A stretch of 64,000 bases of DNA from Actinomycetes bacterium. Lineage in GTDB: Bacteria; Actinomycetota; Actinomycetes; Actinomycetales; Dermatophilaceae. The translations under genes and the position numbers were made by a program. Below are positions 1 to 64,000 of this stretch, piece by piece. Position 1 is the first letter of the stretch; every line of letters begins with the position of its first letter. A model generated the notes under the pieces. It saw only the letters and a program-made list of their open reading frames with translations. It was not told where the DNA came from and ran no database searches. The stretch is taken from assembly GCA_029778715.1 (NCBI GenBank), contig JAKOPT010000019.1, positions 1 to 64,000 of the forward strand. The letters run 5' to 3'.

Positions 1-252
1 CGCCAGAAGGGGCAAAGACATTGCGTCACTTCTTGGATCAGTGCGAGACGTACCCAAGAGCTATCGACCCCACAACTCCGGAGCAGACGGTTGCTAGCAT
101 CGAAGCACGAGTCTATGGCATAGACCGCGATGACAGCTAGCCGCAAAAACAGTAAACTAGTTGACAATTTCAACCATATACTGTATAATGTGAATCATAC
201 GCTACGTTTAACTTTAATAAATGGTGGGCGTACAAAGGAGATTGAATCTATC

Positions 253-1137
253 ATGACAAGTAAAAACATCGATCGCAAAACTCCTCACTGGGTCAAGTTG
301 ACTGCTGAGGCTGTCATTTTTCTTGGCGCTACTGGAGTTACAGCAGCGTGCAGCAAAAGTATTGGTGACACGCCGCCGCCCGCGACGACTTCAGCTAGCG
401 CCGAACTAACACCGGGTCGAAGTCCCAGTGCATCAAACTCAGCGCACGAGACGATTGTTCCCCTCAGCCCAGAAATACAAGCGGTAGCAAACTCGCTTAG
501 CCCTGATAAGCTCGCGGTTATGTCAAGAGAAGAACTGGTAGATGCGTTCGCAATCAAGATCGAGAGCTTAGACAAGGCAAATATTCAGAAGAGTTATCTT
601 GAAAACTTTGAGGTGCGTGTCAATGCGCTCTTCAATGCCGCAATGACCGAAAAGGGTAATAACTGGAATCCAAAAACTGAAGATAGCAATGCTTTTACTG
701 AAAGAAATTCTGATAGGTATGCGCCTGCTGTCAATGTGCTTTTCGGAAAACCAGTTGACACGCCGCTAGAATATTCAGATTCAGCATACACAACAGGCTA
801 TGCTCGTTACTATTTATTGCATAACTTTGCGACTTCTGGCGGTAAGTTACCTGCAGAATACTCACGAACATCCACGATTCTACCCGACAGCATTCAAACT
901 ACTAAAAGTGGAGACGGAGTAGGTCAGCCATTTAGTGTCAGTTTCACGATACATGTCATCGATACGCACGATATGAGTGCCGCGATCACAAAAGCAATTG
1001 GTAATAACCCGTTAGCTATTCAGGCAGAACAAGAATATAAGACTGAATTCTTTGACGTAAAGGTGGATGAAAAGGGATATATGGCTCCTACCTCCTTTAA
1101 AGAAGCCCTTATAAAATCCAATCTGCCCAGCAACTAA
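253..1137 (+). CDS. hypothetical lipoprotein-like protein (low-GC segment)
   Basis: ORF 130-1137; the internal ATG at 253 is preceded by an aaaggag ribosome-binding site; hydrophobic segment followed by VTAAC (lipobox-like); composition differs from the rest of the window. Confidence 0.6.
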   Translation: MTSKNIDRKTPHWVKLTAEAVIFLGATGVTAACSKSIGDTPPPATTSASAELTPGRSPSASNSAHETIVPLSPEIQAVANSLSPDKLAVMSREELVDAFAIKIESLDKANIQKSYLENFEVRVNALFNAAMTEKGNNWNPKTEDSNAFTERNSDRYAPAVNVLFGKPVDTPLEYSDSAYTTGYARYYLLHNFATSGGKLPAEYSRTSTILPDSIQTTKSGDGVGQPFSVSFTIHVIDTHDMSAAITKAIGNNPLAIQAEQEYKTEFFDVKVDEKGYMAPTSFKEALIKSNLPSN

Positions 1138-1190
1138 TCCTAAGAACTAATCTCTAGCGCGATGAACTTAAATCGCTTATACTTATACGT

Positions 1191-2975
1191 ATGCGCGCCT
1201 TGGTTCATAGAGCAGCTCTATTTCTACTAGCATCTTGTCTTGTTGTCAGTACGCTAATACTAGGTAATTCGCCAGCCCTAGCACTTAGTATGGACAATCC
1301 TTCTGATGCCGTTAAGTCATACCAGTATTATTATGCTGTAGCAAAATGCATAATGCCAAACTACCCTGCATCCGATGTTGCATCTGGGAAAATTGGAGAT
1401 AGTAGGGTATTTAAGGTAGGGCATCTGATTGATCGAGGCGACGGTGAGCAAGAGTGCAATACAATCATGCCAGCAGCAATAAAATTTTGGGGCTATGCGA
1501 GTCTAGGTGATGCACTAAAAGACTGGGGATATTCTCAGCCTACGACTACAAATACCTTCTGGTCAAACTCATCGCCAGCAAGCGGAACACTTAGTGCAAT
1601 ACGAAAAAAGATATATAACAATAGCAATCCGTCACTAAACGACGCTCAGCTCTACGAGCTTTACTACAACTCTTTTATGAGTGGATGCAAGGCCACTGGA
1701 GGCATTAGCTACGACAGTGCTGACGCAGGTGTTCGTACTGCAGCTGAGAGTGGGTCGGGGAAATATGTTATAACCACAATCGTAACAGGAAGTCCGCCAG
1801 CTCAGCAAAAGATGATATATACGGTTGATGACCCAGGCGCAGCAATTAGCCTTGTTGAAGATGGTGCAGCAATTAGCAGTAGTCGAGAGTGTAGGACTCT
1901 AGCAAACTTTATAACCGAAAAAGCTCCGGCATATATGACCTGGGCAATAGCCAATGAAGGTTTATATGCAGGCTCCTCTACTGCAACAGGAGTAGGCGGG
2001 TCTGAAGCTGCTAGCGGCGAAAAAGGCAAATCCACATGCAACGTAGACGGTATCGGCTGGACAGTGTGTCCTGTCATGAACTTTCTCGGTGGACTGATGG
2101 ATAAAATGGTAGCCTACCTCGGCGATACGTTCCTGAAGACCAATTCAGACCTAGTGAAGGCCGATGACTCAAATGGAACTTACGTTGCCTGGAAAATATT
2201 TAGAAACTATGCAAATATCGCCTTTATTATAGCGTTTTTGTTCGTGATTTACTCACAGATCACTGGAGCTGGCGCAAGCAATTATGGCCTAAAACGCATG
2301 CTGCCTAGACTGATAGTTTCAGCAATTCTGGTAAACATGTCGTTCATCATTTGTCAGCTTGCCGTTGATATAAGTAATGCTCTCGGCTTTGGGGTGACCG
2401 GCCTCTTTCAGGGCGTAATCTCAGAAGTAGGCAAAAGCTCAAATCTCGCAGGCACCGATAGCGGCAGCGCCTGGGCTGATGCTATAGGAGGTGCTAATGG
2501 TGTGCTTGTAGCCGGTGTAGGGGTAGCACTTGCCCTAGCGCTCGGTATCCTCATACCCGCACTTGTCGCGGTGTTGTTGGTCGTTGTTATTCTTTTGGCT
2601 CGTCAGGCTATTATCGTACTTCTCATTGTCGCCGCGCCTCTGGCTTTTGTCGCCTACCTCCTGCCAAATACTGAAGATTGGTTCAAAAAATGGTACAAGA
2701 TGTTCTTCAACCTCCTCATGGTATTCCCGATAATCGCAGGAGTATTTGGCGCAAGTAAACTTGCAGCCATGATAATCAATACAATCGGTGTCACGCAGGA
2801 TGATGGATCCCTCAAGCTTATGGCGTTGGGTATCACGGTTATTCCATTCTTTGTCGTACCAGGTCTACTGAAAGGAGCTATGGCTGCTACAGGCGCCCTC
2901 GGCGCAAAATTACAAGGTTACGGCGATAGAGCGACTGGCAATATGGGTTCGAAAGCGAAGGACAACTACAAAAAC
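1191..2975 (+). CDS. TrbL/VirB6-like polytopic membrane protein with signal peptide, 3' end truncated at the junction
   Basis: N-terminal signal sequence; several TM helices (YANIAFIIAFLFVIYSQITGAG, LILPALVAVLLVVVILLARQAIIVLLIVAAPLAFVAYLLP); resembles Patescibacteria T4SS-like membrane proteins. ORF residues after ~2,975 are antisense read-through of the actinobacterial DNA. Confidence 0.6.
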
Positions 2976-3313
2976 TCAGACTTCGCAGTCTCCCGCAGCG
3001 TCCCCAAGAACCGCACCGTGGCCTCGCGTCCATGCCGCGCCGCGATCGTCTCCGGCGCCACCGGCCACAGCGCCGACACCCAGCCGCCGTTGCGACCGCT
3101 CGCCCCGAACCCGACGCAGCGGGCCTCGAGCACGACAACCCGCAGGTCCGGGGCGTGGCGCAGGAGGTGGTATGCCGTCCACAGCCCGGTGTAGCCGCCG
3201 CCGACGACGAGGACATCGGCGCGGCCAGGCCCCAGGGCTGCCAACGACGAGGCGGCCGGCCCGGCGGGGCCGGGGCGCGGGTCCTCGTCCCACCACAGCG
3301 GGAAGGTGGACAC
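2976..3313 (-). CDS. FAD-dependent oxidoreductase (DadA/PuuB-like), N-terminal fragment truncated by the junction
   Basis: GTG start at 3313 (VSTFPLWWDEDP...); Rossmann motif DVLVVGGGYTGLWTAYHLL and GFGASGRNGGWVS; the reading frame loses homology-like character after ...FLGTLRET. Confidence 0.75.
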
Positions 3314-3315
3314 GG

Positions 3316-4755
3316 TCAGAGGTGGTTCTCGGCCTCGACGAGGACGCCGCGCAACCGGGAGGCGATGTCCTCGAACTCGGCCGGCCCGACGGTGAGCGGC
3401 GGCGCCAACTGGATGACCGGGTCGCCGCGGTCGTCGGCGCGACAGTAGATGCCGGCGTCGAAAAGCGCCTTGGACAAGAAGCCGCGGAGCAGCCGCTCGC
3501 ACTCGTCGTGGTCGAACGTCTCCCGGGTCGCCTTGTCCTTGACCAGTTCGATGCCGTAGAAGAAGCCGGCGCCGCGGACGTCACCGACGAGCGAAAGGTC
3601 ACGCAGCCCGTCGAGGGCGGCGCGGAAGACCGGGGCGTTGGCCTTGACGTGGTCGGTGAGGCCCTCGCGCTCGAAGATGTCGAGGTTGGCCATCGCCGCC
3701 GCGCAGGACACCGGGTGTCCCCCCCAGGTGTAGCCGTGCGGGAAATAGGTCAGCCCGGACTTGAACGGCTCGAACAACCGGTCCGAGGCCACCATGAGCC
3801 CCAAGGGCGCGTAGCCCGAGGTGATGCCCTTCGCGGTCGTGATGATGTCGGGGACATAGCCGAAGTCGTCGCAGGCGAAGATTGACCCGATGCGGCCGAA
3901 GGCGCAGATCGTCTCGTCGGAGACAAGGAGCACGTCGTACTCGTCGCAAATCTCGCGGACCCGCTCGAAGTAACCCGGGGGCGGCGGGAAGCAGCCGCCG
4001 GAGTTCTGCACCGGCTCCAGGAACACCGCGGCGACGGTCTCGGGCCCCTCGAACTCGATGGCCTCGGCGATCCGGTCCGCGGCCCACCGCCCGAACGCCT
4101 TCTCGTCGTTTTGGAGGTGCTCGGGAGCCCGGTAGAAATTAGTGTTCGGCACCTTGTGGGCGCCGGGCACGAGCGGCTCGAACGGCGCCCGCGCCGGGGG
4201 TATGCCGGTGAGCGACAAGGCGCCATGGGGTGTCCCGTGGTAGGCGATCGAGCGGGAGATCACCTTGTGCTTGGTCGGCTTGCCGGTGAGCTTGAAGTAC
4301 TGCTTGGCCAGTTTCCACGCCGACTCGACGGCCTCGCCACCGCCGGTGGTGAAGAAGACCCGGTTGAGGTCACCAGGGGCGAGGAAGGCGAGGCGCTCGG
4401 CCAGTTCGATGGCCCGCGGGTGGGCGTACGACCACAGCGGGAAGTAGGCCAACTCGCGCGCCTGCGCCGCCATTGCCTCGGCGATCTCGGTGCGCCCGTG
4501 GCCGACCTGGGTGACGAACAGCCCGGCGAGCCCGTCGATGTACTCCCGGCCTCGGTCGTCCCAGATCCGGTGACCCTCACCACGGACGATGATCGGCACC
4601 GAGTGGCCCAGGCCCCCGTCCCCGTGGTCCTCGAACACCGAATGCCGGGTGAAGTGCATCCACAGGTGGTCGCGGGCAGCCTCGGCCAGCAAGGTGCCGC
4701 GCGGCGTGTGGACATCGGAGGCCGGTTCCCAGATCTCTTCGGGATGGATGCTCAT
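3316..4755 (-). CDS. class III aminotransferase (putrescine/omega-amino acid-pyruvate type)
   Basis: 479 aa; PLP class III motifs (FFTTGGGEAVESAWKLAKQY, LLVSDETICAFGRIGS, TTAKGITSGYAPLG). Confidence 0.85.
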   Translation of the reverse strand: MSIHPEEIWEPASDVHTPRGTLLAEAARDHLWMHFTRHSVFEDHGDGGLGHSVPIIVRGEGHRIWDDRGREYIDGLAGLFVTQVGHGRTEIAEAMAAQARELAYFPLWSYAHPRAIELAERLAFLAPGDLNRVFFTTGGGEAVESAWKLAKQYFKLTGKPTKHKVISRSIAYHGTPHGALSLTGIPPARAPFEPLVPGAHKVPNTNFYRAPEHLQNDEKAFGRWAADRIAEAIEFEGPETVAAVFLEPVQNSGGCFPPPPGYFERVREICDEYDVLLVSDETICAFGRIGSIFACDDFGYVPDIITTAKGITSGYAPLGLMVASDRLFEPFKSGLTYFPHGYTWGGHPVSCAAAMANLDIFEREGLTDHVKANAPVFRAALDGLRDLSLVGDVRGAGFFYGIELVKDKATRETFDHDECERLLRGFLSKALFDAGIYCRADDRGDPVIQLAPPLTVGPAEFEDIASRLRGVLVEAENHL

Positions 4756-5246
4756 CGTGTTCCCCAGTCATAGTGCTGTTTGTTGAGTTTGAGATAGACG
4801 AAGGTCTCGGTGGACACCACGCCCTCGATGGGGCGGATGCGGTGGGTCAGCACCTCCAGGAGGTGGTCATCGTCCTCGCAGACGACCTCGCAGAGGAGGT
4901 CGAAACTGCCCGCGGTCGTCACGGCATACGCCACCTCGGGGATCGCGGTGACGGCCGCGCCGACCACCCCGAGATCGCCACGGGTGCGGATGCCGATCAT
5001 CGCCTGCCGCCTGAATCCCACCTGCAACGGGTCGGTAACGGCGACGATCTGCATGACCCCGAGATCGATGAGACGCTGGACCCGCTGGCGCACCGCCGCC
5101 TCGGAGAGGCCGACCTCCTTGGCGATCGCGGCATACGAGGCGCGCCCGTCGACCTGGAGCAGTTCCACGATGCGTTTGGCGGCATCGTCCAGTCGCGGCG
5201 ACTGGCGGTCGCGGCGGGTGCTCGGAGGCGGGCTCATGGGGGGCAT
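4752..5246 (-). CDS. Lrp/AsnC family transcriptional regulator
   Basis: HTH (RIVELLQVDGRASYAAIAKEVGLSEAAVRQRVQRL) plus RAM-like domain; 4-bp overlap with the downstream aminotransferase. Confidence 0.85.
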   Translation of the reverse strand: MPPMSPPPSTRRDRQSPRLDDAAKRIVELLQVDGRASYAAIAKEVGLSEAAVRQRVQRLIDLGVMQIVAVTDPLQVGFRRQAMIGIRTRGDLGVVGAAVTAIPEVAYAVTTAGSFDLLCEVVCEDDDHLLEVLTHRIRPIEGVVSTETFVYLKLNKQHYDWGTR

Positions 5247-5406
5247 CGTGCCGCGGATTAGCGACTCCTGGCAAGGATTGACGATGGAATCGGTGCTGAC
5301 ACAGACGCAATGCCTCGGAATGCGCAGGAAATCTGGACCATGTCTGGTGTGTCACACCAACTCGTGACTAGAGTGCGCACAACCCCCACCCACGGCGAAG
5401 GAGAGG

Positions 5407-6858
5407 ATGACCGTGTCGAGCACCCGCGTGCTGCGCAACTTCATCGGAGGCGAGTATGTCGATGCTCGCTCCGACGCAACTCAGGAGATCATCAACCCGG
5501 CCACCGGAGGGGTGGTCGCCCAGGCCCCCGTGAGCGGTGCTGAGGACATCGATGCCGCGTATGCCGCGGCGAGCGACGCGTTCGCCGAGTGGGGTCGCAC
5601 CCCGCCCAAGGTGCGCCAGGCGGCCCTTCTCGGGATCGCCTCGGCCATCGAGGCCCGGGCTGAGGAGTTCGTCGCTCTCGAAGCCGAAAACACCGGCAAG
5701 CCGCATGCCCTCACCCGCAGTGAGGAAATGCCGCCCATGATCGACCAGATCCGGTTCTTCGCCGGAGCCGCGCGCGTCCTCGAGGGCCGCGCCGCCGCCG
5801 AGTACATGCCCGGCCACACCTCGTGGATCCGGCGCGAGCCGATCGGGGTCATCGGGCAGGTCACGCCGTGGAACTACCCGATGATGATGGCGACCTGGAA
5901 GTTCGCCCCGGCCATCGCCGCCGGCAACACCATCGTCCTCAAGCCGAGCGACACGACCCCGGAGACGACCCTGCTGCTCGCCGAGATCGCCAGCGAGTTC
6001 CTCCCCGCAGGTGTCTTCAACGTCGTCACCGGTGACCGCGACACCGGCCGGATGGTCGTCGAACACCCGACCCCGGGCATGGTCGCCATCACCGGATCGG
6101 TGCGCGCCGGCGCCGAGGTGGCCGCGAGTGCCGCGCCGGGCATCAAGCGGGTCCACCTCGAACTCGGCGGCAAGGCCCCGGTCGTCGTCTTCGGTGACGC
6201 CGACCTCGACGCCGCGGTCGAGGGCATCGCCATCGCCGGCTACTTCAACGCCGGTCAGGATTGCACCGCCGCTACCCGGGTCCTTGTCGAGGCCAGCGCC
6301 TACGACGACTTCGTCGCCGCCATCGCGGCATACGCCAAGAACGAGGCCAAGGTCGGCCTGCCCGACGACGAGGACGCCCTCTTCGGCCCGGTCAACAACG
6401 CCAACCAGCTCGCCCGGGTCACCGGCTTCCTCGACCGGGTGCCCGGCCACGCGACCATCGCCGCCGGCGGGGTGCGCGCCACGGCCCTGGGCGACGGCTA
6501 CTTCATCGAGCCGACCATCGTCGCGGGCCTGCGCCAGGACGACGAGATGATCCAGAACGAGATCTTCGGCCCGGTCATCACCGTCCAGAAGTTCGACGAC
6601 GAGGCCGAGGCGCTGCGCTTCGCCAACGGCGTCGACTACGGGCTCGCCTCCTCGGTGTGGACCAAGGACTTCGGGCGGGCCATGCGGATGAGCGCGGCCC
6701 TCGACTTCGGGTGCGTCTGGCTCAACACGCACATCCCGATCGTCGCCGAAATGCCGCACGGCGGGTTCAAGCGGTCCGGCTACGGCAAGGACTTGTCGAT
6801 GTACGGGTTCGAGGACTACACCCGCATCAAGCACGTCATGGCCAACATCGAGAGCTGA
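5407..6858 (+). CDS. aldehyde dehydrogenase, likely gamma-aminobutyraldehyde dehydrogenase
   Basis: 483 aa [37 protein letters not shown]; located in the polyamine cluster. Confidence 0.85.
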
Positions 6859-6868
6859 GGAACGATAG

Positions 6869-8110
6869 ATGTCCGGTATGCCGTCCCGCCCGCTCCCGCG
6901 GGACCCGGCCGTTGCGCAGTTGGTCCGGGCCGCGTCAGCGGGTGGGTTCACGCGCCGCGCCCTGCTCGGCTTGGGCGCTGGGGGTGCGGCCGCGGCCGCC
7001 CTGGCTGCCTGTGCCCCCCCGGCGCCCCCGGCGGGGTCGAAGGCGCTGACCCTGCCCAAGGACGTGTCCGCGACCGACAAGGTGGTCCGCTGGGCCAACT
7101 GGACGGCATACCTGGACTATGACGAGAACACGAAGAAGTACCCGTCGCTGGAGAACTTCATCGCCAAGTCCGGCATCCAGGCGACCTACTCGGAGGACAT
7201 CGAGGACAACGACTCGTACTTCTCCAAGATCGCGCCCCAGTTGCGGGCCGGGCAGGACATCGGGCGGGACATCTTCACGTTCACCGACTGGATGGCCAAC
7301 CGGGTCATCCAGGCCCAGTTGTGCCAGCCGCTCGAACTGTTGCGGATGCCCAACGCCTCGCACCTGCTCAAGCCGCTCCAGGACGTGAGTTTCGACCCGG
7401 GCCGGGCCTACTCGCTCACCTGGCAGAGCGGGTTCGCCGGGATCGGCTACGACAAGTCCAAGGTCGGGCGCGAGTTGAAGTCGCTCGACGACCTCTGGGC
7501 CGACGACCTCAAGGGCAAGGTCGTGGTGCTCAGCGAGTTCCGCGACACCGTGGGGCTGCTCATGCTCCAGCAGGGCGTCGACATCTCCGGCGAGTGGACC
7601 AAGGACCAGTTCCAAAAGGCCGTCGATGCCGTCGACAAGCGCATCTCCGGCGGCAACATCCGCCGGGTCAAGGGCAACAGTTACCTGGAGGACCTCAAGT
7701 CCGGCAACGCGGTCGCGGGCATCGTGTGGAGTGGCGACATCTTCATCCTCCAGGGCGAGACCCAGAACAACAACTGGGAGTTCGTCATCCCCGAATCGGG
7801 TGGCACGTTGTGGTCGGACAACATGATGGTGCCGATCACCTCGACGCACCGGCGCAACGCCCAGGAGTTGATGAACTACTACTACCAGCCCGACGTGGCG
7901 GCGCAGGTCGCGGCCTTTGTCCACTACGTGTGCCCGGTGGCCGGTGCACAGCAGGAGATGGAGAAGATCGACCCGCAACTGGCGCAGTCGCCCTTCATCT
8001 TCCCCAGCGAGGACTACATCGCCAAGCACAACATCAAGGGCTTCCGGGCGTTGACCCCCCAGGAGGATCAGGATTACAGCGAGATCTGGGCAAAGGTGGT
8101 GGGCAACTGA
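6869..8110 (+). CDS. potD: spermidine/putrescine ABC transporter substrate-binding protein
   Basis: Tat-like/lipobox N-terminus (RRALLGLGAGGAAAAALAAC); PotD-like fold; followed by potABC. Confidence 0.85.
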   Translation: MSGMPSRPLPRDPAVAQLVRAASAGGFTRRALLGLGAGGAAAAALAACAPPAPPAGSKALTLPKDVSATDKVVRWANWTAYLDYDENTKKYPSLENFIAKSGIQATYSEDIEDNDSYFSKIAPQLRAGQDIGRDIFTFTDWMANRVIQAQLCQPLELLRMPNASHLLKPLQDVSFDPGRAYSLTWQSGFAGIGYDKSKVGRELKSLDDLWADDLKGKVVVLSEFRDTVGLLMLQQGVDISGEWTKDQFQKAVDAVDKRISGGNIRRVKGNSYLEDLKSGNAVAGIVWSGDIFILQGETQNNNWEFVIPESGGTLWSDNMMVPITSTHRRNAQELMNYYYQPDVAAQVAAFVHYVCPVAGAQQEMEKIDPQLAQSPFIFPSEDYIAKHNIKGFRALTPQEDQDYSEIWAKVVGN

Positions 8111-9333
8111 TGGCCCTTTTCGGCGGTAAGACGGCCGGTTTCCGGGAGGCCAAGGGCGATCTGCGCATCGTCGAGGTGACCAAGTCCTTCGGCGACTTCA
8201 CGGCCGTCGACGATCTCAGTCTCGTCGTCCCGCGCGGTTCGTTCTTCGCTCTGCTCGGGCCCTCGGGCTGCGGCAAGACCACGACGTTGCGCATGGTGGC
8301 GGGTTTGGAAGAGGCCACCCACGGCCGCATCTTCATCGGGGACACCGACCTCACGGGGAGCCGACCCTACGAGCGTCCGGTCAACACCGTCTTCCAGAGC
8401 TACGCCCTGTTTCCGCACCTCACGGTGCGCGACAACGTCGCCTTCGGGCCCAAACGTCGGGGCCTGGCCAACGCGACCACGTTGGCCGACGAGGCGCTCG
8501 ACCTCGTGCAACTGCCCCATCTCGCCGACCGCAAGCCGGCCCAGTTGTCCGGTGGCCAGCAGCAACGGGTCGCCGTGGCGCGGGCCCTGGTCAACCGGCC
8601 CGAGGTGCTGCTCCTCGACGAGCCGCTCGGTGCCTTGGACCTGAAGTTGCGCCGCCAGATGCAGGTCGAACTCAAACGCATCCAAACCGAGGTGGGTTTG
8701 ACCTTCATCCACGTGACGCACGACCAGGAGGAGGCCATGACCATGGCCGACACGGTCGCCGTCATGAACCACGGCCGGATCGAACAGATGGGGGCCCCCG
8801 AGGCGCTCTACGACCTGCCCCTGACCGCTTTCGTCGCCAACTTCGTCGGCCAGTCCAACCTGGGCATGGGCCGCATCATCGACAGCGACGGCGACCACTA
8901 CGTCGCCGATGTCCAGGGCACGAGGGTGAGCATCCCCAAGGCCCGCTGTCAGGTCAGTTCCGGAGACGTCCTGTTCGGGGTGCGCCCGGAGAAGGTCAAG
9001 ATCGCCGTCAGCCGGGCCGAAGCGGGCCGCAACGACATACCGGCGACCGTCGTCGACGTCTCCTTCACCGGGGTGGCCACCCAGTACTTGGTGCGGGTCC
9101 CGAGCGGGGCGACGTGGAGCGTCTACGAGCAGAACCTCGACATCGACCCCATCGACCTCCACCCCGGTGACGAGGCGTGGCTCAGCTGGAAGCCCGGGCA
9201 CGCCTTCGGGGTGCCGGTCGACGAGAGCGCCATCAAGGTCGCCACCGACGCGCCGACGACGACGCCGACCGTCGCCGTCGGGCCGGTGACCGCGTCCTCC
9301 CAGGGTCCGATGGCCGGGGCCGACCCGCGATGA
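8110..9333 (+). CDS. potA: spermidine/putrescine ABC transporter ATP-binding protein
   Basis: Start ATG 8110 overlaps the potD stop; Walker [10 protein letters not shown], signature [16 protein letters not shown]-terminal TOBE-like domain. Confidence 0.9.
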
Positions 9334-10241
9334 GTGCCCTGGCTCACGTCGCCGGCGGCGCCGGTGGCGGCACCGACCAGGCTCCCACCGAGCGGGGCCG
9401 GTCGTGGTTGCCCTATTTGTTGCTGCTTCCCGGATTCTTGTGGTTGGCGATCTTCTTCGTCTTCCCGATGATCCAGTTGTTCACGGTGAGTTTGCAGTCG
9501 CAGTTCCCCGGCTATCCGGGCTACTACTACCGCGACGTCAACTTCCACAACTACCTCGACGCCTTCACCCAGTTCGCCCCGCATTTCGGGCGGTCGCTGC
9601 TCTTCGCCGGGTTGGCGACGTTCTTCGCCTTCTGCCTGGCCTACCCCCTCGCCTATGCGATGGCGTTCAAGGCGGGGCGGTGGCGCAACGTCATGATGAT
9701 CCTGGTCATCGCCCCGTTCTTCACGTCGTTCATTCTGCGCACCATCGCCTGGCGCCAGATTCTCGCCGACGAGGGTCCGGTGGCGTCGACGCTCAACGCG
9801 TTGCACCTGCTGCCCGGTGGGCGGATCACCGAGACCTGGGTGGCGGTCGTCGCCGGTTTGACCTACAACTTCCTGCCGTTCATGGTGCTCCCCATCTATG
9901 CCTCCTTGGAGCGCGCCGATGCCCGGGTCATCGAGGCCGGCGGGGATTTGTATGCCAACGGGTTCACGACCTTCCGCACCGTCACCTTGCCGATGAGTAT
10001 GCCGGGGGTGCTCGCGGGCACGCTGCTCACCTTCATCCCGGCGGCCGGCGATTACGTCAACGCCGATCTGCTCGGGTCGGACCGGAGCACCAAGATGGTC
10101 GGTAACGTCATCGAGAGCCAATTCTTCAAGGTGCCTGGCGGGTTCCCGGTGGCGGCCTCGCTGTCCTTCACCTTGATGGCCTTGATCCTCGTGCTCGTCT
10201 TCGTCTATATCCGCCGCTTCGGCACCGAGGAGTTGCTGTGA
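9330..10241 (+). CDS. potB: spermidine/putrescine ABC transporter permease
   Basis: 4-bp overlap with potA; EAGGDLYANGFTTFRTVTLPMSMPG EAA loop. Confidence 0.88.
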   Translation: MSALAHVAGGAGGGTDQAPTERGRSWLPYLLLLPGFLWLAIFFVFPMIQLFTVSLQSQFPGYPGYYYRDVNFHNYLDAFTQFAPHFGRSLLFAGLATFFAFCLAYPLAYAMAFKAGRWRNVMMILVIAPFFTSFILRTIAWRQILADEGPVASTLNALHLLPGGRITETWVAVVAGLTYNFLPFMVLPIYASLERADARVIEAGGDLYANGFTTFRTVTLPMSMPGVLAGTLLTFIPAAGDYVNADLLGSDRSTKMVGNVIESQFFKVPGGFPVAASLSFTLMALILVLVFVYIRRFGTEELL

Positions 10242-11122
10242 TTACCCCCAGCCCCGCGTCGCTGAGCAGCCAGCGGGCGTCGACGAGTGCGCCCGCGGCA
10301 TACCGGCCCTCCCTGGGGCGCCGGGTCGGATCCTGGATTGCCAACCGGTTTGCGATCATCGCCGCGATCCTGGTGCTGTTCTACTTGTTCTTGCCGGTGG
10401 GTTATACCTTCGTCTTCTCCTTCAACAACTACCGCAAGTCCAATATCGTCTGGAATTCCGAGGGCAGCCCCACGCTCAAACACTGGGCCGATCCCTGTGG
10501 CGCGCCCGGGATTTGTTCGGCGTTGGGCACCTCCCTCAAGGTGGGGCTCATCGCCACCGTGGTCGCCACCGTCCTCGGCACCCTCATCGCGTTCGCCCTG
10601 GTCCGGCACCGCTTCCGGGGCCGGGCGGCGAGCAACCTGCTCGTCTTCATCCCGATGGCCACCCCAGAGATCGTCCTCGGCGCGAGCCTGCTGACCATCT
10701 TCGTCCAGGCCTTCACGTTCTTGAAGTTGGGTTTCTGGACGATCGTCATCGCGCACGTCATGTTCTGCGTGAGTTTCGTCGTCGTCACCGTCAAGGCGCG
10801 CTTGCAAAGTCTCGACCCGCGGCTGGACGAGGCCGCGATGGATTTGTATGCCGGCCCGGGCCAGACGTTCTTGCGGGTCACCTTCCCGTTGGTGCTGCCG
10901 GGTATCGTCGGTGCCTCGTTGCTCGCTTTCTCGTTGTCCTTCGATGACTTCATCATCACGAACTTCGTGAGCGGCAACGAAACCACGTTCCCGAAGTACG
11001 TCTACGTGTCCTATTTGCGCGGCATACCGGCCCAGGCCAACGTCATCGGTTTCTCGATGTTCGTCATTGCCTTGACCCTGGTGATCCTGGGCTCGGTCAT
11101 CGGCAACGCCCGCAAGAAGTAA
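10238..11122 (+). CDS. potC: spermidine/putrescine ABC transporter permease
   Basis: 4-bp overlap with potB; EAAMDLYAGPGQTFLRVTFPLVLPG EAA loop. Confidence 0.88.
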   Translation: MITPSPASLSSQRASTSAPAAYRPSLGRRVGSWIANRFAIIAAILVLFYLFLPVGYTFVFSFNNYRKSNIVWNSEGSPTLKHWADPCGAPGICSALGTSLKVGLIATVVATVLGTLIAFALVRHRFRGRAASNLLVFIPMATPEIVLGASLLTIFVQAFTFLKLGFWTIVIAHVMFCVSFVVVTVKARLQSLDPRLDEAAMDLYAGPGQTFLRVTFPLVLPGIVGASLLAFSLSFDDFIITNFVSGNETTFPKYVYVSYLRGIPAQANVIGFSMFVIALTLVILGSVIGNARKK

Positions 11123-11166
11123 CCCCCCCCGTTGGTCCCCACCGTTTCAGCGCAGATAAGAGAGAC

Positions 11167-12933
11167 ATGACAGACCAGGTGCTGACCCCGCACGCCCCCA
11201 CGCCGAGCGGGGCCAACCCCGGGGAAAAGGGGCTGCGCCCGGGCGCCCTGGGTCTGGTGAGCAGCGTTGTCGTCGGGATGGCGTCGACGGCGCCGGCCTA
11301 TTCGCTGGCCGCGAGTTTGGGCCTGGTCGTCGCGGCCGGAGCCGGGCTCAAGGCGCCGGCGATCATGCTGCTCGCGTTCGTCCCCATGTATTTCATCGCG
11401 GTCGCCTACAAGGAACTCAACGAGGCCGAACCCGACTGCGGGACGACCTTCACCTGGGCGACGCGCGCGTTCGGCCCGATCGTGGGCTGGATGGGCGGCT
11501 GGGGCATCATCGTCGCCGACGTCATCGTCATGGCCAACCTGGCCGCTATCGCCGGGCAGTATTCCTTCACGCTCGCCAACGAGCTCGGCTGGCACAACAC
11601 CTTGGACCAGTCGACGCTGTGGTCGACCGTCGCGGGGCTGATCTGGATCGCGGTCATGACGTACATCTGCTACCGCGGGATCGAGGTCTCGGCCCGGGTC
11701 CAGTACGGCCTGTTGGCGGTCGAAATGGTCACGCTCGTCATGTTCGCCGGGGTCGCCTTCTGGAAGGTGTATGCCGGTGAGGCACCCGAGGGGTCGGTCC
11801 ACCCGTCGCTGTCGTGGCTGTGGCCGAGCGGGATGTCGATGTCGGTCGTGTCCTCGTCCGTGTTGCTCGCGGTCTTCATCTACTGGGGCTGGGACACCGC
11901 GGTGTCGACGAACGAGGAAGCCGACGACCCGGGGCGCACCCCGGGCCAGGCCGCGGTCATCTCCACGCTGCTGCTCCTGCTGACCTTCGTCACGGTGACG
12001 ATGGCGGCGGTCGCGTTCGCCGGGACGGGCACCGAGGGGATCGGGCTGGGCAACCCGCAGAACTCCGACGAGGTGTTCCGGGCCATCGGTCCGACCCTCT
12101 ACGGCGACACGGTCCTCGGGCACATCGGGCTGGCGCTGCTTGCGATCACGATCTTGACGTCGGCGTCGGCGTCCACCCAGACCACGATCCTGCCGACGGC
12201 GCGCACGGCGCTGTCGATGGCGGCATACAAGGCGCTGCCGGAGCGGTTCGCCCGGATCCACCCCAAATACCTCACTCCCACCTGGTCGACGATCGGGATG
12301 GGGCTGGTCTCGGCGGCCTTCTTCCTGCTCATGACCTGGCTCAGCCCCCGGATCCTGCTCGCCCTCATCGGGGCCATCGGGTTGCAGATCGCGTTCTACT
12401 ACGGCCTCACCGGCATCGCCTGCGCGTGGTTCTACCGGCGGACCCTGACGGATTCGCTGCGGCACTTCGTCATGCGCGGGCTCATCCCGCTGGTCGGCGG
12501 CCTCTTCCTCTTCGTCACGTTCTTCTATGCCCTGCAGACCTATTGGGCCCCCGACAATCTGCAGGATGCCGACGGCAACGACATCACGATCGGCGGGGTC
12601 GGTGCGGTGGCGGTGGTCGGGGTCGTCTCGCTGCTCCTTGGGTTCGTCTTCCTCGCCATCCAGTGGTGGGCCTCACCGATGTTCTTCCGGGGGTTGACGC
12701 TGCCGCGGCGCAGCCACGGCGATATCGTCATGCAGGTCCCCCATCAGCCGGACGTCGATGGCCTGGTCCGGCTTCCCGATTCCACGGAGTACACCGTGAT
12801 TGCCCCCGACCTCTCGAATCTTCCCGAGGGTGTGACGGCGGTCGATCTCGCGACGGGGGTCGAGTTCTCGCGCGACCCGCGCGCCGAGGAATCCGGCGAC
12901 CAGGGGCGTGCCGAGGGCCGCGCCCATCCCTGA
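11167..12933 (+). CDS. APC family amino acid/polyamine permease
   Basis: 588 aa, about 12 TM; GLVSSVVVGMASTAPAYSLAASLG, TTFTWATRAFGPIVGWMGGWG. Confidence 0.85.
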   Translation: MTDQVLTPHAPTPSGANPGEKGLRPGALGLVSSVVVGMASTAPAYSLAASLGLVVAAGAGLKAPAIMLLAFVPMYFIAVAYKELNEAEPDCGTTFTWATRAFGPIVGWMGGWGIIVADVIVMANLAAIAGQYSFTLANELGWHNTLDQSTLWSTVAGLIWIAVMTYICYRGIEVSARVQYGLLAVEMVTLVMFAGVAFWKVYAGEAPEGSVHPSLSWLWPSGMSMSVVSSSVLLAVFIYWGWDTAVSTNEEADDPGRTPGQAAVISTLLLLLTFVTVTMAAVAFAGTGTEGIGLGNPQNSDEVFRAIGPTLYGDTVLGHIGLALLAITILTSASASTQTTILPTARTALSMAAYKALPERFARIHPKYLTPTWSTIGMGLVSAAFFLLMTWLSPRILLALIGAIGLQIAFYYGLTGIACAWFYRRTLTDSLRHFVMRGLIPLVGGLFLFVTFFYALQTYWAPDNLQDADGNDITIGGVGAVAVVGVVSLLLGFVFLAIQWWASPMFFRGLTLPRRSHGDIVMQVPHQPDVDGLVRLPDSTEYTVIAPDLSNLPEGVTAVDLATGVEFSRDPRAEESGDQGRAEGRAHP

Positions 12934-12949
12934 GGAGTTGAGTTCCAGC

Positions 12950-14227
12950 GTGCGCATTCTCATGATCGGAGCCGGGGGCGTCGGTGACGCCGCGGCCAAG
13001 ATCGCCGTATCCCGAGATTTCTTCGAGGTGTTCGTCGTCGCCGACTACGACGTGGAACGCGCCCGGCGCACGGTTGCCCACGCGGTCTCCCGGCGGCCGG
13101 GGGAGCAGCGGTTCCACGCCCTGGCCGTCGACGCCTCCGATGTCGACCAGGTGGCCGCGCTCATCCGGCTCACCGGCGCCACTCACGTCCTCAACGCCGT
13201 CGACCCGCGGTTCGTCATGCCGATCTTCGAGGGAGCCCTGGCCGCGGGCGCGAACTATCTCGACATGGCGATGAGCCTCTCGCGCCCCCACCCCGAGCGG
13301 CCGTATGCCGAGCCGGGGGTCAAACTCGGTGACCTCCAGTTCCATCGCGCCCCCGAATGGGAAGCCGCCGGGCGTCTGGCGTTGGTCGGGATCGGGGTCG
13401 AGCCTGGCCTCTCCGACGTCTTTGCCCGGTATGCCGCCGACCACCTGTTCTCCTCGATCGAGGAGTTGGGCACCCGGGACGGGGCCAACCTCGCCTTCAT
13501 CCGTCCCGACGGCACCGAGGGCTTCGCGCCGGGATTCTCGATGTGGACGATCATCGAGGAGTGCCTCAACCCGCCGGTCGTCTGGGAGAAGTCCCGGGCC
13601 GAGGCGGGCGGGGGAGACGTCGAGGCGGGCTTCTTCACCCTGCCGCCGTTCAGCGAGCCGGAGGTGTTCGACTTCCCCGAGGGGATCGGCCCGGTGGAGT
13701 GCGTCCACGTCGAGCACGAGGAGGTCCTCCTCATGCCGCGCTGGCTCGACGCGCAGCGGGTGACCTTCAAATACGGCCTTGGCGAGCAGATGATCTCGAT
13801 CCTCAAGGCCCTCAACACCCTGGGCCTGGACAGCACCGAGCCGATCCGGATCAAGGGCGTCGACATCGCCCCCCGCGACCTGGTGGCAGCCGCGCTGCCC
13901 GACCCGGCGACCATCGGTCCCCAGTTGCAGGGCAAGACCTGCGCCGGGGTGCTCGTCACCGGCACCGGCAAGGACGGGCAGCCGCGCCGCACGTACCTCT
14001 ACCACGTCGCCGACAACGAGGTGACGATGCGTGACTACGACGCTCAGTGCGTCGTCTGGCAGACCGCGATCAACCCGATCGTCGCCCTCGAACTGCTCGC
14101 CACCGGTGCCTGGAGCGGCGCCGGGGTGCTCGGTCCCGAGGCTTTCGACGCCGCACCCTTCCTGGAGTTGCTGGCCGCCGAACAACCCGCTGGATACGGA
14201 TCCCCGTGGGGGATGGAGGAAAAATGA
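12950..14227 (+). CDS. saccharopine dehydrogenase-family oxidoreductase
   Basis: GTG start (VRILMIGAGGVGDAAAKIA) Rossmann fold; ATHVLNAVDPRFVMPIFEGALAAGANYLDMAMS; within the GABA/putrescine operon. Confidence 0.8.
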   Translation: MRILMIGAGGVGDAAAKIAVSRDFFEVFVVADYDVERARRTVAHAVSRRPGEQRFHALAVDASDVDQVAALIRLTGATHVLNAVDPRFVMPIFEGALAAGANYLDMAMSLSRPHPERPYAEPGVKLGDLQFHRAPEWEAAGRLALVGIGVEPGLSDVFARYAADHLFSSIEELGTRDGANLAFIRPDGTEGFAPGFSMWTIIEECLNPPVVWEKSRAEAGGGDVEAGFFTLPPFSEPEVFDFPEGIGPVECVHVEHEEVLLMPRWLDAQRVTFKYGLGEQMISILKALNTLGLDSTEPIRIKGVDIAPRDLVAAALPDPATIGPQLQGKTCAGVLVTGTGKDGQPRRTYLYHVADNEVTMRDYDAQCVVWQTAINPIVALELLATGAWSGAGVLGPEAFDAAPFLELLAAEQPAGYGSPWGMEEK

Positions 14228-15573
14228 CCATCGAGCAAGCCCGCCGCCTCGTCACACCCGTCCCGGGGCCGAAGTCGCTGGAGTTGCAGGCCCGCAAGAC
14301 CGCGGCCGTGTCCGCGGGAGTCTCCACCGGGTTGCCGGCCTACATCGTCGCCGGTCAGGACGGCATACTCGTCGACGCCGACGGCAACCACCTCATCGAC
14401 TTCGGGTCGGGCATCGCGGTGACCAATGTCGGCAACGGCAACCCGCGGGTGATCGAGGCGGTCCAGGCCCAGATCGCCCAACTGACCCACACCTGCTTCA
14501 TGGTGACCCCCTACGAGGGGTACGTCGCGGTGGCCGAGAAGCTCAACGAACTCACCCCCGGTGGCCACGCTAAGCGCAGCGCCCTGTTCAACTCCGGGGC
14601 CGAGGCCGTCGAGAACGCGGTCAAGGTGGCGCGGCACTTCACCGGCCGGCAGGCGGTCGTCGTGTTCGATCACGCCTACCACGGGCGCACCAACCTCACG
14701 ATGGCGATGACGGCGAAGAACATGCCGTACAAGAACAAGTTCGGCCCGTTCGCCAGCGAGATGTATCGGGTGCCGATGGCCTACCCCTACCGGTGGCCCG
14801 GTGGCCCCAAGGCGTGTGAGAGCGACGCCTTCGACTACGTCACCTCCCAGATCCACGCCCAGGTCGGCGAGGAGAACACCGCCGCCGTCATCATCGAACC
14901 GATCCAGGGCGAGGGCGGGTTCATCGTGCCGCCCGCGGGCTTCCTGCGCGAACTGGCGGGCTGGTGCCAGGACAACGGCATCCTCTTCATCGCCGACGAG
15001 GTCCAGTCCGGGTTCTGCCGCACCGGTGACTGGTTCGCGTGCGACCACGAAGGGGTCGTCCCCGACCTCATCACGACGGCCAAGGGCATTGCCGGCGGTA
15101 TGCCGCTCGCGGCCTTGACCGGGCGCGCGGACATCATGGACGCGGTCCACCCCGGCGGCCTCGGCGGCACCTACGGCGGCAACCCGGTCGCGTGCGCGGC
15201 AGCGCTCGCGGCGATCGAGACGATGGCGGCGGACAACCTCGCGGCCCGGGCCCGGGCCATCGGCGAGAAACTCACGGCCGGCCTCAACGCGCTCGCCGAG
15301 ACCTACGAGCAGGTCGGCGAGGTCCGCGGGCGCGGGGCGATGATCGCCATGGAACTCGTCGAGGATCGCGAAACGAAGACCCCGGCCGCGGCCCTGACCG
15401 CCGCCATCAACAAGGCGTGCCACAACCGCGGCCTGGTCTCGTTGACCTGCGGCACCTACGGCAACGTCTTCCGATTCCTCCCGCCGCTGACGATCAGCGA
15501 CGCGCTCCTCGACGAAGGGCTGGCCCTACTCGGGGAGGCGTTCGCCGAGGCCGTCACCGCTGGAAAGGACTGA
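14224..15573 (+). CDS. gabT: 4-aminobutyrate aminotransferase
   Basis: ATG 14224; class III aminotransferase motifs, GIAVTNVGNGNPRVIEAVQAQ, FIADEVQSGFCRTG; adjacent to gabD. Confidence 0.88.
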   Translation: MTIEQARRLVTPVPGPKSLELQARKTAAVSAGVSTGLPAYIVAGQDGILVDADGNHLIDFGSGIAVTNVGNGNPRVIEAVQAQIAQLTHTCFMVTPYEGYVAVAEKLNELTPGGHAKRSALFNSGAEAVENAVKVARHFTGRQAVVVFDHAYHGRTNLTMAMTAKNMPYKNKFGPFASEMYRVPMAYPYRWPGGPKACESDAFDYVTSQIHAQVGEENTAAVIIEPIQGEGGFIVPPAGFLRELAGWCQDNGILFIADEVQSGFCRTGDWFACDHEGVVPDLITTAKGIAGGMPLAALTGRADIMDAVHPGGLGGTYGGNPVACAAALAAIETMAADNLAARARAIGEKLTAGLNALAETYEQVGEVRGRGAMIAMELVEDRETKTPAAALTAAINKACHNRGLVSLTCGTYGNVFRFLPPLTISDALLDEGLALLGEAFAEAVTAGKD

Positions 15574-15579
15574 TCCGGT

Positions 15580-17040
15580 ATGCCGTCCACTCAGGCTGAT
15601 GTTCTCGCGGGCGTCCCCAAGGGGTTGTTCATCGGCGGCGCCTGGCGCGCCGCCGAGTCCGGGACGACCTTCCCCGTCCATGACCCGGCGACCGGAGCGA
15701 TCCTGACCGAGGTCGCCGACGCCACCCCCGCCGACGGAATGGCGGCCCTCGATGCGGCCGCCGCTGCCCAGTCCACGTGGGCGGCCACCCCGCCGCGTGA
15801 CCGCGGCGAGATCCTGCGGCGGGCCTTCGAGGCGTTGACGGCCCGCGCCGAGGAGTTCGCGCTGCTCATGACCCTGGAGATGGGCAAACCGCTGGCCGAG
15901 GCCCGCGGCGAGGTCGCCTATGGGGCGGAGTTCTTCCGGTGGTTCGCCGAGGAAGCGGTGCGGATCTCGGGGCGTTGGTCGGTGGCGCCCAACGGGGCGA
16001 CCCGGCTGCTCACGATGAAGCAGCCGGTTGGCCCGGTCTATGCGATCACCCCGTGGAACTTCCCGCTGGCGATGGGTACCCGCAAGATCGGGCCCGCCAT
16101 CGCCGCCGGCTGCACGATGGTCGTCAAGCCGGCCCACGAGACCCCGTTGACGATGCTGGCGCTGGCCAAGTTGCTTGAGGATGTCGGCCTGCCCGCCGGG
16201 GTCGTCAACGTCGTGACGACGACGCACTCCTCGGCGCTGTCCGAGCCGCTCATCCGCGACCCGCGGCTGCGCAAACTCACCTTCACCGGGTCCACCGGGG
16301 TGGGGCAGCGGTTGGTCGAACAGTCGGCGCAGCAGTTGCTCCGGGTGTCCATGGAGTTGGGGGGCAACGCGCCGTTCATCGTCTGCGACGACGCCGACAT
16401 CGACAAGGCGGTCGACGGCGCGATGCTCGCCAAGATGCGCAACATCGGTGAGGCGTGTACGGCGGCCAACCGCTTCTACGTCCACTCCAGCGTCGCGGCG
16501 GAGTTCTCCGAGAAGTTCGCCGCCCGGATGGGCGGGTTGACCGTCGGCAACGGCACCGAGCAGGGGGTCGACGTCGGCCCGCTCATCACCGCCAAGGCCC
16601 GCGACGGGGTTCACGAGTTGGTCAGCGACGCCGTGGGCAAGGGCGCCACCGCCCTCACCGGCGGGTCGCCGCTGGCCGGCAGCGGCTTCTTCTACGCCCC
16701 GACCGTGCTCGCCGACGTGCCCGCCGATGCCCGCCTGCTCAAGGAGGAGATTTTCGGCCCGGTCGCCCCGGTCGTCAAATTCGAGACCGAGGCCGAAGCG
16801 ATCGCGATGGCCAACGACACCGAGTTCGGGCTCGCGGCATACCTGTTCACCAACGACCTCACCCGGGCGATCCGCATGGGTGAGGCCCTCGAATACGGCA
16901 TGGTCGGGCTCAACACCGGCATCGTGTCCAACCCGGCGGCGCCCTTCGGCGGGATCAAGGCGTCCGGGTTCGGCCGCGAGGGCGGCCCCGAGGGCATCGA
17001 GGAGTACCTCGAGACGAAGTACCTCGGCATCCAGATGTAA
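15580..17040 (+). CDS. gabD: succinate-semialdehyde dehydrogenase
   Basis: 486 aa ALDH; MELGGNAPFIVCDDADID, GEACTAANRFYVH; adjacent to gabT. Confidence 0.88.
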   Translation: MPSTQADVLAGVPKGLFIGGAWRAAESGTTFPVHDPATGAILTEVADATPADGMAALDAAAAAQSTWAATPPRDRGEILRRAFEALTARAEEFALLMTLEMGKPLAEARGEVAYGAEFFRWFAEEAVRISGRWSVAPNGATRLLTMKQPVGPVYAITPWNFPLAMGTRKIGPAIAAGCTMVVKPAHETPLTMLALAKLLEDVGLPAGVVNVVTTTHSSALSEPLIRDPRLRKLTFTGSTGVGQRLVEQSAQQLLRVSMELGGNAPFIVCDDADIDKAVDGAMLAKMRNIGEACTAANRFYVHSSVAAEFSEKFAARMGGLTVGNGTEQGVDVGPLITAKARDGVHELVSDAVGKGATALTGGSPLAGSGFFYAPTVLADVPADARLLKEEIFGPVAPVVKFETEAEAIAMANDTEFGLAAYLFTNDLTRAIRMGEALEYGMVGLNTGIVSNPAAPFGGIKASGFGREGGPEGIEEYLETKYLGIQM

Positions 17041-17056
17041 CACCCCTCCCCACCCC

Positions 17057-17106
17057 CGATTCGAGGTAAAAACGCCGCGGAATCCGCGCGTTTTTACCTC
17101 GAATCG
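17057..17106. terminator. perfect 19-bp inverted repeat (12-bp spacer), terminator-like hairpin
   Basis: cgattcgaggtaaaaacgc - cgcggaatccgc - gcgtttttacctcgaatcg. Confidence 0.7.
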
Positions 17107-17127
17107 CTCGACAAGGAGTCCCTTCTC

Positions 17128-18486
17128 GTGACGATCGACCGCACCCACCTGGCCCGCCTGCTCAAGCGTGAGCATGCGCGGTTCGACGCAACCCACCCCG
17201 GGTCGCGCGCCGCGCATGACCGGGCGACCCACCTGTTCGGCAAGGTGCCGATGACGTGGATGATGAAGCACGCCATGGGCTTCCCGCTCTACCTGCACAG
17301 CGCGCGCGGGGCGGTCGTCACCGACGTCGACGGCATCGAGTATGTCGACTTCGCCCTCGGGGACACCGCGGCGATGGCCGGGCACTCCCCGGAGGCGACG
17401 GTGCGGGCGGTGCAGGAGCAGTTCGCCGAGAAGGGCGGGGCGACGGCGATGCTGCCGACCGAGGATGCCGAGTGGGTGGGCGCGGAGTTGACGCGCCGGT
17501 TCACGGCGACCCGGTGGAGTTTCGCCCTCACCGCCACCGACGCCAACCGGTGGGCGATCCGGTTGGCGCGCGCGGTCACCGGACGCCCCAAGGTGCTCTT
17601 CAACTCGTACTGCTACCACGGCACCGTCGACGAATCCCTCATCGTCGCGACGCCGCAGGGGTCGGCGAGCCGGCCCGGCAACGTCGGCGCCCCGTGTGAT
17701 GTGACGTTGACCAGTCGGGTCGCCGAGTTCAACGACCTCGACGCCCTCGACCGCGAGTTGTCCCACGGCGACGTCGCCATGGTCGTCATGGAGCCGGCGC
17801 TGACGAACATCGGGATCGTGCTGCCCGAGCCGGGCTATCTCGAGGGGGTGCGCGCCCTGACCCGCAAGCACGGCGTCGCGTTGCTCCTCGACGAGACGCA
17901 CACGATCTCGGCGGGTCCGGGTGGGGCCATCGGTGCGTGGGGCCTCGAGCCGGACCTCGTCGTCATCGGCAAGTCGATCGGCGGCGGCATCCCGGCCGCG
18001 GCATACGGCGTGGGGCCGGAGTTCGCCGACACCGTCCTCTCCCGCAGCGACCTCGACCTGTCCGACATGGGCGGGGTCGGCGGCACGATGGCGGGCAACG
18101 CGCTGTCGATCGCCGCGACCCGGGCCACCTTGGAGCACGTCCTCACCGACGAGGCGTTCGCGGGCATGATCGCGCTCTCGGACCGGTTCGCCGCCGGCGT
18201 CCAGCGGGTTTTCGACACGTATGCCGCGCCGTGGTCGGTGACGCAGTTGGGTGCCCGCTCGGAGTACCGGTTCACCCCGACCCCGCCGCGCAACGGCACG
18301 CAAGCGCACGAGGCGACCGACCTCGAACTGGACGACTACTTCCACATCTACCTGGCCAACCGCGGCGTGCTCCTCACCCCCTTCCACAACATGGCGCTGA
18401 TGAGCCCGGCAACCACGCAGGATCAGGTCGACGAGCACCTCGTCCACTTCGAGGCCGCGGTCGCCGAACTCCTCACGGGCAATTGA
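17128..18486 (+). CDS. class III aminotransferase (glutamate-1-semialdehyde 2,1-aminomutase-like)
   Basis: 452 aa; YVDFALGDTAAMAGHSPEATV, LLLDETHTISAGPGG, VVIGKSIGGGIPAAAYG. Confidence 0.8.
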   Translation: MTIDRTHLARLLKREHARFDATHPGSRAAHDRATHLFGKVPMTWMMKHAMGFPLYLHSARGAVVTDVDGIEYVDFALGDTAAMAGHSPEATVRAVQEQFAEKGGATAMLPTEDAEWVGAELTRRFTATRWSFALTATDANRWAIRLARAVTGRPKVLFNSYCYHGTVDESLIVATPQGSASRPGNVGAPCDVTLTSRVAEFNDLDALDRELSHGDVAMVVMEPALTNIGIVLPEPGYLEGVRALTRKHGVALLLDETHTISAGPGGAIGAWGLEPDLVVIGKSIGGGIPAAAYGVGPEFADTVLSRSDLDLSDMGGVGGTMAGNALSIAATRATLEHVLTDEAFAGMIALSDRFAAGVQRVFDTYAAPWSVTQLGARSEYRFTPTPPRNGTQAHEATDLELDDYFHIYLANRGVLLTPFHNMALMSPATTQDQVDEHLVHFEAAVAELLTGN

Positions 18487-18489
18487 CGC

Positions 18490-18522
18490 CGGGACAAAGT
18501 CACCCAAATGCTCGTTTTGTCC
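18490..18522. terminator. hairpin cgggacaaa...tttgtcccg after the aminotransferase
   Basis: 9-bp inverted repeat immediately 3' of the CDS. Confidence 0.5.
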
Positions 18523-18600
18523 CGCCCTCTCGCCGCCGCGCCGCAAGCGACCATGGCCGCTCCTGCCTAACCGAAGGCAAGGATGGCTACACCTGTGGCC

Positions 18601-18882
18601 ATGAATGACGGCGCGACCATGGCCCTGCAGGACGTGAAGAACCACCTCTGCGAGGTGGTCGACCAGGTCGAGCGTGAACAGGCCCGCGTTGTCGTCACGC
18701 GTCACGGCAAGCCGGCCGCGGTGCTCGTCAGTGCCGATGATCCGGCCTCGTTGGAGGAGACTCTCGAGGTGATGAGTCGGTCCTCATTCATGGCCCAACT
18801 GCGAGACAGCCTCGCGGAGATCGCGGCCAGCGACGCCGAGGTCTTGAGCAAGGATGAGTTGCTTCAGACCCTGCTCGCGTGA
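18601..18882 (+). CDS. type II toxin-antitoxin antitoxin, Phd/YefM family
   Basis: MALQDVKNHLCEVVDQVEREQARVVVTRHGKPAAVLVSADD, typical Phd/YefM; followed by a RelE-like remnant. Confidence 0.85.
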   Translation: MNDGATMALQDVKNHLCEVVDQVEREQARVVVTRHGKPAAVLVSADDPASLEETLEVMSRSSFMAQLRDSLAEIAASDAEVLSKDELLQTLLA

Positions 18883-19141
18883 TGGCCGAGCCCTACGAGA
18901 TCGCCTGGACCCGACGGCTCGGCGCGCCCTGCGGTAGTTACCCGAGAAGGTGGCGGCAGCGGTGGTCGATTTCGTCTACGGGAGCCTCGCGGCTAACCCA
19001 CGACGGGTCGGAAAGGCGCTGCGTGTCGACGTCGACGGTGTGCATAGCGCCCGCCGAGGCGCCTACCGCATCCTCTACCGAATCGATGAGCGCGTGACGA
19101 TCACCGTGATCGAACACCGCGCGGACGCCTACCGCACCTGA
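18882..19141 (+). pseudogene. RelE/ParE-family toxin, degenerate (frameshift plus in-frame TAG)
   Basis: N-terminal MAEPYEIAWTRR in one frame; ...VAAAVVDFVYGSLAANPRRVGKALRVDVDGVHSARRGAYRILYRIDERVTITVIEHRADAYRT in another; the intervening frame reads TARRALR*LPEKV. Confidence 0.75.
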
Positions 19142-19496
19142 CACGCATCGAATGGGGTGACGGCGCCACAGCCTCGGTGGGGTCCGACCGACCTCATCGA
19201 GACATATCCGTAACGGTCGGAACTCCCAACACGCCTTCCTCCTGCTTGCGATCAGCGAGGGAACCGGCTCATCACACGCAGAGTGTTAGCCTCAACAGGA
19301 CTCTGATTGGGGCAATCTATTTGAGTTGCTCAGAAACTCCACGACATCTGGCAGGTGGCTCGGAAGGCCGCGACCGCGTCCATATCCGCGTCGTGGACCA
19401 ACAACTGCGGCGTGTTCGCGTAATTCTGTATGTCGACATTGGGCGTGCCCATGGCACTGGTTCCAACAGCGTATCCTGAAAAGTACGAACTGTATT

Positions 19497-19565
19497 TCAG
19501 GGATGAAACTTGATAGAGCCGGAATCGGACCCTGTTGTCACCGCCCGCTTGGAACCCGCCGTTCC
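19497..19565 (-). pseudogene. 3' fragment of the IS-interrupted small secreted-protein gene
   Basis: In-frame continuation TAGSKRAVTTGSDSGSIKFHP* when the IS elements are removed. Confidence 0.65.
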
Positions 19566-19640
19566 CCTGTGCGTCAGGCTGAGGTGAGACACCACTTCTG
19601 AGTTCCTTCCCTCTGCACGGGGCGAGAAGCGAGACACCTG

Positions 19641-20048
19641 ATGACTATGACGTTGGCTGATGCTGCCCGGATCGATGATGGGGTGGTGAGCCCGAGAGCA
19701 GACCGTCCGAAGCGACGCACGTTCACCGCGGAGTACAAGGCCGCGATCCTGGCCGAGCACGACGCCGCTGAGCGTGGCGAGCGGGGCGCGATCTTGCGCC
19801 GGGAGGGCCTGTACTCCTCCCACATCGTTGAGTGGCGCAAGGCCGCAGAGGCGGGCGCGAGTACCGCGCTGGGCCCCAGGAGCCGCGATCGTAGGGACCG
19901 AGAGATCGAGCAGTTGCGAGCCCGCGCGGAGAAGGCCGAGACCGAGTTGGCCAAGACCAGGGCCGCGTTGGACCTAGTGGGAAAAGCACACGCGCTCTTG
20001 GAGACGTTCTCCGAGAGCGCGGGCACGCCGAAGTGGTCGCAGCGGTGA
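19641..20048 (+). CDS. IS3 family transposase OrfA (HTH)
   Basis: RRTFTAEYKAAILAEHDAA...REGLYSSHIVEWRKA; overlaps orfB. Confidence 0.85.
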   Translation: MTMTLADAARIDDGVVSPRADRPKRRTFTAEYKAAILAEHDAAERGERGAILRREGLYSSHIVEWRKAAEAGASTALGPRSRDRRDREIEQLRARAEKAETELAKTRAALDLVGKAHALLETFSESAGTPKWSQR

Positions 20049-21046
20049 TCAACCCGGCCGTCGACGAGCTTGCCGAGCACACGGGCGTGAAGCAGGCGTG
20101 CGAGTTGCTGGGCCGACCCAGGGGCAGTCACTACCGCGCCAAACAACCGCGCATGCACGGGCCTGCACCACAGCGACCGACGCCGCCGAACGCGCTCACC
20201 CAGGTCGAGCAGACCCAGGTGTTGGCGGTGCTGACCAGCGAGCGGTTCTGCGACAAGTCGGTGGCCCAAACCTGGGCCACGCTGCTGGATGAGGGCACCT
20301 ACCTGTGCTCGATGTCCACGATGCACCGGCTTCTGCGCGCTCACGGCGCCGCAGGCGAACGACGCAGGCAGGCCACCCACCCGGCGAAGAAGAAGCCCGA
20401 ACTGCTGGCCACCGCGCCTGGGCAAGTCTGGTCGTGGGACATCACCAAACTCCGCGGTCCCGGACGCGGGATCTGGTTCCAACTCTACGTCGTGCTCGAC
20501 ATCTTCTCCCGCTACGTCCTCGCGTGGACCGTCCAGGCCAGTGAGGACTCCGAGATCGCCAAGAACATGCTGGAAGAGGCGATGGGTGTGCACGGCATCC
20601 CCGAAGCCGTGCACGCCGACCGGGGCACCTCGATGACCTCCAAACCCGTCGCGCAACTGCTGCTCGACCTCGGCGTGGACCGCAGCCATTCCAGGCCCCG
20701 GGTAAGCAACGACAACCCGTTCAGCGAGGCCGCGTTCAAAACCCTGAAGTACGCGCCCGCCTTCCCCGACGCGTTCGGTTCCCTGGCCGACGCCCGGGCG
20801 TACTGCGCAGAGTTCTTCAACTACTACAACCACCAGCACCGTCACTGCGGGATCGGACTGCATACGCCCGCCTCGGTACACCACGGCACCGCGACCCAGA
20901 TCCGGGCCCAGCGTCAGGCCACCCTCGACGCCGCGCACGCCGCTCACCCCGACCGTTTCGGCAACCGCCGACCCCAGGCGCCGAAACTGCCCAAGGCTGC
21001 CTGGATCAACCAGCCCTCACCGGAGGCCCTCATACAGACCGCGTAA
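20033..21046 (+). CDS. IS3 family transposase OrfB (DDE integrase core)
   Basis: PGQVWSWDITKLRGP, HADRGTSMTSKPVAQLL, SRPRVSNDNPFSEAAFKTLKY. Confidence 0.9.
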   Translation: MVAAVINPAVDELAEHTGVKQACELLGRPRGSHYRAKQPRMHGPAPQRPTPPNALTQVEQTQVLAVLTSERFCDKSVAQTWATLLDEGTYLCSMSTMHRLLRAHGAAGERRRQATHPAKKKPELLATAPGQVWSWDITKLRGPGRGIWFQLYVVLDIFSRYVLAWTVQASEDSEIAKNMLEEAMGVHGIPEAVHADRGTSMTSKPVAQLLLDLGVDRSHSRPRVSNDNPFSEAAFKTLKYAPAFPDAFGSLADARAYCAEFFNYYNHQHRHCGIGLHTPASVHHGTATQIRAQRQATLDAAHAAHPDRFGNRRPQAPKLPKAAWINQPSPEALIQTA

Positions 21047-21074
21047 CGAGACGTGTCTCAGACTGCTTGACACA

Positions 21075-21132
21075 TTCCGTTCGCCCATTCCACCATCCCT
21101 GTCCAGCGACGGGTTGTGTTGGTGGGGTAACT
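21075..21132 (-). pseudogene. middle fragment of the IS-interrupted small secreted-protein gene
   Basis: Reads PTNTTRRWTGMVEWANG in frame with the flanking fragments. Confidence 0.65.
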
Positions 21133-22621
21133 GGCTCTTGGTACTTGGCCGGGCAGCCTGGGTCCGTGTCGTGACGTGAGTGAACCCGTGGTCTCGGTGA
21201 ATCATGGCTGTTGTCAAGGCAGTTCATGATCCAGGAGGCCACGGGCTGTGTTCCAGGGTACGCGTGTGTTCGTGTCGCGGGAAGCGACGGCGTTGTTGGG
21301 GATCGAAGGGCTGGCGGTGGTCAGCGTGGTGGATGTCGACGGGGTCCGCCAGGTGGATGTGGTCACCGACGATCCGACCGCTGCGGCCTGCCCGGACTGT
21401 GGCGTCATTTCCGAGGCGGTGAAGGGTCAGGTGGTCAGCTCACCGCGGGACCTGCCCTACGGGCCGGCATCGATCCGGTTGGTGTGGCACAAGCGGCGGT
21501 GGCGGTGCCGAGAGCCACTATGTGAACGGTCGTCGTTCACCGAGTCGATCCCGGCGATCCCGGCCCGGTCGCGGCTGACCAGCCGGCTACGGGCCGAGTG
21601 TGGTGAGGGGATCGCCGAGCGGTTCACGTGCGTGGCCGCGGGCGCCGTCCACTACGGGCTGTCCTGGCGGACCGCGCACGCCGCCTACGTCCGCCACGTC
21701 GCTGCGACACTGGCGGCACCGTTGCCGCCGGTCACCGTGCTCGGGATCGATGAGATCCGTCGCGGGAAGATCCGCTGGGTCAAGGATCCGGACACTGGTC
21801 GGTGGGTCAAGGCCACCGACCGGTGGTTGACTGGGCTGATCGACGCCGCCGGGGACGGCGGGCTACTCGCACACGTCGAGGGCCGTGCCGCCCCAGCGAT
21901 CGTGGAATGGGTTGAGGCCCAATCAGATTCATGGCGTACCGGGATCCGGTACGTATGCATGGACCTATCCGCCTCGTACGCCAAAGCGATCCGCCTGGCC
22001 CTGCCGGGCGCGGTGCTGGTCGCTGACCGGTTCCACCTGGTCCGCCTAGCCAACGACATGCTCACTCAGGTCCGCCAGCAAGCCACCCGGACCGGCCGCG
22101 GCCGACGAGGCCGCCGGCGTGACCCGGAATGGGCCAACCGTCGGCGACTGCTCACCGCCCACGAACGGCTCACCGAGACCGGGTTCGCCACGATGTGGAA
22201 CTCCCTCATGGATCAAGGGGACCTCGGTGTCGATGTGCTGTACGCCTACACCGTCAAAGAACTCCTACGCGACCTGCTGGCCCTGGCCCCCACCCCCGGC
22301 ACCTCGGTACCCAACCACAGCGAGATCTCCCACCGGCTGTGGAAGTTCAACAGCCAGGCTGCCGCCTGCGACATCCCCGCCGTGCACCGCCTCGCCGCGA
22401 CCATCCAGAACTGGTGGCCGGCCGTCGAAGCCGCCCTCACCACCGGCTACAGCAACGCCCGCAGCGAGGGCTACAACCGGCTGGCCAAACACCAAGGACG
22501 CAACGCCTTCGGCTTCCGCAACACCACCAACCAGACCCGCCGCATACGCTGGGCCTGCACCCGCCAACACCGGCGAGCCGCAGCCAACATCAGCGAGGTG
22601 CCCGCTCAAGTATGAAGAGCC
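21133..22621 (+). mobile_element. ISL3-family insertion sequence with 8-bp target duplication
   Basis: Terminal repeats GGCTCTTggTACTTGgcCGGG / GGCTCTTcaTACTTGagCGGG; flanked by gggtaact at 21125-21132 and 22622-22629. Confidence 0.92.
21248..22615 (+). CDS. ISL3 family transposase
   Basis: 455 aa; N-terminal zinc-finger-like CPDC...CREPLC; DDE domain GIDEIRRGKIRWV, VLVADRFHLVRL, SNARSEGYNRLAK. Confidence 0.92.
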   Translation: MFQGTRVFVSREATALLGIEGLAVVSVVDVDGVRQVDVVTDDPTAAACPDCGVISEAVKGQVVSSPRDLPYGPASIRLVWHKRRWRCREPLCERSSFTESIPAIPARSRLTSRLRAECGEGIAERFTCVAAGAVHYGLSWRTAHAAYVRHVAATLAAPLPPVTVLGIDEIRRGKIRWVKDPDTGRWVKATDRWLTGLIDAAGDGGLLAHVEGRAAPAIVEWVEAQSDSWRTGIRYVCMDLSASYAKAIRLALPGAVLVADRFHLVRLANDMLTQVRQQATRTGRGRRGRRRDPEWANRRRLLTAHERLTETGFATMWNSLMDQGDLGVDVLYAYTVKELLRDLLALAPTPGTSVPNHSEISHRLWKFNSQAAACDIPAVHRLAATIQNWWPAVEAALTTGYSNARSEGYNRLAKHQGRNAFGFRNTTNQTRRIRWACTRQHRRAAANISEVPAQV

Positions 22622-22785
22622 GGGTAACTGTAGTAGTTGACTCCTCCCGCTGAGTATGAAAAGCCGCCGCCACTGCCAGTGCAAGACTTGGAACTCGTTG
22701 CGGCCGCCATGGCGACCCCGGTCCCAGTCGTAACCGCTAGTGCAGCAGCGAATACCAAAGCGGCTGCCCGTTTGCCCATGGTCAT
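22622..22785 (-). pseudogene. 5' fragment of a small secreted protein (signal peptide), interrupted by two IS elements
   Basis: RBS cgggaggt upstream of ATG 22785; MTMGKRAAALVFAAALAVTTGTGVAMAAATSSKSCTGSGGGFSYSAGGVNYYSYP. Confidence 0.7.
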
Positions 22786-22912
22786 GAGAGACCTCCCGCC
22801 GAGTCAAACCCTACGTGCAAGTAGTGCAAGAGTGCTGGCTCCGTACCGGTTGCGATAAGGTCTCCGGCAGATTCGTCTCAGATCTTTCGGTCTCAACCTC
22901 CTAGGCAAGTAG

Positions 22913-24009
22913 GTGATCTGTTCGATGAGGACCTTTGGGCAGATCCGTGTCCAATGGTTGGCGGCTATCTTCATGGTCATCGCCGCCGCGTCTGCGGTGC
23001 TCTATTGGGCGTCGAGTCGTGAAGATGCCACGACGAGCCGGGTGCACTTCGACGAGACCTGGATCGCCGCGACACCGCGGCTCTATGCCGCCGACGACTC
23101 CGGGGCAGTGACCACGACGCAGGGGGGATTGCGGGGGATCAGAAGGGACGGGGCGCTTGCCTGGGTCATGAGCGGGAGCGAACTCGGCCAACCACCCCGA
23201 TCTGTGCAGGAGGCTGCCCGCGCCTGGTGACCAGCGGGAACTTCGAGGATTTCTTCACCGCTGACCCGGTGCCACGGCTGTGGGGCGACGCGGTCATCCC
23301 GGACGCCTGGCGGCAGCAGACCGCCGGCATGAACGTCATCCTGGCCGCGGATGACACGGCGGCCCTGAGGGTCGTCTCCGATGCGCAGGGGTCCACCTGG
23401 GCGGAATCGTGGCATCACGACACGGTCACTCGCTATCCCTTTCCCGTTGGAGCGCCAGGATGGGGGATGGAGACCAGCGATGGTCGCGCGGGAGTGCTCA
23501 CCTCGATGGGTGCCACGGCCGATGGCTCGATCCCGTTGACTTTCGCCTGGCGCACAGCCGAGGGTTGGCACCTCGAAGCCACTCACGCCAGGCGCGCCTG
23601 TTTGTCCTCCGACGGCAGTCGTCGCGTGGCCGATGACCACCTGGTCGTCGACGGAAATGCCGTGCCGTTGCCACCGAATCTAGGCCCTCAGTGTCAATTC
23701 GCCCGCACCGGAATCCTCTTCGGGGACCGCGGTCAACCGGCGGGGACCTATACATTCGTCGGCTTCGATGGATCGGTGCGCTGGACGCGACCGTCGCCAC
23801 CGTATTCGTGGTGGACGACAAGTGAGATCCGCGACACGATTGCCTATTCGACGGTGACGAAGGAGGCGGCATACGTGGAGGAGTTCGATGCCAACGGACA
23901 CCGTCTGCGCACTATTCAGGGAGCAGCCTCCTCGCTATACACCCCTACGGGACTGCTGGTAACGGTCGACCGAAACGCCGTCGTGACTTGGCAACCCGCG
24001 GTCCCGTGA
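22913..24009 (+). pseudogene. membrane-anchored extracellular protein of unknown function, split by a frameshift near 23.2 kb
   Basis: ORF 22913-23230 has one N-terminal TM; ORF 23227-24009 continues in another frame, open upstream as ...TPICAGGCPRLVTSGNFEDFF. Confidence 0.6.
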
Positions 24010-24740
24010 GCGCCGGAATGCTCGTCGTCCAAGACCTCGTGGTCCGACGAAGCGAGCACTTCACACTCGGGCCCACGAGCCTCACGCTCGGCGGCGGCGA
24101 GATTCTCGGGCTGGTCGGGGCCAACGGGTCGGGGAAGACCACCTTGATGCGTGCCGTCCTCTCGGCGCTGCGGCCGACCTCCGGCTCGATGACCTGGATG
24201 GGGCATGCCGTCCGCGCTGGTACCCCGACCCCGGGCGTGGTGGGTCTGATCGAGGAACCCAAACTCCTTCCAGGCCTGGATGGCATCCGTAATCTCCACG
24301 TCGCCTTTCCGCAGCGCGCCCTAGACGACGCCACGTGTCTTGACGTCCTGACCCGCGTCGGGCTGGAGGAAGCGGCGATCGCGCGGGTACCAGCACGACG
24401 CTACAGCCAGGGGATGCGCCAACGTCTGGGGCTGGCCCGGGTGCTGCTCGCCGATGCTGGGCTGCTCGTGTTGGACGAGCCCACCAACGGGCTTGACCCC
24501 TTGGGTGTGCGGTGGCTGCGCACGCTCTTGACCGAGCAGCGTGAGGCTGGCGTTGCCATCATCGTGTCGAGCCACATGCTCTATGAGATTCACCAGGTCG
24601 CCACACGCTTTCTCATGCTCGATCATGGCCGCTCCCTGGGCGAGGGACCCATCGAGGCCCTTGGTGAAGCGCGCACCCTGGAGGACGTCTACTTCTCGAT
24701 TGTCGACACGCACATCTCGGACCAAGGACCCCGCTCGTGA
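24006..24740 (+). CDS. ABC transporter ATP-binding protein
   Basis: Walker A GANGSGKTT, signature YSQGMRQRLGLARVLL, Walker B LLVLDEPTNGLD. Confidence 0.9.
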   Translation: MSAGMLVVQDLVVRRSEHFTLGPTSLTLGGGEILGLVGANGSGKTTLMRAVLSALRPTSGSMTWMGHAVRAGTPTPGVVGLIEEPKLLPGLDGIRNLHVAFPQRALDDATCLDVLTRVGLEEAAIARVPARRYSQGMRQRLGLARVLLADAGLLVLDEPTNGLDPLGVRWLRTLLTEQREAGVAIIVSSHMLYEIHQVATRFLMLDHGRSLGEGPIEALGEARTLEDVYFSIVDTHISDQGPRS

Positions 24741-25918
24741 AGGCGTCGAGTGGGGCATCCCTGGGCTGGATTCTCATCAAAGATCGAGTGGTCTGGGGGG
24801 CAGGAGCCCTCGTGGTTCTTGCCGCGGTGGGCTTGGGACTGACAAGCCACCCGGATGTCGGCCGGGCCCTCGAACGAGCCGCCGCGGTGGCCCTTTTCGT
24901 GGTAACGCTTGGGGCGGGACTGGCCACCGCCTCGGTGTGGGGCACCATCGCCGATGCCGATCTGGAAGGCACGATCCATGACTGCGGTTCGTCGCCGAGG
25001 TGGGCGCGCGTGCGGATTTGGCTCATGCTCCAGGCCGGAGCAGGTGCCGCCTCAGTCCTGCTGCTCGCAGTCGCGGCGGGGGCAGCCCTGCTTGCCCCTC
25101 AGCCCGACGAGGCCGGATCGGTGGGCAGCGGTCGCACCACGCTGTGGTTGTTGTTAGCCCTGCCGTCGACCGTCGCGGTCGCCACGGTTGTCTCATGGGG
25201 TCGCACGCGCACCCAGGCCCTGGTGCGCACGATGGCGATCGTCGTCATCCCCCTGGTGGCCTTCTTCGGACCCCGCGCGTCGACTCGATCGCTCCTCGTC
25301 GCGTTGTCACCAACAACCGCTCCTACGGTGCTCGTCGCTCCCTCTCAGTACCCGGTCGGCGCCGTGGTCATCGCGAGCGTGTCCACAACGCTCGCGTGGA
25401 TCGGCGTGGTCGTCGTCCTCATGGGTCCCTCGCGGGCATCTACGCAGGTCACGTCACTGTCTGCCCGGGCATCGTGGCGGGGCCGATTGTGGACACGACC
25501 CCGTATGCCGCGTTGGCCAGTGCTGGTGTGCGTCCTCGTCTTGCTTCTCGGGTCGTTCCTTCCCGCGCTCGGGGAGCAGATTCCCTACCAGCGACGTTAC
25601 GCCGCATCGGTCCAGCAAGCGCGGCACGCTGGCCCCGATGATGCGCTGCGGACCTACCTCACGGCATACGGTCAAGGGCGGCTCGAGACCGCGGCCCTGT
25701 GGGCAGCCCACGGGGAGGTTCACGCCCCGCTGGCGGAAATACCGACGCCGTCCGTGCCCGTCGTGGCCAATGCGCCGATGACCGTGGTGCGCTCGGAGAG
25801 CATCACAGACGCGACGGTCGCGATCCAGGCCCGGGGCAAGGAGTTCTATGGGTGCCTCGTGCGCAACGCACAACAGTGGCTGGTGACGCGGGTGTCGACG
25901 AAGGAGTCGTGTGATTGA
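24737..25918 (+). CDS. ABC transporter-associated multi-TM membrane protein
   Basis: 4-bp overlap with the ATPase; several hydrophobic segments. Confidence 0.7.
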   Translation: MKASSGASLGWILIKDRVVWGAGALVVLAAVGLGLTSHPDVGRALERAAAVALFVVTLGAGLATASVWGTIADADLEGTIHDCGSSPRWARVRIWLMLQAGAGAASVLLLAVAAGAALLAPQPDEAGSVGSGRTTLWLLLALPSTVAVATVVSWGRTRTQALVRTMAIVVIPLVAFFGPRASTRSLLVALSPTTAPTVLVAPSQYPVGAVVIASVSTTLAWIGVVVVLMGPSRASTQVTSLSARASWRGRLWTRPRMPRWPVLVCVLVLLLGSFLPALGEQIPYQRRYAASVQQARHAGPDDALRTYLTAYGQGRLETAALWAAHGEVHAPLAEIPTPSVPVVANAPMTVVRSESITDATVAIQARGKEFYGCLVRNAQQWLVTRVSTKESCD

Positions 25919-26708
25919 GTCGACGCGGGTGGCTCGTGCCGAGATCCGGGCGCGACTGGGTCGACCCGCGCTCACCGTTGGCTTTCTGCTGGCCAGCGCG
26001 GTCGCTCTGCTCGAAACCTTGACGCCGGTCTATGTCAATGGGGATCCAGTCAGCCGGGGCTGGTGGGGCGCGGTCTACGGAGGGTCCACGGGGCTGGCCG
26101 GTGCCCTCCTTGTGACGTGCGCTGTGCTTATCGGGTTGCTGGGCGGCGATCTGGATCGCGGATTCCTAACCGAGCGTGTGGCTCTGGGCGCCGATCCGCG
26201 TGCCGTGGTCCTCGGGCAGGGCTTGGCCGCGATGGCGATGGGCTGTGCGACCTGGGGTTTGGCCGTGGTCGTTACGGCAGGGGCGGCGTTGGCCGATCTG
26301 GGAGGCCGACTCCTGATCGGGCGCCCGGCGGCGGTACCCGCGCCCCCGGCTGCCGTGCTTGCGTCCGCGGCAGTCGCTCCGGCGGTGCTGGTGGTGGTTG
26401 CCGCCCTTCTCTGGTCGCTGGTACTGGCGAGCGGCTCTGGTCGACGTGCCCTGGTTTGGTTGGCAGGAAGCGTCGGCACCTTCCTCGTCCTGTTGGTTGC
26501 GGGCGGGCCCTGGTGGTCGCGCCTCCTCGTTTTCCACCCGCTCGCCGGAGCATGGCGGGGGTTGAGTGCGCTCCCCTGGGGCGCCACCTTGCCCGGGGCA
26601 GTACACGAGCCACCCTTGCCCTACGGGGTGAGCGCGGGGGTGTGGACGCTGGTCCTCGCGGGTGCGGCATACCGACAGTGGCGACGCGGCTGGATCGGCT
26701 CCGCCTAG
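25911..26708 (+). CDS. ABC-2-type-like membrane protein
   Basis: Overlaps the preceding ORF; about 6 hydrophobic segments. Confidence 0.65.
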   Translation: MIESTRVARAEIRARLGRPALTVGFLLASAVALLETLTPVYVNGDPVSRGWWGAVYGGSTGLAGALLVTCAVLIGLLGGDLDRGFLTERVALGADPRAVVLGQGLAAMAMGCATWGLAVVVTAGAALADLGGRLLIGRPAAVPAPPAAVLASAAVAPAVLVVVAALLWSLVLASGSGRRALVWLAGSVGTFLVLLVAGGPWWSRLLVFHPLAGAWRGLSALPWGATLPGAVHEPPLPYGVSAGVWTLVLAGAAYRQWRRGWIGSA

Positions 26709-26753
26709 CAAGGTCCCGACCAGCCGAGAGCCCCGCGGGCTAGGGTGGGCGCT

Positions 26754-27200
26754 ATGGCGCTGAACACCGACTTCGTGGGGCGCACCTACCCGCCCTCCGG
26801 TCCGTATGCCGTGACCGCCGCCGACATTGCCGCCTTCGCCGCGGCCGTGGGGGCCACGGATCCGGTCCACACCGACCTCGAGACGGCCCGCAAGGCCGGG
26901 TACGCCGATGTCGTCGCCCCGCCGACGTTCCTCGTGCGCTTCGAGCAGGACAGCACCCGGGCCTACGTCGCCGACCCCGAGGCCGGCGTCGACTACGCCC
27001 GGGTCGTTCACGGCGAGCAGTCGTTCACCCACCACCGCCCGGTCGTCGCCGGCGACCAGGTCACCGCGACGACGACTGTCGAGCAGATCCGGCAGGCCGG
27101 CGGGCACGCCATGGTCACCGTCCGCACCGAACTCGCCGACGCCGCGGGTGCGCCGGTCTGCACCGCGCGCTCGACCATCGTCGTGCGGGGAGGGGAGTGA
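26754..27200 (+). CDS. MaoC-like dehydratase N-terminal-domain protein (HadA-like)
   Basis: MALNTDFVGRTYPPSGPYAVTAADIAAFAAAVG hot-dog fold; paired with the next MaoC gene. Confidence 0.82.
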   Translation: MALNTDFVGRTYPPSGPYAVTAADIAAFAAAVGATDPVHTDLETARKAGYADVVAPPTFLVRFEQDSTRAYVADPEAGVDYARVVHGEQSFTHHRPVVAGDQVTATTTVEQIRQAGGHAMVTVRTELADAAGAPVCTARSTIVVRGGE

Positions 27201-27202
27201 GC

Positions 27203-27625
27203 ATGAGCGCACTCAGCTTCGACTCGGTCGCCGTCGGTGACGTCGTCGGCCCGGAAATCGTGCCCGTCACCCGGGCCACGTTGGTGGCGTATGCCGCGGC
27301 CTCCGGTGACCAGAACCCCATCCACCAGGACGAGGCCTTCGCCCGCTCGGTCGGTCTGCCCGACGTCATCGCCCACGGCATGTGGACCATGGGCGCCTCC
27401 TCGTCGGTCGTCGCCCGGTGGGCCGGCGACGCGGGCCGGGTGGTCGCCTTCGGCACCCGATTCACTAAGCCGGTCGTCGTCCCGGTCGAGGGCGCCCAGA
27501 TCGAGGTCTCGGCCACGGTCAAGGCCCTCGACCCCGACACCCGGCGCGCCACCCTCGACGTGACGACGAGCGCCGGCCCCGACAAGGTGCTCGGGCGTTG
27601 CCAGGCCGTCGTCCACCTCGCTTGA
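27203..27625 (+). CDS. MaoC family dehydratase (HadB-like)
   Basis: YAAASGDQNPIHQDEAFARSVGLPDVIAHGMWTMG. Confidence 0.85.
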   Translation: MSALSFDSVAVGDVVGPEIVPVTRATLVAYAAASGDQNPIHQDEAFARSVGLPDVIAHGMWTMGASSSVVARWAGDAGRVVAFGTRFTKPVVVPVEGAQIEVSATVKALDPDTRRATLDVTTSAGPDKVLGRCQAVVHLA

Positions 27626-28695
27626 TGGAGGAGCGCGCCGACGTCCCGCTCGCCGGGCTGACCACGATGCGGGTCGGTGGCCCGGCGGCCCGGCTGGTCA
27701 CCGTGACGACAACCGACGACCTCGTCGACGCCATCCGCGAGGTCGACGACGCCGACGAGCCGCTCCTCGTCCTCTCCGGCGGGTCGAACGTGCTCGTCGC
27801 CGACGAAGGGTTCCCGGGCACGGTCGTCCAGGTAGCCACCTCGGGCGTGCGGGTCGAGTCGGCCGATGCGTGCAGCGGGGCGTTCGTCACCGTCGCGGCG
27901 GGGGAGTCCTGGGACGGTTTCGTCGCCCGGGCGGTCGCGGAAGGCTGGGTCGGGGTGGAGGCGCTCAGCGGCATACCGGGCCTGACGGGCGCCACCCCGA
28001 TCCAGAACGTCGGCGCCTACGGCCAGGAGGTGGCCCAGACGATCGCGCGGGTGCGGGTCTGGGACCGCCGCGAGCAACGGGTCCAGACCTGGGCGGCGGC
28101 GGACTGCGGCTTCACCTATCGGCACTCGCGGTTCAAGGGCACCGATCGCTGGGTAGTGCTCGACGTGTCGTTCCAGTTGCGGCTGGCCGACCTCTCCGGG
28201 CCCATTGCGTATGCCGCGCTCGCCGCCGGTCTGAACGTGCCGGTCGGCGCGCGCGTGCCGCTGGCGGAAGCGCGTGACGCGGTGCTGGCGCAGCGGAGGG
28301 CCCGGGGCATGGTGCTCGACGCCGCCGACCACGACACCTGGAGTTGCGGCTCGTTCTTCACCAACCCGATCGTGTCGCAGGAGCAGTTCGCCGAGGTGGT
28401 GGCGCGAACGGCGCAGCGGTTGGGTCCCGACGTGCCGGTGGCGCACTGGGCGGATGCCTCAGGTGGGGTCAAGGTGAGCGCGGCCTGGCTCATCGAGCAC
28501 TCCGGGTTCGGCAAGGGGTACGGCGCTGCGGGCCCGGCGTCCCTGTCGACCAAACACACCCTGGCCCTGACCAACCGCGGCGGCGCCACCGCGGCGGACG
28601 TGCTCGCGCTGGCGCGCGAGGTCCGCGCCGGCGTGGCCGCCGCTTACGGGGTCACCCTGGTCAACGAACCGGTCCTTGTCGGCCTCACCCTGTAG
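27625..28695 (+). CDS. murB: UDP-N-acetylmuramate dehydrogenase
   Basis: LAGLTTMRVGGPAARLVTVTT, LVLSGGSNVLVADEGFPGTVV, GCGSFFTNP-type motif (CGSFFTNPIV). Confidence 0.92.
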   Translation: MEERADVPLAGLTTMRVGGPAARLVTVTTTDDLVDAIREVDDADEPLLVLSGGSNVLVADEGFPGTVVQVATSGVRVESADACSGAFVTVAAGESWDGFVARAVAEGWVGVEALSGIPGLTGATPIQNVGAYGQEVAQTIARVRVWDRREQRVQTWAAADCGFTYRHSRFKGTDRWVVLDVSFQLRLADLSGPIAYAALAAGLNVPVGARVPLAEARDAVLAQRRARGMVLDAADHDTWSCGSFFTNPIVSQEQFAEVVARTAQRLGPDVPVAHWADASGGVKVSAAWLIEHSGFGKGYGAAGPASLSTKHTLALTNRGGATAADVLALAREVRAGVAAAYGVTLVNEPVLVGLTL

Positions 28696-28795
28696 GCAGC
28701 GCCGGCGGCCGGTTGCGCGATCTGGCAGAAACGCGCAGGGGGTGCCAACGGATCGCATCGTGAGCCTTGCCAAACCCGCCCCTAGACTCGGCGAT

Positions 28796-29019
28796 ATGTC
28801 AGGGGAAACGCCGGCGCAGCGGCTGCTCCTTGCCTTGCACAGGCCGAGGCCGGGATCGCGATGAAGCGGGCTCAACTGCGCCGACAGCACCCGGACGAGA
28901 GCAATGACGACGTGCAGGCCCTGCTGGCCGCCTGGTTGAGGGACCGTCCCGACGCACCCCACGGTGACTACCCGGGTCAGCCGTCGGCTCGGGTGATTGG
29001 GCTCGCGGACTCGTCGTGA
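28796..29019 (+). pseudogene. small helical protein of a nucleotidyltransferase-associated pair, frameshifted
   Basis: MSGETPAQRLLLAL- then in another frame AQAEAGIAMKRAQLRRQHPDESNDDVQALLAAWLRDRPDAPHGDYPG. Confidence 0.55.
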
Positions 29020-29380
29020 TGAACCCCGTTGTCGAGGCGCTGGCTCGCACCGTCTCAGGCCTCACGGCCCTCAACGCACGGTGGGCCCTTGTCGGTGGGA
29101 TCGCGGTGTCGACCTGGGCCGACCCGCGGTTCACGCGTATGTCGACCTGTGCGTTGCGGTCGAGGATGACCAGCAAGCGGAGCAGGTGGTCGCGGCGATG
29201 CGGGCCCGTGACTACCGCATCGAGACGATCATCGAGCACGAGTGGGTCCAGCGCCTGGCCACCGTGCGCCTATCGCTACCCGCCCTCGGCGGTGTTGTGG
29301 TCGTCAACCCCCAACTCGGCCACCGCCCACCAGTCCCACGCTCTCGCCGAATGCCTCGGCCGCCGCCCTGAGAGACCGCT
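29019..29380 (+). pseudogene. nucleotidyltransferase-like (AbiEii/MNT-type) remnant, frameshifted
   Basis: ALNARWALVGGIAVSTWADPRFT in one frame; VDLCVAVEDDQQAEQVVAAMRARDYRIETIIEHEWVQRLATVRL in the next; no coherent C-terminus. Confidence 0.55.
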
Positions 29381-29551
29381 GGAATGCCCGCTCAGGATCA
29401 TCGCCGACGCCGAGGGCTTCCTGCACGTCTGCCGCCCCGTGCCGACGTGCTCGGCGGCGGCATGTTGCGCCCCTTTGACGAGCACGATTCCCGCTGCAAC
29501 AGCACCATCCCGCCAAGTAGCCCGGCCCTCTTGGGTGCGGCTGGAAGCGCC

Positions 29552-30589
29552 TCAGCTCGCCGGCGGGATGGCCAGCCAGGCGTCGATGCCGTCGTATGCC
29601 GCCCGCGCCACCTCCGTGGGGGCGCGTGCGGCGCGCACGCTCATCCGCGCCAACTCCGCCAGTTCGGCATCGGCGAACCCGTGGATCGCACGCGCGGCCA
29701 CGTACTGATCGACCAGCCGCGACCCGAAGATGAGCGGATCGTCGGCGCCCAGCGCGATCATCGCGCCCGCGGCATACAAGGTGCGGAGCGGCACGTCGCC
29801 GGGCGCGTCGAACACGCCCAAGGCGACGTTCGACCCGGGGCACACCTCCAGCGCGACCGCGTCCTCGACCACGGTCTCAAGCACACGGGGGTCCTCCACG
29901 GCACGCACCCCGTGCCCCAACCGGTCCGGGCGGATGGCCGCCACCGTCTCCTCGACAGCGGCCGGCCCCAACAGTTCGCCGGCATGGGGCGCCAACGCCA
30001 ACCCGGCCCGGCGCGCGATCGCAAAGGCCGGCGCGAACTCCTCGGTGACCCCTCGCCGCTCGTCGTTGGACAGCCCGAAGGCGACGACCGTGCCCGGGCC
30101 GGACCCGGCATACCGGGCCGCCAACCGGGCCAAGGTTCGCGCCTCCAACGGGTGCCGCATCCGGGAGGCGGCGACCATGATCGCGACCGAGGCCGCGCCC
30201 GGCGTGCGCGAGACCGCCGCGGCCTCATCGAGGATGATCTCCAACGCCGGGGTCAACCCGCCGACAAACGGCGCATAGGACGTCGGGTCGACCTGCAACT
30301 CCAACCACACCGACCCCTCGGCGCCGTCGGCAAGGGCCGCCTCCCGCACGATCCGGCGCAGGTCGGGCTCGCCACGCACACACGCCCGGGCCGCGTCGTA
30401 GGCCCGCTGGAACCGGAACCAGCCGCGTTCGTCCCCGGTGTCGAACCGCTGCCCCGCCTCGGTGAGATGGCTGGGAACTCGTATGCCGTGCCGCTGCGCC
30501 ATGTCGCGCACCGTCGCCGGGGCCATCGACCCGGTGAAGTGCAGGTGCAGATGGGCCTTGGGGAGCAGCCGCAGATCACGACCGGTCAT
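29552..30589 (-). CDS. add: adenosine deaminase
   Basis: LPKAHLHLHFTGSMAPATV, GLALAPHAGELLGP, RLGHGVRAVEDP, LGADDPLIFGS. Confidence 0.88.
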   Translation of the reverse strand: MTGRDLRLLPKAHLHLHFTGSMAPATVRDMAQRHGIRVPSHLTEAGQRFDTGDERGWFRFQRAYDAARACVRGEPDLRRIVREAALADGAEGSVWLELQVDPTSYAPFVGGLTPALEIILDEAAAVSRTPGAASVAIMVAASRMRHPLEARTLARLAARYAGSGPGTVVAFGLSNDERRGVTEEFAPAFAIARRAGLALAPHAGELLGPAAVEETVAAIRPDRLGHGVRAVEDPRVLETVVEDAVALEVCPGSNVALGVFDAPGDVPLRTLYAAGAMIALGADDPLIFGSRLVDQYVAARAIHGFADAELAELARMSVRAARAPTEVARAAYDGIDAWLAIPPAS

Positions 30590-30622
30590 GGCCGGCGTCG
30601 ATCGGTCGGGGAGCGGCTGGAC

Positions 30623-31285
30623 TCACTGCGGCGGGAGCGGTTGTCCGGGGCGGCGGCGGGTGGATGCGCGGTGGGGCACCCCGTCGGTGCGCTCGGCAAA
30701 CTCCTCGGCCAGCACCTCGGACAATTCGTCGTCGGCGATGTCGGCGAGGAAATCGTCCTCCGATGGCGACGCGCTGCCCTCCCTGAATCCCTCGTCGTCG
30801 AGATAGTCGTCGCCGATGACGTGGACGGCGGCTTCCTCGGCTGCAGCCGCGCCCCCGTCGATGCCGACATCGGCACCAACGAGGTCGTGCTCACGGTCCT
30901 CGCCGGCCCCCGCGTCGGGAGCGACGAGTCGGCCCGAGCGGCGCCACCCCACTTCGGCGTCGCCGATCCAGTCCAGGTCGGCGCCCACCGCGTCGGGGTC
31001 ATCCCCGCCGAGAGAGTCGCCGTCGAGACCGGACTCGTTGTGCGGTGCGCCGTAGGCCGAGGTGGGGTCGGGCACCTCCTGGAGGATCCGCTGGTCGATG
31101 GTCTCGTGGTGCCGCTGCTCCCACGCCGTGGTCCCGAACGCGCGCGAGCCGCGCGCGGTGTCCGGCGGCGAGTACCCGGTGTCGAGGGGGTCGGTCACCG
31201 GGTCGGTGTCCAAGGTGTCCAAGGAATCCCACTGGGCCAAGGTGGGGAGGTCGGCTCCCTCCGGGTCGATCGGCGTTTCGGTCAT
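30623..31285 (-). CDS. DUF5709-like acidic hypothetical protein
   Basis: DPLDTGYSPPDTARGSRAFGTTAWEQRHHETIDQRILQEVPDP. Confidence 0.65.
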   Translation of the reverse strand: MTETPIDPEGADLPTLAQWDSLDTLDTDPVTDPLDTGYSPPDTARGSRAFGTTAWEQRHHETIDQRILQEVPDPTSAYGAPHNESGLDGDSLGGDDPDAVGADLDWIGDAEVGWRRSGRLVAPDAGAGEDREHDLVGADVGIDGGAAAAEEAAVHVIGDDYLDDEGFREGSASPSEDDFLADIADDELSEVLAEEFAERTDGVPHRASTRRRPGQPLPPQ

Positions 31286-31390
31286 GCCTTCACCCTAGGC
31301 CCGGGTACGGCCCTGATTGGGGCTCGCGCGAGTGAGATGGACGCCACGCATCACTCGCGGCGAGGGTTCAGGGACCTTCCCCAACAAGGG

Positions 31391-32773
31391 TCAGGTCAAC
31401 GGGGCGAACTTGGCCGTGAAGTGCCGCAAGGCCGGGGGTTCCTCGACGATCCGGTAGCCGCCCAGGTCGCTCACCCGCCCACGGACCTGGTCGAACACCT
31501 CGATGACGTAGTCGATGTGGCTCTGGGTGTAGGTGCGGCGGGGGATCGCCAGGCGCACCAACTCCATGGCGGCCGGCTTTTCCGACCCGTCGGGTTGACG
31601 CCCGAACATGACCGAGCCGATCTCGCACGAGCGCACCCCACCGGTCTCGTAGAGCGCGACCGCGAGCGCCTGGCCGGGGAACTCCAGCGGCGGGATGTGG
31701 GAGAGCAGGGCACGGGCATCGACATAGACCGCGTGCCCCCCGGCGGGCTTGATGCACTCGATGCCCATCGCCTCCAGGGCATCGGCCAAATACCCCGTCG
31801 AGCGGATCCGGTAGCGCAGGTAGTCCTCGGAGACCACTTCGGTCAGCCCCTGGGCGAGAGCCTCGAGGTCGCGTCCGGCCAGGCCGCCATAGGTGGGGAA
31901 CCCCTCGGTGAGGATGAGCAGGTTGCGGCATTGGGCGGCCAACTCGTCGTCGTTGACGGCGAGCCAGCCGCCGATGTTGCCCATCGGGTCCTTCTTGGCG
32001 CTCATCGTCATGCCATCGGCCAGCCCCGCCATCTCGCGCACGATGTCGGGGATTGCGGCGTCGGCATACCCCGGCTCGCGCATCTTGACGAACCAGGCGT
32101 TCTCGGCGAACCGGCAGGCATCGAGGAACAGCGGCTTGCCGTGGGCATGCGCGATCTCGGCGACCCCGCGCAGATTGGCCATCGACACCGGCTGTCCGCC
32201 ACCGGAGTTGTTGGTGATCGTCATCATGACGCAGGGCACGGCGTCGCCTTGTTCGTGCAGATAGGCATCGAGGCGCGCCAGGTCCATGTTGCCCTTGAAC
32301 GGGTGCTCGGCCCGCGGATCCAGTCCTTCGGCGATGACGAGATCGTGGGCCAAGGCCGCGGTGAACTCGATGTTCGCGCGGGTGGTGTCGAAGTGGGTGT
32401 TGCTCGGGATCACCCGTCCCCGCCCGCCGAGCACCGAGAAGAGGATCTTCTCGGCCGCTCGCCCCTGATGGGTCGGGATAACGTGCCGATAAGGGAACAG
32501 GTTTTGCACCGCATCGCGGAAGACGAAGAACGAGGGCGACCCGGCATACGACTCATCGCCGCGCTGGATCGCCGCCCACTGGTCCCGCGACATCGCGCCG
32601 GTGCCGGAGTCGGTGAGCAGGTCGATGAGGACGTCGATCGCGTCCACCTGGAAGAGGTTGTATGCCGCGCGCTCCGCTGCCGCTCGCCGCTGCGCCGCGG
32701 TCGTCATTTTGAGCGGCTCCACCGAGTGGATCCGGAAGGGTTCGATCACGGTGCGGAAGACGTCGTCGGCCAT
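31391..32773 (-). CDS. tryptophanase/tyrosine phenol-lyase family beta-eliminating lyase
   Basis: 460 aa; VIPTHQGRAAEKILFSVL, TITNNSGGGQPVSMANLRGV, DGMTMSAKKDPMGNIGGWL. Confidence 0.9.
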   Translation of the reverse strand: MADDVFRTVIEPFRIHSVEPLKMTTAAQRRAAAERAAYNLFQVDAIDVLIDLLTDSGTGAMSRDQWAAIQRGDESYAGSPSFFVFRDAVQNLFPYRHVIPTHQGRAAEKILFSVLGGRGRVIPSNTHFDTTRANIEFTAALAHDLVIAEGLDPRAEHPFKGNMDLARLDAYLHEQGDAVPCVMMTITNNSGGGQPVSMANLRGVAEIAHAHGKPLFLDACRFAENAWFVKMREPGYADAAIPDIVREMAGLADGMTMSAKKDPMGNIGGWLAVNDDELAAQCRNLLILTEGFPTYGGLAGRDLEALAQGLTEVVSEDYLRYRIRSTGYLADALEAMGIECIKPAGGHAVYVDARALLSHIPPLEFPGQALAVALYETGGVRSCEIGSVMFGRQPDGSEKPAAMELVRLAIPRRTYTQSHIDYVIEVFDQVRGRVSDLGGYRIVEEPPALRHFTAKFAPLT

Positions 32774-32855
32774 GGCCTGACCCTAGGGGACGCTGGCGGC
32801 GCGCGGGGGCGGATGGTGCCGTCAACACGGGGGTGTCCTTTGGCAGGATGGCTCC

Positions 32856-35117
32856 ATGCCGAGCGCCCCCTCTCCGTCCCTGACCGATCTGGCGCGACAG
32901 GTCGGCATCGCGACCGAGTTCTGGGACTGGCAGGGACGGCATACCGAAGTGTCGGCCGAGAGCATCCGGGCGGTCCTCGCCGCGCTCGACATCGACGCCT
33001 CGACCGAGGAGACCACCCACCGGGCCCTCCACGACCGCTGGATCGGGCCGTGGCGCCGGGTGTTGCCCCCGACGGTCGTCATGCGCGAGGGGTGGACCCC
33101 CTGGGTGCCGGTCCACGTCCCGCACGGCGCCGATGTCTCCGTCGAAATCGAGTTGGAGGACGGCTCGCGCCGCCTGGCCTACCAGGTCGACCACTGGGTC
33201 GAGCCGCGGGAGGTCGACGGTCACCTCATCGGGGAGGCGACCTTCGAACTGCCCGGTGACCTGCCGCTGGGCTGGCACCGATTGCACGCCCGGATCGCCG
33301 CCGAAACGGGCAACAATCGACCAATAGGGGGATTGTTGGCGGCCGGGAACGGCAATGAGTATGCCGCCGACGCACCGTCGGTGGGTGCGGCCGACGCACC
33401 CGAGGCAAACGCCGCGCATCCGGGCGGCCTCATCCCCGCAACGGCCACGGCGACCCTGATCGTCACCCCGCAACGGCTCACCCTCCCGGTCGCCCTGGAG
33501 GAGCGCGCCGCGACCGGGCTCATGACCCAACTCTACCAAGTCCGCTCCCGCGACAGTTGGGGCATTGGCGACCTTCACGACTTGGCGAGCCTGGCGAGGT
33601 GGAGCGCCCACGACCTGGGTGCCGACTTTGTGCTCGTCAACCCGCTGCATGCCGCCGAGCCCATCACCCCGGTCGAAGCCTCGCCCTACCTGCCGACGAG
33701 CCGGCGGTTCATCAACCCGATCTACCTGCATGTCGAGGACATCCCCGAGGTGGCCACCTTGGCCCCGGCCGCCCTGGCCAAGGTCGAGGCGTTCGGGCAG
33801 GCCGCTCGGGCTCTCGACACCACGGCCACCATCGACCGGGATGCCGCCTGGCCGCTCAAACGGGCCGCGCTCGAAGTTGTCCACGCCGCCGGCCTCACCG
33901 GGCGGCGAGCCCAGGACTATCAGCGCTTCCTCGCCCGCGAAGGCCAGGGGCTCGTCGACTTCGCCACCTGGTGCGCGATCGCCGACCTGCACGGCCTGCC
34001 CGACACCTCCTGGCCGGAGTCGCTGAGCGGGCCGGGCGCGGGCGGCATACCGGAGTTCCGGGCCGCTCACGCCGACCGGATCGACTTTTTCTGCTGGCTC
34101 CAATGGGTCCTCGACCGGCAACTCGGGGAGGCGCAGCGGGCGGCCAAGGATGCGGGGATGGCCCTCGGCGTCGTCTCCGACCTCGCCGTCGGGGTCCATC
34201 CCTACGGCGCCGACGCCTGGGGGCTGGCCCACGCGCTCGCCTCCGGGGTGACGGTGGGGGCGCCGCCGGACCAGTTCAACCAACTCGGCCAGAACTGGAG
34301 CCAACCGCCGTGGCGGCCCGACCGGCTCGCCGACCTCGGGTATGCGCCGTTCCGCGACATGGTCCGCACCGTGCTGCGCGACTCCGGGGGGCTGCGGGTC
34401 GACCATGTCATCGGGCTGTTCCGGTTGTGGTGGATCCCGGGCGGGCAGACGCCGGCGGACGGCACCTACGTCACCTACGACCACGAGGCCCTCATCGGCA
34501 TCCTCGTCCTCGAGGCCCAACGCGCCGGTGCCGTCGTGATCGGTGAGGACCTCGGGGTCGTCGAGCCGTGGACTCGCGACTACCTGCGTGAACGCGGCAT
34601 CCTCGGGACCTCGATCCTCTGGTTCGAATGGGCCGACGGGCAGCCGCTGCCGCCCGAGCGCTACCGCGACCTGTGCCTGACCTGCGTGACCACCCACGAC
34701 CTTCCCCCGACGGCGGGCTACCTCAACCTCGAGCACGTGGACGTCCGCGACCGCCTTGGCCTGCTCACCCGCTCGGCCGACGAGGAACGGGCCGCCGAAC
34801 AGCATGCCATCGACACGGTGCGGCACCTGCTCGTCGAGCGTGGGCTGCTTGCCCCGGACGGGAGCACCGAGGACATGACGTGCGCCCTGCACGCCTGGCT
34901 GGCCCAGACGCCGAGCCGGTTGCTCGCCTATGCGCTCGCCGACCTGGTGGGCGACCGGCGGGCCGTCAACCAGCCGGGCACCGACAAGGAGTACCCGAAC
35001 TGGCGGGTCCCGCTCACCGGCCCGGACGGGCAACCGCTGTCGTTGGCGGAGGTGATGGCCGCCCCGCTGGCGCCGCGGATCGCCGCGGCCGTGCGCGGGC
35101 AGCGTCCGGAGGCGTAG
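32856..35117 (+). CDS. malQ: 4-alpha-glucanotransferase
   Basis: 753 aa; QLYQVRSRDSWGIGDLHDL, LRVDHVIGLFRLWWIP, VIGEDLGVVEPW. Confidence 0.92.
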   Translation: MPSAPSPSLTDLARQVGIATEFWDWQGRHTEVSAESIRAVLAALDIDASTEETTHRALHDRWIGPWRRVLPPTVVMREGWTPWVPVHVPHGADVSVEIELEDGSRRLAYQVDHWVEPREVDGHLIGEATFELPGDLPLGWHRLHARIAAETGNNRPIGGLLAAGNGNEYAADAPSVGAADAPEANAAHPGGLIPATATATLIVTPQRLTLPVALEERAATGLMTQLYQVRSRDSWGIGDLHDLASLARWSAHDLGADFVLVNPLHAAEPITPVEASPYLPTSRRFINPIYLHVEDIPEVATLAPAALAKVEAFGQAARALDTTATIDRDAAWPLKRAALEVVHAAGLTGRRAQDYQRFLAREGQGLVDFATWCAIADLHGLPDTSWPESLSGPGAGGIPEFRAAHADRIDFFCWLQWVLDRQLGEAQRAAKDAGMALGVVSDLAVGVHPYGADAWGLAHALASGVTVGAPPDQFNQLGQNWSQPPWRPDRLADLGYAPFRDMVRTVLRDSGGLRVDHVIGLFRLWWIPGGQTPADGTYVTYDHEALIGILVLEAQRAGAVVIGEDLGVVEPWTRDYLRERGILGTSILWFEWADGQPLPPERYRDLCLTCVTTHDLPPTAGYLNLEHVDVRDRLGLLTRSADEERAAEQHAIDTVRHLLVERGLLAPDGSTEDMTCALHAWLAQTPSRLLAYALADLVGDRRAVNQPGTDKEYPNWRVPLTGPDGQPLSLAEVMAAPLAPRIAAAVRGQRPEA

Positions 35118-35129
35118 GCGGCCCGTTCA

Positions 35130-35189
35130 CAACCCACCAATTGGTCGATTGTTGACGGTCAACAACCCACCTATTGGTCGATTGTTGAC
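35130..35189. repeat. two near-identical 27-bp direct repeats, 33-bp period, between convergent genes
   Basis: caacccacc[a/t]attggtcgattgttgac at 35130-35156 and 35163-35189; an 18-bp inverted copy lies in malQ at 33311-33328. Confidence 0.85.
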
Positions 35190-35869
35190 ACCGGGGGGAG
35201 GAGGGCGGCGAACCGGGCCGCAACGGCCGTGCCGGTATGCCGCAGAGCCGGCTGCGCGGCATACGCGGCCCTGGTGACCTCGGCCGGGACGTCGCTCCAG
35301 GACGTGAACATCTCGACCTCGACCTCGGGGTGGAACTGCACGCCCCAGACGGTCGGGGCGAACCGGACGACCTGCGGGGCGCCGTCGGCCGTGCGGGCCA
35401 GGACCACGGCGCCGTCGGGGACGTCGAGGATGACATCGTCGTTGTAGTGCAGGACGGGCAGGTCACCGAGCGCGCCGACGAGCGCGTCGTCGGCCGCGGC
35501 GGGTTCCCACCCGATCGGCGCCATCCCCAGGGTCCGACCGGCGGGGTTGCGGCCGACGCTGCCGCCGAGGGCACTGGCGAGCAGTTGGTGGCCCAGGCAG
35601 ATGCCCAGGGTCGGTATGCCGTCGCGCACGACCGCGCGCAGCAACGCCTTCGTCGGGGTGAGCCAGGCGTGTTCGTGGTCGTCGTCGGCGCCCATGTAGC
35701 CGCCGAGGACGACGACGCCGGCATGTTCGGCGGGGTCGATGACCGTGGGCACCGGGTCGCCGACCCAACCGCACCGGATGTCGAGGTCGATCCCCTCGGC
35801 GACCCATTCCGCACCGAGGAGCCCGATCGGGTCCTCGTCCTCGTGCTGGATGACCAGCAGGGTCGTCAT
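35171..35869 (-). CDS. class I glutamine amidotransferase (GMP synthase-like)
   Basis: GVVVLGGYMGADD, GIPTLGICLGHQLLASALGG, WGVQFHPEVE. Confidence 0.88.
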   Translation of the reverse strand: MTTLLVIQHEDEDPIGLLGAEWVAEGIDLDIRCGWVGDPVPTVIDPAEHAGVVVLGGYMGADDDHEHAWLTPTKALLRAVVRDGIPTLGICLGHQLLASALGGSVGRNPAGRTLGMAPIGWEPAAADDALVGALGDLPVLHYNDDVILDVPDGAVVLARTADGAPQVVRFAPTVWGVQFHPEVEVEMFTSWSDVPAEVTRAAYAAQPALRHTGTAVAARFAALLPPVSTIDQ

Positions 35870-36585
35870 GCGACCTGCGCCCCGAAGAGCCGCCCGACGG
35901 CAAACGTCAACGCCATCGCGAGCAGCCCACCGCCGACGTTGCGGGCAATCGCGCGCGGCACCGAGGCGTCGCCCAGGCGAGCGCTCACCCCACCGGTGAC
36001 GGCGAGGGCCAGGGCGGCGGCGACGACGGTGGCGGGAATCTTCCAGGCGTCCGGCAGCAGCAGGATCGTGAGGAACGGGATGAGCGCACCGACGGTGAAG
36101 GCCGCCGCCGACGCGAACGCCGCCTCCCACGGGGAGGTGAACTCCTCGGGGTCCAGGCGCAACTCGACCTCGGCGTGTGCGGCCAGCGCATCGTGAGCGG
36201 TCAGTTGGACCGCGACCTCGCGGGCCAACTCGGGGGTGAGGCCCTTGGCCTCGTAGATGCCGGTCAGTTCGGCGAGTTCGTGTTCGGGCTCGTTGGCCAG
36301 TTCCCACCGTTCCTTGGCGACGAGCGCCTGCTCGGTGTCGCGCTGGGTGCTCACCGAGACGTACTCGCCGACCGCCATCGACATCGCGCCGGCGACCAAC
36401 CCGGCCAGGCCCGCGGTGAGGAGAGCGCCCTGACCGGCCTGGGCGGCGGCGACGCCGATGACCAGACCGCTGGTGGCGACGATGCCGTCGTTGGCGCCGA
36501 GGACGCCGGCGCGCAACCAGTTGAGTTTGGCCCCGTCGGAAGCGTCGTGACGCTCGGTGTGGAGGGGGCGGGTGGGGTCGGTCAT
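35866..36585 (-). CDS. VIT1/CCC1-family transporter
   Basis: LNWLRAGVLGANDGIVATSGLVIGVAAA, GAMSMAVGEYVSVSTQRD. Confidence 0.9.
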   Translation of the reverse strand: MTDPTRPLHTERHDASDGAKLNWLRAGVLGANDGIVATSGLVIGVAAAQAGQGALLTAGLAGLVAGAMSMAVGEYVSVSTQRDTEQALVAKERWELANEPEHELAELTGIYEAKGLTPELAREVAVQLTAHDALAAHAEVELRLDPEEFTSPWEAAFASAAAFTVGALIPFLTILLLPDAWKIPATVVAAALALAVTGGVSARLGDASVPRAIARNVGGGLLAMALTFAVGRLFGAQVA

Positions 36586-36890
36586 CGGATCGCCTCGGCG
36601 TGGTGAGTTCGGGCTAGGGCAGTGATGCGGTGCGCCTGCTCGATGTCGAGTTGGCTCAGCCCGCCGACGTCGTGCGTGGTGAGCAGCCACCGGGTGCGCC
36701 GCCACCGGATGTCGATGTCGGGATGGTGGTTCATCTCCTCGGCGACCTCGGCGACCTCGGCGACGAGCGCAATCGCCGCCGGGAACGTCGGGGCTTGGTA
36801 TGCCGCGACGATCGCCTCGCCGTCGCGGCTCCAGTCGGGCAGGTCGGCGAGTTGGCGCTCGATCTCGTCGTCGGTGAGCAGGCGGGTCAC
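36582..36890 (-). CDS. 4a-hydroxytetrahydrobiopterin (pterin-4a-carbinolamine) dehydratase
   Basis: [69 protein letters not shown]. Confidence 0.9.
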
Positions 36891-37972
36891 GCGGTCATTG
36901 TGCCCGAAGCCGCGGTCCCTGACGGCGCATCTTCCACGGGCGCTGCAGCCTGCGCCGGCGCGGCGGCGACGAGTGAATCCTCGGGGTGGTGACAGGCCAC
37001 CTCGTGACGCGGGGCGATCTCGACCAGGGGCGGCACCTGGGTGCGGCATACGTCCGTCGCCTTCCAGCAACGGGTGTGGAACCGGCACCCCGGCGGCGGG
37101 TCGATGGGGCTGGGGACGTCGCCCTCGAGGCGGATGCGTTCGCGCTTCTCCCGGCGGGAAGTGTCGGGGATGGGCACGGCCGAGAGCAGCGCGCGCGTGT
37201 AGGGGTGGCGGGAGTCGGTGTAGAGGTCGTGGCCGTCGGCGATTTCGACGAGGTTGCCGAGGTACATGACGGCGACCCGGTCCGACATCTGGCGCACGAC
37301 CGACAGGTCGTGGGCGATGACGATGTAGGTGAGGCCGAGTTCCTCCTGGAGGTCTTCGAGGAGGTTGATGACCTGGGCCTGGATGGAGACGTCGAGGGCG
37401 CTCACCGGTTCGTCGGCGACGATGAGGCGGGGCTTGAGGGCGAGGGAGCGGGCGATGCCGATCCGCTGGCGCTGCCCGCCGGAGAACTCGTGGGGGTAGC
37501 GGTTGTAGTGCTCGGGGTTGAGCCCGACAAGCTCGAGGAGGTCCTGCACCGCCCTCTTCGTGCCCTGCGGGGTCTTCACGCCCTGGATCTCGAAGGGTGC
37601 CCCGACGATCGTCCCAACCGTATGCCGCGGGTTGAGCGAGGAATACGGGTCCTGGAAGATCATCTGGATTTCGCGGCGCAGCGGACGCAACTGGCCCACG
37701 GACAGGTGACTCAGTTCCCGTCCGTCGAAGAGGATCGAGCCGGACGTGGGCTCGAGGAGCCGGGTGACCATCCGCCCGGTCGTCGTCTTGCCGCACCCGG
37801 ACTCCCCGACGAGGGAGAGGGTCTGCCCGGATTGGACGCTGAAGGTCACGTCGTCGACGGCCTGCACCGCGCCCACCTGGCGTTGGAGCAGGCCCTTGCG
37901 GATCGGGAAGTGCTTGGTCAGACCGGTGACCTTGAGCAGGGGGTCGGTGGTCGGCACGGGCGCGGGGCTCAC
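36887..37972 (-). CDS. oligopeptide/dipeptide ABC transporter ATP-binding protein (DppF/OppF-like)
   Basis: Walker [32 protein letters not shown]-terminal [10 protein letters not shown] motif. Confidence 0.9.
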
Positions 37973-39066
37973 AGGTTCGGCTCGATCTCGTCGGACCAGA
38001 TCTGCATCCGCTCGCCGTCGTCGAGGTGGCAGGCGAGGTAGTGCGCACTGGTGGGGGCGTGGAAGGCGGGGCGCTCGGTGACGCACGCGGCGCCGACGCG
38101 GGCGGCATACGCACACCGCGGGCTGAAGGGGCACCCGGGAGGGACGGAAATCAAACTCGGCGGGGTGCCCTTGATCGGCATCAACCGGTCGGCAGGGTCG
38201 CGGTCCAGGCGCGGCATCGAGGCCATCAGGCCCCAGGTGTACGGGTGCTGCGGCTCGTTGAAGACCCCGTGCGCGCTCGCGTATTCGACGCTGCGCCCGG
38301 CATACATGACGAGGATGTCGTCGGCGAGTTCGGCGACCACCCCGAGGTCGTGGGTGATGATGATGACCGCGGCGTCGAAGTCGCGCTGGAGATCGCGGAT
38401 GAGGTCGAGGATCTGGGCCTGGACGGTGACGTCGAGGGCCGTGGTCGGCTCGTCGGCGATGAGCAGGTCGGGGTCGCAGGACAGGGCCATGGCGATCATG
38501 GCGCGCTGGCGCATGCCCCCCGAGAACTGGTGCGGATAGTCGTCGACCCGCTTGTTCGGCTGGGGGATACCGACCCGCCCGAGGAGGTCGATGGCGTGCG
38601 CGCGGGCGGCCTTCTTGGGCACCTTGTTGTGCACCTGATAGGCCTCGATGATCTGGTCGCCCACGGTGTAGAACGGGTGCATTGCCGAGAGCGGATCCTG
38701 GAAGATCATCGCCATCTTCTTGCCGCGCAGGCCGCGGACCGTCTCGGCGGGGGCGCCGACGAGTTCTTGACCGTCGAGGCGGATCGAGCCCTGCATCCTC
38801 ACCGTGCCCGGCTTGTGCAGACCCATGATGGACAGGCTCGTCACCGATTTGCCCGACCCGGATTCGCCGACGATGCCGAGGGTCTTGCCCCGGGCCAGGT
38901 CGAAGGACAGGCCGTCGACGGACTTGACGATGCCGTCGTCGGTGGGGAAGTGGACCCGCAGGTCGCGCACGCTGAGGTAGGCGTTGGCCGGTGGCTCCCC
39001 AAGGCCGCCGATCCCGGTCTCGTATGCCGTGCTGCCGGTCGTCGTGCCGGGTGCGGCGGGGCTCAT
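37969..39066 (-). CDS. oligopeptide/dipeptide ABC transporter ATP-binding protein (DppD/OppD-like)
   Basis: [46 protein letters not shown]. Confidence 0.9.
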
Positions 39067-40076
39067 GCGGTCCTCACTCGGGGGTCGATGACGGCATACA
39101 ACAGGTCGACGACCAGGTTGCTGAAGACGATGAAGAAGGCCGCCAGGAGGGTCACCCCGAGAATGCGGGGGAGGTCCTGGTTGCCGATGGCATCAACGGT
39201 GTACTTGCCCAGGCCGTTGAGGGAGAAGGTCTTTTCGGTAAGCACGGCGCCGCCGAGGAGGAGGCCGAGGTCGAGACCGAAGACGGTGACGATCGGGGTC
39301 AGGGCGCCGCGCAACCCGTGTTTCAAGGTGACCGTGCGCGAGGGCAGGCCCTTGGCCCGGGCGGTGCGGATGTAGTCCTCATTCATCGTCTCGAGCATGC
39401 CGGCTCGGGTGAATCGGGCATAGGTGGCCGAGAAGAGGAAGGAGAGGGTGATCCACGGCAGGAGCAGGGAGTAGGCCCACTGCGCCGGGTTGGTCGTGAG
39501 CGGGGTGTAGGACCCACCGGGAGCGGTCCAACCGAGGGCGTAGCTGAAGACCGCCAGCGAGACCAGACCGGTGAAGTAGATGGGCAGCGAGATGCCGGCC
39601 AGGGCGACCGTCATCGCGGCCCGGTCGAAGAGGGAGCCCTTGCGGACCGCCGAGACGACGCCGACCGTGACGCCGAACAGGAGCCAGATGATCGAGGCAC
39701 CGGCCGCCAGGGAGAACGTCACCGGAGCGCGGTCGAGCAGGTCCGGCCACACCGGGGTCTTGCTCTGGAAGGAGTAGCCCAGGCACGGGGCCGGGCAGTG
39801 CTCGATGCTCGTGCCCATGTCGTAGGTCGAGCCGACGAAGATCGCCTTGAACCAGTTCCAGTACTGCACCCAGATCGGGTCGTAGAACCCGAGCCGCTGC
39901 GCGGCCAGATGCACCGTCTCGGCCGTGGCGGTGCGCCCGACGTAACGGGTCGCCAGGGTTTCCGGGGTGGCCCCGGCCCAGCGGGGGAAGACGTAGAAGA
40001 TCGTGAAGACGATCATGCTCACGACGATGAGCAACATGGCCGCAGCAATGAGTCGGCGAATGACGTAGGTCAACAC
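39063..40076 (-). CDS. oligopeptide ABC transporter permease (DppB-like)
   Basis: GTG start [51 protein letters not shown]. Confidence 0.9.
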
Positions 40077-40181
40077 AGGCAACGCGTCGGGTGGCCGGCC
40101 CCGCGAGACGGGACCGGCCACCCGGTGCTCTCACCTACCTTGTGGTTAGGGGTGATGGTGACGGGCAGGAGGTGCTGAGAG

Positions 40182-41945
40182 TTACTGCTTGCCCAGCGAG
40201 GTGTAGTCGTACATGCCGTACGCCTGGTTGACGAACACGTTCGTCAGGGTCTTGCCGCGCACGAGAAGGGCCTTGGCCCACACACCCGGGTAGATGACGG
40301 CGTTGTCCATGACGAGGGTGTCGATCTGGCCGTAAAGGGCCTCGCGCTTGGCGTTGTCGGTTTCGACGGCTGCCTGGTCGATCAACTTATCGACCTCGGG
40401 CATGCGCACCGAGATGTTCGAGGACCCACCGGTTTCCCGGATGACGCGGCTGTCGACGATCTGGGCGAGGAAGCCGTAGCCGTCGTTCCAGTCCGCACCC
40501 CAGCCATTCGCGGCCAGGCCGATGTTGTTGGCCTTGACGTAGGGCGGGTTGCCGGCATACGTGGAGAAGTAGTCCTTCTTCGCGAAGCCCTTCGGGGTCA
40601 CCTTGATGCCGACCTTGGCGAGCTGCTGCTGGAAGGCCTCGGCGAGCGCCTTCTCCTTCGGGCGCTCGTTGCGGAAGGCCATCGTGATCTCGAAGCCGTC
40701 CGGCTTGCCGCACTTGGTGAGTGCTTCCTTGGCCTTGGTCAGGTCACCCTTGTTGTCCTGGCTCGGGTAGAAGTCCTTCTTCAACGAACCCGGGATGAGC
40801 GGCGGCATGAGGGACGTCGCGATCGCGCCACCGGCGAAGGCCCCACCGTAGGCGGTCTGGTATGCCGTGCGGTCCATCGCATACATGATGGCCATCCGGC
40901 AGTCCTTGTTGTCCAGCGGCGCAACCGTCGTCGGGATCGAGGTGTACCAGAGCCGGGCGAGGGTCGGGTTGTCGGCGCGAGCCTTGAGGTTGGGGTCGGA
41001 GAGGACCTTGCCCTGGGTGGCCGGGGTGACCCCGGTGCCCGTGACGTGGATGTCGAGGTCGCCGGCGATGATCCGGTTGTCGATGTCGTCCTGGTTGACG
41101 TTCATCGAGTACTCGTAGCCGTCCGGCAGCGCCTTGCGCTGCGGGTCGGTCGCGGCGTCCCAGTTGGGGTTGCGCTTGAGGGTGAACTTCTTGCCCGCCT
41201 CGTACGTGGCGAACATGTACGGGCCGGAGCTGATCGGGTGCTCCTTGTACTTGGCGCCGGTGTCCTTGGCCTCGGGCACGGGGTAGGCCTGCGAGGTCGT
41301 CATGAGGTAGTCGAACCCGGAGAAGCTGTTCTTGAGGTGGAAGATGATCGTCGAGTCATCGGGGGTGTCGATGGCCGACTTGACGTCCACGCCCTTGGAC
41401 TTGTAGGCGCCCTTGTAGTCCGCCGGCCACGCGAGCAGGTCGTCGAAGTAGGTCGGGGCGTCCGGGAAGATGTCCTTGTCGAGGGTGCGGGTGATCGCGT
41501 ACTTGATGTCCTTGGACGTGATCGCGGTGCCGTCCTCGAACTTCAGGCCCGACTTCAGTTTGTAGGTCCAGGTCTTCGCGTTCTCGCTGGGCTTGCCCAG
41601 GCCGTCGGCGAGGTCGCCCGAAAGCTTCGAACTGCCATCACCGGGGGCGACGTCGAACATCACGAGCCCGCGCCCGTAGAGGCGCATGAGGTCCCAGGTG
41701 TAGCCGTAGTAGGAGTCGCCGGGGTCGGTGGAGTCCGGCTCGCCCTCGTCGGCCATCGTGATGGTGCCGCCCTTCTTGTCCGAAGGGTTGAAGATCTTGC
41801 CGTTGGCGGCGTCGAAGGCCGCCGTGGTGGTCGTCGCGGCGTTGTTCGACCCGCCACTCGACCCGCTGCAGGCGGCGAGCCCGAGAGCGGTCACCGCGGC
41901 GGCGGCCGTCACGGCGAGCAGCCGCTTCTTTCGGGGATTACTCAT
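40182..41945 (-). CDS. oligopeptide ABC transporter substrate-binding protein
   Basis: Lipoprotein signal AVTALGLAACSGSSGG; SBP family 5 features. Confidence 0.9.
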   Translation of the reverse strand: MSNPRKKRLLAVTAAAAVTALGLAACSGSSGGSNNAATTTTAAFDAANGKIFNPSDKKGGTITMADEGEPDSTDPGDSYYGYTWDLMRLYGRGLVMFDVAPGDGSSKLSGDLADGLGKPSENAKTWTYKLKSGLKFEDGTAITSKDIKYAITRTLDKDIFPDAPTYFDDLLAWPADYKGAYKSKGVDVKSAIDTPDDSTIIFHLKNSFSGFDYLMTTSQAYPVPEAKDTGAKYKEHPISSGPYMFATYEAGKKFTLKRNPNWDAATDPQRKALPDGYEYSMNVNQDDIDNRIIAGDLDIHVTGTGVTPATQGKVLSDPNLKARADNPTLARLWYTSIPTTVAPLDNKDCRMAIMYAMDRTAYQTAYGGAFAGGAIATSLMPPLIPGSLKKDFYPSQDNKGDLTKAKEALTKCGKPDGFEITMAFRNERPKEKALAEAFQQQLAKVGIKVTPKGFAKKDYFSTYAGNPPYVKANNIGLAANGWGADWNDGYGFLAQIVDSRVIRETGGSSNISVRMPEVDKLIDQAAVETDNAKREALYGQIDTLVMDNAVIYPGVWAKALLVRGKTLTNVFVNQAYGMYDYTSLGKQ

Positions 41946-41993
41946 GATTTCCAGTACACCCTTCGTGCGATGGATGGTTGGTACCCACGGCTG

Positions 41994-42992
41994 TTAGCGG
42001 CCGCGGGGGTCGAAGGCGTCTCGCAAGCCGTCACCGAAAAGGTTGAAGGCAAGGACGGTGAAGAAGATGGCCAGGCCGGGGAAGAGCATGAAGTGCGGCA
42101 TCGTGTAGAAGGTCACCGCGTCGGAGAGCATCCCGCCCCAGCTCGGTGTGGGGGGCTGGATGCCGACCCCGAGGAAGGACAGCGCCGCCTCGAAGAGGAC
42201 GTTGCTCGGGATGAGCAAGGTGGAATAGACGAGGATCGGGGCGACGAGGTTGGGGAGCAACTCCCGCGCGAGGATGCGCGGGGTGCGGGCGCCAAGGCTG
42301 CGGGCGGCGTCGACGAATTCGCGCTCGCGCAGGGACAGGGTCTGGCCGCGGATGATCCGCCCGATGTAGGGCCAGTTGAAGAAGCCGATGATGAACACGA
42401 GCATCACCACGCGCAGCGTGTTTCCCTGGAGCCCAAAGGCATTGTCAGGAACGACGCCGGCGAGCGCAATCGCGAAGACGAGCAGGGGGAAGGCCAAGAA
42501 GACGTCCATGGCCCGGCTGATGACCGCGTCGACCCACCCACCGGCATACCCGGCGATGATCCCGAGCGTCGAGCCGATGATGACCGAGAGCAAGGTGGCG
42601 AGGAAGGCAATAAGGAGGGAGATCCGCGAGCCGTAGACGACCCGGCTGAACAGGTCGCGCCCGTTGACGGGTTCGACCCCGAAGAGGTAGTCCCAACTGA
42701 TGCCGCCCCAGGCGCCCTTGGGGCCCAACGTGCCCATTTCGGTGTCGACGAGGTCCTGATGGAACTCGTCCGGCGGGTGCCCGAGGAACTTGACGATGAG
42801 CGGCGCGAAGATCGCGACGAGGATGAGGAAGATGAGCACGGCCGCGCCGGCCATCGCCACCTTGTCGCGCTTGAGCCGCCGCCAGGCGATTTGGGTGAGT
42901 GACCGCCCCTCGATCGCCTTGGGTGAGTCCGGACCCTCGGTCTCCAGCGCATCGGTCTGGGGGGTCGCGACCTCGGTGGGCGGAACGGTCAT
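41994..42992 (-). CDS. oligopeptide ABC transporter permease (DppC-like)
   Basis: ATG 42992; REREFVDAARSLGARTPRILARELLPNLVAPILV. Confidence 0.9.
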   Translation of the reverse strand: MTVPPTEVATPQTDALETEGPDSPKAIEGRSLTQIAWRRLKRDKVAMAGAAVLIFLILVAIFAPLIVKFLGHPPDEFHQDLVDTEMGTLGPKGAWGGISWDYLFGVEPVNGRDLFSRVVYGSRISLLIAFLATLLSVIIGSTLGIIAGYAGGWVDAVISRAMDVFLAFPLLVFAIALAGVVPDNAFGLQGNTLRVVMLVFIIGFFNWPYIGRIIRGQTLSLREREFVDAARSLGARTPRILARELLPNLVAPILVYSTLLIPSNVLFEAALSFLGVGIQPPTPSWGGMLSDAVTFYTMPHFMLFPGLAIFFTVLAFNLFGDGLRDAFDPRGR

Positions 42993-43340
42993 GCCGGGAG
43001 GCTCCTCGGGGTGCGCGGTCGGGCGAGGACGCGACGGACGCGCCTGGCGAAAGTGAGAGTACCGGGGTGATCCTGCACCCGAGAGCACGCTGACGCGCAG
43101 AGGGTGCCGCTCAGTGATACCCAATCGTGACCTTTAAAACCCCCGTCCCCGAGAGTGAGCGACCGGTTGGCCGAGTGGAAAGTGGCGGTATGCCGTGCCG
43201 CCGGCCTTGGGTGTGGCGCGTCGCTCCGCCCGGGGGCACCTCTACGTCAGGTCCCCCGTCGTGTTCGACAGGACCGCGCAATGGCTGTAAAAACGGCGAG
43301 CAACTAGCCGAAAAAGCGCCGACCCAGTAGCCTTTTTTGC

Positions 43341-44552
43341 ATGTCGGACGCCGGGGACTACCTGCCACGACACCTGGATGCGGTGCTGGAGCGGGCCGTG
43401 GCCCACGCGCCCATCGTGATCTTGGATGGTCCACGAGGGGCCGGCAAAACGACCACTGCCGCGCGATTGGCCGCCTCGTCGGTGCTGCTGCCTCGGGACC
43501 TCGACCTACTCACGGCCGACGCGACGGCATACCTGCAGGCCCTACCCTCGCCGACCCTTGTCGACGAATGGCAGTTGGCGGGAGTCGACCTGCTGTGGAT
43601 CCTCAAGCGCCTCGTCGATGACGACCCCACACCGGGACGATTCCTCCTCACCGGGAGCGTGGAGCCCGCTACCTACGGACCCACCTACCCGCTCACCGCC
43701 AGGGCCGCGCGCCTGGTCCTGCGCCCCATGACGAGCGCCGAACTGGCCGGGAACGGAGCGCGGGCGACGTTCCTCGACCGGGTCCTCGGGGGCGAGGACC
43801 CGCCGCTGGGTGCGGACGTGGCTGCACCTTTCGACCTGCAGTCGCTGCTCAGGCCGGGCTTCCCCGGGGCGCGACACGTCCCCGAACCGCGACCCTTCTT
43901 GGACGCCTACCTCAACATGGTGTCGCACCGCGCCGGCGAGGAGGGCCGGGATGCCACCCGGATGTTGCGGGCCATGCGGGTGCTTGCCACCCTGACCGGA
44001 GCGGCCGTGCCTGACCAGCGCATCTGGGACGCTGCCGACATCAACAAGGTGACGTGGAAGCACTACGACGACCTGCTGCACCGAGTTCACCTCACCGCTT
44101 CCCTTCCTGCGGCCGAGAGCAACAGGCTCAAGAGGATCACGGCATACCCCAAGAGATTCTTCGCCGACACCGCGATGGCCCTCGCGGCCGCCGACATCGG
44201 CCCCGCAGTTCTCCGCGCGAACCCAGCGACCACCGGGCCCTTCGTGGAGTCCTATGTCATGCAGCAGTTGCGCCCCCAGGTCGATCTCGTGGGGGGTGCG
44301 CTCATGCATGTGCGCACCGGCGCCGGCCAACGGGAGGTCGACGGCATCATCGAGGTGGGTTCGCGGTGGTGGGGTGTCGAAGTGAAAGCCAGCCGTCGAC
44401 CGACCGTTGCCGACGCCCGTCACCTTGCCTGGCTGCGAGACCAGTTGGGTGAGCGGTTTGCCCAGGGCTGGGTGGTCCACACCGGTGCCGATTGTTACCC
44501 GTTGGGAGAGCGGTTGTATGCCGTGCCGCTGGGTGTGGTTGCCGGCTCCTGA
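43341..44552 (+). CDS. AAA ATPase with DUF4143 domain
   Basis: Walker A DGPRGAGKTTTA; FLLTGSVEP; C-terminal restriction-nuclease-like GRWWGVEVKASRRPTVADARHLAWLRD. Confidence 0.85.
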   Translation: MSDAGDYLPRHLDAVLERAVAHAPIVILDGPRGAGKTTTAARLAASSVLLPRDLDLLTADATAYLQALPSPTLVDEWQLAGVDLLWILKRLVDDDPTPGRFLLTGSVEPATYGPTYPLTARAARLVLRPMTSAELAGNGARATFLDRVLGGEDPPLGADVAAPFDLQSLLRPGFPGARHVPEPRPFLDAYLNMVSHRAGEEGRDATRMLRAMRVLATLTGAAVPDQRIWDAADINKVTWKHYDDLLHRVHLTASLPAAESNRLKRITAYPKRFFADTAMALAAADIGPAVLRANPATTGPFVESYVMQQLRPQVDLVGGALMHVRTGAGQREVDGIIEVGSRWWGVEVKASRRPTVADARHLAWLRDQLGERFAQGWVVHTGADCYPLGERLYAVPLGVVAGS

Positions 44553-44632
44553 CGCGCGGCGCCGTCGTTGCCCCGCCACGGGTGAGCGGGGCGTTTTCGC
44601 GGCATACCGTCTGGCCTGAGAGACTGGACCCT

Positions 44633-46527
<1,895 letters not shown>

Positions 46528-46528
<1 letters not shown>

Positions 46529-48429
46529 TGGAGTTGACGGCCGGCCGTGGGCTCCGCCGGGTCGGGGCGCTCCTCGGGAGCGTTCTGGCCGTCGCGGTGA
46601 CCCTGGGCGCCTGCACTCCCGCCACCTCGACCGGGCAGCAGCCGGCGAGCCGGGGCGGGACGCTCACCCTGCTCTCGGCCACCCCGATCGCCACCCTCGA
46701 CCCGCAGCGGGTCGCCGACCCGACGGTCGCCGCACTGCTCGGACGCACCCTCCACCGCACGCTCACGGCATACGCCCCGAGCAGCGACGCCTCGCAACCG
46801 GCGCGCCTCGTCGGTGACCTCGCGACCGACACCGGCACGCCGAGCGCGGACCTCAAGACCTGGCGGTTCACCCTCCGCAACGACGTCCGTTGGCAAGACG
46901 GCGCCGCGGTGACCTGCGCCGATGTCAAGCATGGCATCGCCCGCACGTTCGCCACCGATGTGGTCGCCGGGGCGGCTACCGACGCCTTGGCGGTCCTCGC
47001 CGTGCCCCGCACCGCGGAGGGCAAGTCGACATATGCCGGTCCGTATGCCGCGGTCGACGCCGGCGACGCCGGCAAGGCCGCCTTCGACAAGGCCGTCGCC
47101 TGTGACGGGTCGACGATCACGTTCACGCTGAGCGACGCGGTGTCGGACTTCACCGACATGCTCACCTTGCCCACGTTTGCGCCGGTCAAGAAGGACGGCG
47201 ATCCCGGTCCCACCGGCACCCTGCCGGCGCTGTCCGACGGGCCCTATCAGGTCGACGGCACCTGGAATGCCCTCACTGGTGGGGTGCTCGTCCGCAACCC
47301 GCGGTGGTCGCCCGCTTCGGACCCGATCCGCAAGGCCCACCCCGACCGGATCGCCCTGGTCACGGGCGGCGACGCCGGCGCGATCATGGAGACGGTCCTC
47401 GCCGACGGCACCGACGCGCAGCGCGCCGTCGCCCTCACGCCGGCCCCGCCCTCGCTTCAACTTCAGGTAGCCGCCGTCGACGCGCTCCGGGCGCGCTCGC
47501 TCACCGCCTCGACCGGCGTCGTCGACTATGTCGTGCCCAACGTGCGCAGCGCAGTTTTCGCGAACCCGCAGGTGCGGGTGGCCCTCGAAAAGTCGACCAA
47601 CCGCGCCGGGTATGCCGCGGCGCTCGGTCCCACGTTCGCGGTCCGCCCGCACGGGTCGGTGCTGCCAGAGGGGATGCGGGCCCTGGCGTCGTCCTCGGCG
47701 CCGGCTTCGCCCTCGCCGTCGGCTCGCGCGTCGCTGTCGGCGAGTGCCTCGGCCGCGCCGTCCGACACGGGGGCTGCTGCGGCCTCCCCCAGCCCGTCGG
47801 CGAGCGCGTCCGCCTCGGCAGTCCCGTCGGCTGCCCCGTCGACGTCGTCGTCGCCGCTCACCGGGGCCGACCCGGTCGCGGCGCGGGCCGTGCTCACCGC
47901 CGCTGGGATGACCCTGCCGGTGCCGATGACCGTGGCCTACCGGCCCAGCCCCGCCGCCGACAAGGCGATGGCCGCCCTGGTCGCCGGGTGGCAGGCCGCT
48001 GGCTTCGCGCCGACCCTCAAGCCGATCGCCGACACCTACTTCCCCACGATCGCGGCCCCTACGGCGACGGACACCTACGACGTGTTCTGGTCGAACTGGT
48101 CCCCGGCGTGGGACTCGGCCTCGACGGTGCTGCCCCCGCTTTTCGACTCCTCCTTCAACCTCACCACCGCGGGCACCGGCCGCGACTACGGCGCCTGGTC
48201 CAACACCGACTGGAACGCCCACATCCGCACCATCGCCGCCCTCCCCGACGCGACCACCCGCGAACATGCCTGGGCGGCCGCGGACGCGACCGTTCGCGCC
48301 GACGGCGCCTACGTCGCCCTGGCCCAGCGGTATGCCGTCCACGTCGCCGGCAGCGAGGTGCGTGGCCTGGCACCGCACCCGTTCGGCGGCGGCACGGTCG
48401 ACCTCGCGGTCATCGGCGTCACGTCGTAG
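46528..48429 (+). CDS. ABC transporter family 5 substrate-binding protein with Ala/Ser/Pro-rich insert
   Basis: Lipobox TLGACTP; LTLLSATPIATLDPQRVADPTVAALLGRTL; low-complexity insert at ~47690-47860. Confidence 0.82.
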
Positions 48430-48508
48430 CGTCAGCGATACCGCCCCGCCGACGTGGCGCCCGCAGCGCCACCCGGCCAGGTGAGTACCCGATGAGAAAG
48501 GCCACCCG

Positions 48509-49387
48509 ATGAGTCGCGTCCTGTTCGTCCACGCCCATCCCGACGACGAAACCCTCGCCACCGGGATCGCCCTGGCCCACCTGAGCGACCGTGGCCACGA
48601 CGTACACGTCCTCACCTGCACCCTCGGGGAGGAGGGCGAGGTCATCCCGCCCGAGTTGGCTTACCTCGAACAGGCCCCCGGCGACCCGTTGGCCGCGCAT
48701 CGGCGCGCGGAACTGCGCACCGCCATGGGCATCCTCGGTGTGTCTCATCACGTCCTCGGTGAGCCGGACGCCGGAGGTGAGCCCGCGGCATACCGGGACT
48801 CCGGGATGGCCGGCTCGGTGGCCGCGCGGCACCCCCGGGCGTTCGCGTCGGCCCCGTTGGCGGCGGTCGCGGGGCACCTGCGGGCGGTTATCGCCGGACT
48901 GGCGCCCGACCTCGTGGTCACCTACGACGGGGAGGGTGGTTACGGTCACCCCGACCACATCCGGGTCCACGAGGCGACGGTCGCGGCGCTCGCCGGGATG
49001 CCCGAGGCGACCCGGCCCCGGCTGGCCCTCATCCTCACCCCGCTGTCCTGGGCGCGCGAGGACCGGGCCTGGCTCACCGGCGCCGACCTCGACCCGGCGT
49101 GGAGCGTGCCCGGGGAGGACGCGGCATACCCGCCCTCGGTCGTCGCCGACGCCCTGGTGACGTATGCCGTGTGCGCGCCCGAGCAGATCGCGCGGCAGGC
49201 CGCGGCGTTGCGGGCGCACGCGACCCAGGTGATCGTCGGGGAGGGGGCCTACGCGTTGTCCAATCTGGTCGCCGCGCGGCTGTCGGGACGTGAGGGGTAT
49301 GCCGCGGCCGACCCGGTGACCGGTGCGCTGTTGCCTGGTCACGGTCCGCGCCGGGACCTCGAGGAGTTGTTGCGTACTGGCGAGTAG
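48509..49387 (+). CDS. mshB: mycothiol biosynthesis N-acetyl-GlcN-Ins deacetylase
   Basis: FVHAHPDDETLATG, TYDGEGGYGHPDHIRVHEATVAAL. Confidence 0.88.
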   Translation: MSRVLFVHAHPDDETLATGIALAHLSDRGHDVHVLTCTLGEEGEVIPPELAYLEQAPGDPLAAHRRAELRTAMGILGVSHHVLGEPDAGGEPAAYRDSGMAGSVAARHPRAFASAPLAAVAGHLRAVIAGLAPDLVVTYDGEGGYGHPDHIRVHEATVAALAGMPEATRPRLALILTPLSWAREDRAWLTGADLDPAWSVPGEDAAYPPSVVADALVTYAVCAPEQIARQAAALRAHATQVIVGEGAYALSNLVAARLSGREGYAAADPVTGALLPGHGPRRDLEELLRTGE

Positions 49388-49430
49388 GTCGCGGTCATCG
49401 GTGGGGTGGCGCGACCTTTAGGCTGGTCGG

Positions 49431-50696
49431 GTGCGCGTCGCCTTACTGTCCTACCGATCCAAACCCCACTGCGGTGGGCAGGGCATCTACCTGCGCCATC
49501 TTTCGCGCGAACTCGTTGCGCTCGGGCATGAGGTGAGCGTCTTCTCGGGGCAGCCCTATCCCGAGCTCGACCCCGGCGTCCATCTCGTCCCCGTGCCCAG
49601 TCTCGATCTCTACCGCGAGCCCGACCCGTTCCGGATCCCGTGGCCGCGCGAGTTCCGGGACCGGATCGACGTGCTGGAGTTCGCGACCATGTGCGTGGCC
49701 GGGTTCCCCGAGCCGTGGACGTTCGGGAAACGGCTGGTGCGTTACCACCTCGAGGCGTTGCGGACCTTCGACGTCATCCACGACAACCAGACCCTCGCTC
49801 ACGGGGTGCTGGAGTTGCAGGAGTTGGGGTTGCCGCTGGTTGCGAGCATCCACCACCCGATCACCATGGACCGCAAACTCGACCTGGCTGCCGCACCGCT
49901 GTGGCGGCAACCCTCGCTGCGGCGCTGGTACGGCTTCTTGCGGATGCAGGGCAAGGTGGCCCGCGGCCTCAATCACATCGTCACCGTGTCGCAGTCCTCG
50001 GCCATCGACATCGCGCGCGAGTTCGGGGTGGACCCGGCACGCATCGACGTCATCCCGCTCGGGGTCCAGCCCGAGGTGTTTGCCGAGTATGCCGGGTCGC
50101 GGATTCCCGGCCGGATCGTCGCCATGGCCTCGGCGGACAGTCCGTTGAAGGGCATCGCCACCTTGTTGGAGTCGATGGCGAAGTTGCGCACCGACCGGGA
50201 CGTGTCGCTGACCTTGGTGGCCAAGCCGACGCCCGGCGGGGTGACCGAGCGGATGGTCGACCGGCTGGGGTTGCGCGACATCGTCTCGTTCGTCCACGGG
50301 CTCTCCGTCGAGGATCTGGCGGCGACCATGGGCTCGGCCGAAATCGTCTGTGTGCCCTCGCTGTACGAAGGGTTCTCGCTGCCGACGCTGGAGGCGATGG
50401 CCTGCGGGACGCCGCTGGTCGTGAGCGACGGCGGGGCGATCCCCGAGGTCGTCGGGGAACCCGGTCTGGCCGCCGACATCGTCCCCGCCGGCGACGCCGA
50501 GGCCCTCACGGCCGCCCTGCGGGCTCTCATCGACGACCCGGACCGGCGGGCCCGGATGGGGCGCGCTGCGCGCGAGCGGGCCCGCACCACCTTCAGCTGG
50601 GAGGCGGTCGCGCGGGCCACGGCTAAGGTCTACGAGCACGCGATCCACGAGGCGTCCCTGCGCGCCGGCGGCCAGGACCTCGAGGGGGTGGTGTGA
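49431..50696 (+). CDS. glycosyltransferase family 4
   Basis: SKPHCGGQGIYLRHLSRELVALGHEVSVFSG; EIVCVPSLYEGFSLPTLEAMACGTPLVVSDGGAIPEVVG. Confidence 0.92.
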   Translation: MRVALLSYRSKPHCGGQGIYLRHLSRELVALGHEVSVFSGQPYPELDPGVHLVPVPSLDLYREPDPFRIPWPREFRDRIDVLEFATMCVAGFPEPWTFGKRLVRYHLEALRTFDVIHDNQTLAHGVLELQELGLPLVASIHHPITMDRKLDLAAAPLWRQPSLRRWYGFLRMQGKVARGLNHIVTVSQSSAIDIAREFGVDPARIDVIPLGVQPEVFAEYAGSRIPGRIVAMASADSPLKGIATLLESMAKLRTDRDVSLTLVAKPTPGGVTERMVDRLGLRDIVSFVHGLSVEDLAATMGSAEIVCVPSLYEGFSLPTLEAMACGTPLVVSDGGAIPEVVGEPGLAADIVPAGDAEALTAALRALIDDPDRRARMGRAARERARTTFSWEAVARATAKVYEHAIHEASLRAGGQDLEGVV

Positions 50697-51415
50697 TGCT
50701 CACCGTCGATTTCGGCCGGTTCGGGTTGCGGCCGGGGGAACGGGTCCTCGACCTCGGGTGCGGTGCCGGGCGACACGCCTTTGAGGTGTATCGGCGCGGC
50801 GGCGATGTCGTCGCGTTCGACCAGAACGCCGCCGACCTCGCCGAGGTGGCCGACATCTTCACCGCGATGGCCGACGCGGGTGAAGTGCCCGACGGGGCCC
50901 GCGCGGTCACCGTCGAGGGGGACGCCCTCGACCTGCCCTTCAGAGACGGCGAGTTCGACAAGATCATCGCCGCCGAAATCCTCGAGCACATCCCCGCCGA
51001 CGCCCAAGCGCTCGCCGAGCTCTACCGCGTGCTGGCCCCGGGCGGCATACTCGCCGTCACCGTGCCCCGCTGGTTCGCCGAGCGGGTCAACTGGGCCCTC
51101 TCCGACGCCTACCACGAGGTCGAGGGCGGCCATGTGCGCATCTACACCGAGCGGGAATTGCGGCACAAACTCGAAAAGGCCGGGTTCGTCGTCGACGGGC
51201 GATCGTTCGCGCACGCGCTGCACTCGCCCTACTGGTGGCTCAGATGCGTCGTCGGTGTCGACAACGACACCAACCCGCTCGTGCGCGGCTACCACCGGCT
51301 GCTCGTCTGGGACATGATGGCCGCCCCGCGCCTGACGCGCACGGCCGACCGCCTCCTCAACCCGGTGCTCGCCAAGTCGGTCGTCCTCTACGCCCACAAA
51401 CCAGCGACGCCATGA
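50693..51415 (+). CDS. class I SAM-dependent methyltransferase
   Basis: VLDLGCGAGRHAFEVYRRGGDVVAFDQN. Confidence 0.9.
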   Translation: MMLTVDFGRFGLRPGERVLDLGCGAGRHAFEVYRRGGDVVAFDQNAADLAEVADIFTAMADAGEVPDGARAVTVEGDALDLPFRDGEFDKIIAAEILEHIPADAQALAELYRVLAPGGILAVTVPRWFAERVNWALSDAYHEVEGGHVRIYTERELRHKLEKAGFVVDGRSFAHALHSPYWWLRCVVGVDNDTNPLVRGYHRLLVWDMMAAPRLTRTADRLLNPVLAKSVVLYAHKPATP

Positions 51416-52437
51416 ACACCGCGCCCGCGCACGCCCGGATGACCGACCGGCTCCCCACCCTCGCCGAGGCCCGGGGCACCGCGGCCTGGCTTGCCAGCTG
51501 CGTCGACATCGACGGGGCGATCGGGTGGGAACGGCGCCGGCACGTCGATGCCTGGAACCATGTCGAATGCGCGATGGCGCTCACGGCGTTCGGGCAGACC
51601 GAGGCGGCCGACGCGGCATACGGGTGGCTCGCGGCCAACCAACGCCCCGACGGGACCTGGCCGATGAAGACGACCCGCGGCGTCGTCGAGGATTCCAGCG
51701 CGGACGCCAACCAGGTCGCCTATGTCGCGGTGGGGGTGTGGCATCACTGGCTGGTGCGCGGTGAGCGCGGGTTTGTCGGGGCGATGTGGCCGCGGGTGCG
51801 GGCCGCGCTCGACTGGGTGGTGGCGCGCCAACTGCCGTGGGGCGGAATCGCATGGAGCGAAACCGCTGACGGGCGGCGGTGGTCGGAGGCGCTGCTCGCG
51901 GGGTCGTCGAGCATCGTGCATGCCTTGGACTGCGGGGTGTTGATCGCCGGGTTGCTCGGGGAGTCGGCGCCAGAGTGGGTGACGGCCCGGGAGCGTCTGG
52001 CGGCGGCGGTGCGTGAGCACGAGACGCTGTTCATCGACAACGCGCGGTATTCGATGGACTGGTACTACCCGATCCTCGGGGGCGCGGTGCGCGGCGATGC
52101 GGCGTGGGAACGGCTGGACAAGCGCTGGGAGGAGTTCGTGCGGCCCGGGCTGGGCATTCACTGCGTGGCCGACCACCCGTGGGTGACGGGCGCCGAGACC
52201 TGCGAGTTGGCGATGACGCTCGACGCGCTGGGGGATCGCGAGCGGGCCATGGAGTTGGTGCGCTCGACGCACCATTTGCGTGACGACGACGGCGCCTACT
52301 GGACCGGCTATGTGTATGCCGAGGGCGTGCGGTGGCCGGTGGAGCGCTCGACGTGGACGGCGGCGGCGGTGTTGCTGGCCCTCGACGCGCTGGCGGGCTA
52401 TTCCGGGGGTGCGGGGATCTTCCGCCTCACCCCGTGA
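51412..52437 (+). CDS. prenyltransferase/squalene-oxidase-repeat-like (alpha/alpha barrel) protein
   Basis: GWLAANQRPDGTWPMKTTRGVVEDSSADANQVAYVAVGVWHHW; 4-bp overlap with the methyltransferase. Confidence 0.7.
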   Translation: MNTAPAHARMTDRLPTLAEARGTAAWLASCVDIDGAIGWERRRHVDAWNHVECAMALTAFGQTEAADAAYGWLAANQRPDGTWPMKTTRGVVEDSSADANQVAYVAVGVWHHWLVRGERGFVGAMWPRVRAALDWVVARQLPWGGIAWSETADGRRWSEALLAGSSSIVHALDCGVLIAGLLGESAPEWVTARERLAAAVREHETLFIDNARYSMDWYYPILGGAVRGDAAWERLDKRWEEFVRPGLGIHCVADHPWVTGAETCELAMTLDALGDRERAMELVRSTHHLRDDDGAYWTGYVYAEGVRWPVERSTWTAAAVLLALDALAGYSGGAGIFRLTP

Positions 52438-52453
52438 CCGCGGGCCTGCCAAG

Positions 52454-53113
52454 TCAGCGGACCGGGTTGCCGGCCTCGCCGTCGACACGGCGCAACACGC
52501 GCATCGACCCGCAGGCCGCTATCTCCTCCCAATCGCCACTGGCCAATGCCCGCCGATAGACGCGCCACGGCGGTTGGCCGCCGTCCTCGGGGCGTTCGAA
52601 AACGTCGTGGATGACGAGCGCAGCGCCCCGCGACACCCACCGGGCGAACCCCTCGTAGTCGTTGGTCACATGCTCGTCGGTGTGCCCGCCGTCGATGAAC
52701 AACAGCGCCAGCGGCGTGCGCCAATGCCGCGCCACCGTCGGGGCGCGCCCGACGATCCCGATGACCTCCTCCTCGAGGCCGGCGCGGGTGATCGTGCGCC
52801 GGAAATGCGGCAGGGTGTCGATGCGGCCGGCTTCGGGGTCGACAAGGCTCGGGTCGTGCCACTCCCAGCCGGGCTGGTTCTCCTCGGAACCGCGGTGGTG
52901 GTCGAGGGTGAAGACGACCGATCCGGCCTCGCGGGCCGCGGCGCCGAGGATGACGGCCGACTTGCCGCACCAGGTGCCGATTTCGAGCCCGGGCCCGTTC
53001 GTCAGGGCCGTCCGGGCCGTCGCGAAGAGCAGCGCGCCCTCGTCGTCGGGCATGAAACCCGCTGTAGCGCGGGCGAAGTCCAGCAAGTCGGCGGTGCTCA
53101 ACTGAGGGATCAT
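52454..53113 (-). CDS. class I SAM-dependent methyltransferase (cephalosporin hydroxylase-like)
   Basis: GPGLEIGTWCGKSAVILGAAAREAGSVVFTLDHHRGSEENQ; LALLFIDGGHTDEHVTNDYEGF. Confidence 0.85.
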   Translation of the reverse strand: MIPQLSTADLLDFARATAGFMPDDEGALLFATARTALTNGPGLEIGTWCGKSAVILGAAAREAGSVVFTLDHHRGSEENQPGWEWHDPSLVDPEAGRIDTLPHFRRTITRAGLEEEVIGIVGRAPTVARHWRTPLALLFIDGGHTDEHVTNDYEGFARWVSRGAALVIHDVFERPEDGGQPPWRVYRRALASGDWEEIAACGSMRVLRRVDGEAGNPVR

Positions 53114-53964
53114 GAGGGGTCCTGGACGAGGTTGACGTAGGTGTGGTGGAGGGTGAACCCGAGTCGCCCGTAGAGGGCGAGCGCGGTGGTGTTGGCCGCG
53201 TCGACCTGTAGGTGCAGATCGTGGCTGCCGCGCTGGTATGCCGCCTCGCTCAGTTTGGTGAGCACCGTCCGGCCCAGCCCCCGGCCCCGATGCGCCGGGT
53301 CGACCCACATGGAGGCGATCCCGCCCCAGCCATGCGCCAGGCCCAACCGGCCGATGGCCACCAGCCCCTCGGGGCCGGACACCGACGCGAACACCTGCGC
53401 CGGTGAGCCGGTGAGAATGGCCCGCGCAGCCACCTCGTCGATGGGCCGGTAGGCACCGAACGCGGCGAGCCACTCCTCGGTCAAGGTGTCGCTGAGGTGC
53501 ACCGGGGGGAGGTCGGAATCGGCGGATCGGGCGCCGGGACTCGTGGTGGGGCCGCCAGCGGACCAGGAGGCCACCGACAAGGAACTGGCCGTCAAGCACC
53601 GGGTCGGCGGGCCCGCGGCATACCCGCGCTCAGGGACGAGAAGGGCGGCCAACTCAGCGTGGGTGTCGGGTCGGCCGGGAGGGACGGCGAGGCAGAAGTT
53701 CGCGGGGAGGGAGCGGGCGGCATACCAGGCCTCGACCCAGGCGACCGCGTCGGCAACCGGCACGCCGGGGGAGCCGGCCGTGACGCACGAGTTGGCGCGC
53801 GCGGTGAACCCCCGCCCGGCCCGGACGATCCAATCCCCGAGGTGGGCGCGTTCGAGCGGGGGCCAGGCATCGACCATCGCGCGCTGCAACTCCTCGACGC
53901 CGCAGCGGGGGCCATCGAGGACGGCGCCGCCGGCTTTTGCGTCGATTTGTCCCGCGGCGGCCAT
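53110..53964 (-). CDS. GNAT family N-acetyltransferase
   Basis: [57 protein letters not shown]. Confidence 0.88.
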
Positions 53965-54030
53965 GGGGGCAGCCTAAACGGCCCGGGAGGGGGTGCCTCG
54001 AACCGGCGCCGCGTGCATAGGATGTGGCCC

Positions 54031-54357
54031 ATGACGTATGTGATCGCGTTGCCCTGTGTGGACGTCAAGGACAAGGCCTGCATCGAGGAATGCCCCGTCG
54101 ACTGCATCTACGAGGGCGAGCGGAGCCTCTATATCCACCCTGACGAGTGCGTGGACTGCGGCGCCTGCGAGCCGGTGTGTCCGGTCGAGGCGATCTACTA
54201 CGAGGACGACGTCCCCGAGGAATGGGCCGACTACTACAAGGCGAACGTCGAGTTCTTCGACGACCTCGGCAGCCCCGGCGGTGCCGCCAAGATGGGCGTG
54301 ATCCCCAAGGACCACCCGATCATCGCCGCCCTGCCCCCGCAGGCCCACGCCGAGTGA
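54031..54357 (+). CDS. fdxA: ferredoxin (7Fe-type)
   Basis: [60 protein letters not shown]. Confidence 0.95.
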
Positions 54358-54425
54358 GGCGTCCCCGGGTGCCGCTCACTGGCCTCCCGGTCGCCTTCTG
54401 CTGTCACTGATTGGGCGTATGCCGC

Positions 54426-55553
54426 ATGCGCACCCTTCCTGATTTCCCTTGGGACACCCTCGCTCCCTATCGCCAGCGAGCCGCCGAGGTCGCCGGCGGG
54501 ATCGTCGACCTCTCCGTCGGCACCCCGGTCGACCCGACTCCCCAGGTCATCCAGGACGCGCTCCGGGCTGCCGCCGATGCCCCGGGCTACCCCCAAACGT
54601 GGGGCACGCCTGAACTTCGCGAAGCGGTGTCGGTGTGGTTCGAGGCCCGGCGCGGGGTGCGCGGAGTCGACCCCGACGGCGTCCTGCCGACGATCGGGTC
54701 CAAGGAACTCGTCGCCTGGCTCCCCACCCTGCTCGACCTCGGCGCCGGCGACATCGTGGCCTTCCCCCGGGTCGCCTACCCGACCTACGACGTGGGCGCG
54801 CGCCTAGCCGGGGCGCAACCACTGGCCGTCGATGCTCTCACTTCCCTCGGGCCGCTCACCCGCGCCACGACACCAAAACTGTTGTGGCTCAACTCCCCTG
54901 GAAACCCCACGGGCAAGGTGCTGGGCGTGGACCACTTGCGCAAGGTCGTCACCTGGGCCCGCCGCCACGGGGTGATCGTCGCCGCCGACGAGTGCTACGC
55001 CGAACTCGACTGGCGCGACCGCTCGGTCGGCGAGTGGCGCGCCGAACCCCCGACCACCCCCTCGCTGCTCGACCCGCGCGTCTGCGACGGTTCCCACGAG
55101 GGCCTCCTCGTCTGCTACTCGCTGTCCAAACAGTCCAATCTCGCCGGCTACCGCGCCGCTTTCCTTGCCGGGGACGTCACCCTCGTGCGGCAGATCCTCG
55201 AGGTGCGCAAGCACGCGGGGTTCATGATGCCGTGGCCGGTCCAGCAGGCGATGATCGCCGCGCTCGCCGACCCTGAGCACGTCGCCGAGATCAAGGTGAC
55301 GTATGCCGCGCGCCGCGCTCGCTTGCGTCCGGCCGTCGAGGCATTCGGGTTGCGGGTCGAGGATTCCGAGGCCGGTTTGTACCTCTGGGCCAGCGCCGAC
55401 GAGGACTGCTGGGTGAGCCTCGATCGGTTGGCGCGACGCGGCATACTCGCTGCTCCGGGAGCCTTTTACGGGAGCGCCGGCGCGCGCCACGTCCGCCTCG
55501 CCCTGACCGCGACCGACGAGCGGATCGACACCGCGGTGGCGCGCCTGACCTGA
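54426..55553 (+). CDS. dapC: succinyldiaminopimelate transaminase
   Basis: class I/II aminotransferase directly after fdxA; LPDFPWDTLAPYRQRAAEVAGGIVDLSVGTPVDPTP. Confidence 0.9.
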   Translation: MRTLPDFPWDTLAPYRQRAAEVAGGIVDLSVGTPVDPTPQVIQDALRAAADAPGYPQTWGTPELREAVSVWFEARRGVRGVDPDGVLPTIGSKELVAWLPTLLDLGAGDIVAFPRVAYPTYDVGARLAGAQPLAVDALTSLGPLTRATTPKLLWLNSPGNPTGKVLGVDHLRKVVTWARRHGVIVAADECYAELDWRDRSVGEWRAEPPTTPSLLDPRVCDGSHEGLLVCYSLSKQSNLAGYRAAFLAGDVTLVRQILEVRKHAGFMMPWPVQQAMIAALADPEHVAEIKVTYAARRARLRPAVEAFGLRVEDSEAGLYLWASADEDCWVSLDRLARRGILAAPGAFYGSAGARHVRLALTATDERIDTAVARLT

Positions 55554-55697
55554 CCTCGGGGCGGCATACGGGGGGTGAATCATCGCGAGGAGTTGGCCAC
55601 AACGATTGCGCGAGAGCCCCTACCCACAGGTAGGGTCATCGAATAGTGCCGCCCGGCCGACCACCCCCTGGCCGGCCCCTGTGCAAAGGAGTGCCGG

Positions 55698-56993
<1,296 letters not shown>

Positions 56994-57192
56994 AGTCCTC
57001 GGGGCGTCCCCGGCGAGGGCGGTGGAGGTCTTTCGCTCCGCTCCCGCAGCGCTGAATCGAATCGTCTGCGGCGTCGGCCGGTATGCCGTTCCCGTGCGCC
57101 CTGGGCCAACCGTTCCCGCAGGACACCTGAGGCCGTCTTCGCCTGGGCCCACAAGTCCTGCTGCACCTGGACCCCTGCCGCAACTGGACCTA

Positions 57193-57259
57193 GGAAAGGT
57201 GCACTTCGCACCCCGACAGTCAGGGTGCGGAGTGCCCCTTTCCCGCCTTAGGCGGGAAA
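57193..57259. terminator. two adjacent hairpins downstream of gltA, facing a convergent gene
   Basis: ggaaaggtgcacttcgcaccc / gggtgcggagtgcccctttcc (21-bp arms, two G-U-type mismatches), then tttcccgcc-tta-ggcgggaaa. Confidence 0.75.
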
Positions 57260-57283
57260 GGTGGGACCGGAGGGGCGGCGAAC

Positions 57284-58159
57284 TCAGCCGACGCGCAGCA
57301 CAACCCGCTGAGCGGGTTGCCGCGCATCGGCTGAGTGCCAGGTGAGCGCATCGGCCGAGCGAGACCGGGTCCATTCCCGGTCGGCCACGACCACCGAGGT
57401 CACCCCGGTGTCGACTGACCGGGCCACCCCCCAGGCGCCAATGGCCCAGGCCTGCGCCTCGGAGGTCGCGTCGACGACGACGCTCGTGCCCTCGATGCGG
57501 GCGGTGAGGCCGTGGTCGGCCTTGACGAGGGTCGCGACCGCGCCCGCCGTGCCGGCGGTCTTCGGAGCATCCAACCGGCACCCGATACCGGCTGGGGACT
57601 GCCCGGAGAGCACCGAGGCGGTGGCCCGCGCCTGCGCCTCGTGCTGGGCATAGGCGGTGCCGTCGGCGCTGCGTTGCACCGCCTGCGCGGCATGGGCGAT
57701 GTCCGCGGTCTGCCAGTTGGGGACCTCTTCCAGCGCGTCGTAGAACGCGTTCGAGGAGTATTCGGGGTTCATGATCTGCTCGACGGTGCCCCAGCCCTGC
57801 GACGGGCGCTGCTGGAACAGGCCCACCGAATCCCGGTCGCCGTAGGAAATGTTGCGAACCTTGGACTCCTGCATGGCCGTGGCGATGGCGATGGTGGCCG
57901 CCCGGGGGACCATGCCGCGGCGCATGGCGATCGCCGTGATGACGGCGGCGTTGCTCGCCTGATCGGGGGCCCAGGTGAAGGTCCGACCACTGGCGACTAC
58001 GCGGCATTCCAGGGGCGACCACGAGTCGATGAGGCGGCGCACCCCGATCCAGGCGCCCAGGCCCACGCCGAGGACGAGGGCGACCACGAGTAGGCAACCC
58101 CAGCGGCGGCGGCGCGGTCCGGAGTGCTCCTCGGCGAGGGTCATCGGTGGGTGGGGCAT
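57284..58159 (-). CDS. membrane-anchored hypothetical protein
   Basis: N-terminal TM CLLVVALVLGVGLGAWIGV; DRDSVGLFQQRPSQGWGTVEQIMNPEYSSNAFYDALEEV. Confidence 0.75.
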   Translation of the reverse strand: MPHPPMTLAEEHSGPRRRRWGCLLVVALVLGVGLGAWIGVRRLIDSWSPLECRVVASGRTFTWAPDQASNAAVITAIAMRRGMVPRAATIAIATAMQESKVRNISYGDRDSVGLFQQRPSQGWGTVEQIMNPEYSSNAFYDALEEVPNWQTADIAHAAQAVQRSADGTAYAQHEAQARATASVLSGQSPAGIGCRLDAPKTAGTAGAVATLVKADHGLTARIEGTSVVVDATSEAQAWAIGAWGVARSVDTGVTSVVVADREWTRSRSADALTWHSADARQPAQRVVLRVG

Positions 58160-58284
58160 GAATCTCCAGGGGGTCGGTCATCGGCAGTGCTCGGGCCGAG
58201 GGCCGGGTCGGTGGTCGAGCCGCTTCGGGCAAGGGCGCTGCGCGCGGTTGGGCGGCTCAGGGCGAGTGGTGCGGTGCGGCCCCC

Positions 58285-59214
58285 CTAGTTGTGCGCGTGC
58301 AGCGCCGAGTTGAGGAGGATGCCGTGTCCGTCGCGCGGTTTGGCGAGCACCGCACCGGACACCGAGTCGCGTAGGAAGAGCAGATTGTCCTGACCGGACA
58401 ACTCGCGGGCCTTGGCGACCGTCCCGTCGGGCAGGGTGACCTTGGTGCCGGCCGTGACGTAGAGACCGGCCTCGACAACACAGTCGTCGCCGAGGGCGAT
58501 GCCCAGCCCGGATTCGGCCCCCAACAGGCAGCGTTCGCCGAGCCGGACTCGCTCGGTGCCGCCTCCGGACAGGGTGCCCATGGTCGAGGCGCCCCCACCG
58601 ATATCGGTGCCGTCGCCGACGACGACTCCTTGGCTGAGGCGCCCTTCGATCATCGAGGTGCCCAGCGTGCCGGCGTTGAAATTGACGAACCCCTCGTGCA
58701 TGACGGTCGTGCCGGGGGACAGGTGCGCCCCCAGGCGAACCCGGTCGGCATCGGCGATCCGCACCCCGGACGGCACGACGTAGTCGACCATCCGGGGGAA
58801 CTTGTCGACGCCGTAGACGGTCACCGGTCCGCGGGCGAGCAGCCGGGCCCGGGTGGCCTCGAACCCGTCGACCGCGCACGGGCCGTGGTTGGTCCACACC
58901 ACGTTGGGGAGGACCGCGAAAATGCCGTCGAGGTTGATCGAGTTGGGCTGCACGAGCCGGTGCGAGAGCAGGTGCAGGCGCAGATAGGCGTCGATCGTGT
59001 GCGCGGGCGGGGCATCAAGGTCGATGACAACGGACTGGTGGGTGCGACGGACCTGCCGGGCCGGGTCGTCGCCGACGAGCGCGAGGAGCCATTGCGGCAC
59101 CGGGCGATCCTCCGGCGCGCCGAGGCCGGGTGCGGGGAACCAGGCGTCGAGGACCACCCCGTCGAGGGTGCGGGTCGTGAGGGCCAGGCCCCAGGCCGTG
59201 CGGGTCGTCGTCAT
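58285..59214 (-). CDS. dapD: 2,3,4,5-tetrahydropyridine-2,6-dicarboxylate N-succinyltransferase
   Basis: Left-handed beta-helix hexapeptides; [48 protein letters not shown]. Confidence 0.93.
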
Positions 59215-59300
59215 GCCATTAGGGTACGTGCCGCACCTGTCACCCCTTCCGAGCCAACGGGCGCCCTCCTGCTGGGGCCGGGGACACTAGGCTGCCCGGT

Positions 59301-60422
59301 ATGCCGCCCGCACCCGTCGCGCTCGACCTCGCCACCGATGTCGTCACCCTGACCGCCGCCGTCTGTGATGTGGTGTCGGTGAGTCGTGACGAAAAGGTGC
59401 TCGCCGACGCCATCGAGGCAGCGCTCGCGCCGCTCACCCATCTGCACGTAACCCGGCTCGGACACACCCTCATTGCCCGAACCGACCTCGGGCGGGACGA
59501 GCGGGTCGTCCTCGCCGGACACATCGACACCGTGCCGGTGACCGTCGACCCGGCGAACGTGCCGACGCGGCGAGTGGTGAACGCTGATGGTGAGGTGCTC
59601 TGGGGGCGCGGCACGGTCGACATGAAGGGCGGAGTCGCGGTCATGCTCCGCCTGGCCCAGGACCTCGCCAGCCCCAACCGGGACCTCACCTTCGTCTTCT
59701 ACGAGGCCGAGGAGATCGACAGCCAATACAACGGGCTGCGCCACGTCCAGCTCAACCACCCCGACCTCATCGACGATGCGGTGTTCGCCGTGCTCCTCGA
59801 GCCCACCGACGCCCAGGTCGAGGGGGGGTGCAAGGGCACCCTGCGCGCCGAGGTCGTCACCAAGGGGATCGCGGCCCACTCGGCGCGGCCATGGAAGGGA
59901 CACAACGCGATTCACGATGCCGGAGAAATCCTCATCCGGCTCGCGGCATACCAACCCCGGACTGTCGATGTCGACGGGCTGGAATACCGCGAAGCTCTCA
60001 ACGCGGTCCTTATCTCCGGCGGGATCGCCGGCAACGTCATCCCCGACCGGTGCACGGTCACCGTCAACTACCGCTATGCGCCCGACCGCAGCGAGGCCGA
60101 AGCCGAGGCGCACGTCCGACAGGTGCTCGACGGGTTCGACCTGACCGTCGTCGACAACGCCGCCGGTGCGCGCCCGGGCCTCCACCTCCCGGCCGCGCAG
60201 GCATTCGTCGAGGCACTCGGCGTGACGGTCACCGCGAAGCAGGGGTGGACCGATGTCGCGCGGTTCTCCGCGATGGGGGTGCCCGCGGTCAATTTCGGGC
60301 CCGGGGACCCCAATCTCGCGCACATGGACGACGAGCAGTGCCCGGTCGAGCAGTACCTCGCCTGTGAGGCCGCGTTGCACCGCTGGCTCGCCCCCGGTAT
60401 GCCGTTCGGCGACCCGTCGTGA
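59301..60422 (+). CDS. dapE: succinyl-diaminopimelate desuccinylase
   Basis: VVLAGHIDTVPV, GRGTVDMKGGVAVMLRLA, FYEAEEIDSQYNGL. Confidence 0.92.
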   Translation: MPPAPVALDLATDVVTLTAAVCDVVSVSRDEKVLADAIEAALAPLTHLHVTRLGHTLIARTDLGRDERVVLAGHIDTVPVTVDPANVPTRRVVNADGEVLWGRGTVDMKGGVAVMLRLAQDLASPNRDLTFVFYEAEEIDSQYNGLRHVQLNHPDLIDDAVFAVLLEPTDAQVEGGCKGTLRAEVVTKGIAAHSARPWKGHNAIHDAGEILIRLAAYQPRTVDVDGLEYREALNAVLISGGIAGNVIPDRCTVTVNYRYAPDRSEAEAEAHVRQVLDGFDLTVVDNAAGARPGLHLPAAQAFVEALGVTVTAKQGWTDVARFSAMGVPAVNFGPGDPNLAHMDDEQCPVEQYLACEAALHRWLAPGMPFGDPS

Positions 60423-62614
60423 TCTGGGTCATCAGCGGCATCGCCGCTGCCCTCGTCGTCGTCGTGGCCGTGGGGGCGGCGTTCGGCCGTTTCGGGCTCG
60501 ACGCGCTTCCCGAGTCGCTCGGTCGCGGGGCCCGGGGCGGCGATGCCGAAGGCGGGTCAGACGCTTCCCCCGATGGCGAGGATCGCGCGACCGATGTGGA
60601 CGATGCCAACCCCAAGGGCCACGAGGGCGACGTGACTCATGCGGAGGGTGCCGACGGAGCCGTGGGCTACCGGGTGCTGGCGACGCCGGCCACCACGACC
60701 GGTGATGGGGAGGGGGCCGCAGCCGACGCTGCGGGGGACCCGAGCACGGAGCAGGAGGGGGCAGCCGTCGCCGACGGCGACTCAACCCCCCGCCGAGACC
60801 GCGGCCTGCCGGTGCGGCGGCTGCGCTCGATCGACATCGCCGTTGCCTCGGCATACGGGCTCATTGCATTTTGGCTGCTCGGGGGGCTGTTCGCGGACGT
60901 TCAAGGCACCTACCTCTCCCAAGGCGTTCAGGACCAACAGGCCTTCGAGTGGTACTTCGGGGCGGCCGCGCACAACCTCGTGACCTGGTCCAACGCCCTG
61001 TTCAGCGACCTGCAGAACTATCCGCTGGGCGTCAATCTGATGGCCAATGCCAGCGTCCTCGGCCTCTCCATCCCGTTCGTGCCGGTCACCTGGTACGCCG
61101 GGCCGCAGTTGACGTTCGTCCTCATCGAGTGGGTCGGCTACTCGGCGACCGCGACCGCGTGGTACCTCCTCTTCGTGCGCCGCCTGGGGGCGCACCGGGT
61201 GGCGGCGGGCCTCGGGGGGCTGCTGGTTGCCTTTTCCCCGGGCATGGTCTCGCACGGCAACGGGCACCCCAACTTCCTGGCCCAGTTCCTCATCCCGGTC
61301 ATCATCGACCGGCTCATCGCGTTGCAACGGCGCGGTCGCACGCGCGGCCAATGGGTGCGGTCCGGCATCTGGCTGGGTCTGCTCGTCACGTGGCAGTTGT
61401 TCATGGGGGAGGAGGTGCTCCTCCTCGCGACCATCGGGATCGGTGTCACCGCCCTGATGCTGCTGCTGCGTCGTCGCCTCGACGTGCGCGCGATGTTGCC
61501 CGGACTCCTGGTGGGAGCCGCGACCGCGGTGGTCTTGTGCGCCTTCCCGCTGTGGTGGCAGTTCTTCGGCCCGCAGAGTTACCGGTCGATGTGGCAGCCG
61601 GATGCCGCCAACGACCTGGCATCGTTGTGGGGCCGGGCCACCCGGACCGTCGGCGCCGACCCGTGGGCCTCGGCGGCCCTGTCGATGAACCGCACCGAGG
61701 AGAACGCCTTTTTCGGTATGCCGTTGTGGCTGTTCGCCGGGGCCGTGCTGCTGTGGAAGGGGCGACGGCCGGTCGTCGGCGCTGCGGCGGCGGTGGTCGT
61801 CGTGTCGACGTGGATCTCCTTGGGCGCCGAGGTCAAACTCAATGGGCAAGTCGTCCACTGGTGGCCCGGCCTTTGGCCCTATGTCAGTGGCCTGCCCTTC
61901 GTGGAGTCGGTCCTGCCCACGCGCCTGACGTTGGTCGCCGTGCCCGGCTTTGCCGTCCTGCTCGTCGTCGCCGTCGATGCCGCACTCCGGGGCCGATTCG
62001 GGCGAGCGGGCCGGGGCGAGTGGGAGGTGCCCATCCCCGGGCCACGCTGGCCAGCCACTCCCAAACGCACCGCCGTGGTCTGTGTCGCCGCCGTGGTGGC
62101 CCTCCTACCCCTCGTGCCGACTCCCTTGGTCGCCGATCCGCGCCCAGCGGTGCCCGCGTTCTTCACATCGGGGACCTGGCGGTCCTATGTATCGCACGGC
62201 TCGGTGCTCGCCATCCCGCCCCCCGACATCGCCGACATGCGCGCCGCGGATTGGCAGGCAACGGCGCGGTGGCAGTTCCCCCTCGTCGAGGGCTACTTCA
62301 TGGGGCCTGGGGCCGGGGGTGACGGCCAGGGCGCCCGCGGCGCGATCCGCAGGCCCTTCTCGCAGTGGTTGGCCGAGGTCGACAAGGACGGCATGCCGAT
62401 GACCGCCACCGCCGCCCAGACTGCGCAGTTCCGGGCCGATCTGGCGGCGTGGCATGTCGACGCCGTCGTCCTCGCCCCCCGGCCCAACGCCGACGCGCTG
62501 CGGGAGTCGGTGCGCTCGGTTCTCGGGGATCCGGTGGCGACCGGTGGGGTGTGGGTCTGGGATGTCCGGTCGGTCGTGGCCGCGATTTCGCCCAGCGCCA
62601 CGGACGCGAGATAA
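60419..62614 (+). CDS. multi-TM membrane protein (GT-C-like/DUF)
   Basis: 731 aa with ~10 hydrophobic segments; charged N-terminal low-complexity linker. Confidence 0.7.
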   Translation: MIWVISGIAAALVVVVAVGAAFGRFGLDALPESLGRGARGGDAEGGSDASPDGEDRATDVDDANPKGHEGDVTHAEGADGAVGYRVLATPATTTGDGEGAAADAAGDPSTEQEGAAVADGDSTPRRDRGLPVRRLRSIDIAVASAYGLIAFWLLGGLFADVQGTYLSQGVQDQQAFEWYFGAAAHNLVTWSNALFSDLQNYPLGVNLMANASVLGLSIPFVPVTWYAGPQLTFVLIEWVGYSATATAWYLLFVRRLGAHRVAAGLGGLLVAFSPGMVSHGNGHPNFLAQFLIPVIIDRLIALQRRGRTRGQWVRSGIWLGLLVTWQLFMGEEVLLLATIGIGVTALMLLLRRRLDVRAMLPGLLVGAATAVVLCAFPLWWQFFGPQSYRSMWQPDAANDLASLWGRATRTVGADPWASAALSMNRTEENAFFGMPLWLFAGAVLLWKGRRPVVGAAAAVVVVSTWISLGAEVKLNGQVVHWWPGLWPYVSGLPFVESVLPTRLTLVAVPGFAVLLVVAVDAALRGRFGRAGRGEWEVPIPGPRWPATPKRTAVVCVAAVVALLPLVPTPLVADPRPAVPAFFTSGTWRSYVSHGSVLAIPPPDIADMRAADWQATARWQFPLVEGYFMGPGAGGDGQGARGAIRRPFSQWLAEVDKDGMPMTATAAQTAQFRADLAAWHVDAVVLAPRPNADALRESVRSVLGDPVATGGVWVWDVRSVVAAISPSATDAR

Positions 62615-62693
62615 TAGCGCGCGAACCACTGGCTCGCGTCGGGGTGGCGTAGGCCCCGAGTGTGCGCGCAGCCAGGTGACGAAGGGAATCTCA

Positions 62694-62866
62694 TGGCGGC
62701 AATGAAGCCCAGGACGGGCGACGGTGCACTCGAGGTCGTCAAGGAGGGGCGCTGCTTCGTGCTGCGGATGCCCGCCGACGGTGGCGGCCGGATCGTCATC
62801 GAGATGAACGCCGACGAGGTCAAGGCATTGGGCTCGGCCATCGACAACTGCGAGGGCTTGGGCTGA
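62694..62866 (+). CDS. DUF3117 small conserved actinobacterial protein
   Basis: MAAMKPRTGDGALEVVKEGRCFVLRMPADGGGRIVIEMNADEVKALGSAI. Confidence 0.92.
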
Positions 62867-63218
62867 GGAGTACACGTCACGGGCCGCTGGCGGCCCGTTC
62901 GCGTCCCGTCGTCGGGGGCGCCGATCCGGGGTGATCGGCGCCCCCGACGCCGTTCATGGGTATGCCGCGCGCCCGCAGGAGCCGGGGCGTCACGGGTGTG
63001 CCGGGGCGGCTATTCCGGCCACACTGGGGGTGGGCAGCCGGTCTCGGGTGGCGATCGCTGGGACGGCAGGTGAGACGCGCTCGCGGGAGCCGGGGTCAGC
63101 GGCATACCGTTTCTGTCTCGACCCCCGAGGTCGCGGTTACCGCCTCGCTGGCCCGCTGATGCCGATGCCTGAGCCGGGTCGGCATACGAACGCTGCCGCG
63201 GTGGCGGGAAGGACTGGG

Positions 63219-63578
63219 ATGAACGCTGGTTACGGACTGGCCGTGCGCTGGTCGCTCGAGGGAGCACCCGACGCGGTGGCCCAGCGGTTGCGCGAATACG
63301 TCGTGGGCACCTCGATCGCGCGCTTCATGTTCCTCGACGGGCTCGCCTTCAAGGTGTGGCGGATGCGTGAGGGGGAGTGGTTCGAGGGGACGTACGTGTT
63401 CGACAGCCCGCAAGAGCGAGCCCGGTTCCGGGCGGAGTTCGAGGCCACCGCCGATACCTCTCCGGGGAGCCGCCTCATCGGGTCGCCGCCGGTGACGATC
63501 GAGGATTATGAAGTGGTGGCCATCGCCGAGGGCCCGGCTCACTTCCGGCGGGGGGCCGGCCCCGGCGGCCAGGAGTAG
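63219..63578 (+). CDS. YdhR-like/hypothetical small protein
   Basis: MNAGYGLAVRWSLEGAPDAVAQRLREYVVGTSIARFMFLDGLAFKVWRMREGEWFEGTYVF; internal start preferred over 62931. Confidence 0.6.
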   Translation: MNAGYGLAVRWSLEGAPDAVAQRLREYVVGTSIARFMFLDGLAFKVWRMREGEWFEGTYVFDSPQERARFRAEFEATADTSPGSRLIGSPPVTIEDYEVVAIAEGPAHFRRGAGPGGQE

Positions 63579-63640
63579 AAGCGCCGCTCTCGGTGCGGAT
63601 GCACTGCGCCCCGGCCGGCCGGCACAGGTGTCGACCGGCG

Positions 63641-64000
63641 TCAGCGCTTGACCGCGACGAGGAGCCCGTCACCGAGGGGGACGAGGACACTGAGCAGGCG
63701 CTCGTCCTCGCGAATCGACTTGCCGAGGTCGCGCAGGGTCGTGGTGTCGGTGTCCCGGGCCGCCGGGTCGGCGACCTTGTCCCCCCACAACATGTTGTCG
63801 ATGGCGAGCACCCCGCCGGGGCGCAGCAGGCGGACCGAGTGCTCGACGTACAAGGGGTAGTTCGCCTTGTCGGCGTCGATGAACACCAGGTCGTAGGCGC
63901 CGTCGCTCATCCGGGGCAGCACATCCGCGGCCCGGCCGGTGATGACCCGGGTGCGTTGGTGAGCGACACCGGCCGCGGCATAGGCCGCCTTCGCAGCCCG
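63641..64000 (-). CDS. O-methyltransferase (class I SAM), truncated at window edge
   Basis: YDLVFIDADKANYPLYVEHSVRLLRPGGVLAIDNMLWGDKVADP; open to the window end. Confidence 0.9.
   Translation of the reverse strand, partial: RAAKAAYAAAGVAHQRTRVITGRAADVLPRMSDGAYDLVFIDADKANYPLYVEHSVRLLRPGGVLAIDNMLWGDKVADPAARDTDTTTLRDLGKSIREDERLLSVLVPLGDGLLVAVKR

What the first reader, a model, noticed from the sequence alone, without database searches (positions are those of the whole stretch)
19497..22785. One small secreted-peptide gene interrupted twice, by an IS3-family and an ISL3-family element
On the - strand a ribosome-binding site and signal peptide start at 22785. Removing the ISL3 element with one 8-bp copy of gggtaact, and the IS3 element with one ttcc copy, restores an in-frame ~92-aa ORF: MTMGKRAAALVFAAALAVTTGTGVAMAAATSSKSCTGSGGGFSYSAGGVNYYSYPTNTTRRWTGMVEWANGTAGSKRAVTTGSDSGSIKFHP*. 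The mature region is Gly/Ser/Tyr-rich and resembles a small secreted bacteriocin or signalling peptide. Two independent hits in one ~280-bp gene suggest selection for its loss, or an IS hotspot.
Basis: partly seen in the sequence, partly recalled or inferred. Interest (0 to 1): 0.72.

Follow-up and report, generated by a model that had tools for sequence, protein, structure and literature searches.

The report
Twice-interrupted secreted-protein gene in island
An actinobacterium carries a small imported gene cluster (a secreted protein of unknown family plus its own transporter) whose secreted-protein gene has been broken by two separate jumping elements; an intact copy of the cluster sits elsewhere in Knoellia remsis, so this looks like an unrecognised, possibly bacteriocin-like module caught decaying.

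Summary
The ISL3 element (21133-22621) has the claimed 8-bp duplication. Homologous copies place the IS3 element at 19565-21079 with a 3-bp TTC duplication, not 'ttcc'. With that junction the frame runs on to 19330, giving a 146-aa secreted protein instead of 92 aa. It matches no Pfam or NCBIfam family, lactococcin 972 included. The cassette is an imported accessory island. In the window it separates an aminotransferase gene from a dehydratase gene that abut in two congeners; in K. remsis it separates carA from carB, which abut or nearly abut in eight congeners. The island also carries a frameshifted propeller gene and a ParE-toxin remnant, while the ABC and permease genes stay open. Most likely a bacteriocin-like secreted protein with ABC-type self-protection, now non-producing; that function is inferred, not shown. 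Selection for loss is not demonstrated.

The parts
22630..22785 (-). 5' part of the secreted-protein gene: start codon, signal peptide, KSC motif
   Evidence: Translation; aligned with the Knoellia homolog
22622..22629 (.). 8-bp target duplication of the ISL3 element (second copy at 21125-21132)
   Evidence: Exact GGGTAACT at both ends
21133..22621 (+). ISL3-family insertion sequence, transposase ORF 21248-22615, GGCTCTT terminal repeats
   Evidence: Pfam DDE_Tnp_ISL3 E 7e-43, Zn_ribbon_ISL3; ends; single copy in the assembly
21083..21132 (-). Middle part of the secreted-protein gene between the two insertions (50 bp, including one ISL3 duplication copy)
19565..21079 (+). IS3-family insertion sequence; orfA 19641-20048, orfB 20033-21046
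   Evidence: Pfam HTH_Tnp_1 (below cut-off) and rve; ends defined by homologous copies in family genomes
19562..19564 (.). 3-bp TTC target duplication of the IS3 element (second copy at 21080-21082)
   Evidence: Same IS ends with 3-bp duplications at other sites
19330..19564 (-). 3' part of the secreted-protein gene, ending ...ADMDAVAAFRATCQMSWSF-stop; reader had this in the wrong frame
   Evidence: matches Knoellia homolog E 3e-9
22913..24009 (+). Membrane-anchored propeller-like protein gene, frameshifted around 23190-23227 into two ORFs (22913-23230 and 23227-24009)
   Evidence: Both halves match one intact 362-aa Knoellia gene; propeller-like 3Di matches from a low-confidence model
24018..24740 (+). 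ABC transporter ATPase
   Evidence: Pfam ABC_tran E 2e-25; best NCBIfam lantibiotic-protection ABC, below cut-off; 51% to Knoellia
24737..25918 (+). Permease 1 (about 6-7 hydrophobic segments, C-terminal soluble domain)
   Evidence: Hydropathy; 32-35% to Knoellia
25911..26708 (+). Permease 2 (about 6 hydrophobic segments, NGDPVSxGWWG motif)
   Evidence: Hydropathy; 38% to Knoellia
18583..18882 (+). Phd/YefM-type antitoxin gene in the same island
   Evidence: Pfam PhdYeFM_antitox E 2e-17
18882..19141 (+). Broken ParE/RelE-type toxin gene remnant
   Evidence: Downstream 67 aa match ParE_toxin E 2e-5; frame broken upstream
18487..26744 (.). Accessory island between the class-III aminotransferase gene and the MaoC-like dehydratase gene
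   Evidence: The two flanking genes abut in both congeners searched

Best explanation
The locus is an imported five-gene cassette: one small secreted, probably mostly beta protein with two conserved cysteines, a membrane-anchored propeller-like protein, an ABC ATPase and two permeases. In this genome two independent transposition events (ISL3 and IS3) split the secreted-protein gene, and a frameshift splits the propeller gene, so the secreted product is no longer made, while the ABC ATPase and permease genes remain open. Shown: anatomy, conserved association, island status, interruptions. Inferred: the secreted protein acts outside the cell, most likely as a bacteriocin-like protein against close relatives, with the ABC transporter as self-protection; the window strain would then be a former producer that may retain immunity.
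For: Intact homolog immediately upstream of the same four genes in the same order in K. remsis. Signal peptide in both. Cassettes inserted at unrelated sites: between aminotransferase and dehydratase genes here, between carA and carB in K. remsis. The ATPase of both cassettes has the lantibiotic-protection ABC model as its best NCBIfam hit, by about ten orders of magnitude, though well below cut-off. Rare, patchy distribution. Self-protection by an ABC transporter next to a secreted bacteriocin has precedent in Lcn972 (PMC4055356), and immunity-only strains in pneumococcal blp cassettes (PMC4517551).
Against: No family or solved-structure match for the secreted protein; no assay; ATPase score below cut-off and neither permease matches any family. 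The propeller gene is also broken here, so the 'immunity kept' picture is incomplete. Only one intact cassette was found, so conservation rests on two loci. The peptide gene is divergent from the operon here and co-directional in K. remsis.
Confidence: 0.45

Rival explanations
1. The secreted protein is not antagonistic: it is a binding or signalling protein working with the propeller protein and the ABC transporter, for example ligand capture or envelope sensing.
For: A secreted beta protein plus an anchored propeller-like protein plus ABC and two permeases could form an envelope complex; the best 3Di match of the weak propeller model is mycobacterial Rv3035, also solved in complex with FecB. 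No toxin homology.
Against: Patchy island distribution and the best-hit ATPase family favour a competition module; the structural model is low confidence (pLDDT 50).
Confidence: 0.35
2. Neutral decay of a useless imported island: the interruptions carry no selective meaning and the whole cassette is on its way out. This concerns the history in the window genome and can be true together with either functional reading.
For: Three of its genes are broken (secreted protein, propeller protein, ParE remnant). Two hits in one gene have about an 8% chance given one hit. An already broken gene is a free target.
Against: The ABC ATPase and both permease genes remain open over 2.7 kb.
Confidence: 0.5
3. 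One reading: a 92-aa Gly/Ser/Tyr-rich peptide, possibly lactococcin-972 type.
For: The N-terminal 71 residues are right.
Against: IS3 ends from homologous copies give another frame. The homolog matches that other frame through ADMDAV-RA-C. No Lactococcin_972 hit; the genome-wide search was also empty but had no positive control.
Confidence: 0.02

Closest known systems
Lactococcin 972 cluster (structural gene plus orf2-orf3 ABC-type immunity)
   Same: Small secreted protein encoded next to an ABC transporter thought to give self-immunity (PMC4055356)
   Different: No sequence match to PF09683; larger protein with two Cys; two separate permeases and a propeller-like protein in the cassette (comparison of the membrane proteins is from general knowledge, not tested)
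LanFEG lantibiotic self-protection transporters
   Same: One ATPase and two permeases; ATPase's best NCBIfam model is TIGR03740
   Different: Score 143-146 bits against a cut-off of 310; permeases match no Pfam or NCBIfam family; no lantibiotic modification genes in the cassette
Pneumococcal blp 'cheater' (immunity-only) cassettes
   Same: Production arm broken, protection arm possibly kept
   Different: There frameshifts in the transporter gene blpA; here IS insertions in the secreted-protein gene; immunity not shown here
IS3-family and ISL3-family insertion sequences
   Same: Gene content, terminal repeats, 3-bp and 8-bp target duplications
   Different: Nothing unusual found

Membership tests
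Lactococcin 972 family (PF09683) | Match of the structural protein to the family profile | tested here: not met
   No hit at E up to 1 (window reading) or 0.5 (intact homolog); own-genome search also empty but without a positive control
Lactococcin 972 family (PF09683) | Lipid II binding / cell-wall synthesis inhibition by the secreted protein | not testable with these tools
   Needs a bench assay
LanFEG self-protection ABC transporters | ATPase over the TIGR03740 cut-off (309.75 bits) | tested here: not met
   142.6 bits here, 146.4 in Knoellia, though the best-ranked model in both
LanFEG self-protection ABC transporters | Two permeases of LanE/LanG type | tested here: inconclusive
   Two permeases present by hydropathy but no family match
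IS3 family | HTH orfA plus rve (DDE) orfB, short inverted repeats, 3-4 bp duplication | tested here: met
   orfA match to HTH_Tnp_1 is slightly below its cut-off
ISL3 family | DDE_Tnp_ISL3 transposase, GGCTCTT-type ends, 8-bp duplication | tested here: met

The most novel reading that the evidence does not exclude
A previously undescribed family of secreted antibacterial proteins in the Knoellia-containing family of actinobacteria, carried on a five-gene cassette (secreted protein, anchored propeller protein, ABC ATPase, two permeases) that has landed at different chromosomal sites, with the window strain being a natural immunity-only derivative made by IS insertions.
Probability: 0.25. Interest if true: 0.6.

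Novelty: new variant of a known kind. Interest (0 to 1): 0.42.

Why it matters
It turns a speculative 92-aa peptide into a defined, testable module: an intact 145-aa secreted protein and four partner genes in a named strain (K. remsis ATCC BAA-1496), none of them in a curated family except the ABC ATPase. If antibacterial, it would be a new bacteriocin family with a matched protection system and a natural example of how producers lose the weapon. It also shows that IS ends should be set from homologous copies before an interrupted gene is read through.

Tried and rejected
Lactococcin 972 as family: no hit. Four weak phylum hits (L007-L010, E 0.003-0.008) and two weak order hits (L032, L033, E about 5e-4 to 9e-4) rest largely on the N-terminal half; several have stops inside or lie in long open frames. 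They were not inspected individually and are not counted as homologs. Plasmid, viral-contig and pattern scans of genome contigs (empty; one search gave only K. remsis) found no further copies. AlphaFold of the intact secreted protein (pLDDT 45, all beta) and of the propeller protein (pLDDT 50) are too weak for fold claims; the propeller reading rests on many low-TM propeller matches. Defence-system models hit only the generic ATPase. Promoter scan of the divergent region: nothing.

Full report
Observation. On the - strand a start codon at 22785 opens a signal peptide. The frame is broken at 22629 by an ISL3 element (21133-22621) bounded by GGGTAACT on both sides, with GGCTCTT terminal repeats and an intact DDE_Tnp_ISL3 transposase. 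Fifty bases of gene separate it from a second element of IS3 type (HTH_Tnp_1-like orfA, rve orfB). Each element is single-copy in the 3.08-Mb draft genome; draft assemblies can collapse repeats.

Correcting the IS3 ends. Copies of the same element in family genomes (76-87% identity) run from CCCTGTGCGTCAGG to CTTGACA..TTCCG, and several are flanked by matching triplets (GGG/GGG, GCG/GCG, CTC/CTC, GCC/GCC, AAG/AAG). This puts the element at 19565-21079 with duplicated TTC. With that junction the gene is read in another frame from about codon 72 on and does not stop at 19497 but at 19330-19332: 146 residues rather than 92. The chance that a Markov-random sequence of that length has no stop is about 3%, so the frame alone is weak evidence; the homolog below is the strong evidence.

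Intact homolog. No match to the peptide above weak level was found in 98 relatives or 398 phylum genomes. The neighbouring permease gave one good match among 150 family genomes, on a contig of the same length as Knoellia remsis ATCC BAA-1496 NZ_PVTI01000005.1, which a genome-contig scan also returned. Directly upstream of its operon lies an intact 145-aa secreted protein that matches the corrected reading over residues 2-142 at 34% identity, E 6e-17; the best of 200 shuffles gave 0.011. The part after the IS3 site matches on its own at E 3e-9.

The module. In K. remsis the order is secreted protein, 362-aa protein with one N-terminal transmembrane helix, ABC ATPase, 386-aa permease, 263-aa permease. 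In the window the same four partner genes follow on the + strand (41, 51, 32-35 and 38% identity), with the secreted-protein gene divergent. Only the ATPase has a known family. Its best NCBIfam model in both species is the lantibiotic-protection ABC ATPase, far below its cut-off. A low-confidence model of the 362-aa protein (pLDDT 50) gives mostly beta-propeller matches with low TM-scores.

An imported island. In both other genomes of the window's genus the aminotransferase gene is followed within a few bases by the dehydratase gene; in the window 8.26 kb lie between them. In K. remsis the cassette lies between carA and carB, which are adjacent or nearly so (within about 120 bases) in eight other genomes of its genus and adjacent in the window's genus. 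The cassette has thus arrived at unrelated sites. The G+C of the secreted-protein gene (58%) is below the window mean (68%).

Decay. Besides the twice-interrupted gene, the first operon gene is split by a frameshift around 23190-23227 (both halves match one intact Knoellia gene), and a ParE-type toxin gene beside a Phd/YefM-type antitoxin is a remnant. The frameshift could be a sequencing error. The ATPase and permease genes are open.

Function and mechanism. Most likely (inferred) the intact cassette makes a secreted bacteriocin-like protein and a dedicated transporter for self-protection, working like the Lcn972 cluster (PMC4055356), although it is not a member of that family. Loss of the production arm while the transporter stays open recalls 'cheater' cassettes in pneumococci (PMC4517551). 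A binding or signalling role is the main rival. Selection for loss is not shown: given one insertion, the chance that a second falls in the same gene is about 8%, and within about 50 bp about 2%, of the 5.2-kb non-IS island; once broken, a gene is a neutral target.

Verdict.

Noticed in passing
window 18583-19141: Phd/YefM-type antitoxin gene followed by a broken ParE/RelE-type toxin remnant at the left edge of the island.
   Followed up: partly
window 23190-23227: Frameshift splitting the propeller-like operon gene into two ORFs; may be real decay or a sequencing error.
   Followed up: partly
L026 5196-9501 (Knoellia remsis NZ_PVTI01000005.1): Five-gene cassette inserted between carA and carB, which are adjacent or nearly so in eight other genomes of the genus.
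   Followed up: yes
window 12908-18486: Conserved metabolic cluster (saccharopine-dehydrogenase-like protein, aminotransferase, aldehyde dehydrogenase, class-III aminotransferase) shared with both congeners; the island sits at its end.
   Followed up: partly
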